DNA from: a virus
DNA: 38,530 nucleotides
Direction: 5' to 3' (one strand)
IMG/VR virus record: IMGVR_UViG_3300046010_011716
Span: 1 to 38,530 of that record
Made by a program: the position numbers and the translations under genes. The notes under the pieces are model-generated. The model was not told where the DNA came from and made no database searches. It saw nothing but the letters and a program-made list of their open reading frames with translations. Of this stretch, positions 1 to 38,530 are shown one piece after another. Numbering within the stretch: the stretch's first letter is position 1; each line of letters opens with the position of its first letter.

Positions 1-22
1 AAGGGTTTTTTTATTTTACCCC

Positions 23-50
23 TTGACTATCATCAAATGTTTGTTATAAT
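23..50 (+). promoter_or_regulatory. Sigma70-type early promoter P1
   Basis: TTGACT at 23-28 and a perfect TATAAT at 45-50 are separated by 16 bp. Transcription should start near 57 and read the small HTH gene at 77. The stretch before the -35 box (TTTTACCCC) closely matches that before the promoter at 423 (TTTTTTACCCA), so the two may belong to one early promoter class. Confidence 0.8.
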
Positions 51-76
51 AATACTTGTTCAAGAAAGGAACACAC

Positions 77-301
77 ATGAACACTAACACCATGACTACC
101 AATTCCACTACAACGGCCGCCTCTCTCAACTTCGCCAACATCGAAACGGATGTCAAGTCGGGAAAGCGTGTGACCCTTGATATGCTCGCCGCTCAGACGG
201 GTATGACCAAGGCGAACATTCGCAAGGCGCTCGTCAGCAACTACGGTGCGCGACTCGTTTTCGCCCGTGGTCGTACTGGTGGTATTCGCATCTCTGCATG
301 A
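77..301 (+). CDS. Small predicted DNA-binding protein (HTH-like)
   Basis: A 74-residue protein. The N-terminus is Asn/Thr-rich; the rest (VTLDMLAAQTGMTKANIRKA) reads like a helix-turn-helix, followed by a basic, Gly-rich tail that could be a wing. It is the first gene after promoter P1. The ATG at 77 has a good Shine-Dalgarno (AAAGGA, 7 nt upstream); an upstream in-frame TTG at 56 lies at the expected transcription start and is unlikely to be used. A role as an early regulator is inferred from the fold only; no specific family was recognised. Confidence 0.7.
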   Translation: MNTNTMTTNSTTTAASLNFANIETDVKSGKRVTLDMLAAQTGMTKANIRKALVSNYGARLVFARGRTGGIRISA

Positions 302-345
302 TGTGAATACAACGCGCCGAGTGCAACGCCGGCGCATTCCCTGGC

Positions 346-386
346 CCAATGCCAATGGCAAAGCTTCGGCGTGCCATTGGCATTGG
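346..386. repeat. Perfect 15-bp inverted repeat (stem-loop)
   Basis: CCAATGCCAATGGCA (346-360) pairs perfectly with 372-386 across an 11-nt loop; one bulge lets the stem extend by about four more pairs (GGC/GCC side). It sits between the HTH gene and the next promoter. No U-tract follows directly, so it may be a factor-assisted terminator, an mRNA 3' end stabiliser or a small structured RNA. The 302-422 interval holds nothing else recognisable. Confidence 0.7.
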
Positions 387-422
387 CGCCATCAAGGGTA
401 CGCCATTTTCATTTTTTACCCA

Positions 423-450
423 TTGACTTTTTATAGGACGCAAGTATAAT
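423..450 (+). promoter_or_regulatory. Sigma70-type early promoter P2, leaderless
   Basis: TTGACT (423-428), 16 bp, TATAAT (445-450). Exactly 7 nt separate the -10 box from the ATG at 458, so the transcript should begin at or within a base of the start codon. An earlier in-frame ATG at 449 overlaps the -10 box itself and would not be transcribed from this promoter. Confidence 0.8.
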
Positions 451-457
451 GAACAAC

Positions 458-1249
458 ATGACCAAGACACCGCTTTCCAAGATTTGGAGTTTCCCCTCCG
501 CTCAGATGACCCGGATGCCCACGAACAGAACGGAAATGCCCGTGCTGTCCGTCAAGTACGAGGACAAGGACAAGGCGAAACAGTTGATCGGCGCGCAGTT
601 CGATCCCCTCGCATCCATGTGGTTCTTCAACCGCTACACAAAGTGGAACAGCGACCTTGACATGGATGGCGTTATCAAGCACATCAACGACAACGGTTGG
701 TTTCTTGGATACGCTTACCGTGAGGTCGCGCAGACCGCCGTGGCTAAGAACGGAGCCTCTTACGACACTCCTGTGTCGAACTACACTTGGCTGACTCAGC
801 CGGTGCAGGAGAGCGAATTGAGGGATAAGAACACGGTTTCCACCTACAGTTGGTGCCGTGGTCCTGCTGCGGGCGGGATCCCGGTGGTGGAGATCGTGAT
901 CCTGCAACCCACGAACGGTTCCAATCCTCAAAACGCCCGCATGGCGCCTGCTGCTTTCGTCGTCGTGTATAGCGGTGACGCGATACACCTTGTCGTTGAT
1001 TGTATTCGTGAAATTTCGATGGACGAGGCGCGTAAGTTGTGGGATGTGTGTGAGAAGAATTTCGTTTTCTCCACCGTAGTCTCGCGTACCATCGGACAGA
1101 AGGCCGCAGATCCCGGATTCAATCCGATGGCGAAGGCATACATTGAACAAGCGATGGCCGGCGCAGGAACTGCTGCGATCTATGTGGCCGATTTGCTCAA
1201 GAACAACATTCAGCACAAGACCCCGACCAACTATGCAGTCACGGCCTAA
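458..1249 (+). CDS. Hypothetical early protein with DUF5710-like N-terminus
   Basis: A 263-residue protein. Residues about 25-55 (PVLSVKYEDKDKAKQLIGA, then FDPLASMWFF) resemble the DUF5710-type module (V.V.Y.dKd.AK.lGA.wd...k.W), found in phage and plasmid DNA-processing proteins. The remaining 200 residues were not recognised. It is the first gene of an early operon running to about 2845. The start at 458 follows from the promoter position; AGGA at 435-438 would serve only the ATG at 449 if an upstream transcript exists. Function unknown. Confidence 0.75.
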   Translation: MTKTPLSKIWSFPSAQMTRMPTNRTEMPVLSVKYEDKDKAKQLIGAQFDPLASMWFFNRYTKWNSDLDMDGVIKHINDNGWFLGYAYREVAQTAVAKNGASYDTPVSNYTWLTQPVQESELRDKNTVSTYSWCRGPAAGGIPVVEIVILQPTNGSNPQNARMAPAAFVVVYSGDAIHLVVDCIREISMDEARKLWDVCEKNFVFSTVVSRTIGQKAADPGFNPMAKAYIEQAMAGAGTAAIYVADLLKNNIQHKTPTNYAVTA

Positions 1250-1553
1250 TACTTACTTTCAGATCTTTTCGGAAACCAACCTCATTCCCGGAATGCAGAG
1301 ACATGGATTCCACATTCGTTTCGAGAATGGGCACACGATCTCTGCAATGTTTGGAACGAATCTTTACTGTTCGTGTTCAGACAAGAACGATTCGGGTGCA
1401 TTGTGTTCCGATGTTGAAATTGCCATCATCGATCCGCGTGGAGAATTTGTGAAGTTCAAAAGCACGGGAGATGATGTGAAGGGTCGTGTTACACCGGCAG
1501 AGTTTGTAGAGATTGTTTCTTGGGTCAGCAAGATTGAAAAGGAAAAGAACTAA
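1233..1553 (+). CDS. Hypothetical protein
   Basis: A 106-residue protein with no recognised family. It overlaps the 3' end of the preceding gene by 17 nt and its stop overlaps the next start (TAATG), so all three are translationally coupled. Three Cys sit close together (YCSCSDKNDSGALCSD), which could bind a metal, but no His partners are evident. The start at 1233 is chosen because it minimises overlap; there is no clear Shine-Dalgarno, consistent with coupling. Confidence 0.65.
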   Translation: MQSRPNTYFQIFSETNLIPGMQRHGFHIRFENGHTISAMFGTNLYCSCSDKNDSGALCSDVEIAIIDPRGEFVKFKSTGDDVKGRVTPAEFVEIVSWVSKIEKEKN

Positions 1554-1825
1554 TGTACACTTTTGATTCGTACTACAACGGCGACGAAGAACTTTCGTCA
1601 TTCATGAATGAAATCAATTACATCCTGAGAAAATCGAACGAGAGGTTTGTTCAATGCGAACAAAAGCTCGAACAGTTCATCGAAACGGAATTGATTGAAA
1701 TTCTTGTCGATGATCGCGGCAACTTTCACTACAGAGTCACCGAGAAGGGCCGCACACAACTCCGCGAGGATGGGTTTGCCATTCCGCCGGGAGACAACTT
1801 CATCAATCCGTGGAGGCTCGCATGA
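1553..1825 (+). CDS. Hypothetical protein, possible winged-helix tail
   Basis: A 90-residue protein coupled to both neighbours (TAATG at the start, ATGA at the end). The first 45 residues look helical and acidic; the rest (IEILVDDRGNFHYRVTEKGR) has the beta-hairpin pattern of a winged-helix wing. No catalytic motif. Probably a small early regulator or accessory protein, but this is inference from shape only. Confidence 0.65.
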   Translation: MYTFDSYYNGDEELSSFMNEINYILRKSNERFVQCEQKLEQFIETELIEILVDDRGNFHYRVTEKGRTQLREDGFAIPPGDNFINPWRLA

Positions 1826-2097
1826 GTTCATATCCGCACCTCGTAACGATTGAGCGCAACGGAATCGATGCAAACTATCTGTTCTCTACAGCAGAGGAAG
1901 CAGAACGATTTCACAAGAAGATGGATCGCCACTACATGATTGTGGATTCGGAAACATGGGTGTTCTCACCCACACAACTCCGCATCTACGACAACCATGA
2001 AGATGCACTTATCGATGAGCTCGATGGCGAACAACTCGCACTAAATACAGAGGCAGACGAGAACAACGAACTGTTCCGCACTACAGATGGAGAGTGA
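1822..2097 (+). CDS. Hypothetical protein
   Basis: A 91-residue, acidic protein. Its ATG overlaps the stop of the gene before it (ATGA, 1822-1825), typical translational coupling; a GTG at 1810 in frame is less likely. The middle (YLFSTAEEAERFHKKMDRHY) looks like a short alpha/beta domain, and the tail is acidic. No family recognised. Confidence 0.65.
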   Translation: MSSYPHLVTIERNGIDANYLFSTAEEAERFHKKMDRHYMIVDSETWVFSPTQLRIYDNHEDALIDELDGEQLALNTEADENNELFRTTDGE

Positions 2098-2212
2098 AAT
2101 TCCGCACCCTTTGGCGTTTGCCGCATTGGTAATTGCGCCGTTGATGATCAACCCACTTTCGGAGATTTTGATTTATGTCAGACAATACATCAAAGACAAA
2201 TGGTACTATTGA
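2087..2212 (+). CDS. Small predicted membrane protein
   Basis: A 41-residue frame that fills the gap between two coupled genes, overlapping the upstream one by 11 nt and the downstream one by 38 nt. Residues 8-30 (PLAFAALVIAPLMINPLSE) form one hydrophobic segment, followed by a basic/aromatic tail, as expected for a single-pass inner membrane peptide. The reading frame is short, so it could be spurious; position and hydrophobicity support it. Confidence 0.45.
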   Translation: MESEIPHPLAFAALVIAPLMINPLSEILIYVRQYIKDKWYY

Positions 2213-2495
2213 TACCGACATCGTGACCGAACTTCGTGCCTTTGGCGCAAACGGATACATGATCAGAGCAGCAAAAGAAATTGAAATTCTTCGCAACGAG
2301 CGTGATGGATACTTGTCCGGCATCCAACAAACATTACGAGCACTGGCAGAAGCAAATCAATTGGCACAGCAGCGCACTAGAGAGCGCGATGAAGCAAGAC
2401 GAGAGGTTTGTAATCTCACCAAATGGGATCATTACGGCCCGAGACACTACGCTCAACATCGAAAGTGGGACTGCTTCAAGGAGGACGGCAAGTGA
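2175..2495 (+). CDS. Hypothetical coiled-coil protein
   Basis: A 106-residue protein. Residues 28-85 are rich in Glu, Arg, Leu and Gln in heptad-like spacing (RALAEANQLAQQRTRERDEA), suggesting a coiled coil; the C-terminus is basic and aromatic with several His. The final bases overlap the GTG start of the next gene (GTGA). Function unknown. Confidence 0.65.
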   Translation: MSDNTSKTNGTIDTDIVTELRAFGANGYMIRAAKEIEILRNERDGYLSGIQQTLRALAEANQLAQQRTRERDEARREVCNLTKWDHYGPRHYAQHRKWDCFKEDGK

Positions 2496-2845
2496 ACACC
2501 GGAATGGAATACGAGGATGTGCTGATGCGGAATCAAGAGTACGCAGCCAAGATCAAACGGCAAGCTGCTCAGATCGAATCGATCCACATAAAGGTAAAAT
2601 CGCTAGAGGACGAACTTGAAGGGTGGTTCAACCTGTACTTCAACTACAGAGCAATGGTCACCAACAAGACCGTGGAAGAAGCACAAGATGACTTCTTCAA
2701 AGAGGCCATGGACAAGATCCCCGTGATCGATCCTAAAGGAAATAAAATAATGGACGAGTTGTTTGAACGAGAACTAGAAATGGGCATGTGGGATCATATG
2801 CAATTCAGGGATTCTATTGGCGCACCAAGAGAGGGTGCTGATTAG
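2492..2845 (+). CDS. Hypothetical coiled-coil protein, GTG start
   Basis: A 117-residue protein starting with GTG at 2492, inside a GTGA overlap with the preceding stop and 6 nt after a strong AAGGAGG Shine-Dalgarno. Residues 20-45 look like a coiled coil (QAAQIESIHIKVKSLEDELE). An ATG five codons later would be the alternative start. It is the last gene of the left early operon; a terminator lies about 55 nt downstream. Confidence 0.65.
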   Translation: MNTGMEYEDVLMRNQEYAAKIKRQAAQIESIHIKVKSLEDELEGWFNLYFNYRAMVTNKTVEEAQDDFFKEAMDKIPVIDPKGNKIMDELFERELEMGMWDHMQFRDSIGAPREGAD

Positions 2846-2854
2846 ACCCGACAT

Positions 2855-3592
2855 TCATCTGCCCATGAAGTTCGTTCCAATAATTGGAACACCCAAACGA
2901 GCGCCTACTTTCTTGTAGAGGCGCTCTTTTTTTTGATCATCAGTTTCGTAGACTAGACTCTTTGGTTTGTATGTCTTTACGAAATGATTGACATGATCTA
3001 GAACCCGGGCGAGAACCTTTGTGCGGTCACGCCGCTCGCCGCGTGTTTGGAATGTGTCTCCGACCTTGAACATTACCATGACATGGCCTGCGCCTTCGCC
3101 CTGATGCGCGCCATATCCCTGAAACATGGTCTTGACTTTCATCTTCGGATCTTGGTACTCTGAAGTATTGCCATTCCATTTCCAAACCTCATGCTTGTGT
3201 TCCTTTGGAACTCGAACCTTGGGTTGAAGGACTTCTGCGATTGGTTTTCTTTTCTCAATCGCTCTGGCAGACGCCATCTTTATCTTCAATAGTCTATCCG
3301 TGTCCATAGGAGATGACCGCTTGTCTGCTGGTATTCCCATATCACGGATTGCGTCTATTCTAGACAAACGAGCCGCCGATTGAACCTTTTTGAATTCCGA
3401 CTTTCTCATGTCCTTTGGTGTTGGATCGCCATAGAGAGATTGATGCACATCATGGTATGCATCTTTTTCTACGGGCAGATCTCTTTCAACGGTAAAGGGC
3501 GCAGATGCAACATCTGCAAGGCGATCAAGTACATTGCGCCTTGCCGGAGTGATTCTATATGTTTCCTCTAGATGTTGCCTAAATGATTTCAC
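2855..3592 (-). CDS. Candidate internal head (ejected) protein A
   Basis: A 245-residue basic protein beginning MKSFRQHLEE-T. This matches the 10-residue capsid-targeting sequence of T4 internal proteins (MKTYQEFIAE-A), cleaved after [LI]xE by prohead protease gp21. Residues 11-120 (ETYRITPARR..., then SRIDAIRDMGIP) repeat the C-terminal domain of the upstream neighbour. The C-terminal 90 residues share a pattern (HV.VMFKVG, LDHVNHFVK, YET) with the proteins encoded at 4686 and 5102. It starts with GTG, overlapping the upstream stop (GTGA). Packaging and ejection are inferred; biochemical activity unknown. Confidence 0.7.
   Translation of the reverse strand: MKSFRQHLEETYRITPARRNVLDRLADVASAPFTVERDLPVEKDAYHDVHQSLYGDPTPKDMRKSEFKKVQSAARLSRIDAIRDMGIPADKRSSPMDTDRLLKIKMASARAIEKRKPIAEVLQPKVRVPKEHKHEVWKWNGNTSEYQDPKMKVKTMFQGYGAHQGEGAGHVMVMFKVGDTFQTRGERRDRTKVLARVLDHVNHFVKTYKPKSLVYETDDQKKERLYKKVGARLGVPIIGTNFMGR
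2899..2934 (+). terminator. Intrinsic terminator inside the opposing gene
   Basis: GAGCGCCT (2899-2906) pairs with AGGCGCTC (2919-2926), with an extra inner AC/GT pair, followed at once by eight T. It ends the plus-strand early operon. It lies within the last codons of the minus-strand gene that ends at 2855, so the same bases also encode protein. Confidence 0.85.
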
Positions 3593-4647
3593 TTTGCTTC
3601 TTTTCGCTTCAGGTATTCGAGATTTTTTTGAGTCGCACGGGCATTTCCCATGACTATTTTCAATTGTCTGTCGTTCAGTCCTCGACCTCTTCCGGTGCGA
3701 ACATCTTGTGGAAGGCCCATCTGCTTGATCGCTTCCACTCTTGCCATCTTGGAAGTGTTCATCATCAGATCGTGTTGGTTCATCGGTGTCGTGCCGCTCA
3801 GTTGATCTTCGACGCTTTGCCGTGCTTCACCTTCTACTCTATTCAGTAGTTCGCGTCTTTTAGGCGTGATGCGGTATGTCTCACGAAGAATGTTTGCGTA
3901 CATCTGAGTCAATGACTCAAAGGTAAAGGCATTTTTGATTTTTTGTCTCTCTGCATCCTTTGCCGCTTGTGCTGCTTTCTTTCTTCTGTCTGCAAGACCT
4001 GTGGTTCTCAACTTGTCTGCATTGTCCTGACCTATTCGCCTATTTGCATCGCCTAATATAGAAAAGTCTACTGTTGACATTGGTTTATTCTTGGAATCCA
4101 ACTGAGCCAATTTGACTTCGCTTGGATGAATTATACCACCATTACTATAATTCATAGATGTCGTTCTCATCTCGGGTGTACCTTGGGCTGAGATTTGAGC
4201 ACCATGCGCTTGAGCAATACTTTGAATTCTCTTGGCGCGGTCAGTCACATCTTTTTGATGCCAGGTAGGAAATTCGGGTTGTCCTTGGTTCTTGAAACTC
4301 TTTGCATCCACATCCGCATTGTGTGCGTCGATGACTTTCTTCACTCTCGCCGCTTGGTGTCTTGCCAGGCCCATTCGTGAACCGAATCTCTCGGCGTTGG
4401 GTATCATCTCATTCAAAATGCCTTTGTAGTGTTGTGCAAATTCTTTCAATTTCTCTTTTTTGTTTTTTGCCTCTTGCTCTGCTTCTGCCTTATCAATCAT
4501 TCTTTCTTCTTCTTCCCGATCCTTCATTTCCTTATTGGTTTCAAATTTGCTAGCGCCACTCATAAGACGGTTTTGAATTCTTTGCAAAGTGTTCGTGATG
4601 ATGCCTGCTTCGTCTAATCTCAATTCATTCTTATATTGGTTCTTCAT
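3589..4647 (-). CDS. Candidate internal head protein B, possible polyprotein
   Basis: A 352-residue, very charged protein. The N-terminus (MKNQYKNELRLDE-AG) contains an LDE-A site of the prohead-protease type. Residues 40-75 are an extended charged helix. At residues 254-257 an LRE-T site precedes TYRITPKRR, exactly the arrangement at the N-terminus of the downstream protein (LEE-TYRITPARR); from there to the end the two are homologous (MARVEAIKQMGLP against LSRIDAIRDMGIP). Cleavage would release a stand-alone copy of that domain. Shine-Dalgarno TTGGAGAA precedes the ATG, and a late promoter octamer lies 17 nt further up. Confidence 0.7.
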   Translation of the reverse strand: MKNQYKNELRLDEAGIITNTLQRIQNRLMSGASKFETNKEMKDREEEERMIDKAEAEQEAKNKKEKLKEFAQHYKGILNEMIPNAERFGSRMGLARHQAARVKKVIDAHNADVDAKSFKNQGQPEFPTWHQKDVTDRAKRIQSIAQAHGAQISAQGTPEMRTTSMNYSNGGIIHPSEVKLAQLDSKNKPMSTVDFSILGDANRRIGQDNADKLRTTGLADRRKKAAQAAKDAERQKIKNAFTFESLTQMYANILRETYRITPKRRELLNRVEGEARQSVEDQLSGTTPMNQHDLMMNTSKMARVEAIKQMGLPQDVRTGRGRGLNDRQLKIVMGNARATQKNLEYLKRKEAK

Positions 4648-4664
4648 TTATGTTCTCCAATTCA

Positions 4665-4676
4665 TATTTATAAATA
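4665..4676. promoter_or_regulatory. Bidirectional T4-type late promoter (palindrome)
   Basis: TATTTATAAATA is a perfect 12-bp palindrome that presents TATAAATA on both strands. It sits in the 38-bp gap between divergent genes starting at 4647 (minus) and 4686 (plus). The plus start codon is only 9 nt beyond the octamer, so that transcript would have almost no leader; the minus gene has 17 nt with a Shine-Dalgarno. Confidence 0.75.
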
Positions 4677-4685
4677 CTTTCAACC

Positions 4686-5105
4686 ATGAAATCATTCCGC
4701 GAATACCTCTCTGAAGGCATAAACATCAAGGGCATCAAAGTGCCTAAACCCGAGCTCGAAGACGATGGATACAAGGTGTACACCTATCCAGGCCCCACCG
4801 ACATACTGAAAGTCGGAATAGGCCCAAAGGAGGACGGCGCCCATCATGTATGGTTCACTCACGGTGGATCTTTTAGCAGATCGCCAGAAGGAAAGCAACA
4901 CACACCCGAGCAGACCATGCGTGTGCTGAATCATGTCACCGCAACATTACATCATCACCGCAAAAAGCATCGCGCCAACGAATACACATACGAAACCGCA
5001 GATGGTACAAGACATGGTATATACCAACGAGTCGCAAAGGCCGCAGGAATAAACGCCAAGAATCTCATGCCCGAGGATCATATGTTTTGGAGAACAAGAC
5101 TATGA
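4686..5105 (+). CDS. Candidate internal head (ejected) protein C
   Basis: A 139-residue basic, His-rich protein. Its N-terminus MKSFREYLSE-G is an excellent match to the T4 capsid-targeting leader with an LSE-G cleavage site. The rest (HHVWFTHGGSF, MRVLNHVTATLHHH, YETADGTRHGIYQRVAKAAG) is homologous in pattern to the C-terminal domain of proteins encoded at 2855-3592 and 5102-5683. It is driven by the palindromic late promoter at 4665 and has no Shine-Dalgarno, so its late mRNA would be nearly leaderless. Coupled to the next gene by ATGA. Confidence 0.7.
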   Translation: MKSFREYLSEGINIKGIKVPKPELEDDGYKVYTYPGPTDILKVGIGPKEDGAHHVWFTHGGSFSRSPEGKQHTPEQTMRVLNHVTATLHHHRKKHRANEYTYETADGTRHGIYQRVAKAAGINAKNLMPEDHMFWRTRL

Positions 5106-5683
5106 GCAAAATGAGTTTCAAGGAATACCTGAAAGAGATCTTTCGCCCACAGTATGGATTAGGCGAGCATGGGTTGGATCATCCTGACTTGGTAAGGCCA
5201 CATCAAGACAGGTGGACTCATTTATTGAAGAAGCCAGATGATGCAGAGATGATCGAATATCAACATACACCGAAAGACAGAACAGGCGTTCCCATTCACG
5301 ACAAGAAGATACGAACCAGTTTCATAAAGCACGCCGATAACCGTTGGGATGTCATGTTCACGGTTGGTGGAAGAACATCCTCACTTGGGCATAAAGACTT
5401 TCCATCAGATGTTACCAAGAAGGTATTCGATCATATAAGTCATTTCGTGAAGGCCCATAGTCTAGTTGCGAAAGCCACTCCAACAATCACATACGATACC
5501 ACACATCCAAAGAAGCATCGTATTTACCAGGCCGCTGCAAAGAGACTTGGAATAGAAGCACAGAACAGTACAGATTACTTGGATCCCGAATATGATCGAT
5601 CATCAAGACCGTCATCAAGAAGAACGCATTCCGATGAACCGTGGATAGATCCGCCTCATCGTGGAGTGCATCAGAGGCCGTGA
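5102..5683 (+). CDS. Candidate internal head (ejected) protein D
   Basis: A 193-residue basic protein starting MSKMSFKEYLKE-I, again a capsid-targeting-type leader with an LKE cleavage site; initiation at the second Met (5111) would make the match closer. GGAG at 5089-5092 and the ATGA overlap favour 5102. The region about residues 75-150 (VMFTVGG, KKVFDHISHFVKAH, HRIYQAAAKRLGI) matches proteins A and C. The C-terminal 35 residues are Ser/Arg/Pro-rich and probably disordered. Activity unknown. Confidence 0.7.
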   Translation: MSKMSFKEYLKEIFRPQYGLGEHGLDHPDLVRPHQDRWTHLLKKPDDAEMIEYQHTPKDRTGVPIHDKKIRTSFIKHADNRWDVMFTVGGRTSSLGHKDFPSDVTKKVFDHISHFVKAHSLVAKATPTITYDTTHPKKHRIYQAAAKRLGIEAQNSTDYLDPEYDRSSRPSSRRTHSDEPWIDPPHRGVHQRP

Positions 5684-5935
5684 GCAGGGGCGTAGAGAGG
5701 GTGTGGAGTGGGGGTAGGTGGGGTAGAGTGGGAGAGGCGCCATTTGTGTGCCATTTTGGGGGGTAAGTGTGCCCTCGGCGTGTTGCGGGGCAAAAGGTGG
5801 GGTGGAAAGTGGCACTTAGCCCCCGCCACACACTTCCCCCACCGCCGAGATTACCCCCAACCGGCAAAGGCCCCAACGGCCAACAATCGCCAGCAACATG
5901 GCACATCGAATGCCGGACCCATAAATCTAGGGATA
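5684..5935. other. Non-coding G-rich then C-rich stretch
   Basis: About 250 bp without a credible gene. The plus strand is G-rich to about 5815 (GGG, GGGGG, GGGG and GGG tracts at 5698-5732 could form a G-quadruplex) and C-rich after that. GGGGGGTAAGTG (5758-5769) is largely complementary to CACTTAGCCCCC (5813-5824), so a large imperfect hairpin is possible. It separates the late cluster from the next early block. Confidence 0.6.
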
Positions 5936-5941
5936 ATTCTC

Positions 5942-5970
5942 TTGCGTCCGATAACCTTTTACTATACAAT
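5942..5970 (+). promoter_or_regulatory. Sigma70-type promoter, leaderless
   Basis: TTGCGT (5942-5947), 17 bp, TACAAT (5965-5970); an overlapping TATACA at 5963 is an alternative. The -10 box TACAAT ends exactly 7 nt before the ATG at 5978, the same spacing seen at 458, 7396 and 22058. No Shine-Dalgarno is present. Confidence 0.55.
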
Positions 5971-5977
5971 ACATCCC

Positions 5978-6298
5978 ATGAAGAACGATTCTACCCCCGT
6001 GGATGACTTTGACGCAACCCTTACCTGTGAGGAATACTACATGGAACGCGAGTGGGAGGACGAGGACGAGGACGAGTTCGAGGACGACGAAGACCTCGAA
6101 GACGATGATGACCTCGAAGACGACGATGAGGATGATGACGATGATGACCTCGAAGATGACGATGATGAGTTCGAGGATGATGATGAGTGGGAGGACATTG
6201 AAGATGATGTCACCGACTGCTTTGACTGTGATGGGACTGTGAGTGAAAACGGCTTTGCTCAACTGTTCGACATGGAACGCCGTGGATATTTCGCCTAA
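5978..6298 (+). CDS. Extremely acidic small protein (DNA-mimic candidate)
   Basis: A 106-residue protein. Residues about 21-75 are almost entirely Asp and Glu, broken by periodic Leu, Phe or Trp (DLEDDDDLEDDDEDD), built from repeated GAC/GAT and GAA/GAG codons. The C-terminal 30 residues look folded, with a CFDC pair and a QLFDMERRGYF end. It has its own early promoter and no Shine-Dalgarno. Such charge patterns occur in phage DNA-mimic and histone-chaperone-like inhibitors, but also in plain low-complexity proteins; which applies here cannot be told. Confidence 0.7.
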   Translation: MKNDSTPVDDFDATLTCEEYYMEREWEDEDEDEFEDDEDLEDDDDLEDDDEDDDDDDLEDDDDEFEDDDEWEDIEDDVTDCFDCDGTVSENGFAQLFDMERRGYFA

Positions 6299-6311
6299 TA
6301 GGAGTTTAGAT

Positions 6312-6575
6312 ATGAACCTGAAGAAGAACCAAATCAAGTTTCTTGAGTGGATGCACGCCGAGAATTGTCCGTCGCAGAACGCCATCTTCTCACGCGGGTT
6401 TCTTCGCGCTGTTGCGATGAAGCACGGAATGGCGTGGGCGCCAGCATGGATCGTCAAGGACAAGGCACGAAACACCAATCGCGGGTACTACAGTATTCCT
6501 GAGTACGCTGCCTACACGGCTTCTCTCGCCGTGACGGTAACTACGGAACCTGCAACGGAAACTGTAGGCGTTTAA
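6312..6575 (+). CDS. Hypothetical early protein
   Basis: An 87-residue protein following the acidic gene by 13 nt; AGGAG at 6300-6304 supports ATG 6312 over an in-frame upstream ATG at 6243 that lies inside the acidic gene. The first 60 residues (NQIKFLEWMHAENCPSQNAI, then RNTNRGYYSIPEY) could be a small winged-helix domain; the tail is Thr/Val-rich. No family recognised. Confidence 0.65.
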   Translation: MNLKKNQIKFLEWMHAENCPSQNAIFSRGFLRAVAMKHGMAWAPAWIVKDKARNTNRGYYSIPEYAAYTASLAVTVTTEPATETVGV

Positions 6576-6584
6576 AGACCCATC

Positions 6585-6606
6585 TTCTCCCCTGAGTGGG
6601 GGGAGA
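6585..6606. repeat. Stem-loop between early genes
   Basis: TTCTCCCC (6585-6592) pairs with GGGGAGA (6600-6606). A second TTCTCCCCTCACTC copy at about 6620 could pair with GAGTGGGGGGAG instead, so two mutually exclusive hairpins are possible upstream of the gene at 6652. There is no U-tract after either, so a simple terminator is unlikely. Confidence 0.45.
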
Positions 6607-6651
6607 GGTGACAAAGCACTTTCTCCCCTCACTCGCATTTAAGGAAACACA

Positions 6652-7050
6652 ATGGCACGACCCAACACAATCGAAGTACTGATCAACGAAGGCCGCGGAA
6701 CGCGCCTTTGGAAGTGGCACCCCAACCTCACGGAACACGAATTTCCGCTGTGGTGGGATTCGATGAAGGATGCCGACTTCATCAAGTTCTACTTCAACAT
6801 TCGTTCGCTGCCGGGCAAGGTAACGCCCTACAAGGCCATGACGAATGGCCGCAGCGACGCGCAGCGTATGCACGGGGATCCCCTGCACTACAGGCCGTTT
6901 TACTACTGCCATTTCAACGAGATGGACGATTCGTTCATCGCTATCGGTGAAAACACGCTGCGATACCGTCAGAGCGCCCGCCGAGATTGGCGAGAGCACT
7001 GGCGCGATTGGATGATGAAGCGCGAACAGTCCCGACCAGTCGCGTTCTAA
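6652..7050 (+). CDS. Hypothetical early protein
   Basis: A 132-residue protein rich in Trp, Phe, Tyr and Arg (TRLWKWHPNL, PLHYRPFYYCHFNEMDD, REHWRDWMMKREQ). The gene has the RBS cassette common here (AAGGAAACACA then ATG). No family recognised; the aromatic/basic pattern suggests a compact nucleic-acid or protein-binding domain. It is followed by a strong terminator. Confidence 0.7.
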   Translation: MARPNTIEVLINEGRGTRLWKWHPNLTEHEFPLWWDSMKDADFIKFYFNIRSLPGKVTPYKAMTNGRSDAQRMHGDPLHYRPFYYCHFNEMDDSFIAIGENTLRYRQSARRDWREHWRDWMMKREQSRPVAF

Positions 7051-7075
7051 GGAATAGCGATTGGCACAGCAAATG

Positions 7076-7114
7076 CCCCTGCATTGTATAAAAGCAATGC
7101 GGGGGTATTTTTTT
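7076..7114 (+). terminator. Intrinsic terminator
   Basis: CCCCTGCATTG (7076-7086) pairs with CAATGCGGGGG (7095-7105) with one G-U pair, followed by TATTTTTTT. It ends the operon 5978-7050. Confidence 0.85.
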
Positions 7115-7301
7115 AGCATTGAATAGGCATATGTTGTGCAATGTTATACAATGCTATGCAATAGGCGCATAACGTCCGATAACTGGACTATCATCAAACT
7201 ATCATCGCGGTCGATAATACCCTGCGCCACAGTACCGGGAAAGACTGTCCAATAATATCTTTATTTGTGGTTGTATGGGTTTTGTACGGGTTCTCGAGCT
7301 T

Positions 7302-7361
7302 CCCTAGAATAACAGGGTTTTCTGAGATAGGCGCCCAAATACCCCTAGAATAACAGGGTTT
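7302..7361. repeat. Two exact 19-bp direct repeats upstream of a promoter
   Basis: CCCTAGAATAACAGGGTTT occurs exactly at 7302-7320 and 7343-7361. The start-to-start distance is 41 bp, about four helical turns, so both copies face the same side of the DNA. Each has a CCCT...AGGG dyad. The second copy touches the -35 box of the promoter at 7360. They look like paired operators for a regulator. The remainder of 7115-7301 holds no gene; it has short AATAGGC and CAATG repeats only. Confidence 0.75.
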
Positions 7362-7388
7362 GCAGCGTTCTACCCCTTCGGGTATACT
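7360..7388 (+). promoter_or_regulatory. Sigma70-type promoter, leaderless, with operators
   Basis: TTGCAG (7360-7365), 17 bp, TATACT (7383-7388), then 7 nt to ATG 7396. The -10 region also lies in the dyad GGGTAT-ACTG-ATACCC (7380-7395), which could be a further operator. No Shine-Dalgarno precedes the ATG. Confidence 0.7.
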
Positions 7389-7395
7389 GATACCC

Positions 7396-8028
7396 ATGAG
7401 CAAGACTCCTTTCAATCCTCGTTTTGTCCCCGTTCGCACCTTCACGCACCCGATCATGGGCCGCATGGATTACTACGTCATTCGTCGCCGTCCCAAGTCG
7501 GATGGAATGGGCGCGCAGGCCACGTTCTTCCGCAACAATGCGCGGCCCAACATGAAGGGCGAGTACGGGATCAAGTTGTTCCCGACCGCGGCGGAAGCGT
7601 TTGCTGCGTATCAGCGTCAGAAGATCGCTGCCGATGCGGGATTCGCTCCGCCGGTGCGCCGCATGGTGAAGGTTCTCATGCGTGGCGAATGCTGGTGCGA
7701 CGATGTTGACTGCAAGCGTAAGGGAATGAAGTTTTGGTACGGGTATCAGACTTGCATCGCTTACGGTATCGGAAAGATCGAAGTGCCGAGTAATGCGGAG
7801 TTCAAGCGTGATGCTCGCGTGATTGAGGAGAGCGGAGTTCGCGCCCTTTACCGGGCCATCGTCCGACTCAGCACCAAGGGAACGCAGAAGGACTTCGGCC
7901 GGTTGGGTGAAGTGTTCAAGCGTCAGCGTGCGATGGCGAACGATCTCCATCAGGAAAACCTCGGGTTCTGGCGCAAGCGGCCCGTCGTGATCGACTTCGG
8001 TTCGCATCTCATTGGTGAATGCTGCTAA
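7396..8028 (+). CDS. Kinase-like small protein of unknown function
   Basis: A 210-residue protein. Its last 30 residues carry the catalytic-core signature of protein and aminoglycoside kinases: D183-x4-N188 (DLHQENLGF) and D200-F-G (VVIDFG). D to N is 5 and N to D is 12 residues apart, against 5 and 13 in protein kinase A. The protein stops right after DFG, so there is no activation segment or substrate lobe. The N-terminal half is basic and unrecognised, with a WCDDVDCKRKG pair of Cys. The start follows from the leaderless promoter. Activity is unproven. Confidence 0.6.
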   Translation: MSKTPFNPRFVPVRTFTHPIMGRMDYYVIRRRPKSDGMGAQATFFRNNARPNMKGEYGIKLFPTAAEAFAAYQRQKIAADAGFAPPVRRMVKVLMRGECWCDDVDCKRKGMKFWYGYQTCIAYGIGKIEVPSNAEFKRDARVIEESGVRALYRAIVRLSTKGTQKDFGRLGEVFKRQRAMANDLHQENLGFWRKRPVVIDFGSHLIGECC

Positions 8029-8049
8029 TCTCTAACAGAAAGAAACAAA

Positions 8050-8799
8050 ATGACTACCTACTCTCTCGCCGTTCTCTCCAATCCCGCACCGTGCAACACC
8101 ACTACGGACATCGATCCGATTCATGATGGGTACGCCCACACTTTCGCCGATCAGCACCTCGCTGGCGCATCGTGGGATACGCTCAACGCTGTGACGGGCG
8201 GACTCTCCGAACCGTCGAAGATGCCGGGTTTCGCCTATTCGATCAGCGCGAAGCGGTGCAATGTCGGTGCGAAGTTGCGTAACGTGAAGGGATCGACTTG
8301 CAATAAGTGCTACGCGATGAAGGGTCGGTATGTGTTTCCGAACGTCGTGGAAGCGATGGAGCGCCGCTACCGTGCGATGCGCGTCAACTCCACCGCATGG
8401 GCTGCCGGAATGATCGCCAGCATTCGCAAGACGGGAAAGACCTACTTCCGTTGGCACGACAGCGGCGACTTGCAGGGTATGAATCACCTCTTCGCAATCA
8501 CTGTGATTGCGGAAGCGACTCCGAATGTGCAGCACTGGCTGCCGACCCGCGAGTATGCACTGGTGCGTGAGTATCTGCGCCGCTACACCTCGTTTCCGCC
8601 CAATCTCACGGTGCGCGTGAGTGCGCCGATGATTGGTGCAGTCGCAAGCGAATGGGAGAACAGCAGCAGCGTCGATGCTGCGCGTACTCCGCTCACCGCG
8701 TGGGTCGATTGTCCTGCATCGAAGCAGGGAAACAAGTGCATGGATTGTCGCGCTTGTTGGGATAAGTCTGTCGAAGTCGTCAACTACAAGAAGCACTAA
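8050..8799 (+). CDS. GP88-like phage protein (Cys-rich)
   Basis: A 249-residue protein that resembles the phage Gene-product-88 family: a CNKCYAMKGRY segment near residue 80, a central RWHDSGDLQ motif, PTREY, and a C-terminal Cys cluster (DCPASKQGNKCMDCRACWD) typical of a metal or iron-sulfur site. The family has no established function. It follows the kinase-like gene by 21 nt in the same operon, with an A-rich ribosome site (AGAAAGAAACAAA). Confidence 0.6.
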   Translation: MTTYSLAVLSNPAPCNTTTDIDPIHDGYAHTFADQHLAGASWDTLNAVTGGLSEPSKMPGFAYSISAKRCNVGAKLRNVKGSTCNKCYAMKGRYVFPNVVEAMERRYRAMRVNSTAWAAGMIASIRKTGKTYFRWHDSGDLQGMNHLFAITVIAEATPNVQHWLPTREYALVREYLRRYTSFPPNLTVRVSAPMIGAVASEWENSSSVDAARTPLTAWVDCPASKQGNKCMDCRACWDKSVEVVNYKKH

Positions 8800-8821
8800 C
8801 TCTAACCAAAGGACTCACACT

Positions 8822-9031
8822 ATGAAGAACACCAACACCAACACCAAGACCAAGACGCACACGATCATCGTTCTGCCGGATGGCGAAACTTGGAACACCA
8901 TCAGCGGATGCAGCGTCGTTGTGATCGATGAAGCGCAGTTTCAGGATCTCTGCGAAAATCGCATCGATGCGGGCGACTTGAAGCCCATCGTGGAGATCGC
9001 TCTGAACGATATGACTCCCCCGAATGACTGA
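8822..9031 (+). CDS. Hypothetical early protein
   Basis: A 69-residue protein. The N-terminus is an Asn/Thr/Lys low-complexity run (KNTNTNTKTKTHT), encoded almost without G or T, followed by a compact domain (IIVLPDGETWNTISGCSVVV). AAAGGA lies 10 nt before the ATG at 8822; longer in-frame starts upstream overlap the GP88-like gene and are unlikely. Function unknown. Confidence 0.65.
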   Translation: MKNTNTNTKTKTHTIIVLPDGETWNTISGCSVVVIDEAQFQDLCENRIDAGDLKPIVEIALNDMTPPND

Positions 9032-9041
9032 GGAACACACA

Positions 9042-9197
9042 ATGAAGAACAGCGAACAGTTTGCCAAAGACTTGAATGCATTCGCGGAGAAGCACGGATG
9101 CGAGATCGCAACGGACAACTACGGGCAGATTCTGATCTACACGGGAAAGATGCTGAACGATAATGGGGACGCGGTTCCCTTCAGCACCAAGGACTAA
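9042..9197 (+). CDS. Hypothetical small protein
   Basis: A 51-residue protein (MKNSEQFAKDLNAFAEKHGC, then IATDNYGQILIYTGK). It has a textbook AGGA-ACACACA-ATG ribosome site 10 nt after the preceding stop and precedes the next gene by 17 nt, so it sits squarely in the operon. Too short for family assignment. Confidence 0.65.
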   Translation: MKNSEQFAKDLNAFAEKHGCEIATDNYGQILIYTGKMLNDNGDAVPFSTKD

Positions 9198-9214
9198 GAA
9201 AGGACACAAACGCA

Positions 9215-9502
9215 ATGAAGAAGAAGACTGAATCGTTCTACACTCCCCCTACCACTCCCTCCGGTGACCGTGATTGGCGCCGCGAAGTCAATGATTGGAT
9301 GCGCCAGCGCAACAACGGCGCGCACCCCATCGACCTCAACACGATGGTGGTGATCGACAACCTGCTCGATGCTCTCGACGGTGCGCGTAAGGAACTGGCT
9401 GAAGCTAAGTTCGAGCTCTCGGGTTCGGACGAACTCGTGGGTGACCTCGAAGCGCAGGTCGCCACTCTCATGCATCACCCCAACCAAAAGGAAAACGCCT
9501 AA
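9215..9502 (+). CDS. Hypothetical early protein with coiled coil
   Basis: A 95-residue protein. Residues 40-85 form a likely coiled coil (VIDNLLDALDGARKELAEAK, then GDLEAQVATLM). AAAGGA precedes the ATG. The stop codon overlaps the next start (TAATG). Function unknown. Confidence 0.65.
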   Translation: MKKKTESFYTPPTTPSGDRDWRREVNDWMRQRNNGAHPIDLNTMVVIDNLLDALDGARKELAEAKFELSGSDELVGDLEAQVATLMHHPNQKENA

Positions 9503-9663
9503 TGAACACCAAGATCGAATCGAAGCGTTTCCGTCAGCACAAGTGGCGCGTTCGTAATCAGTGCTGCGTTGTGTGTGGCCGTACGCGCCCTTCAGACCTC
9601 ATCATGATTTGCAATCAATGCAAGGAAAGGGCGAAGAATGCCGCAACCGAAGTTCGTGCATGA
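9502..9663 (+). CDS. Small zinc-ribbon-like protein
   Basis: A 53-residue basic protein with CxxC ... CxxC (CVVCG at residues 23-27, CNQCK at 37-41), the layout of a compact zinc ribbon. It is coupled to the gene before it by TAATG and overlaps the next frame. Small zinc proteins of this kind often bind nucleic acids or RNA polymerase in phages; this is family-level expectation, not proof. Confidence 0.65.
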   Translation: MNTKIESKRFRQHKWRVRNQCCVVCGRTRPSDLIMICNQCKERAKNAATEVRA

Positions 9664-9778
9664 CGCACTAGTACAGGGACAACGACTCCGTGCAAAGACA
9701 TGGGGAAAGAAAACCAAATGTCCCCGCGCTCTTCGACGCAAGATCAAACAAGATCTGCGTAAGTCACTGAGCGTGTAA
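9638..9778 (+). CDS. Small basic protein
   Basis: A 46-residue, strongly basic protein (LRAKTWGKKTKCPRALRRK). AGGAAAGG lies 8 nt before its ATG, inside the preceding gene, and it overlaps that gene by 26 nt. It is the last frame before the operon terminator. Short, so moderate confidence; no function can be assigned. Confidence 0.5.
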   Translation: MPQPKFVHDALVQGQRLRAKTWGKKTKCPRALRRKIKQDLRKSLSV

Positions 9779-9820
9779 CGAGTTCGCTCCATCCGTTAGT
9801 TCGCTAGCGGTAATGCTCAT

Positions 9821-9856
9821 ACCCTCACGATTGCTCACGCAGTCGTGGGGGTTTTT
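9821..9856 (+). terminator. Intrinsic terminator
   Basis: ACCCTCACGA (9821-9830) pairs with TCGTGGGGGT (9843-9852), one G-U pair, then TTTT. Ends the early operon 7396-9778. Confidence 0.85.
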
Positions 9857-9899
9857 CGTTTCCATGTGTCGGGTGTCACGCTCTAGACAGGTCACAAAA

Positions 9900-10128
9900 C
9901 AGTGTTTTCAGGAAATGGGGTCCCCCCTGTGCAGGCGCTAGCGGAATAAAGCCGGCAAAGTCCCAAAAAGACCCCCACCCCTTCTCCAAGGAATCCTAGA
10001 AAAATAGGGTCCCCCCTATGATTCCCATTAAAAAAGAATTCTTAGGGTCCCCCCACACCCCCCTTAAGGGACTCCCATATGATTCCCATTAAAAAAGAAT
10101 TCTTACAGGAATTTCTTACAGGAATCCT
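9900..10128. repeat. Repeat-rich non-coding region
   Basis: No gene seen. A 28-bp unit (TATGATTCCCATTAAAAAAG plus AATTCTTA) is exactly repeated at 10017-10044 and 10078-10105. TTCTTACAGGAAT is a perfect 13-bp tandem at 10100-10125. GGGTCCCCCC occurs about three times (near 9916, 10008, 10045) and GGAATCC / GATTCC sites recur. ATAGGG and CCCTAT around 10005-10018 form a short dyad. It could be a regulatory or replication site, or remnants of several terminators; no evidence decides. Confidence 0.6.
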
Positions 10129-10158
10129 AAAAAGGGGACCCCTATTTGGAGTCCCCTT
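10129..10158 (-). terminator. Intrinsic terminator (minus strand)
   Basis: AAGGGGAC (10132-10139) and GTCCCCTT (10151-10158) form an 8-bp stem; on the minus strand it is followed by TTTTT (10133-10129). It ends the minus gene that stops at 10175. Confidence 0.8.
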
Positions 10159-10174
10159 CTGAAAAAAATCTTAT

Positions 10175-10471
10175 TTACTCTGAAACAGGGATCTGTGATG
10201 TATTCTCACCTGGCCACTCCCGAGGAATCCCCGGTGGCGGCGCTTGAGTGTCTGGATAATCGTCAGTAGGCAATTCATATAGGCTTCCACCATGTGTATA
10301 CAGCTCGCGTCTACTTACCCTAGTCGGTGGTGGGGTCTTTGGTGGTTTTATAGATCCGGGAGTAACTACATTTTTTCCGCCACTATTAGGATAAGGTAGC
10401 CAAGGTGACAAAGCAGGCCCCCATGGACTGTTCCGTCCAGACTCTAAAATATATTGCTTGAATGTTTTCAT
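10175..10471 (-). CDS. Candidate internal head protein E, Pro-rich
   Basis: A 98-residue protein starting MKTFKQYILE-S, the capsid-targeting leader pattern with an ILE cleavage site. The rest is Pro/Gly-rich and probably disordered (PKTPPPTRVSRRE, TQAPPPGIPREWPG). An upstream in-frame Met (10510) would spoil the leader and is not preferred. Its start faces the plus gene at 10520 across a TATATATA element, like the other divergent late pairs. Function unknown; ejection inferred. Confidence 0.6.
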   Translation of the reverse strand: MKTFKQYILESGRNSPWGPALSPWLPYPNSGGKNVVTPGSIKPPKTPPPTRVSRRELYTHGGSLYELPTDDYPDTQAPPPGIPREWPGENTSQIPVSE

Positions 10472-10491
10472 TTGTATGCTTTCGTTACTTT

Positions 10492-10499
10492 TATATATA
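10492..10499. promoter_or_regulatory. Possible degenerate bidirectional late promoter
   Basis: TATATATA in the 48-bp gap between divergent genes at 10471 (minus) and 10520 (plus). The minus strand reads TATATAAA just inside it, one base from the late octamer TATAAATA. Weaker than the palindromes at 4665 and 11471. Confidence 0.35.
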
Positions 10500-10519
10500 T
10501 TCAAATACAAGGAGACACA

Positions 10520-10660
10520 ATGTTAGATAAGATTAAAAACATCGTCAAGGATATTCAGCCTACCACATGGATTTTGATTGCAGTAGGCGTTTTGGCGGCG
10601 ATTGCATTGATTGCCGTTTCACAACACGCACCCACCGTTCCGGCGGAAATCGTGAAGTAA
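10520..10660 (+). CDS. Small membrane protein
   Basis: A 46-residue protein with one clear transmembrane helix (WILIAVGVLAAIALIAV, residues about 17-33), a basic N-terminal amphipathic stretch and a short C-terminal tail. AAGGAG-ACACA precedes ATG 10520. A longer frame begins at 10454 but overlaps the divergent gene. Size and topology are consistent with a small inner-membrane or lysis-associated peptide; no motif proves that. Confidence 0.6.
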   Translation: MLDKIKNIVKDIQPTTWILIAVGVLAAIALIAVSQHAPTVPAEIVK

Positions 10661-10682
10661 AAAAAAATAAAGGAAAACACAC

Positions 10683-11006
10683 ATGGATCATCTCTTTCAT
10701 AAAAACATTCTACAAGAAAAACATAACCTCGAATGGCAATTAGCAGAGGCAAATGCTAAGATCGAACAATTAAAAAGAACAATTTCTTCCCTAGAAGAGA
10801 AGAAGCAAACCATACCAACTTGGAAGCCTTATAAGAATGCTCCCGGTTATCCAGAACCAGTCCAAGGCAAAGATGGTAGATGGTACAGTCCAAACCCAAA
10901 GCCAGAGTCAGATGAACCAGCAATTGATTATCCAGAGGGAGAAGAGCCAGAGTTCCCCCATGTGCAGCCAGGCGATATAGCTCCTTCCCATCCTGAGCGT
11001 GGATGA
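10683..11006 (+). CDS. Hypothetical coiled-coil, Pro-rich protein
   Basis: A 107-residue protein: an N-terminal coiled coil (residues 8-42, HNLEWQLAEANAKIEQLKRT) then a Pro/Glu/Tyr-rich tail with GRWYSPNPKPESDEP. AAAGGA-AAACACAC precedes the ATG. It lies 22 nt after the membrane peptide and ends at a strong terminator. Function unknown. Confidence 0.65.
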   Translation: MDHLFHKNILQEKHNLEWQLAEANAKIEQLKRTISSLEEKKQTIPTWKPYKNAPGYPEPVQGKDGRWYSPNPKPESDEPAIDYPEGEEPEFPHVQPGDIAPSHPERG

Positions 11007-11046
11007 ATCGGAGTCAAAAAAATTTAAAGGAAAACTGAAAAGTCAT

Positions 11047-11069
11047 CCCCCCGTAACTGGGGGGTTTTT
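11047..11069 (+). terminator. Intrinsic terminator
   Basis: CCCCCC (11047-11052) and GGGGGG (11059-11064) form the stem, followed by TTTTT. It ends the pair of genes at 10520-11006. Confidence 0.85.
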
Positions 11070-11092
11070 GTTTATCAACCATAAACTATTGC

Positions 11093-11449
11093 TTAGTATG
11101 CAATGTAAGATAATGTTACGCCGTCTGTTACGGTTCCACTTGTTGTTTTAACCATGATTACATTTAAATCATTTGTTTTAAAGAATACATCTTGTGCTGT
11201 TGAAAGAACGAATCCGTCCGTGTTCGCAGAATTAGCTGTTCCTCCAGTTAAACCAAAAATGGAAATGACAGGAAGTACAGTAGACGCGGTGGCTCCGGCA
11301 TTGCGTATTTGAACACCTTCTTTTAGACTGACTGATCTTCCTGCGGTGGTTGCGCCAGAACTTGGATTTATTAAATACTTCCATCCTGAGACTGTATTGC
11401 CTCCGGTTATTCCTACTGTTCTAATTGCTACTGGGTTTCTAAATGGCAT
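11093..11449 (-). CDS. Small virion/decoration-type protein
   Basis: A 118-residue, Gly/Ser/Thr/Val-rich protein that looks all-beta. The pattern SLKEGVQIRNAG ... STVLPVISIFG ... DGFVLSTAQDVFFK resembles the small beta-sandwich of phage head-decoration or fibre proteins, also seen at the C-terminus of the virion protein at 20713-21981. It has an AGGAAGAGGAA ribosome site and a TATAAATA late promoter 21 nt upstream. Structural role inferred. Confidence 0.55.
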   Translation of the reverse strand: MPFRNPVAIRTVGITGGNTVSGWKYLINPSSGATTAGRSVSLKEGVQIRNAGATASTVLPVISIFGLTGGTANSANTDGFVLSTAQDVFFKTNDLNVIMVKTTSGTVTDGVTLSYIAY

Positions 11450-11470
11450 ATTGGTTCCTCTTCCTTTATC

Positions 11471-11482
11471 TATTTATAAATA
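11471..11482. promoter_or_regulatory. Bidirectional T4-type late promoter (palindrome)
   Basis: A second copy of the 12-bp palindrome TATTTATAAATA, again alone in a short gap (47 bp) between divergent genes at 11449 (minus) and 11497 (plus). It offers TATAAATA on both strands. Confidence 0.75.
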
Positions 11483-11496
11483 TCTATGGAGTATTT

Positions 11497-11688
11497 ATGA
11501 ATTTCAAAGATCTACGAGTAAAATTAAAAGAAATGACTAGTAATCTAGAAGAGAAGTGGGTAGAATACAACTTCAATTTTGGTGAAGATAAAGCAGAAGG
11601 TAAACGAATAAATAAAAAGAATCGTAAAAGATTCGGTCAACCTTCAACTCTTCCCGGAGAAACAAATGCCCCCAATCAAGAGAATTAA
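11497..11688 (+). CDS. Hypothetical small basic protein
   Basis: A 63-residue protein (MNFKDLRVKLKEMTSNLEEK). ATGGAGT gives a GGAG Shine-Dalgarno at 11488-11491. The N-terminus includes LKE-M, so it is a weak match to the capsid-targeting leader group, but spacing differs and it is not counted there. Driven by the palindromic late promoter. Overlaps the next gene by 23 nt. Confidence 0.6.
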   Translation: MNFKDLRVKLKEMTSNLEEKWVEYNFNFGEDKAEGKRINKKNRKRFGQPSTLPGETNAPNQEN

Positions 11689-11989
11689 TAGAGAAGTAGT
11701 AGTAAAATCACTTTTAAAAGGAACATGTAAGGTGGTTTTCCGAAAAGTAACAGATGGTAGATTTAGGGCAATGTATTGCACACTAGATCGAAAATCGTTA
11801 CCAAACAATACCGGAAGGTATATCAAGAATATCATGATGCCTTCTTCAGAAGAAGATCTTGATTTGGTTCCCGTTTATGATATAATCAAGAGAGACTGGA
11901 GAAGTTTCCGTTTACAGAATGTTGAATATTTTTACGACACTAAAGAATTAATCCAAAGAAAGGAAATTGAAGATGAAGATCGTGAATAA
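11666..11989 (+). CDS. DUF2693-like small beta-barrel protein
   Basis: A 107-residue protein resembling a small phage family (DUF2693-like) with the pattern LLKGTCKVVFRKVTDGRFRA-MYCTL near the N-terminus and a VYD..KRDWRSFR segment later, suggesting an SH3-like barrel. The family's role is not established. CGGAGA lies before ATG 11666. It overlaps both neighbours, so the genes 11497-12474 form one unit. Confidence 0.5.
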   Translation: MPPIKRINREVVVKSLLKGTCKVVFRKVTDGRFRAMYCTLDRKSLPNNTGRYIKNIMMPSSEEDLDLVPVYDIIKRDWRSFRLQNVEYFYDTKELIQRKEIEDEDRE

Positions 11990-12323
11990 CACAGGCGCCG
12001 ATACAGAAAACATTTTAAATGGTTCTATGGTTTTTGAGGCAGAATTGTTCCATAGTGGAATTAATCCTAAGATTTCGTTTTTCAGAGACTCTGAAGGAAA
12101 TACAAATCTTAATTTCAAAAATTGGGACACATTAGAAGCAATTGATTCTGTGACTCCTGATCAGGCAGAAGAAATGGTGAATACCTTGGTCGAAGCAATT
12201 AATTTTGCTCGTCATTATGTGCATGAACAAGAAGATCTGTTTACCGCTTTATATAATCAACCACAGGAGATAGCAAATGTTCAGTCGAACCAATCAACAG
12301 GCGGAGAAACCCAAAGAGGATGA
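11973..12323 (+). CDS. Hypothetical protein
   Basis: A 116-residue acidic protein (MKIVNNTGADTENILNGSMV). AGGAAA at 11961-11966 supports ATG 11973; a TTG two codons upstream is not needed. It overlaps both neighbours by 17 and 47 nt. The second half contains a likely long helix (DQAEEMVNTLVEAINFARHY). No family recognised. Confidence 0.6.
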   Translation: MKIVNNTGADTENILNGSMVFEAELFHSGINPKISFFRDSEGNTNLNFKNWDTLEAIDSVTPDQAEEMVNTLVEAINFARHYVHEQEDLFTALYNQPQEIANVQSNQSTGGETQRG

Positions 12324-12474
12324 ATTTTGCCCAAAACTCATAGAACTATCGGCCGACGCTGTGCTTTCCTATGAGAAATATCTTTTGGACAAAATTGATC
12401 ACAAACAACTTGCAAAGACAATGAAAACTTTGCGCGAACATATAGAAAAAACAAAACAGAATTTTTTCAAATAA
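12277..12474 (+). CDS. Hypothetical small helical protein
   Basis: A 65-residue protein with charged helical segments ([20 protein letters not shown]). ACAGGAGA precedes ATG 12277. Overlaps the preceding gene in another frame by 47 nt. Function unknown. Confidence 0.6.
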
Positions 12475-12485
12475 TTTTTTATATT

Positions 12486-13505
12486 ATGCATATTGATAAT
12501 GAAATCAAACTTGATTATAGTGATGTTTTAATTCGCCCAAAGCGTTCAAGACTAAATTCACGAGCTGAAGTTAAAATCACCCGTGAATTTAGATTTCCAC
12601 ATTCGTCGCAAACATGGACAGGTGTTCCTCTCATGGCGGCAAATATGGATACCACAGGTACAATAGAGATGGCAAATGCATTATCACAAATGCAGGCAAT
12701 CACATGTCTTCATAAATATGTGACTAAGGACGAAGTACCACTACTAAACGATAAGAATTTTGTTGCTCTTAGTTGTGGGTTGGATAATCCGAGCATAAAT
12801 TACCTTCATGGAAATTTTGACAAGGGATTTAAGTTTATTTGTTTGGATGTTGCAAATGGATATTCTGAAAGATTTATCGATCTAGTAAAGGACATGAGAA
12901 AAATATGGAACAATGCAATTATAATAGCAGGAAATGTAGTGACTGCCGAAATGACGGAGGCCTTGATTTTGGCTGGGGCGGATATAGTGAAGGTTGGTAT
13001 TGGCCCTGGCAGCGTTTGCACAACAAGGAAGATAACAGGAGTTGGATATCCACAACTATCCGCAGTCATAGAGTGCTCAGACGCGGCCCACGGTCTTGGC
13101 GGGCATATCGTAGCAGACGGTGGCTGCACTTGTCCCGGAGATGTAGCGAAAGCGTTTGCGGCGGGGGCGGATTTTGTAATGCTTGGTGGAATGCTAGCAG
13201 GTACAGACGAATCTGGAGCAGAGAAGGTTACAGATTCATCTGGCGTAGTTAAAAAGAGATTCTACGGCATGTCATCAAAAGAAGCGATGAATCGGTATTC
13301 GGGTGGCGTAGCAAATTATAGAGCGGCAGAGGGTAAGTCTGTAGAAATTGAGTATTCTGGTCCAGTTCATGGTGTTGTAGATGAAATTTTGGGCGGGATA
13401 CGATCTGCCTGCACATATGTAGGTGCAAAGAGTATCAAGGACTTGCCGAAGTGTACTACTTTTGTAAGAGTGAATCGTCAGTTAAATACAATTTTTGGAG
13501 GTTAA
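12486..13505 (+). CDS. guaC: GMP reductase
   Basis: A 339-residue IMPDH/GMPR-family TIM barrel. GMP reductase converts GMP to IMP and ammonia with NADPH. The flap segment [20 protein letters not shown] (residues 169-188, catalytic Cys178 and Thr180) is the GMPR form, and length matches GuaC (about 345) with no CBS domains, unlike IMP dehydrogenase. YRAAEGK (279-285) carries the second catalytic Glu region. [13 protein letters not shown] binds phosphate. There is no clear Shine-Dalgarno before ATG 12486. Presumably it reshapes host purine pools during infection. Confidence 0.9.
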
Positions 13506-13506
13506 T

Positions 13507-13674
13507 ATGAATAGCAATGGAAGAAAAATGAAGTTGAAGAAGTCGCATAGAATGAAGTTGAAGAAGACAAAAATGCAACTACAATTATTGAATGCGAAAA
13601 AGAAGACACTTGAACTATTGGATCGTGATGGCAAGTTGCCACTAATTGTCAAGAAACAAAAGTTACGGTCATGA
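13507..13674 (+). CDS. Small lysine-rich protein
   Basis: A 55-residue, very basic protein with the near repeat KMKLKKSHRMKLKKTKM, followed by a Leu-rich helix. It starts 1 nt after the GMP reductase stop (GGAGGTTAATATG gives a strong Shine-Dalgarno) and its stop overlaps the next ATG (ATGA). Likely nucleic-acid-binding by charge; nothing more can be said. Confidence 0.6.
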   Translation: MNSNGRKMKLKKSHRMKLKKTKMQLQLLNAKKKTLELLDRDGKLPLIVKKQKLRS

Positions 13675-14213
13675 ATATTTTTGTCTTGGATAGAAACCCA
13701 ACAAACGCAGCCGAGATGATGTGCGATAAGCATGTTGTCAAGATGATTGTTGAATCGTGTCAATTGTTGTCAACTGCCCATCATGTGTTGGATGGGCAGG
13801 AAGTAACTATTGATTCCGGTAAGCGAAAGTACAAGACATATATTTGTTCGCAAACTAATATTTGCAAAGCAACCATGATTAATCATCCATGCACAATATG
13901 GACGAGAAGATCAAGAGCAAATTATGCTTGGTTATGGCAACACGCCAACAGTCTATGCAAAGAATATACCAATAGATACGTCAGACAACATTCTATGGAA
14001 CAAATGTTACAAGGTCCACTAAACGATATACCAAAAAATATTGATAAAGGCGGATTGACTGACTTTGCACAAGCAATGCCTGATGCCTATAAGCACGAAG
14101 ATGTAGTTGCTGCATATCGTGCCTATTACCTAGGCGAAAAGGCAAGATTTGCTAAGTGGCGTACAGGAAATATTCCAAATTGGTGGTTGACAAAGAATGA
14201 AGTTGTGGTATAA
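13671..14213 (+). CDS. Conserved phage protein, possible DNA glycosylase-like
   Basis: A 180-residue protein of a type common in T4-like phages: MNIFVLDRNPTNAAEMMCDK-HVVKM at the N-terminus, a NHPCTIW segment, LTDFAQAMPD and a C-terminal YRAYYLGEKARFAKW. The order recalls small proteins distantly related to pyrimidine-dimer glycosylases (DenV-like), but the family's activity is not established. Coupled by ATGA to the Lys-rich gene. The promoter for the tRNA operon lies within its last codons. Confidence 0.6.
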   Translation: MNIFVLDRNPTNAAEMMCDKHVVKMIVESCQLLSTAHHVLDGQEVTIDSGKRKYKTYICSQTNICKATMINHPCTIWTRRSRANYAWLWQHANSLCKEYTNRYVRQHSMEQMLQGPLNDIPKNIDKGGLTDFAQAMPDAYKHEDVVAAYRAYYLGEKARFAKWRTGNIPNWWLTKNEVVV

Positions 14214-14214
14214 T
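14187..14214 (+). promoter_or_regulatory. Sigma70-type promoter of the tRNA-Lys/Thr unit
   Basis: TTGACA (14187-14192), 16 bp, TATAAT (14209-14214), both perfect. Located in the 3' end of the gene that stops at 14213. Transcription should start near 14221. Confidence 0.85.
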
Positions 14215-14220
14215 TATCGG

Positions 14221-14395
14221 ACGCACCTGACGGAGAACACCATGATTAGTTAACAATGATTTTTATAAGCGCAGGATATATTTTATTAACAAAACTGCCC
14301 CAACAGACAAAACTGGGTAGGTTTAGGAATTTTGGATTATCCGAAAACCGAGAGTAAAATCCAGGCGTAATGCGAACCCGTCCACTCGCAATTTT
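14221..14395 (+). other. 175-nt leader before the tRNAs, no clear gene
   Basis: The stretch opens with a Shine-Dalgarno (GGAG, 14232-14235) and a three-codon frame (ATG at 14242, then stop), then a 33-codon frame 14256-14357 of doubtful reality. It has short stems such as TGCGA/TCGCA (about 14371-14390, followed by TTTT). Could be a structured leader, a small RNA or remnant coding DNA. Confidence 0.4.
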
Positions 14396-14468
14396 GCCTC
14401 TATAGCTCAGCTGGTAGAGCATTCGGCTTTTAACCGATAGGTCACAGGTTCGATCCCTGTTGGAGGCA
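14396..14468 (+). tRNA. tRNA-Lys (UUU)
   Basis: Acceptor GCCTCTA pairs with TGGAGGC (one G-U), anticodon loop CTTTTAA gives UUU, T arm GGTTCGATCC. Discriminator A; CCA is not encoded. Reads AAA/AAG. Confidence 0.95.
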
Positions 14469-14484
14469 TTTGAAAATTTGGGTT

Positions 14485-14556
14485 GCCGCCTTAGCTCAAC
14501 GGTAGAGCAATGCTTTTGTAAAGCATAGGTTGCTGGTTCAAATCCAGTAGGCGGCT
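14485..14556 (+). tRNA. tRNA-Thr (UGU)
   Basis: Acceptor GCCGCCT pairs perfectly with AGGCGGC, anticodon stem ATGCT/AGCAT with loop TTTGTAA giving UGU, T arm with GGTTCAAATCC. Discriminator T; CCA not encoded. Reads ACA. Confidence 0.95.
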
Positions 14557-14579
14557 TGGGAAAAATCGAACAAAGGGTA

Positions 14580-14608
14580 TTGACAAACGATCAAGACTTT
14601 GTTAGAAT
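14580..14608 (+). promoter_or_regulatory. Sigma70-type promoter
   Basis: TTGACA (14580-14585), 17 bp, TAGAAT (14603-14608), directly after tRNA-Thr. It should drive the HTH gene at 14696 with a leader of about 80 nt. Confidence 0.8.
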
Positions 14609-14695
14609 AGGGACATAGTGATCGGGACTGAAACGCAACTCGCAGTTTCCGATGGTAACAAAAGGAGTGCAAACAAGTTTGAGGAAATAGTTAGT

Positions 14696-14962
14696 ATGAG
14701 CAATAGCAATCTTAGCAAGCAGCGTCAGGTCATCAATCATCTCTATCGCGGTTGGGGCATCGATGCCCGTGAAGCGCGTCTGAAGTACGGTGTGAAGAAT
14801 CTTCGCGCCACCATGTCTTCCATTCGTGAACTCGTTGAGAAGTTTGGAAACTGGGAGATCGTGACTGATTCGAGCGGTCGTTACTTCATGGCAGACACCC
14901 ACCCCGGTGATCGCGCCTACAAGTTCCGCAAGGACGGTTCGCGTTTCCTGATGAACGCCTGA
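14696..14962 (+). CDS. Phage winged-helix regulator (HTH)
   Basis: An 88-residue protein. Residues 12-60 (VINHLYRGWGIDAREARLKY, then GVKNLRATMSSIREL) have the pattern of the small winged-helix module common in phages (G..it..eA...yGv..LrAri..LR), followed by the wing NWEIVTDSSGRYFM. Probable DNA-binding regulator. GAGGAAA supports ATG 14696; an in-frame GTG at 14618 is possible but would add an unrelated 26 residues. GC-rich codons like the left-end genes. Confidence 0.7.
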   Translation: MSNSNLSKQRQVINHLYRGWGIDAREARLKYGVKNLRATMSSIRELVEKFGNWEIVTDSSGRYFMADTHPGDRAYKFRKDGSRFLMNA

Positions 14963-14983
14963 ACAATTTGTTAATCTACTTCG

Positions 14984-15020
14984 CAGGGAAGTATTCCGAA
15001 AGGAATCTTCCCTGTTTTTT
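14984..15020 (+). terminator. Intrinsic terminator abutting a start codon
   Basis: CAGGGAAG (14984-14991) pairs with CTTCCCTG (15007-15014); the inner ATTCC-GAAA-GGAAT forms a GNRA-capped stem. TTTTTT follows and runs straight into the ATG at 15021. Confidence 0.85.
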
Positions 15021-15383
15021 ATGAAAAACTTTCTAGCATACGCATACCCACTTTGTCTTGAAATACCAAGGCAGAAAAAGCATGTTAGCCTTGTTGTGCA
15101 TCGCAACAGAGTAATTTCTGTTGGCAGAAATATGTTCAAGACTCATCCACGCGCCAAAGAGATCGGATATCCATTTGAAGAAATGCATTCCGAACTTGAT
15201 GCGTTCAGGAAAGTTCCAAGGCAATTTCGTGGATGCAAGTTGGATCTGATTAATGTTCGTTATAATAAATTTGGGCACATTCGAATGTCTCGCCCATGTG
15301 AACTTTGTATGCCTTGGTGCAGAGAAGTTTTCGACAGAATTTACTATACAACGGACGATGGAATTGTTAAACTGGAGGACTAA
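15021..15383 (+). CDS. Small cytidine-deaminase-fold protein
   Basis: A 120-residue member of the zinc-dependent deaminase superfamily: H56-S-E58 (MHSELDAF) and P92-C93-x2-C96 (RPCELCMPWC) give the metal ligands and catalytic Glu. The segment VVHRNRVISVGRNMFKTHP is typical of the small phage deaminase branch, shorter than T4 dCMP deaminase (193). Substrate could be dCMP, a free nucleoside or an RNA base; its place in the tRNA belt makes RNA worth considering. No Shine-Dalgarno; the ATG follows the terminator T-run. Confidence 0.75.
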   Translation: MKNFLAYAYPLCLEIPRQKKHVSLVVHRNRVISVGRNMFKTHPRAKEIGYPFEEMHSELDAFRKVPRQFRGCKLDLINVRYNKFGHIRMSRPCELCMPWCREVFDRIYYTTDDGIVKLED

Positions 15384-15646
15384 TGTATAGACTTTTCATT
15401 GATGTACCGATTGAAACGATGACTACCGAGCAAGCGGCAGAAATTGCCAACAAGATTGTTCAGGCATGTATTGAGTCCAATAAGAGTAAACTTATCGGAC
15501 TTTCAGTCGAACAAGTTAATTATCGGCTTGGCCACGATGAAGATCGGCAGCCAAGAAATTACCTCATTTTGGACGCCGCAGGTCATGCCGCAACCAAGAA
15601 GAGCAGAATTAACTTGAAAAATTTACTTGACACTGAGTCTCATTAG
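15383..15646 (+). CDS. Hypothetical protein
   Basis: An 87-residue protein coupled to the deaminase by TAATG. It looks like a compact alpha/beta domain (MYRLFIDVPIETMTTEQAAE). The promoter of tRNA-Ile lies in its last codons. No family recognised. Confidence 0.6.
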   Translation: MYRLFIDVPIETMTTEQAAEIANKIVQACIESNKSKLIGLSVEQVNYRLGHDEDRQPRNYLILDAAGHAATKKSRINLKNLLDTESH

Positions 15647-15655
15647 TAGTATACT
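15627..15655 (+). promoter_or_regulatory. Sigma70-type promoter of tRNA-Ile
   Basis: TTGACA (15627-15632), 17 bp, TATACT (15650-15655). Transcription should begin about 15662, only some 6 nt before the mature tRNA end. Confidence 0.8.
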
Positions 15656-15668
15656 TATGAGACAACTT

Positions 15669-15740
15669 GCGCGATGGGCGGACGGTTTTCGCAGGCCGAC
15701 TTATAATCGGTTCAATCAGGTTCGATTCCTGAATCGCGTA
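15669..15740 (+). tRNA. tRNA-Ile (UAU)
   Basis: Acceptor GCGCGAT pairs with ATCGCGT (terminal G-U), D stem GCG/CGC, anticodon loop CTTATAA giving UAU, T arm TCAGG-TTCGATT-CCTGA. Discriminator A; CCA not encoded. Decodes the rare codon AUA. The next gene starts 3 nt after its end. Confidence 0.9.
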
Positions 15741-15743
15741 TTC

Positions 15744-15938
15744 ATGGCAAAGCGTATCATTGACAGCATTGATTTGGAAGCAGAGCGTGAGGGTTTCTTT
15801 GTTCGCAAGCACAATGCAACGGTTTGTAAGCCGTTCGGTTGGAACAAGGGAATTCTCAAGCAACGCAAAATGCACATAGACGGCGAAAAGCGTGTTGAAT
15901 GTAAGACAATCAAGTTTCGATTTGAAAGGGCAAACTAA
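15744..15938 (+). CDS. Small basic protein directly after tRNA-Ile
   Basis: A 64-residue basic protein (MAKRIIDSIDLEAEREGFFV). The same frame is open through the tRNA, but the tRNA identity makes ATG 15744 the only sensible start. It is 3 nt from the mature tRNA end, leaving no room for a Shine-Dalgarno, so processing of the tRNA would yield a leaderless mRNA. Function unknown. Confidence 0.65.
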   Translation: MAKRIIDSIDLEAEREGFFVRKHNATVCKPFGWNKGILKQRKMHIDGEKRVECKTIKFRFERAN

Positions 15939-15939
15939 C

Positions 15940-16164
15940 ATGGCAACGATGATCTGTTACTGCGACAATTGCAAAAAGCAAATTCCTCAGGCTCGTCTTG
16001 AGGCACTTCCAAATGCAAACACTTGTGTAAAGTGTTCGGATGTGAAGCCGATGGTCGGTTTCATGGATTGGTATCACAAGACTGCGCCAGAACTTGTGAT
16101 GATTTCTTCAGGCGACAAAGAGAATCTGCGTAGGGCTCAGCGTATGAATGCCCGCGCACGATAA
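15940..16164 (+). CDS. DksA/TraR-like zinc-finger protein
   Basis: A 74-residue protein with CDNCKKQIPQARLEALPNAN then TCVKC, the C-x2-C-x17-C-x2-C zinc finger of the DksA/TraR family, including the PxARLEAxP linker. DksA-type proteins bind the RNA polymerase secondary channel; short phage members usually lack the long coiled coil, and here it is absent too. GAAAGGG precedes ATG 15940. Likely a modulator of host transcription, by family. Confidence 0.8.
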   Translation: MATMICYCDNCKKQIPQARLEALPNANTCVKCSDVKPMVGFMDWYHKTAPELVMISSGDKENLRRAQRMNARAR

Positions 16165-16180
16165 TTACAAGGAAAGAAAA

Positions 16181-16537
16181 ATGGACTCAAAGGAAATTTT
16201 TGATGGCGTTATTAAGGGTTGTTGTTTCGGAATGGCGGGAATTTACGCAACTGCTGGCCTGGTTTGCAATGCAGGATTTATGCCTTCTCTCACCCTTGCA
16301 CATGGAACTAATTACTTGGTCACAGCTATTGTATTTTATGGGATCCCAGGCGTAATTAACCGCGTGGATCGTCATTTTGCAAAGAAGGTGAAGGCCAAGG
16401 TAGTTTCGATTCCGACAAAGATTGATGTTTCCAAACTCTTTGCAAAGGAAACTTCATATCAGGTAGTCGGTGGAAATGCCCGTCCTGCACCTTCAAAGAG
16501 GAAGATGCGTAAGGCCGTTGGTAAGAAGATCAAGTAA
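16181..16537 (+). CDS. Membrane protein with basic C-terminal tail
   Basis: A 118-residue protein. Two hydrophobic segments (CCFGMAGIYATAGLVCNAGF, about residues 13-33, and YLVTAIVFYGIPGVI, about 45-60) suggest two membrane helices, followed by a Lys/Arg-rich cytoplasmic tail (KRKMRKAVGKKIK at the end). AAGGAAAG supports ATG 16181 over 16148. Function unknown. Confidence 0.65.
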   Translation: MDSKEIFDGVIKGCCFGMAGIYATAGLVCNAGFMPSLTLAHGTNYLVTAIVFYGIPGVINRVDRHFAKKVKAKVVSIPTKIDVSKLFAKETSYQVVGGNARPAPSKRKMRKAVGKKIK

Positions 16538-16547
16538 ATAAACAACT

Positions 16548-16621
16548 GCACCCATAGATTAACTGGTTAAATCCCCGCCCTTTCAAGGCGGTGAGTCGGG
16601 GTTCGAGTCCCCGTGGGTGTA
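16548..16621 (+). tRNA. tRNA-Glu (UUC)
   Basis: Acceptor GCACCCA pairs with TGGGTGT (terminal G-U), D stem GATT/AATC, anticodon stem CCGCC/GGCGG with loop CTTTCAA giving UUC, T arm CGGGG-TTCGAGT-CCCCG. Discriminator A; CCA not encoded. The next ATG is 6 nt beyond. Confidence 0.95.
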
Positions 16622-16627
16622 TTCACC

Positions 16628-16942
16628 ATGCAAAACTTAGAACAAATTCTCGAAAATACCACACTCGTTGATTCTTTCCGCAGTCGTTACGGCGACAAGC
16701 GTGATGTTTATGAATGTAATGTCGAAAAAGGCACATTTTATCTGCTCGGTAAGAGTAATTATTATCGTGTAGGAGGCGACGAAACCGATGTCGAATATAT
16801 CGATTTTGAAGGTGGTCCATTTGTAATGAATAATGATGTATTTTTGGGGGAAAAAAGATCTTTCCCAAAGATCACCGATTTGGCAGTTGTGCCACTTCAG
16901 ACAGAAGGATTCTTCTGTGTCAAATTCAAAGCGATGAGTTAA
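16628..16942 (+). CDS. Hypothetical protein directly after tRNA-Glu
   Basis: A 104-residue protein (MQNLEQILENTTLVDSFRSR), mixed alpha/beta, not recognised. ATG 16628 is 6 nt past the mature tRNA end and has no Shine-Dalgarno, so it is another candidate for a leaderless mRNA made by tRNA processing. It is followed by a late promoter. Confidence 0.65.
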   Translation: MQNLEQILENTTLVDSFRSRYGDKRDVYECNVEKGTFYLLGKSNYYRVGGDETDVEYIDFEGGPFVMNNDVFLGEKRSFPKITDLAVVPLQTEGFFCVKFKAMS

Positions 16943-16950
16943 TATAAATA
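16943..16950 (+). promoter_or_regulatory. T4-type late promoter
   Basis: TATAAATA 15 nt before the ATG at 16966, with TAGGAG between them. The predicted transcript starts about at the Shine-Dalgarno. Confidence 0.65.
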
Positions 16951-16965
16951 TCTCTAGGAGAAACC

Positions 16966-17487
16966 ATGAAGACTCTTAGAGATATTTTAACACACCTAGT
17001 ACTAAACGAATATTGGAACTATGAGTACCAAAGACCAAAGGCAGATCCACAGAAGCAAGCTGCCGGAGAAATTGCTAGGGAAAATAGAATGAAGATTGCA
17101 AGTAAAACCCATCAGTCGATTATGGATTCCATAAAAAATGATGATAGTATTGCTGTTGTGTCGCATGCCGATTCTCCTGATTTAGAGGGTTCTGTTTCGG
17201 ATGCATATTTGATGAAGCACCATTGGGGTGGCGACATGGAACCTTCTATGATGTATGTGACTCCATCCGGGAAGACACATCATGTTGAAAGACTAGATCC
17301 AAGTCCGAGCGGATTCATAACAGTATGGGCACATGGGCATAGTGGTCGCGGGATAAGAAAACCAGTTGGTCATATTCGCGCCACAATGGGTCACCAAGAA
17401 AACATGGGAATGGTTTTGCCAAAGAGCAAACATCTCACAAAAGCATCTCGTAATGGTAAAAAATATACCATGAGAGTAGAAATTTAA
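16966..17487 (+). CDS. Candidate internal head protein F
   Basis: A 173-residue basic, His/Met-rich protein. The N-terminus MKTLRDILTHLVLNE-Y starts like the capsid-targeting leaders and has an LNE site, though five residues later than usual. The body (HVERLDPSPSGFITVWAHGH, then IRKPVGHIRATMGHQ) is not homologous to the other candidates. Late promoter and AGGAG upstream. Its stop lies 1 nt before the tmRNA. Membership in the ejected group is less certain than for A, C, D and E. Confidence 0.6.
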   Translation: MKTLRDILTHLVLNEYWNYEYQRPKADPQKQAAGEIARENRMKIASKTHQSIMDSIKNDDSIAVVSHADSPDLEGSVSDAYLMKHHWGGDMEPSMMYVTPSGKTHHVERLDPSPSGFITVWAHGHSGRGIRKPVGHIRATMGHQENMGMVLPKSKHLTKASRNGKKYTMRVEI

Positions 17488-17488
17488 A

Positions 17489-17881
17489 GGGGGCGAAATG
17501 GTATCGATGACATAATTAAGTATAAGAAAGCACGGCGAAGAAGATTGCAGGCTTCGTAAAAAGCAATCAAACTCACGACTGCCAATAATAATAACTATAT
17601 GGCAATTGCTGCTTGAGTAACAGCGCACAGTGTACTAGCGATTACGCTATTAATGCGGGCTAGGACCGTCAGAAAGCATAGGAAAGGTATTCCGATAACT
17701 TTCCATGACTCAATTCGGATAGGATTGTGAAAGAGTTAGTAAACAATCCGAAACCCATACTGAACTCGACCTGTAGTAAGGAAGTGTCTTTGATTCCCCT
17801 ACTTGCACAAACAAAGACTAACCGTGTAGCGTTCGTATAAATAAATATGATCAGACGGGGGTTCGAATCCCCCCGCCTCCA
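17489..17881 (+). ncRNA. ssrA: tmRNA (SsrA), phage-encoded
   Basis: A complete transfer-messenger RNA of 393 nt. The 5' end GGGGGCG-AAATGGTATCGA pairs with the 3' end CGCCTCC (17874-17880, one G-U), and the T arm GGGGG-TTCGAAT-CCCCC is intact. The inferred tag frame, GCC at 17581 to TGA at 17614, encodes ANNNNYMAIAA, ending in the Ala-Ala needed by ClpXP-type proteases. tmRNA rescues stalled ribosomes with SmpB and tags the nascent chain. Discriminator A; CCA not encoded. No dedicated promoter was found. Confidence 0.93.
17836..17843 (+). promoter_or_regulatory. Late octamer inside the tmRNA gene
   Basis: TATAAATA within the 3' part of tmRNA, about 50 nt before the gene at 17893. It could be a late promoter or a coincidence, since this octamer is expected a few times by chance in AT-rich DNA. 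Confidence 0.3.
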
Positions 17882-17892
17882 TTCAAAACACT

Positions 17893-18243
17893 ATGTTAGC
17901 ACAATTAATAAATTATCAAGAACAAATAAGAATCTTTCACTGGCAGACTAAAAGTTTTGCCGAGCATAAGGCTTTAGGTAAACTCTATGATTCTTTGAGT
18001 GATCTCATAGATCAGTTTGTTGAAGTTTATTTTGGAAAATATGGTAGAAGAAATGAGCCGTTTGATTTTAGTTTAGAGAATTACGAAGAAGGTATGCCTG
18101 TTCGTGTCATTGATGAAGCAATAGGTTTCTTAATGAATGAAGTACCTATAACACTTCAGACCCAAGACACCGACCTTCTAAATATAAGAGATGAAATGCT
18201 TTCGTCGTTAAATAGGACAAAATACCTATTGACACTAAAATAA
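17893..18243 (+). CDS. Ferritin/Dps-like helical protein (DUF5856-like)
   Basis: A 116-residue all-helical protein. IRIFHWQTKSFAEHKALGKL then YDSLSDLIDQFVEVYFG has the first-helix pair pattern of Dps and related phage proteins (HW....F..H..l..lY..l...iD...E). Second-half ligands are not evident, so iron binding is uncertain. ATG 17893 is 11 nt past the tmRNA end with no Shine-Dalgarno. Role unknown; perhaps binds DNA or ferritin-like metals. Confidence 0.6.
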   Translation: MLAQLINYQEQIRIFHWQTKSFAEHKALGKLYDSLSDLIDQFVEVYFGKYGRRNEPFDFSLENYEEGMPVRVIDEAIGFLMNEVPITLQTQDTDLLNIRDEMLSSLNRTKYLLTLK

Positions 18244-18255
18244 AAGGAAACTATA

Positions 18256-18480
18256 ATGGCTGCAGAAAAGAAATTATATTTTACAAAGATAGAAATTGAC
18301 GGTAGATGTGTGCCTATGCTCTTAACAGAAAAAGAAGTGTTAAAGGCAGGAGAAAGAGCATTAGAAGAAAAGAATGCTGCTTTCTTGGCAGATAATCTGA
18401 TTGGTATTTGTTGGCCAATTGCAAAACCACCCAAGTGTTCTTTGTGGGATAGATTTATCGGAAAATGTGATTGTAAGTAA
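18256..18480 (+). CDS. Hypothetical small protein
   Basis: A 74-residue protein with a folded N-terminus (KLYFTKIEIDGRCVPMLLTE), a helix, and a C-terminus with Cys (WPIAKPPKCSLWDRFIGKCD). Two or more Cys near the end might form a metal site. AAAGGA precedes ATG 18256. Not recognised. Confidence 0.6.
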   Translation: MAAEKKLYFTKIEIDGRCVPMLLTEKEVLKAGERALEEKNAAFLADNLIGICWPIAKPPKCSLWDRFIGKCDCK

Positions 18481-18502
18481 CAATTAACTTTTTGGTGATG
18501 TT

Positions 18503-18703
18503 TTGATTTATGAATTTAAAAATCCAATTCCAGTTATAACACCGATGGGAGATGGATATGCCATTTATGTGAGAGATGGTGGCACGTTTGAGAATGATAT
18601 TTGGTGTGTTGTTTTGTCGGACAGTAGAATTATGCATTTTAGGGTTGATCAGTTAAGAATGTGGAAGAATGCCACATTTGGTATAAAGGAAAATAAATTA
18701 TGA
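18503..18703 (+). CDS. Conserved phage hypothetical protein, TTG start
   Basis: A 66-residue protein with a pattern familiar from T4-like marine phages (YEFKNPIPVITPMGDGYAIY, then GGTFENDIWCVVL, NATFGIKE). ATG codons nearby are out of frame or stop at once, so TTG 18503 preceded by GGTGATG is the best start and keeps the conserved N-terminus. Its stop overlaps the next ATG (ATGA). Confidence 0.65.
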   Translation: MIYEFKNPIPVITPMGDGYAIYVRDGGTFENDIWCVVLSDSRIMHFRVDQLRMWKNATFGIKENKL

Positions 18704-19020
18704 GCAATGTAAAAATCGTGCGTCTGTTGAGTGGTGAAGAGATTATTGGAAACATTACCGAAGTTGATGGTGGATATCAAATCAAGGATCCAACCATTTT
18801 GATTCCAACGCCAGAAGGCAAGTTGATGTTTGCTAAGTGGATGCCATACGCAGACACAAGCAAGGGCGTTCTGTTGGAAACAAAGAATGTTATGTTTATC
18901 CTCAATGCCCAAAAGGAACTAGAAGATCATTTCACCACAGTAGTAGTGAATGGCCTAGTTGTTCCGGGTAAGAAGGTCGTTGAACCGATCAGTGGTTCAA
19001 ACCTGAAACTTACAGTTTAA
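18700..19020 (+). CDS. Sm-like (LSm) phage protein
   Basis: A 106-residue protein with an Sm/Hfq-like barrel pattern at the N-terminus (VKIVRLLSGEEIIGNITEVD, then GGYQIKDPTILI), as in a small protein found across T4-like marine phages. RNA binding is a reasonable inference from the fold; no ligand residues can be fixed. Coupled to the preceding gene by ATGA. The tRNA-Arg promoter follows directly. Confidence 0.65.
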   Translation: MSNVKIVRLLSGEEIIGNITEVDGGYQIKDPTILIPTPEGKLMFAKWMPYADTSKGVLLETKNVMFILNAQKELEDHFTTVVVNGLVVPGKKVVEPISGSNLKLTV

Positions 19021-19023
19021 GAC

Positions 19024-19051
19024 TTGACAGATAGCGTTTATCTGTTATAAT
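19024..19051 (+). promoter_or_regulatory. Sigma70-type promoter of tRNA-Arg
   Basis: TTGACA (19024-19029), 16 bp, TATAAT (19046-19051), both perfect. The expected start near 19058 leaves a 5-nt leader before the tRNA. Confidence 0.85.
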
Positions 19052-19062
19052 AACTGAGTTGA

Positions 19063-19136
19063 GTTCCCGTAGCTCAGTTGGATAGAGCATTCGCCTTCTA
19101 AGCGAATGGTCAGTGGTTCGAGTCCACTCGGGAACG
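19063..19136 (+). tRNA. tRNA-Arg (UCU)
   Basis: Acceptor GTTCCCG pairs perfectly with CGGGAAC, anticodon stem TTCGC/GCGAA with loop CTTCTAA giving UCU, T arm GTGGTTCGAGTCCAC. Discriminator G; CCA not encoded. Decodes AGA/AGG, common in the AT-rich late genes. Confidence 0.95.
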
Positions 19137-19150
19137 CTTTAGGAGATTTT

Positions 19151-19444
19151 ATGTTTAATAAGAATGCGTTTGTTACCGTTTCTACAGCATCAGTCATTTC
19201 TTCGATTCTTGCTGCTTCAGCAATTTATAATGGCAACACAAATATTGCCATTGCTCTTCTCGCTGCTTGTGCAGTCATTACTTCCGTTGTTTGTTGGGAG
19301 TTTGCATGTGCAACCAAGTCTTGTGCAGAAAAGCGTCTTGCTGAAGTAAACGAGGAGCGTGACACCGAAGCACTTTGGCGTGAACTTGATAAGCTCCATG
19401 AGCGTATCTCTGCCGCCGAGCAGAAGGTCACTGTAAAGCGATAA
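19151..19444 (+). CDS. Membrane protein with cytoplasmic coiled coil
   Basis: A 97-residue protein: two hydrophobic segments (about residues 7-25 and 31-52, IAIALLAACAVITSVVCWEF) then a charged coiled coil (LWRELDKLHERISAAEQKV). AGGAGA precedes ATG 19151. Lies just after tRNA-Arg and is probably cotranscribed. Size and layout resemble spanin- or holin-like small phage proteins, but nothing proves a lysis role. Confidence 0.6.
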   Translation: MFNKNAFVTVSTASVISSILAASAIYNGNTNIAIALLAACAVITSVVCWEFACATKSCAEKRLAEVNEERDTEALWRELDKLHERISAAEQKVTVKR

Positions 19445-19462
19445 ACAACTAAATATAGGCAA

Positions 19463-19684
19463 ATGTATGAAGTAACATTTGCTTATAGTTTTGATCTTTA
19501 CAAAGGTAAGCCTAAAAGAGATTTAGAAAAACTTAACGGCTGTATAATAAAGAGTTACGGAGTTGTCAAAGACTCCGTAACTCTTTGTATTTTAGTAGAT
19601 TCTATTGAGACTCTTAATGAATTGAAAGATTTATTAAAATCAAAATATAAATTGAATCCTAAGAAAACCAAAAAATTAAAATAG
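19463..19684 (+). CDS. Hypothetical small protein containing a perfect hairpin
   Basis: A 73-residue basic protein (MYEVTFAYSFDLYKGKPKRD; tail NPKKTKKLK). The coding sequence contains a perfect 15-bp inverted repeat (19549-19586) that encodes residues about 30-41. It converges on the minus-strand gene ending at 19686, leaving 1 nt between stops. No clear Shine-Dalgarno. Function unknown. Confidence 0.6.
   Translation: MYEVTFAYSFDLYKGKPKRDLEKLNGCIIKSYGVVKDSVTLCILVDSIETLNELKDLLKSKYKLNPKKTKKLK
19549..19586. terminator. Perfect 15-bp hairpin inside a gene, likely terminator
   Basis: AAAGAGTTACGGAGT (19549-19563) and ACTCCGTAACTCTTT (19572-19586) are perfectly complementary across an 8-nt loop. 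T-rich sequence flanks it on each strand (TTTGTATTTT on plus, TTTATTATA on minus). It lies just past the end of the minus-strand virion genes and is probably their terminator. Confidence 0.65.
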
Positions 19685-19685
19685 A

Positions 19686-20711
19686 TTATCTAAACGGCAT
19701 GTTTTGGAAATTTGCAGTAGTTATGGTTTGAACTCTGCTATCCATTTTAGATATTAATGTATTTTGTTGATCTATAATAGTTGATAACAAATCAGTTGAT
19801 GTTTGTTCTTCCTCTATTGCAGTAGTACATGCTTTCGATTCTGTGAATCTAGCAGTAAGAGATGTGGTTGATCTTAATTCACATTGTGATGCTGTATTAT
19901 TACTTGTGCAAGATATTACAATATTATTTTCTAAAACTTCACATGCTCCTATTTTTTCATCGGTTATATCAACACTAACAGTATTTTCGTTTTTCTTTTC
20001 CACATATAATCCAATAAAAGTTTTAGTAGATATTCTATCTTCTTCTGCTATCTCCCCGAAAACTGTTATTACTTCTTTGCCTTCGCTATCTAGGGAATAA
20101 TCTACAATTTCAAATTTATTTTGTTTGGATTGTAACTGAACATAATCTCCAACTTTTATTCCAAGAAAATTAAAAGAGTTTTTAGTATTCTTTCCTAAGT
20201 TATTAACTATAGATGTTAGTGGTGTTGTTTTTTCTGGTTCTATTATTGTAGCTAAAGTAAATGTCGGTAGATTTGAAAAATCGTTTTTATTGTATAAATG
20301 AATTCCTGTTGAGATACTTTCAACCGAAACAACATCGGCAAATACTACTAAATTTTCAATTGATGTGAATGTATATGTTCCTGAAACATCATATTGTTGT
20401 TTGTTTGCGGGATTGATTAACTCACCATCTGTGATTGTGAAGGTCATTCCATCTATTATCAGATTCCAAAAAGAATACAATTCATCTGCACTGGTGGTAT
20501 TATTATAATCAGAAAAATCAATCATCACCTTTGTATTATTGTCGTAAAACAAAAAATTAGGTGTAGATGTGATTCCTCTGTTTGAACTTATCTTTTCTTC
20601 TTTTACCTTTACATATGTAAGACCATATAATAGCCCACTCCTGGCAAGAACTAAATTCTTGCCTTGTTTTTGTTTAGTGGATCTTGATCTAGAATAGTTG
20701 GAATTTGCCAT
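19686..20711 (-). CDS. Virion structural protein candidate
   Basis: A 341-residue protein. The N-terminus is basic and Ser-rich (NYSRSRSTKQKQGKN); the middle looks all-beta (KVGDYVQLQSKQNKFEIVDY); the C-terminus is helical and Ser/Thr-rich. It follows the 422-residue virion protein by 1 nt on the minus strand and shares its late, AT-rich style. Not recognised as a named T4 protein; a head or tail fibre accessory role is inferred from context. Confidence 0.5.
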   Translation of the reverse strand: MANSNYSRSRSTKQKQGKNLVLARSGLLYGLTYVKVKEEKISSNRGITSTPNFLFYDNNTKVMIDFSDYNNTTSADELYSFWNLIIDGMTFTITDGELINPANKQQYDVSGTYTFTSIENLVVFADVVSVESISTGIHLYNKNDFSNLPTFTLATIIEPEKTTPLTSIVNNLGKNTKNSFNFLGIKVGDYVQLQSKQNKFEIVDYSLDSEGKEVITVFGEIAEEDRISTKTFIGLYVEKKNENTVSVDITDEKIGACEVLENNIVISCTSNNTASQCELRSTTSLTARFTESKACTTAIEEEQTSTDLLSTIIDQQNTLISKMDSRVQTITTANFQNMPFR

Positions 20712-20712
20712 T

Positions 20713-21981
20713 TTATGATGTTATGAAATGTACTATTTGTGTACCTTTCTCTGATCGGGCAAAAATTCTTGATACCAAGTCACATTCTATAAAGATAGAT
20801 TCGCCGGCATCAAGTGGATATCCATCTGCTTGTGATGTGAGTATATTTCTTCCACCAATATAAACTGTACTGGTGTTTGTAGTTGGACATTTTACATGTA
20901 CTCCTACCTTTGCACTAATTGATGCTGTTGTTAAGGAAACTGGAGTTTCTGTTACTGACTTCTTACCACTAGTAACAACACCCGGTCTTACAATTTCAGT
21001 AATCTTAGATTGTACGGTTCCGTTGCTGAGTTTATCATTGATGGTAGAAATGACGTTTGTGTTTGTCTTGATGCTACTCAGATTTGAAACTATGGGTTTA
21101 GATGTAGATTCTAATGAATCAATTAGATCGGCATCATCTATTGTGACGGTATTTTGAACAGCAACTGGCAAATTGCTAGTAGCGGTAACTTCAATTGCGC
21201 CGCTTGCTAGTGTACCTTTAACAATTACTGGATGAGATGCGGTATTTCCTGTACCACGAATCATCAGACCAACTACACCATCATTAGTAATACCAACACT
21301 TGCTGCTATTGTTACGCCGAAGGATATTCCTGCATTAGTTATTGCTACCTTTAGTGCATCACCCGATACACCCAATGTTGTTCCGTCTGAGGAGTATAGT
21401 CTAGTTAGAACCTTTCCTCCGAGATCGGAACCATATACTGCAATGCTATCGGTTGCTGCAACCAAACCGAGTCCCCCGCTTATTCCTACATTTCCATAGA
21501 CTGTAACGGAATCGCTAGAATATGATAATCTTCTGCCTCCGGTGACGCCCACAGCAGTTGCGCCAGATATTCCATATATTGCTATACCTGAACTTGCAAT
21601 GCTTACTGTTCCGGTGATACCTACTGGATATCCTCCACTAACACCTTGGACGGTTCCGCTAACACCAACAGGAACTGTTGCCCATGTAGAACCACCGACC
21701 AATAGGTAACTTCCCGTAGAAGAGGAATTGACTACATTAAAATTACCGGAACCGGAGACAGAACCACTTATTGGTAAAGTCGTTCCAGTTACTCCGTAAA
21801 TTGATATTGGAAGGGGTGCAGATGTACCTACTCGTTGGGTGGTGCTATCTGTACCATAAGATAATTTAAAAATTTGAACATGGGCTCCAGTAAAACCAGT
21901 TCCGCTTGTTCCATAGTCTGTTGCAATAACTGCTGTATTGTCATTGGTCGTTATAAGAATATTTGATCCTGTATCTGGCAT
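20713..21981 (-). CDS. Beta-rich virion protein, fibre or decoration type
   Basis: A 422-residue protein made of short repeated Gly/Ser/Thr/Val motifs (VGVSGTVQGVSGGYPVGITG; ISGATAVGVTGG), as in elongated beta-structured fibres. The C-terminal domain (VHVKCPTTNTSTVYIGG ... DAGESIFIECD) matches a small beta-sandwich common on phage decoration or fibre proteins. Shine-Dalgarno AAGGAA precedes ATG 21981; TATATATAG upstream may be a degenerate late promoter. Probably host-facing on the virion; exact location unknown. Confidence 0.55.
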   Translation of the reverse strand: MPDTGSNILITTNDNTAVIATDYGTSGTGFTGAHVQIFKLSYGTDSTTQRVGTSAPLPISIYGVTGTTLPISGSVSGSGNFNVVNSSSTGSYLLVGGSTWATVPVGVSGTVQGVSGGYPVGITGTVSIASSGIAIYGISGATAVGVTGGRRLSYSSDSVTVYGNVGISGGLGLVAATDSIAVYGSDLGGKVLTRLYSSDGTTLGVSGDALKVAITNAGISFGVTIAASVGITNDGVVGLMIRGTGNTASHPVIVKGTLASGAIEVTATSNLPVAVQNTVTIDDADLIDSLESTSKPIVSNLSSIKTNTNVISTINDKLSNGTVQSKITEIVRPGVVTSGKKSVTETPVSLTTASISAKVGVHVKCPTTNTSTVYIGGRNILTSQADGYPLDAGESIFIECDLVSRIFARSEKGTQIVHFITS

Positions 21982-22022
21982 AAATTTTCCTTCTTAAACT
22001 ATATATAATGTAAATAAATAGC

Positions 22023-22050
22023 TTTACAATCCACCCAAAGGTGCTATAAT
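22023..22050 (+). promoter_or_regulatory. Sigma70-type promoter of gene 33, leaderless
   Basis: TTTACA (22023-22028), 16 bp, TATAAT (22045-22050), then 7 nt to ATG 22058. No Shine-Dalgarno precedes the ATG. Confidence 0.75.
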
Positions 22051-22057
22051 TTCAAAC

Positions 22058-22288
22058 ATGATCCTAGAAATAACAAAAGAAGACTTTTCTAAAAAAGTAG
22101 AAAATAAAATAGCAAAGAATAAAAACACCTCATATATTGATGCAGTAATTGCCGTTTTGGAGGAACATTCTTTGGATATTACGGTGGCACAAAAACTATT
22201 AACACAACCCGTTTTAGAAAAACTAAAACAAGAAGGGCAAGAGTTAAACATTTTACGAAAAAGTAAAAATGTTTTACCTTTCTCTTGA
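22058..22288 (+). CDS. 33: Late promoter co-activator, gp33-like
   Basis: A 76-residue protein. TSYIDAVIAVLEEHSLDI, then LLTQPVLEKLKQEGQELN and a short hydrophobic C-terminus (NVLPFS), matches the small gp33 of marine T4-like phages, which links RNA polymerase to the sliding clamp at late promoters. It lies immediately before gene 32, and TATAAATA promoters in the window need such a factor. The ATG is exactly at the predicted transcription start. T4 gp33 is longer (112 residues). Confidence 0.7.
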   Translation: MILEITKEDFSKKVENKIAKNKNTSYIDAVIAVLEEHSLDITVAQKLLTQPVLEKLKQEGQELNILRKSKNVLPFS

Positions 22289-22313
22289 CTGTATATTTAG
22301 ATTATGGTAAACT
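22285..22313 (+). promoter_or_regulatory. Sigma70-type promoter of gene 32
   Basis: TTGACT (22285-22290), 17 bp, TAAACT (22308-22313). The -35 box overlaps the stop codon of gene 33. Start near 22320 gives a leader of about 65 nt. Confidence 0.6.
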
Positions 22314-22325
22314 CTGTTGTAATGT

Positions 22326-22372
22326 GGTGGGGAGTTCCCACCGTTACTTTTTAGTCCGAAGGAGATCTTCGG
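22326..22372 (+). promoter_or_regulatory. Two hairpins in the gene 32 leader
   Basis: GGTGGG/CCCACC (22326-22331 and 22337-22342) and CCGAAG/CTTCGG (22356-22361 and 22367-22372), separated by the U-rich single strand TTACTTTTTAGT. The second hairpin contains a decoy GAAGGAG; the real Shine-Dalgarno AAGGA (22375-22379) follows it. T4 gene 32 is autoregulated by gp32 binding a structured leader, so a similar control is likely. Confidence 0.55.
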
Positions 22373-22385
22373 GGAAGGATAAGTT

Positions 22386-23285
22386 ATGGGTTCATTTAGC
22401 GATTTTAAGAAGAAGTCGAAGTCAAGCATCGATCAGTTGGTTCAAAAGATCCAACAAGATAATACCAAGAATGATTACAAGGATGATCGTTTTTGGCGTC
22501 CAAAGCTCGACAACGCAAAGAATGGTTTTGCAGTAATTCGTTTCCTGCCGGCAATTGAGGGAGAGGACATTCCTTGGGTTAAGTTGTATTCCCATGCTTT
22601 CCAAGGCCCAGGCGGTTGGTATATCGAAAATTGTCTAACCACTCTTGGTCAGAAGGATCCAGTTTCCGAGATGAATACCCAACTATGGAATAGTGGTATT
22701 GATAGCGATAAGGATCTTGCTCGTCAGCGAAAGAGGAAGCTCAATTATATTTCCAACATTTACGTTGTCAGCGATCCTGCTGAACCGTCAAATGAAGGAA
22801 AGGTTTTCCTGTTCAAGTATGGTCAAAAGATCTTTGAAAAGATTCAGGAAGCGATGCAACCGGAGTTCAAGGACGAGGATCCACTTGATCCGTTCAATTT
22901 CTGGAATGGTGCAAATTTCAAGTTGAAGATTCGTCAGGTTGGTGGATTTGTCAATTATGACAAGTCAGAATTTGATTCATCATCTCCGCTTCTAAATGGC
23001 GAGGATGTTAAGTTGGAGACTGTTTGGAAGTCACAACATGCTCTTAAGAGTTTTGTTGATCCGACTAATTTCAAGTCCTATGACGAACTAAAGCAGAAGT
23101 TGTTTGATGTTCTTCGTGGGGATATCCGTGGAAGTGGTACGGGATCTACTCGTACTGCTGAGGATATCGATGAAGAGGATATGAAGGAGAAGAAGCCTTC
23201 TATCCGCTCAAAGCCGCCAGTTGAGGATCAGGTGGATGAAGAGACAGATGCTCTTGATTATTTCAAGAAGCTTGCTGAAGACTGA
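22386..23285 (+). CDS. 32: Single-stranded DNA-binding protein gp32
   Basis: A 299-residue T4-type gp32, which coats single-stranded DNA in replication and recombination. It has the core FWRPKLDNAKNGFAVIRFLP, HAFQGPGGWYIENC, VVSDPAEPSNEGKVFLFKYG and an acidic C-terminal tail (DEETDALDYFKKLAED) that recruits partners. Of the T4 zinc ligands, H70 and C83 remain, but the CPVC pair is replaced by D91 and S94 (KDPVSEMN), so the zinc site is lost. Slightly GC-richer than its neighbours, as expected for a highly expressed gene. Confidence 0.93.
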   Translation: MGSFSDFKKKSKSSIDQLVQKIQQDNTKNDYKDDRFWRPKLDNAKNGFAVIRFLPAIEGEDIPWVKLYSHAFQGPGGWYIENCLTTLGQKDPVSEMNTQLWNSGIDSDKDLARQRKRKLNYISNIYVVSDPAEPSNEGKVFLFKYGQKIFEKIQEAMQPEFKDEDPLDPFNFWNGANFKLKIRQVGGFVNYDKSEFDSSSPLLNGEDVKLETVWKSQHALKSFVDPTNFKSYDELKQKLFDVLRGDIRGSGTGSTRTAEDIDEEDMKEKKPSIRSKPPVEDQVDEETDALDYFKKLAED

Positions 23286-23325
23286 TATACATAATATCAG
23301 ATACATCTAAGAGAGCATCTTAGAT
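23282..23325 (+). repeat. Two stacked hairpins after gp32
   Basis: CTGATAT/ATATCAG (23282-23288 and 23294-23300, spanning the stop codon) and ATCTAAGA/TCTTAGAT (23305-23312 and 23318-23325) precede the terminator. Three consecutive stems could protect the abundant gp32 mRNA from 3' decay. Confidence 0.65.
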
Positions 23326-23329
23326 CCGA

Positions 23330-23364
23330 CGACCCCCTATTCCGGTAGGGGGTCGTTTCTTTTT
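23330..23364 (+). terminator. Intrinsic terminator of gene 32
   Basis: CGACCCCCTA (23330-23339) pairs perfectly with TAGGGGGTCG (23346-23355), then TTTCTTTTT. Confidence 0.9.
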
Positions 23365-24988
23365 ATACTGTACTTTGTCTCCACGAAGGAAGTCCATTCA
23401 ATGGCGGAGCAAATTGTTTTATTCCTCTAGTGGATGTTATTTTTTCTACGCCAAGTATGGTTTCTTCTGGGCTTTGAAGTTCGTTTGAAACTGCCGTTGG
23501 TTTTGGTTGTTTTTTATCGGCGTTTCTAATAGTCCTCATGTGTTCTATTTCTTCCTTTTCTACTTCTAATAGATTCTTTGTTTTATTGTTTTGATCTATT
23601 GATTTGAGTGCAGGAAGAGATGATATGTTTCCTTGGTCAATAAAAGAATTAATTTTTCTATTGATTTTTGTTTTTTCCATAGGACTATTATCTGAACTTG
23701 TAAGTAGATTTGGAAGAATACTTTTTGGTATTATTACTTCTGGTTCTTTTTCGCCAATCATTGCCAATGTTGGTTTTGAGACTATACCACCAGATTCAAA
23801 TGCAGGAACATTTGTAACATTATTGGATTGTAGATAATTTGATATTGTTCTATGCTGTAAAACATTTTTAATAGAACTAAATCTGTTTATTATTGGTTGA
23901 TTAATTTCAGACGATAAGTCAAAGTATTTTGGTTCCTTGAAAAAAGTCACATTATTATCAATAAATGCATTGTTGTTTGAAACATCTTGAACTATTGCAT
24001 TTGTTGTGTTTACTGTATTTTTTTCAATTCTAGTGCTATTGTTGGTAACCGGATTACTTTGATTTGTAATGGCACTGTTGTTGGTAACCGGATTACTTTG
24101 ATTTGTAATGGCACTGTTGTTGGTAACCGCATTACTTTGGTTTGTAATAATACTGTTGGTAACCGGATTACTTTGGTTTGTGATGATACTGTTGTTGGTA
24201 ACCGGATTACTTTGGTTTGTAATAATACTGTTGGTAACCGGATTACTTTGGTTTGTGATGATACTGTTGTTGGTAACCGGATTACTTTGGTTTGTAATGG
24301 AACTGTTGTTGGTAACCGGATTACTTTGGTTTGTAATATCGGAATTGTTAGTGATATTATTTTCTGTCCGCAATATCACATCATCGCTATTTGTTAAAAA
24401 CGTATATGGTTTTATGAAGAAATTATTTAAAACTTTATTTTCTTTTTGAATAAAATTTTGATTTGGTTTTGTATTAGATTTGTAATTTTCAATAATTTTA
24501 ACATATTCTTTTATAAAATTATTTTTAACATTTGAAACCTCTGTAGTATTGTTTTTGTTTACTACTTTGCTTTCGTTAAATTGTGGTGAATTTATATTCG
24601 TATTTTGAATTCTATTGATTCCGTAATTAATAAAATTTACAGGTTTTACTAATTCCGGTGTAACATGGTCTTCGTATGAATTATTGAAATACAGTTGAAG
24701 CGGTATATCATTTTTTTTTATATCAATGTTATATGATTTGTTATTTTTCAGAGATTTTACAGTTTTCTTGTAATTTCTCGTCTTTTTATCTTGAGGTAAA
24801 GCAATTGTTATATTGATATCTTCTGGTTTTTCTGTTGCAGTTCCTGCACCATTTGGTAATGGAGCAGTTTCTGTGTCAGTAGGAAGTATAACATTAGACG
24901 GAAGACTCACATTAGAGGACAATGAAAGAGAACTTCCAAATAGTTTAAGAATTTCTTTTTTAAGTTTTGGTAAATTTTTTTCTTTCAT
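23363..24988 (-). CDS. Asn-rich repeat protein with tape-measure-like motif
   Basis: A 541-residue protein. Residues about 217-317 hold eight tandem copies of ITNQSNPVTNNS (12 or 13 residues). Residues about 396-420 contain GGIVSKPTLAMIGE followed by PEVIIP, the GG.v..PT.a.vGE.gPE.viP signature common near the end of tape-measure and related tail proteins. Its length is close to T4 gp29 (590) and it follows the gp26/frameshift unit, where a tape measure belongs. Against this, most of it is Asn/Ser-rich, not helical. Tail-associated, tape-measure candidate. Confidence 0.5.
   Translation of the reverse strand: MKEKNLPKLKKEILKLFGSSLSLSSNVSLPSNVILPTDTETAPLPNGAGTATEKPEDINITIALPQDKKTRNYKKTVKSLKNNKSYNIDIKKNDIPLQLYFNNSYEDHVTPELVKPVNFINYGINRIQNTNINSPQFNESKVVNKNNTTEVSNVKNNFIKEYVKIIENYKSNTKPNQNFIQKENKVLNNFFIKPYTFLTNSDDVILRTENNITNNSDITNQSNPVTNNSSITNQSNPVTNNSIITNQSNPVTNSIITNQSNPVTNNSIITNQSNPVTNSIITNQSNAVTNNSAITNQSNPVTNNSAITNQSNPVTNNSTRIEKNTVNTTNAIVQDVSNNNAFIDNNVTFFKEPKYFDLSSEINQPIINRFSSIKNVLQHRTISNYLQSNNVTNVPAFESGGIVSKPTLAMIGEKEPEVIIPKSILPNLLTSSDNSPMEKTKINRKINSFIDQGNISSLPALKSIDQNNKTKNLLEVEKEEIEHMRTIRNADKKQPKPTAVSNELQSPEETILGVEKITSTRGIKQFAPPLNGLPSWRQSTV
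24038..24340. repeat. Eight-copy 36/39-bp tandem repeat within a gene
   Basis: On the plus strand each unit contains TAACCGGATTACTTTG; one copy has C for G. Unit length alternates between 39 and 36 bp by loss of one Asn codon, so the frame is always kept. This is typical of slippage-prone coding repeats. Confidence 0.9.
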
Positions 24989-25153
24989 TTATCTTCCTCT
25001 TCTGCTGTTCATTGCCCTCATCATGTTCTGCTTGTTCATAAGTCTTAGATTTTCTTCTTCTATATGCTGCCTCAGCGATTCCACATAAATGTCTCTTTCC
25101 CAAGGTATCATTGATTCTAATTCCGTCAATGAGTAGTTATACATGTGTATCAT
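24989..25153 (-). CDS. Tail assembly chaperone T-like domain
   Basis: A 54-residue frame from ATG 25153 (MIHMYNYSLTELESMIPWER, then DIYVESLRQHIEEENLRLMN), ending right before the ATG of the 541-residue gene (TAA-ATG). The frame stays open upstream into the end of gp26, in the -1 frame. So it is probably made as the C-terminal part of a 305-residue gp26 fusion by frameshifting, and perhaps also alone. The MPWERxxY pattern is typical of the T part of tail assembly chaperones. Confidence 0.65.
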   Translation of the reverse strand: MIHMYNYSLTELESMIPWERDIYVESLRQHIEEENLRLMNKQNMMRAMNSRRGR

Positions 25154-25200
25154 TTTGAATGTTAAATCAAAATAGGTATTGAGACTATTGTGGCTGAGGC

Positions 25201-25905
25201 TTATCCGAAAAAATCACGAATACCTCGTAACACTACCTTTCTTTCTACTCCATCACTTGTCGTATATGGCATTTCTTGTTCAATTCTTGGCATTGTTGCA
25301 AAAAATTCAATTATTTTGTCAAATTGAACCTTTGACATATTGTCTACGAATTCTTTTATCTCTTCTTTATTCTTGTTTTCGCATTCTATTCGTTCCGTTG
25401 GTGTTTCGATATAATCAACACACGATACTGCAAGATCGTAAAAATCCATAAGAGACATATCAGATGTTTCGTTTTCTATAAACATATTAAGTGATGGATA
25501 TTTCATACAAACAAACAAATCATCATCTAATTTTAATTTATTCGTATGGGATTTGAAGGTTTTAACTTTAATCTTATCCAAATCAATTACCAGTTTGATC
25601 TTTTCATTTGTATGCGGACAAACCAGAAAAGGTTCAACAATTTCTCCTACCGATTTTGATCTTAGTTTTAAAAACAAATATTCTAAATCAAATATTGGTA
25701 TACTTCCTGCGTCTTTTAATTCAAAGCAGGACTCTACTAATTCTTTGACTGCCATTAATATTTCTTTTTCTTTTCCGGTTTCCTGTACCATTAATAAAGT
25801 TTTTTCATCTTTAACTAAAAACGGTCTAAACCATATTTTTTTGTTTGTTGATGGTACAGTTTCTGAGTATTTCGGTCTATTTCCTAATAAGTCAACTAAT
25901 TTCAT
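25201..25905 (-). CDS. 26: Baseplate hub assembly protein gp26
   Basis: A 234-residue homologue of T4 gp26, required to assemble the central baseplate hub. Family pattern: IWFRPFLVKDEKTLLMV, DLEYLFLKLRSKSVGE and FLVCPHTNEK. It is the first partner of the predicted frameshift pair; its short C-terminus RDFFG is where slippage occurs. Lies 11 nt after gp54-like on the minus strand. By analogy with tail chaperones it may act on the tape measure, which is an inference. Confidence 0.8.
   Translation of the reverse strand: MKLVDLLGNRPKYSETVPSTNKKIWFRPFLVKDEKTLLMVQETGKEKEILMAVKELVESCFELKDAGSIPIFDLEYLFLKLRSKSVGEIVEPFLVCPHTNEKIKLVIDLDKIKVKTFKSHTNKLKLDDDLFVCMKYPSLNMFIENETSDMSLMDFYDLAVSCVDYIETPTERIECENKNKEEIKEFVDNMSKVQFDKIIEFFATMPRIEQEMPYTTSDGVERKVVLRGIRDFFG
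25207..25213 (-). other. Programmed -1 frameshift site
   Basis: The last codons of gp26 read GAT TTT TTC GGA TAA, giving the canonical X-XXY-YYZ heptamer T-TTT-TTC two codons before the stop. A -1 slip joins an open frame of 72 more codons ending at 24989. Six nt downstream, GCCTCAGC (minus strand, 25200-25193) can pair with GCTGAGGC (25076-25069), a possible long-range stimulator. Confidence 0.65.
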
Positions 25906-25916
25906 AATATCTCCAA

Positions 25917-26570
25917 TTAAATAAATTCATATTCTTTGAATGCAAAAATTACAACAAATGTAGCATATCCTGTCGCTTCAGAAGACATTTGTGTTGGTGT
26001 TATGGTCAGGGGGAATGCATTTTTCAATGTAATGGTGCATGTTTGTTGTGCTTGATTTTCTACCGCAAGAGGATATATTTTAACAGTTCCTGTAAAGGTA
26101 TTAAAACCATTAGAGTAATCTGAATACTGTGTTGTTCTTATTGTTCTACTTGTACCAGCTAAAACATCAAATATATTACCCACAGAGGGACCACCCAATC
26201 GCTCCAAAGCACTCACCCCAACTGGATCAGCATCTTCTGTTGATTTTGGTGGAATAATGGTATCCATCCAGTTTTCAAAAAACCTTCTTTCTGCCCAGTC
26301 CTGATAAATTATAAAGGACATTGCACATTCACCATATTCTCTTCTAACTGGTAATTGTAAAATTGGCCCCCACGGACTATATGGTGCAGTACTAAATGAT
26401 CTTTGAGGCAAAGTTACCGATTCTGGATAGCACGATAAACTATTCAATTTACCATCTACCATCTGAACTGCATATTTTCCGGGTTGCTGAATTCCTTTTC
26501 TTGCAATTACAGCATTTCTAAACTGAGTAATAGTGGTTGCTTGATAATCTGGAAGATTAATATTTGACAT
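25917..26570 (-). CDS. 54: Baseplate-tail tube initiator, gp54/gp19-like
   Basis: A 217-residue protein with the tail-tube fold pattern seen in T4 gp19 and its baseplate paralogues (PESVTLPQRSFSTAPYSPWG, YGECAMSFIIYQDW, FENWMDTI, TITLKNAFPLTITP). Within this gene group (gp26, gp4, gp48, gp53) the likely role is gp54, where tube polymerisation starts on the baseplate. Shorter than T4 gp54 (320). It could instead be the tail tube protein itself; gene order favours gp54. Confidence 0.6.
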   Translation of the reverse strand: MSNINLPDYQATTITQFRNAVIARKGIQQPGKYAVQMVDGKLNSLSCYPESVTLPQRSFSTAPYSPWGPILQLPVRREYGECAMSFIIYQDWAERRFFENWMDTIIPPKSTEDADPVGVSALERLGGPSVGNIFDVLAGTSRTIRTTQYSDYSNGFNTFTGTVKIYPLAVENQAQQTCTITLKNAFPLTITPTQMSSEATGYATFVVIFAFKEYEFI

Positions 26571-26571
26571 T

Positions 26572-27003
26572 TTAGAATAGATCCTGTTCTGTTAAAATTT
26601 TGAATATTATTCCCTTTTCGGTGCAATAATTTTTTGCTGCTTCCCACTTTGCAGTATTTATTGCATATGTCATATTTTCCATTAATATTGTTTTTTTGTG
26701 TTTTTTATTGTGTTCTGGTTGTTTTGTTTGCTTTAGGGGTTTTATTTCTATTAACATAGTTTCAACTATTCCGTCTTTGTTTTTTGCTTCTATAAGGAAA
26801 TCTGGAATATAAAAATGGACTTTATTGTCCATCGGAGAAACATAAGGTATTCGTATTGCCTCAAATGCCCATCTTACTATATTTTTGTTGCTATCCAGAT
26901 ACTTACAAAATCTTCTTTCCCAGAGAGAACGGCATAAAATTGAATTAATATTACCTATATATTTTGTGGGATTATTAGGTATGTATTTAGTCTTGTATGC
27001 CAT
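26572..27003 (-). CDS. 4: Head completion protein gp4
   Basis: A 143-residue T4 gp4 (gp50/65) homologue. Pattern: CRSLWERRFCKYLDSNKNIV, IPYVSPMDNKVHFYIPDFLI and LIEIKPLKQ, which is a nuclease-like (TnsA-type) fold with possible catalytic E/D/ExK residues. gp4 acts in head completion before tail joining. It starts 21 bp from the divergent gene 48, so the promoters of each must overlap the other's 5' end. Confidence 0.8.
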   Translation of the reverse strand: MAYKTKYIPNNPTKYIGNINSILCRSLWERRFCKYLDSNKNIVRWAFEAIRIPYVSPMDNKVHFYIPDFLIEAKNKDGIVETMLIEIKPLKQTKQPEHNKKHKKTILMENMTYAINTAKWEAAKNYCTEKGIIFKILTEQDLF

Positions 27004-27024
27004 ATTAAATATATAGGAGCAACA

Positions 27025-27909
27025 ATGCCCGGAACAGAAGCACTTTTTTCTTCAACTAAGATATTCCCAACTTCCCCAGAGGATCAAAAAAAGATCCCTT
27101 TGTGGTTAAAATTCTTTTGTTATGACTATACCGATAACTCTTTACTAAGGACATCTGCTAGTCTTGGAATAGGTCCAATGTTGAAGTGCATCATGTTACC
27201 TGCACCAAAAGAATTTGTTACAAAGACAGACAATATTTACGATACAGGTATACTTCCTGTCAATGTCACTCAAGCAGATCCGCAGAGTTATTCTAACGAT
27301 GCTGGTAAAGTCATGGCAAATTATGCAACAGCAACTGCTGATTTAACAGAATTCACTCTATCTGCACCTACTTGGGCTGCAGAAAGTATAGGAATCGGTG
27401 CAAAGATTGATATGGATATGTCTGATACCAAATTCAGAGGAACGAATAAAAGACTCTATGGTTTTAAGATAGTTTTAGCAGCAAGAAGCACAGAAGATTC
27501 AAATGCTGCATCGGAAATATGCGAAATATTTGAATCATTTTCTTTACCACAAGCAAGAAGCGGATTGTTTTCTAGATTTGTATGTCATCCTCCCCTGTGG
27601 TTGTTTGGTATAGGGCCAGGACAAAATGCACAGATAGACCGTCAATGGTCAGGTCAACCACAATTGTCTGTTCTTGATCAAATCACCGTCAGTAAGTCTG
27701 GATTTCAAGATACTTATGGTATTGCCGATGAAAATGGGGAAATAAAACCATTATCACAAACAATTAATATGACATTTGTTGAATTAGAACCCGCCTTACG
27801 CAGTTCTTTGGTACAGAGTAGCACAATAGTAAATAGATCAACTTCCTTCTGGACATTTGGCGGCGCCGGACAAGATATTGCCAATATTGCTGGTCAGATT
27901 ATTAGATAA
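27025..27909 (+). CDS. 48: Baseplate tail tube cap gp48
   Basis: A 294-residue homologue of T4 gp48, which caps the hub and starts the tube with gp54. Features: an N-terminal PLWLKFFCYDYTDNSLLR, a LYGFKIVLAARS segment, FVCHPPLWLFGIGPG and DQITVSKSGFQDTYG. TAGGAG precedes ATG 27025. First gene of the plus-strand baseplate operon. Confidence 0.75.
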   Translation: MPGTEALFSSTKIFPTSPEDQKKIPLWLKFFCYDYTDNSLLRTSASLGIGPMLKCIMLPAPKEFVTKTDNIYDTGILPVNVTQADPQSYSNDAGKVMANYATATADLTEFTLSAPTWAAESIGIGAKIDMDMSDTKFRGTNKRLYGFKIVLAARSTEDSNAASEICEIFESFSLPQARSGLFSRFVCHPPLWLFGIGPGQNAQIDRQWSGQPQLSVLDQITVSKSGFQDTYGIADENGEIKPLSQTINMTFVELEPALRSSLVQSSTIVNRSTSFWTFGGAGQDIANIAGQIIR

Positions 27910-27923
27910 AAATAGGAAATATA

Positions 27924-28997
27924 ATGTACTTCGACTATTTTCCAACACTTGAATATAAATTTCAAAACGGTAATACTTTAGAATTGATTGATATTTTCAG
28001 AAAAGTATCATTTACTCAGACTACACTAGCGAATGATTCGATTTTTGACACCTATTATGTAACAAATGGTGCAAATGCAGAAATCACTTCTTTTAATTTG
28101 TATAGCAGCAGTCAATATTCATGGGTACTGTTTTCTTCCAATAGAATGCTAAATCCTCATACTGACTGGCCTAGGGAATATACATCCTTTCTTACCGAAT
28201 TAAATTCAAAATATAATGGAACTGCATATTACATATGCAGAATACCCGATTTGCTTCCCGGCGATGTGATGATTAAAATAACAAAAGCTTCTTGCTCGGG
28301 TACAACTGCCAATGAAGTTTATACCAGTTGTGTTTTTTCATATGAAAGTCCTATAGTCACCTATAAAATAGTAAAAGAGTGGAATCAAAAATTTAGATAT
28401 TTGGTAGCAGTCGGCGGAGGAAGTGGTTCTTTTTCTGTAAATGATACATTTGCAATTCTTAGAAAAGATTCAAATGGCGATTATAAAGCAGTAAATTTCA
28501 GAACACCCGACCCTGATGTAGTGTATACAGATAAAGTAACAGGCCCTGATGGATATACTAATATAACCATCGATGGTAATGAATTCACTATATTCAGAAT
28601 AGCAAAAATAGATGAAGAGAAAAACGCAGCAACACAATTCATGAATAGCGGTGCAGTAGAATCGCCCTATAGAAAAGTCAGTTCACTTAATACTGCTGGA
28701 TCTCTTACTGCATATTATTCAAATTCCAATACTAATATTAATAGTTACCAATCAACTACTCCTGTATTTGGAAATGCAGATGATTTTTCTGGTACTTTAT
28801 TGGATGCATATGTTCTCGGTGTATTGCCTTCATCAATAACAGTAAAGACACCTTTGATTCTTCAATTAGAGGAAAACGAAAAAAGATATTCTGTTAGGGC
28901 ATTGAAACCCAGATACCTTGAGGGCACAATTGGTTTATTTGAAAAAGCGATAAATAGTAATCAAGGAAGAGTTCTTTCTATAGAACTAAATGTATAA
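27924..28997 (+). CDS. 53: Baseplate wedge protein gp53
   Basis: A 357-residue protein. The N-terminal part (MYFDYFPTLEYKF, LELIDIFRKVSF, YSSSQYSWVLFSSNRMLNPH, DWPREY) is the T4 gp53 domain, which joins wedges around the hub. T4 gp53 is 196 residues; the extra 160 residues here are a domain also seen as an extension in marine relatives. The stop overlaps the next start (TAATG). Confidence 0.85.
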   Translation: MYFDYFPTLEYKFQNGNTLELIDIFRKVSFTQTTLANDSIFDTYYVTNGANAEITSFNLYSSSQYSWVLFSSNRMLNPHTDWPREYTSFLTELNSKYNGTAYYICRIPDLLPGDVMIKITKASCSGTTANEVYTSCVFSYESPIVTYKIVKEWNQKFRYLVAVGGGSGSFSVNDTFAILRKDSNGDYKAVNFRTPDPDVVYTDKVTGPDGYTNITIDGNEFTIFRIAKIDEEKNAATQFMNSGAVESPYRKVSSLNTAGSLTAYYSNSNTNINSYQSTTPVFGNADDFSGTLLDAYVLGVLPSSITVKTPLILQLEENEKRYSVRALKPRYLEGTIGLFEKAINSNQGRVLSIELNV

Positions 28998-31900
28998 TGG
29001 CTGAACAAAATATTGAATCTTTAACATCCGGTTCTCGTACTCCATCTTTTTTAGTCGGTGTAACTATAGAAAGAAAAGACGGAAAGGGAATTTTTGATTT
29101 GTTTTCAAATCAAAGCATAGGAAAGGGAAATGAACTATTAACTGAAATTAAAATAGTTCAAAGTATATTTAATCCCTATATTTCTGGTTACATTGAATTA
29201 TATGACAAAGGTGATTGGGTAGGCGAACTGAATATAACTGGTTTTGAAACAATAACATTTAAATTTGGTGCAGATGCAGAATCTCAAAAAACCAAAGAAG
29301 TAAAAGCAAGAATTTACGAAATAAAACTAATAAATGATTTAACTCGTTCTCCTAAATTAAATGTTATTGAAAAAGCAAATTTATATAGATTAGAGTTCAT
29401 GTCTGAACAGATATTTGATTCTCAATTTACAGAAAATTTCCTACAGAATAAAGATTTCGTTGGAGTAATTTCCAAATCAACAGAATCGAATTCCAAGATC
29501 AAAGGTCTGATAAATGAAATTTCAGATAAGTACAATCTAAAACCAATAGAAATTCAAGAAACACAAAACGGCGTTTGGATCAAAAAAGACGAAATATCAA
29601 TTTCAGTTAGTAATGAAAAAGGACAATTTGAAATTGTACATCTATTAAATTATGTTACAAATTATGCTATTTCTCCAGAAAATCCATATGCTGTTAATTT
29701 CTTCTTTTGGCAAGATACAGATGGTTGGCATTTTAAATCGATAGAAAAATTAATAAACGAACAAAAAGATAAAAGTGATGACGAACTAACTTACTTTGTT
29801 CTTGGGACTGAAGATGAAGTAGATCCAAAAAGAGTAAGATCGATGGTTGTCAACAACCAATACAATTCTTTAAGTCTACTAAACGATAGAACACTTACTA
29901 GTTTTTACAAAAGAATAGAACCCGACTTTACTAATCCATATTCCGATTTCTTAAGTTCCTCTGATGGATTCACATATGATATTATAGATTATGACTATCA
30001 TCGAGACTTCAATAAAGTATCCCACATAGAATCTAATAAATTAGTATCTGAGTCATTAGATACCAAATCATTACATAAGGGCTCATATAATTCTCTGACC
30101 CGTTTGTATGATGATCTTAGTTCGTTCTATGACTCTAAAAAATATAATACTCCATTTCAGCACTGGATACAACAATCTGCCGAGCGTGGATTTGGTGCAA
30201 GACCAGACCAAACAGCAACCATTTGGTGGGATTATCTAGGAAGAACCGCCGATTCTAGATGGTCGAATGTAACATGGCAAGCTCAATTTGATCTGTGCGA
30301 GTTGGATTTCTTAAAGTTCAATGACATATACACTAAGATAAGAGAACCATTAAAGAGCAAACGTGAACTATTCAGTCACAAAAAGAATATAAAAAGAAAA
30401 TGGGAAGCGTATAGATGTGCAGTATGTTGTCTTGGATCTTCTAATTATGGTGGAACTGGTGATATTAAATTACTGAATGAATTCCGAGATACGAGTGGAA
30501 TTACTTTCAATATTCTATTCGGCGCTACTGGTATATTTTCGGATGTTGGTACTGAGTATAAAATTGCTGCGGCAGGATCATTTACTGATGCGGTTAACTA
30601 TGATATCAGAGATACTAAGAGCGAAAATGGTCTGACTCTTTCTTATGATTTCACCAAGGAACCATATAATAAAACAATTGGTGAATTCTATAATATCAAA
30701 GAAGAAATACCAAACTTTGTTAAGTATTCATTAGAACAAAGTATTGCTCTTTATGACCAAGCAATTTCTTTTTACGACAAAAGAATACAAATAATTCAAT
30801 CATTCTTGGATAATGCAGATGATTATATTTCTTCTGCAAACTCTTATATTGCACAGAATACAAAGAATAGTCCAATCACTGGTGAGCCAATTGATCCGAC
30901 AACCGGTCCGACTCTTCAAACTACATGGAACGGTCCAAAGGAATTTCCATTCAATCCAGAACCACCTGTATTTTATGCTCCTTGGATGTCTGGAACTCCG
31001 TTTCCATATAGACAACTACAAGAGGGAACATCTCTTTCATCCTATAATTATGTTGATGGTTTGGAATATATTTACGACGATGACCTTAAAATTATTGGTA
31101 TAAAAAATAAACCAACCAAACCAATACCTGATTTTGTTAGTAGATGCTCTAAAGAAAAATATATGCCAGGAACGGCACATATTGTAAGAAATTTAGATAC
31201 ATTTAGACTGACAAACTACGGATCAGGTACAAATCAAACATTTGCCGATGAAGTTTTCTTTATAGAACCATTAAAATACAACATTTCAACTAGTGGTATT
31301 TTAGAGGGTCTATATTACAATCAATTGAGTAATGATCCGTATTCTGTGCCTGATGGAATAGAATCACAATACGAAGAAGCATCTAGGAGTCTAAGACAGT
31401 GCATTGACGACGGAAACTGTTTCAATACATTATGTTTTGAACCTCTGATAATAGAAATTCAAAAACGAATAGGTGAGCAGGAAATACAAATTATAAAATT
31501 TGAAAGAGATTTATACGTTTATCTCAGAAATTTGGCAAGAGATACCTTCATACCAAAATGGAAAGAGATGTATTCTGAGTGGTGGAATAGAAAAGCATTC
31601 TTTATTTCTAAACCAGTTGGAACTAGTATTTTTACTGGAATAACTGGAGGTAGACAAAATAAATTAATTCAACCACTTTCCTTACAAAATATAAAATCAA
31701 TAAAGAGAAAAGAAATAAAAGGAAGCAGATACGAAATACTAGCAAAGTCTAAATTGGGTATAACTGGTGCTTCGGCCGGCCAGTGGTTATATGATATTTA
31801 CTTTGCAAATAATGCAGAAAATAATCCAAATGAGTATAAACCAGAAAATGGAAAAACATGGTGGGAAAAAGAAAACAATCACCCATATTATAGTCAGGGA

Positions 31901-34030
31901 TATGACACACGATATGGTAAATCTGCATTTGTTACAAAAAGAAAATTAAATTATTGGTATGAATATTACGATGCAAATCCTTTAAATAATAAACCATGGC
32001 AGACCGATAATGTTCTACCACTAAGCGACAGACAACAAAAACAAACCGCCTTTGTCATAGCAACAGAAAAACAAATGGAAGGTTTAGATTTAAATATCAC
32101 TAATTTGGGATATGCATTAACTCATCTGGAATATATGCAACCTATAGTCGAAGATGATTTTATAAATGCATTTAATATTTTTGATGAAAATATATCTGAA
32201 AAGAAACCACCTAATATTAAAAAGGAAGAAATAAGTTCATATGTAAGAATAGAATTTATTAGTCCAATAGGTCTGGATCGAATTGCTGATTTCCCAGATG
32301 GATTTGTTCGTGATTCAGGTTCCGAATATTTCTTACCATATCTTGTTCAATTAACTGCCGGACCAAATGGAAGACAAACAGTAAGAAATAACATTGCCAT
32401 TATTGGTATGGATCCATATGGATTTGATGTTGCAGTTAAGAAACAAAAAATAGAAAATAGGTACGAAGCAAGAGAATATTCTTGGTGGAACAAATACTCA
32501 CCCATTAATTTTGGTTCAGATTTGAGCGATGCTGGTATGGATCTTTGGCCAGAACAAGGTTTTAATGTAGAGACTCCGTATTATACAACAGATATAGAAA
32601 CAAGTATACCCCAAGTCAAAGATGGATATTCTTTTGAATATTATTATTGGGAACGTGGTGGACCAAATTCAAAAAATCCGGGATTTGAATCAAAGGGTAT
32701 AGACTCTCAATATAAGCAAACTGCTCTAGGTAGTGGTTATTTGATGTCTTCCCATAAAAAAATAAAACCACATAGATCTTGGTGGTCTTTCTATATTCCG
32801 ACAAATCTATTTGTTAAAAATAAATTATTCAATCCAAGTCTTGGATATGCAAGTGGTACATTAAATCAATTTTCTTTTAATAGTTTTTATGGTTATAATT
32901 CTGATGCTTGGTTTGGTCTTGGTACATATAGAGGTCCTCTTTTAGATTATTCTGTTTCAAATAATACTAATAACTATGGTTATTGGTATAATACTAATAC
33001 AAACGAACAATCAATTACTAATAACAATCGTTTTGATTCTCGCTGGATTGAACTCAATTATGGTGGAGATACCATACAACTATTGAATGAATATGATCTT
33101 AATGGTAAATTTATTAAGAGCAGAGCACTGGATGGAGAATCCGAAAATATATTACCACACACAGATGCTTCTATAGAAGAGAAGTATCCTGAACTGAAGC
33201 AGTATTTTGCAAATGATGTTTTGCATTGGTTATCCGCCGATTATGCACTGTATAGACCCGGTTTAGTCACAGAAGATCTATGGAAATACGATTTGAGCGG
33301 TGAAACAGATTATGGAATAATTACACCGCCCATAAATGAACCCAATTATGATCTCTTTGATCAAAATTTTGCTGCACAATTTATGGTTTATGCGAAGACA
33401 AATAATCTCTGCAATAAGTTTACCTGTGCAAATCCTTTGGGAATTACCGATTCTTCTGGTTGCTCGGAAGATAATCCATATTGCAATTGTCCGGCACAAG
33501 ACCAAATGCCAATAGAACCAGAACCCACATATCTGGAACTCTATAGTCTATACAATGAAATAAGGGAATGTGATTTAATTGAAGAGAATTTAGGCAAAGA
33601 GTATTTGGGTTGTATTTGGTCAGATCCAAATAACCCATGCAGTTGCAATTGTCCAGAAATAGGCAAAAAATTCGCAGAATATCTAAAATATACAAGAACT
33701 TATGCCACTTTCTGGGGAACTCCAGCACATGTTCCTTTAAATCGAATTGCTCTTATGAATCAGCTGTCTAGTCAACAGATGTCGATAACAGTTGCAGCAA
33801 CAGATAAAGTTAAGATTGGTGACATAATTCGCATATATCACGAAAACCCACAAACACCGACGCTATATTTAAATAGAGAAAAGGTATTAAGCGGAAAGTG
33901 GATGGTCATTGGTATGAACTACAAGTTCCTGAGAGAAACTGTGCAATATTTGGAATTAGTTCTGAGCAGAGATACATTACCCGTTTCCCCAGACATCGGA
34001 ATAAGCCCAATAACGGCATTTAAGATATAA
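28997..34030 (+). CDS. Giant baseplate hub protein, gp27-like ends
   Basis: A 1677-residue protein. Residues about 45-95 (EIKIVQSIFNPYISGYIELY ... ITFKFG) match the first domain of gp27/VgrG-type hub proteins. The last 80 residues (KVKIGDIIRIYHENPQ, LSGKWMVIGMNYKFL, YLELVLSRD) match the usual hub C-terminus. Between lie some 1400 residues rich in Asn, Tyr and Trp with Cys-rich patches (DNPYCNCPAQDQ; NPCSCNCPE). It occupies the place of T4 gene 5 after 53. No lysozyme motif seen. T4 gp27 has 391 residues, so a very large insertion is present. Confidence 0.65.
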   Translation: MAEQNIESLTSGSRTPSFLVGVTIERKDGKGIFDLFSNQSIGKGNELLTEIKIVQSIFNPYISGYIELYDKGDWVGELNITGFETITFKFGADAESQKTKEVKARIYEIKLINDLTRSPKLNVIEKANLYRLEFMSEQIFDSQFTENFLQNKDFVGVISKSTESNSKIKGLINEISDKYNLKPIEIQETQNGVWIKKDEISISVSNEKGQFEIVHLLNYVTNYAISPENPYAVNFFFWQDTDGWHFKSIEKLINEQKDKSDDELTYFVLGTEDEVDPKRVRSMVVNNQYNSLSLLNDRTLTSFYKRIEPDFTNPYSDFLSSSDGFTYDIIDYDYHRDFNKVSHIESNKLVSESLDTKSLHKGSYNSLTRLYDDLSSFYDSKKYNTPFQHWIQQSAERGFGARPDQTATIWWDYLGRTADSRWSNVTWQAQFDLCELDFLKFNDIYTKIREPLKSKRELFSHKKNIKRKWEAYRCAVCCLGSSNYGGTGDIKLLNEFRDTSGITFNILFGATGIFSDVGTEYKIAAAGSFTDAVNYDIRDTKSENGLTLSYDFTKEPYNKTIGEFYNIKEEIPNFVKYSLEQSIALYDQAISFYDKRIQIIQSFLDNADDYISSANSYIAQNTKNSPITGEPIDPTTGPTLQTTWNGPKEFPFNPEPPVFYAPWMSGTPFPYRQLQEGTSLSSYNYVDGLEYIYDDDLKIIGIKNKPTKPIPDFVSRCSKEKYMPGTAHIVRNLDTFRLTNYGSGTNQTFADEVFFIEPLKYNISTSGILEGLYYNQLSNDPYSVPDGIESQYEEASRSLRQCIDDGNCFNTLCFEPLIIEIQKRIGEQEIQIIKFERDLYVYLRNLARDTFIPKWKEMYSEWWNRKAFFISKPVGTSIFTGITGGRQNKLIQPLSLQNIKSIKRKEIKGSRYEILAKSKLGITGASAGQWLYDIYFANNAENNPNEYKPENGKTWWEKENNHPYYSQGYDTRYGKSAFVTKRKLNYWYEYYDANPLNNKPWQTDNVLPLSDRQQKQTAFVIATEKQMEGLDLNITNLGYALTHLEYMQPIVEDDFINAFNIFDENISEKKPPNIKKEEISSYVRIEFISPIGLDRIADFPDGFVRDSGSEYFLPYLVQLTAGPNGRQTVRNNIAIIGMDPYGFDVAVKKQKIENRYEAREYSWWNKYSPINFGSDLSDAGMDLWPEQGFNVETPYYTTDIETSIPQVKDGYSFEYYYWERGGPNSKNPGFESKGIDSQYKQTALGSGYLMSSHKKIKPHRSWWSFYIPTNLFVKNKLFNPSLGYASGTLNQFSFNSFYGYNSDAWFGLGTYRGPLLDYSVSNNTNNYGYWYNTNTNEQSITNNNRFDSRWIELNYGGDTIQLLNEYDLNGKFIKSRALDGESENILPHTDASIEEKYPELKQYFANDVLHWLSADYALYRPGLVTEDLWKYDLSGETDYGIITPPINEPNYDLFDQNFAAQFMVYAKTNNLCNKFTCANPLGITDSSGCSEDNPYCNCPAQDQMPIEPEPTYLELYSLYNEIRECDLIEENLGKEYLGCIWSDPNNPCSCNCPEIGKKFAEYLKYTRTYATFWGTPAHVPLNRIALMNQLSSQQMSITVAATDKVKIGDIIRIYHENPQTPTLYLNREKVLSGKWMVIGMNYKFLRETVQYLELVLSRDTLPVSPDIGISPITAFKI

Positions 34031-34033
34031 ATA
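34026..34033 (+). promoter_or_regulatory. Possible late promoter of gene 25
   Basis: TATAAATA 6 nt before ATG 34040, overlapping the stop of the hub gene. If active, the transcript would start at the gene 25 ATG. No Shine-Dalgarno is evident for gene 25. Confidence 0.45.
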
Positions 34034-34039
34034 TAAGAA

Positions 34040-34426
34040 ATGAAAATAATACAGAACAATTTTTCAGATCTTCCGATGTTTTTAAGTAAAAATTTCTTTA
34101 CTAAAGATATAAATTTGAAAAAAGATGCAATGTGCATCAAAGAATCCGTTAAAAATATCATATTGACTAGATCTGGTGAAAGACCATTTGATTTAAATTT
34201 TACCGGATATATCTACGATCTATTGTTTGAAAATATTATTGATTCCCAGTTGGCACAATACAAAGTACATATAGCAAACATAATTGGTCTATATGAATCC
34301 AGAGTTAGCGTAACTGATGTCATAATAGAAAGCACAAATTTTAATGTGGATATAGAGATAATATACAAGATTATAAATTTTGAGAAGATAGATAGCGTCA
34401 AATTAAGCATTGAGAGGACTCGTTAA
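34040..34426 (+). CDS. 25: Baseplate wedge protein gp25
   Basis: A 128-residue gp25/GpW-type wedge protein. Pattern: the disordered-to-ordered KDAMCIKESVKNIILTRSGE (family: ai..sl.nll.t..Ger.f.p.fG), ERPFDLNFTGYIYDLLFE and a beta-rich end. gp25 anchors the tail sheath to the baseplate with gp6 and gp53. Its stop overlaps the gp6 start (TAATG). Confidence 0.88.
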   Translation: MKIIQNNFSDLPMFLSKNFFTKDINLKKDAMCIKESVKNIILTRSGERPFDLNFTGYIYDLLFENIIDSQLAQYKVHIANIIGLYESRVSVTDVIIESTNFNVDIEIIYKIINFEKIDSVKLSIERTR

Positions 34427-36171
34427 TGGCATATCCAAATACACCACCCCAATTAGGAGCATTAGATTTCGATAGCATAAAATCGAATCTTACTTCTTAT
34501 CTAAAACAACAACCAGTAATCAAAGATTATGCATTCGAAGGTTCCGCAATGCAAACTTTGATAAATCTTCTGGCATATAATACATTCTATTATGCATATT
34601 ACATGAACATGGTTTCCAGTGAAATGTTCCTAGATTCTGCACAGAGATTGGATTCCATAATTTCATTGGTTAAACCCCTTGGTTATACCGTACCTGGCCC
34701 AACCACATCAAAGTCTAAATTAATACTGACGGGTGTAACATCTACCGTTATAAGTAAACACCAGACATTTAGCGCAATAACTTCGGATGGCGTCAACTAT
34801 ACTTTTTATACATTAGAAGATTATAATGTCAATACCGATGGTGCGGCAGAAATAGAAATATATGAAGGAAAAGAATTAGTTTATCTAGACAATGATGATG
34901 ATGGTTTCGATGTTGAAACACTAGTTGATCTTACTCAACAAAAATATTACATACTAAACAAAAATGTAGATTTGTCTACTCTAAAGGTTGAGGTTAAAAA
35001 AGACGGAGAAACTTCTTTCTATGAATGGAAACTTTCTTCCAACATAGGATCCCCTTATGATGTAGATCAAAAAATATATTTTGTGGAACGATTAAGTGAT
35101 GGATTTGCAATACAATTTGGTAAAAATAATCAATTAGGATTGGCATTAGAACTAGGAGATAAGATAAAAATAAGATATTTGACATCAAGTGGTTCTAAAG
35201 CAAATGGTATTTTTATATTTAATGTAACTAATCCCAATTTTCAATTCGGTAACTTAGTTGTCAATTTGGTGAATTCTTCGGAAGGTGGGTTGGATGAACC
35301 ATCTTTGGATATGATTAAATACCTAGCACCAAAATTGTTTTCTGCTCAAGGCAGAGCAGTCACTAAAAATGACATAAAGGCACTTTTAATTGAAGCGCAA
35401 AAGGTAAATAGCATAAATGAATTTTCTGTATTTGGTGGAGAAGAACTATATCCTCCTAGATACGGAAGAGTATTTGTTTCTCTAAGACCCGGCACTTCTC
35501 AGACTTCCATTCAAGATATTTTGGATTTCCTAAAGGAGAGATGTGTTATAACCATTCTACCGGAATATGTTGAACCAAAACAGTTCAATTTGTTCATGAA
35601 ATATACTTTTAATTACGATAATAGATTTGCAAGTCAAAATGATAGAGAAAGAAAATTAGAAGAAGTTAAAACGTATGTAAGTAATAATTTCCTTGAAAAC
35701 AATATTTTTAATTTGAATTTAAATTTTACAGATATAAAAACAGAAACAGATAGTAATGTATCTTCTGTTAGTTTAAATTCGGACTCAGTTGAATTATATT
35801 TTAGAGAAACAAAAAGTCCATCTAATGGTCAGTATTCCTATTCATTTGGAAATGAAATTAAAGCAAATTTGATAGATGATTATGATATCACTTCTACCTT
35901 TGTATTCAAGAATGGTCTTTCGGGAACATTGAGAATTAAAGTCAACCAAACATCATCTAGAACTTCGTTCATTCCATTACGAGCATTTACTACTACTGGA
36001 AATGAAATTGAGGGTGATTTTGGAAGAGTAAATATTTCTAAAGGCACAATTGAAATTTATGATATTGCTCAAACTTCCTATGTGCTCACAATTCCATTTA
36101 AAAACAAAAATTTCAATTCTACATTGAATAACATAGTGAATATCTATCAAGAGGGAATAGCAATAACATGA
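34426..36171 (+). CDS. 6: Baseplate wedge protein gp6
   Basis: A 581-residue gp6 (baseplate J family). Recognised from the N-terminus (DFDSIKSNLTSYLKQQP, FEGSAMQTLINLLAYNTFYY, AQRLDSIISLVKPLGYTVPG) and the core AQGRAVTKNDIKALLI followed by RPGT. gp6 dimers form the ring of the inner baseplate. Length is close to T4 gp6 (660). Stop overlaps the next ATG (ATGA). Confidence 0.92.
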   Translation: MAYPNTPPQLGALDFDSIKSNLTSYLKQQPVIKDYAFEGSAMQTLINLLAYNTFYYAYYMNMVSSEMFLDSAQRLDSIISLVKPLGYTVPGPTTSKSKLILTGVTSTVISKHQTFSAITSDGVNYTFYTLEDYNVNTDGAAEIEIYEGKELVYLDNDDDGFDVETLVDLTQQKYYILNKNVDLSTLKVEVKKDGETSFYEWKLSSNIGSPYDVDQKIYFVERLSDGFAIQFGKNNQLGLALELGDKIKIRYLTSSGSKANGIFIFNVTNPNFQFGNLVVNLVNSSEGGLDEPSLDMIKYLAPKLFSAQGRAVTKNDIKALLIEAQKVNSINEFSVFGGEELYPPRYGRVFVSLRPGTSQTSIQDILDFLKERCVITILPEYVEPKQFNLFMKYTFNYDNRFASQNDRERKLEEVKTYVSNNFLENNIFNLNLNFTDIKTETDSNVSSVSLNSDSVELYFRETKSPSNGQYSYSFGNEIKANLIDDYDITSTFVFKNGLSGTLRIKVNQTSSRTSFIPLRAFTTTGNEIEGDFGRVNISKGTIEIYDIAQTSYVLTIPFKNKNFNSTLNNIVNIYQEGIAIT

Positions 36172-37385
36172 TTGTAATCAATCCAAATCCTGAGAATATA
36201 AATCACGCAATACGAACGCTTTCAACGGCAATTGCTGATGAATTATTTGATTTGGATATCAGGTATAATACTAGAAACGAAATCCAGTCTATTGGGCCTA
36301 CACAAACAACTGAAACCAATCAAAATCAAAATCCAAATTTAAATTATTCATTAAATTCTCAATTTTGCGGAACTAATTTTGATATCAGTCGGTACATACC
36401 ACTATGGGTTGTTTATGAAAAGCAAGAAAGAATAAACAACGGAGAAACGACCCCAATAAGTATTTTTGACTTTTTACAGAAATACTATAACTGGTTGTAC
36501 TGCGATCTTGAGGGTGGTGGTCAATATGATTTATCACAAGCACTAATAGATCTAATTGATATAGAAAAAACCAAAAGAGAATACTATAAAAGATTTTTGT
36601 TTTCCTTTGTACCGGGCGTAGAGGAAACCGTTCTTGATAATGTAACAGATGTATCATTTGAAAGATTCATCAAAGATATACGAAAGAATCTTTATTTAAG
36701 AAAGACAAATGTAGATTCCATCATTTATTTCTTCAAAACACTTTTTGAGGTAGATGAAAACAACATTAAAATATATTTTCCAAAAGAAAATATTTTAAGA
36801 TTAAATGGTGGTAAATTTTATAGTGATCTTTTTACCTTCGGTGGAGATACCGGAAACTATTCATCTATCAATAATTTAGGTGGTAGTTCTTTAAATTTGG
36901 CAAGATTACAGGACAGCGATTGGATACAAGATTTCTCTTATCTGCTCAAAACAGGTTTGGAAAAAGATGTTTATGTGGATATGTACAAAGAAGTCCTACA
37001 TCCGGCAGGACTGAGGGTTGTATTTGAAAAGGAAATTTCCGATTACGCTGGACCAGGTGAGGGAGAAGATACCAATCTTATCTGCGAGTTTCCTGCTCTC
37101 AAGAATTACACACCATATAGATTAGGCACAACTTATAGCACATCAATTGGAACTATGACTGGAATTACTCTGTATGGTCTTACTTGCTGTAATGGGTTTA
37201 GTTCTGGGTTTACTTTGGGTTTTACTGGGCCAACATATCATTTTCCAAATTGGAATGGCTCCTCTGGATTGTATCGTTTTGATGATATAAATATATTCGA
37301 CTTTTTTACAATGTGTTTTATTGGTGGATTTACTAGTCCAAACGAGGGAGTAACTTGCACCTCAAGTAGTTGTAGCGGTTCCTAA
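36168..37385 (+). CDS. Baseplate wedge protein in gp7 position
   Basis: A 405-residue protein between gp6 and gp8, the place of gene 7 in T4 (order 6-7-8). RYIPLWVVYEKQE, FDFLQKYYNWLYCD and a following helical domain (FIKDIRKNLYLRKTNVDSII) form a module widespread in marine T4-like structural proteins. T4 gp7 has 1032 residues, so this would be a much reduced counterpart. The C-terminus is Gly/Phe/Cys-rich (GLTCCNGFSSGFTLGFTG). Role inferred mostly from gene order. Confidence 0.5.
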   Translation: MIVINPNPENINHAIRTLSTAIADELFDLDIRYNTRNEIQSIGPTQTTETNQNQNPNLNYSLNSQFCGTNFDISRYIPLWVVYEKQERINNGETTPISIFDFLQKYYNWLYCDLEGGGQYDLSQALIDLIDIEKTKREYYKRFLFSFVPGVEETVLDNVTDVSFERFIKDIRKNLYLRKTNVDSIIYFFKTLFEVDENNIKIYFPKENILRLNGGKFYSDLFTFGGDTGNYSSINNLGGSSLNLARLQDSDWIQDFSYLLKTGLEKDVYVDMYKEVLHPAGLRVVFEKEISDYAGPGEGEDTNLICEFPALKNYTPYRLGTTYSTSIGTMTGITLYGLTCCNGFSSGFTLGFTGPTYHFPNWNGSSGLYRFDDINIFDFFTMCFIGGFTSPNEGVTCTSSSCSGS

Positions 37386-37397
37386 TACGAGATTAAA

Positions 37398-38530
37398 ATG
37401 TTAAAAAAATCAAATTCAGTTAAAACATATTTAAATAGAATAGCAACCAAGGAACAACTTTACTTGTTGCTCGGATCTACACAATCCACGATTCAAGCAA
37501 ATGATACAAATGATGCTGCCCTTACTATGTGGAAGGACTCTGAAATTGCGTACAAAATTTCCAGAGCAGATACGGTTGCTGTTGTTCCCAATTACACATG
37601 GGCAAAAAGTAATGTTTATGTTCCTTGGTCATCAGTAAAAACCAATTCTTCGAAATACTATGTTTATAACAAAACACACGGAATTGTTTATCTCTGTATA
37701 TCCAATAACAATTTAAACAGAATAGATTTAGAAACAAAAAATGCTTCAACTTCAATTCCTAATCACGAGTATGGTATATCTCGGTATGAAGATGGATACG
37801 AATGGCTGGCTTTATTTAAGATAACTCCATCTTTATTGCGGTTTGTATCTACAAATTGGATTCCTGTTGTTTCATTGGATGATTTCTCGGAAGATGAATC
37901 ATTGAATCAATATGGTGAACTTTCCAATTTCTGCAACCAAGCACCAACAAATACGGGAAATTGTGGCGTATATTTTAAAGAAAACTATAGAGTTCCGTTT
38001 AGTTCAGTAACCGATACAGTATATGCACAGGGCGATTTATATGCCACATTAGCAAACATGACATGTTCTCAGTGCTACATGCTTTTTCAAGATCCAGAAA
38101 GTTTATATGTTTCTGAGTTTTTTGGTTCTTCTACACCCGATAGCACAATATCAATTACAACGACACAATCAAAAGTTAAAGATTTGATTGATAGAAGCAT
38201 ACTTTCGAGCGCATCTCCCTATTATTGGTTGTATTATTCTACAGAAAATGGCGTAGAAGATGGTGCGATAGTTTCTTGTTTAATAGATTTGAGTAGTTAT
38301 AGTGAAAGCGATTTGTATGTTACTTCTGCAAATCCATCTCTGACTATAACAAGTAGCACAGGAACTGACGCAACTATTAATTTAAAAACATATGTCAATT
38401 CTTTAGGTGAATATGTAATTGAAGGCATCGAATTGGCAAATAGAGGGTCTGGTTATAAGGATATTCACTTACAAGTACCTTCTGGTGTTTTGAAAAACAT
38501 AAGTTCGTCTACTCTAGTATCGTCAATAGA
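37398..38530 (+). CDS. 8: Baseplate wedge protein gp8-like, cut by window edge
   Basis: 377 codons are visible and the frame is still open at the window end. The pattern LYLLLGST ... MWKDSEIAYKISRADTVAVV ... YNKTHGIVYLCISNNN ... YEDGYEWLALFKI ... NWIPVVSLDDF follows T4 gp8 closely in order (short element, W..m, R.dw, Y.cl, DGY.W.YLf.I, PV). T4 gp8 is 334 residues; this one is longer, with an ANRGSGYKDI repeat-type domain beyond it. No Shine-Dalgarno; follows the previous stop by 12 nt. Confidence 0.65.
   Translation, partial: MLKKSNSVKTYLNRIATKEQLYLLLGSTQSTIQANDTNDAALTMWKDSEIAYKISRADTVAVVPNYTWAKSNVYVPWSSVKTNSSKYYVYNKTHGIVYLCISNNNLNRIDLETKNASTSIPNHEYGISRYEDGYEWLALFKITPSLLRFVSTNWIPVVSLDDFSEDESLNQYGELSNFCNQAPTNTGNCGVYFKENYRVPFSSVTDTVYAQGDLYATLANMTCSQCYMLFQDPESLYVSEFFGSSTPDSTISITTTQSKVKDLIDRSILSSASPYYWLYYSTENGVEDGAIVSCLIDLSSYSESDLYVTSANPSLTITSSTGTDATINLKTYVNSLGEYVIEGIELANRGSGYKDIHLQVPSGVLKNISSSTLVSSI

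Follow-up and report, generated by a model that had tools for sequence, protein, structure and literature searches.

A conserved -1 frameshift site probably joins gp26 and gp51 into one tail assembly chaperone gene in an uncultured T4-like phage

In a T4-like phage, gp26 and the short open frame that follows it very probably form one tail assembly chaperone gene, joined by a -1 frameshift as in the G/GT gene of phage lambda. The DNA analysed, here called the window, is a 38,530-base IMG/VR virus fragment. A first-pass annotation had proposed a short and a long chaperone of the G/GT type produced through a -1 slip, and comparative evidence (the slippery heptamer, selection on the -1 frame and the architecture of T4 gp51) supports that proposal. 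The majority of ribosomes would end at the gp26 stop and release a 234-aa short form, and a minority would slip by -1 on T TTT TTC, with the Phe tRNAs in the P and A sites re-pairing on TTT, to give a 305-aa long form carrying an added gp51 domain. Together the two forms would keep the tape measure protein, encoded by the next gene, soluble and recruit tail tube subunits (compare lambda gpG/gpGT). We infer that slippage takes place, how efficient it is and that the products serve as chaperones.

Re-reading of the minus strand confirmed the gp26 end, the heptamer, the coordinates and the 72-codon -1 frame with MIPWERDIY that had been annotated at first pass (Table 1). The gene ends in ...GGT ATT CGT GAT TTT TTC GGA TAA, its frame-0 stop falling after the slip site. 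A -1 slip would be read as FF-RISLSHNSLNTYFDLTFKMIHMYNYSLTELESMIPWERDIYVESLRQHIEEENLRLMNKQNMMRAMNSRRGR with a stop at 24991-24989; counted from the heptamer, the -1 frame has 74 codons, made up of two re-read Phe codons and 72 others, MIPWERDIY included. The gp26 protein matched PF12322 (T4_baseplate; E 1.8e-57) and phrog_150 (baseplate hub; E 8.7e-59). The 54 residues that the short frame encodes from its ATG onward matched phrog_634 (E 6e-13), whose label, 'baseplate hub assembly catalyst', is that of cyanophage gp51. When the whole fusion was searched, the phrog_634 match at its end strengthened to E 1.3e-21 and phrog_150 matched over residues 9-276, indicating that the phrog_150 family already includes proteins with both parts. 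Window gp26 is 35-42% identical to cyanophage gp26, and its lineage is uncultured. An AlphaFold model of the short form (pLDDT 86) resembled gp26-type and 'baseplate hub assembly chaperone' models in a viral structure library; Foldseek against the PDB gave no significant match to the gp26 model, the HK97 tail assembly chaperone 2ob9 appearing at E 3.8 with a TM of 0.42 by target length. With a PF12322/phrog_150 part, a gp51-like extension and a -1 slippery site, the window gene can be assigned from its sequence to the T4-like gp26/gp51 chaperones.

Table 1. Features of the putative chaperone locus and its neighbours in the window.
Feature	Position	Strand	Remarks
Downstream gene, 541 aa, with C-terminal tape-measure motif GGIVSKPTLAMIGEKEPEVIIP	23363..24988	-	begins directly after the -1-frame stop
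-1-frame extension (gp51 domain), 72 codons + stop	24989..25206	-	phrog_634
Putative frameshift product gp26-gp51 (TAC-NC), 305 aa	24989..25905	-	colinear with T4 gp51; expression inferred
gp26-like gene, short chaperone form (TAC-N), 234 aa	25201..25905	-	PF12322 and phrog_150
Slippery heptamer T TTT TTC	25207..25213	-	10 bases before the gp26 stop; kept among relatives
Shine-Dalgarno-like GAGG, possible stimulator	25223..25226	-	9 bases upstream of the heptamer
Tail tube protein	25917..26570	-	phrog_45, E 8e-20; upstream of the chaperone, the expected order

The putative chaperone gene lies between the tail tube gene and a gene that we take from its motif to encode the tape measure protein, the position of the G/GT type in lambda. 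Most matches to the motif GGIVSKPTLAMIGEKEPEVIIP were to proteins annotated as tape measures (best E 8e-5). The order tube, gp26, gp51 and tape-measure-like gene is conserved, and in HTVC008M the annotated tape measure gene lies two genes after gp51. The tape-measure-like gene also holds an Asn/Ser-rich tandem repeat (ITNQSNPVTNNS; window 23990-24330), unusual for a helical ruler protein. Elsewhere in the window, a gp4-like head closure protein (phrog_218; 26572-27003) also matched the TnsA-like endonuclease family PF08722 (2.2e-21), and a very large plus-strand protein of 1677 aa is encoded in the baseplate region (28997-34030).

Conservation of the heptamer and the -1 frame, which the first-pass annotation had suggested checking in relatives, was borne out. 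A tblastn set of 107 gp26 copies, near-duplicates and the window itself counted, was grouped into 35 lineages below 85% identity. An in-frame heptamer was present at the gene end in 104 of the 107 copies (99 TTTTTTC, 4 TTTTTTT, 1 TTTTTTG), the three others being a truncated contig (L012), Vibrio phage K444 and Pectobacterium phage PM2. Every close relative with the gene end covered (49-100% identity) had both heptamer and -1 frame, as did cyanophage-type viral contigs and cultured phages of cyanobacteria, Pelagibacter, Methylophilales, Sinorhizobium, Rhizobium, Agrobacterium, Stenotrophomonas, Aeromonas and Vibrio. The codon preceding the Phe pair varied (Ser, Asp, Asn, Ala) and its third base was always T, and of the 39 Phe-Phe pairs at other sites in these genes only 2 were encoded as T TTT TTY. 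The open -1 frame spanned 58-75 codons in all 35 lineages; base composition puts the chance of a 55-codon frame at about 1.6% per lineage, and since the lineages are related such figures for heptamer and open frame are indicative and not strict probabilities. Judged on these alignments, heptamer and open frame together exceed chance, and the signal appears real and deeply conserved.

Several relatives depart from the common layout. In L010 (3669-3708) and L011, which fall within the window's lineage, the frame-0 stop has moved seven codons downstream of its usual place and the -1 frame is kept. Vibrio phage K444 (L106:3060-3255) is without the heptamer, and the ATG of its next frame overlaps the gp26 stop (TAATGATG); that frame matches phrog_9633, not phrog_634, and K444 possibly represents an independent loss of frameshifting. 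In Aeromonas phage AP1 (L108:3193-3369, MT713136) the gp51 domain is unannotated, and the -1 frame entered at T TTT TTC has no early ATG and matches phrog_634 (E 3.5e-12).

RNA folding around the slip site was scanned in 20 windows of 60 bases across the 35 lineages, using shuffles that kept dinucleotides and not the encoded protein, so that protein constraint may contribute to the scores. The 60-base window starting 5 bases after the heptamer had a mean folding z of -1.78, compared with -0.64 to +0.07 in the other 19, and z fell below -2 just downstream of the heptamer in 15 of 35 lineages. Flanking coding windows show no such peak, which argues against a general coding effect as its source. 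Folding was strong in several cyanophages and Vibrio phi-Grn1 and weak in the window's own clade, where no convincing conserved downstream structure was found (weak consensus, -0.8 kcal/mol). Upstream, the GAGG element was weakly favoured over synonymous recoding (-6.5 vs -5.2 kcal/mol); this is weak evidence of selection because a conserved (E/R/K/V)-Gly dipeptide already mostly implies the element, and a selected Shine-Dalgarno-like stimulator was set aside since the dipeptide accounts for most of the signal. A stem across the slip site, formed by the upstream GAGG and a downstream CCTC, was likewise rejected because pairs from the same lineage did not outperform mismatched pairs (p 0.64).

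The stretch from the heptamer to the ATG that usually comes first in the -1 frame (codon 20-21) bears on whether the short frame is entered from gp26 or has its own start. Mismatch rates by codon position in this stretch were 0.50, 0.41 and 0.62 in the -1 frame, matching the 0.50, 0.39 and 0.63 found upstream in gp26's own frame, and the stretch therefore evolves as -1-frame coding sequence. In three of the 35 lineages (L010, L027, L108) no ATG was found in the first 24 codons of the -1 frame. No Shine-Dalgarno sequence was detected before the short-frame ATGs of the window (+0.6 kcal/mol), as against -6.4 kcal/mol, a strong site, for gp26 and -6.0 kcal/mol for the 541-aa gene that follows. 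Some cyanophage lineages (L024, L043, L029) do carry a Shine-Dalgarno-like sequence ahead of the ATG at codon 21, with energies as low as -6.1 kcal/mol. The first-pass annotation had named two findings as speaking against a slip, namely relatives that keep the frame without the heptamer and a short frame with its own start and Shine-Dalgarno sequence; both were examined, and within the window's clade neither refutes it.

The Shine-Dalgarno-like sequences of those three cyanophage lineages would suit a situation in which some phages make both a frameshift product and a separately initiated small gp51. We consider this improbable, as the energy before the window ATGs lends it no support and Met at codon 21 can be conserved for protein reasons. 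It is very unlikely that gp51 is simply a separate small protein made from its own ATG, with an incidental heptamer. Although gp51 is annotated as its own gene in cyanophage records and the ATG at codon 20-21 is common, with a Shine-Dalgarno-like sequence in a few lineages, this reading is opposed by the lineages that lack the ATG, by the unmarked ATGs of the window, by the conservation, as -1-frame coding sequence, of 18 codons ahead of the ATG, and by maintenance of the heptamer over 35 lineages. Production of the long form by transcriptional slippage on the T run is less likely still: the AT-rich genome and the 6-7 T at the site would favour it, but polymerase slippage usually needs longer runs, six T followed by C are found in 99 of 104 copies in the fixed codon phase (NNT TTT TTC) that ribosomal slippage requires, and many lineages have an RNA folding peak downstream of the site. 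A -1 ribosomal frameshift is the best explanation because the heptamer is kept, the -1 frame is coding before the ATG, some lineages have no ATG, the window has no Shine-Dalgarno sequence there, and T4 gp51 corresponds to the fusion.

The window fusion is colinear over its whole length with T4 gp51 (249 aa), which matches phrog_150 over its full length and phrog_634 at its end. T4 gp26 (208 aa) ends at the equivalent of the window short form, and PF12322 is present in both T4 proteins. In T4 and Pectobacterium phage PM2, gp26 and gp51 are separate, divergently transcribed genes without a frameshift site, whereas the window has one frameshifted gene, and no gp51-like peptide was found in the PM2 -1 frame after gp26. 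With gp26 serving as short form and a full-length gp51 from its own gene as long form, T4-type phages appear to keep the two forms by other means, in line with the title of Vladimirov, Gautam and Davidson (2022). The T4-like chaperones of that study and the window gene share family (PF12322, phrog_150 and phrog_634) and gene position. Lambda gpG/gpGT and P2 E/E' (Xu, Hendrix and Duda) likewise comprise a short form and a -1 long form encoded between tail tube and tape measure genes. Family searches found no sequence homology of the window chaperone to those of lambda or P2. The lambda slippery sequence is G GGA AAG, in contrast to T TTT TTC in the window. In the chaperone locus of Vandenendeviridae and Andersonviridae, TAC-N ends in a polyT motif with a conserved -1 frameshift (PMC12846349); there the motif is GTTTTT and the phage families are others. 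More speculatively, a hairpin downstream of the slip site may set the ratio of short to long form in many marine T4-like phages and have been lost or replaced in the window's clade, and frameshifting may have been lost repeatedly, in the T4 group through separate genes and, perhaps, in K444 through a stop-start overlap; we regard this scenario as possible but doubtful.

An earlier study reportedly describes a -1 frameshift between gp26 and gp51 and identifies a non-frameshift variant, and its abstract is said to describe several T4-like groups in which frameshifting is conserved and a T4 group in which genes 26 and 51 are separate. This work (Vladimirov, Gautam and Davidson, Virology 2022), whose subject is T4-like tail assembly chaperones, appears among the references of PMC10885494 and of PMC12846349. 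The latter cites it on polyT frameshift signals in the TAC-N genes of such phages, and our open-literature search for a gp26/gp51 frameshift returned only citations of it. Going by that citation in PMC12846349, the first-pass remark that T4-like gp26 is not usually described as a frameshifting chaperone is out of date. The mechanism has been known since 2022, and the window is a new uncultured example that adds evidence on selection, RNA structure and breadth. Cyanophage gp51 seems to be without the first ~200 residues of T4 gp51 (Sullivan et al. 2010, PMC3037559); it would appear short because those residues are encoded in gp26 and probably joined to it by frameshifting. A single chaperone gene would then underlie the routine annotation of 'gp26 baseplate hub' and 'gp51 assembly catalyst' as distinct genes in cyanophages and their relatives.
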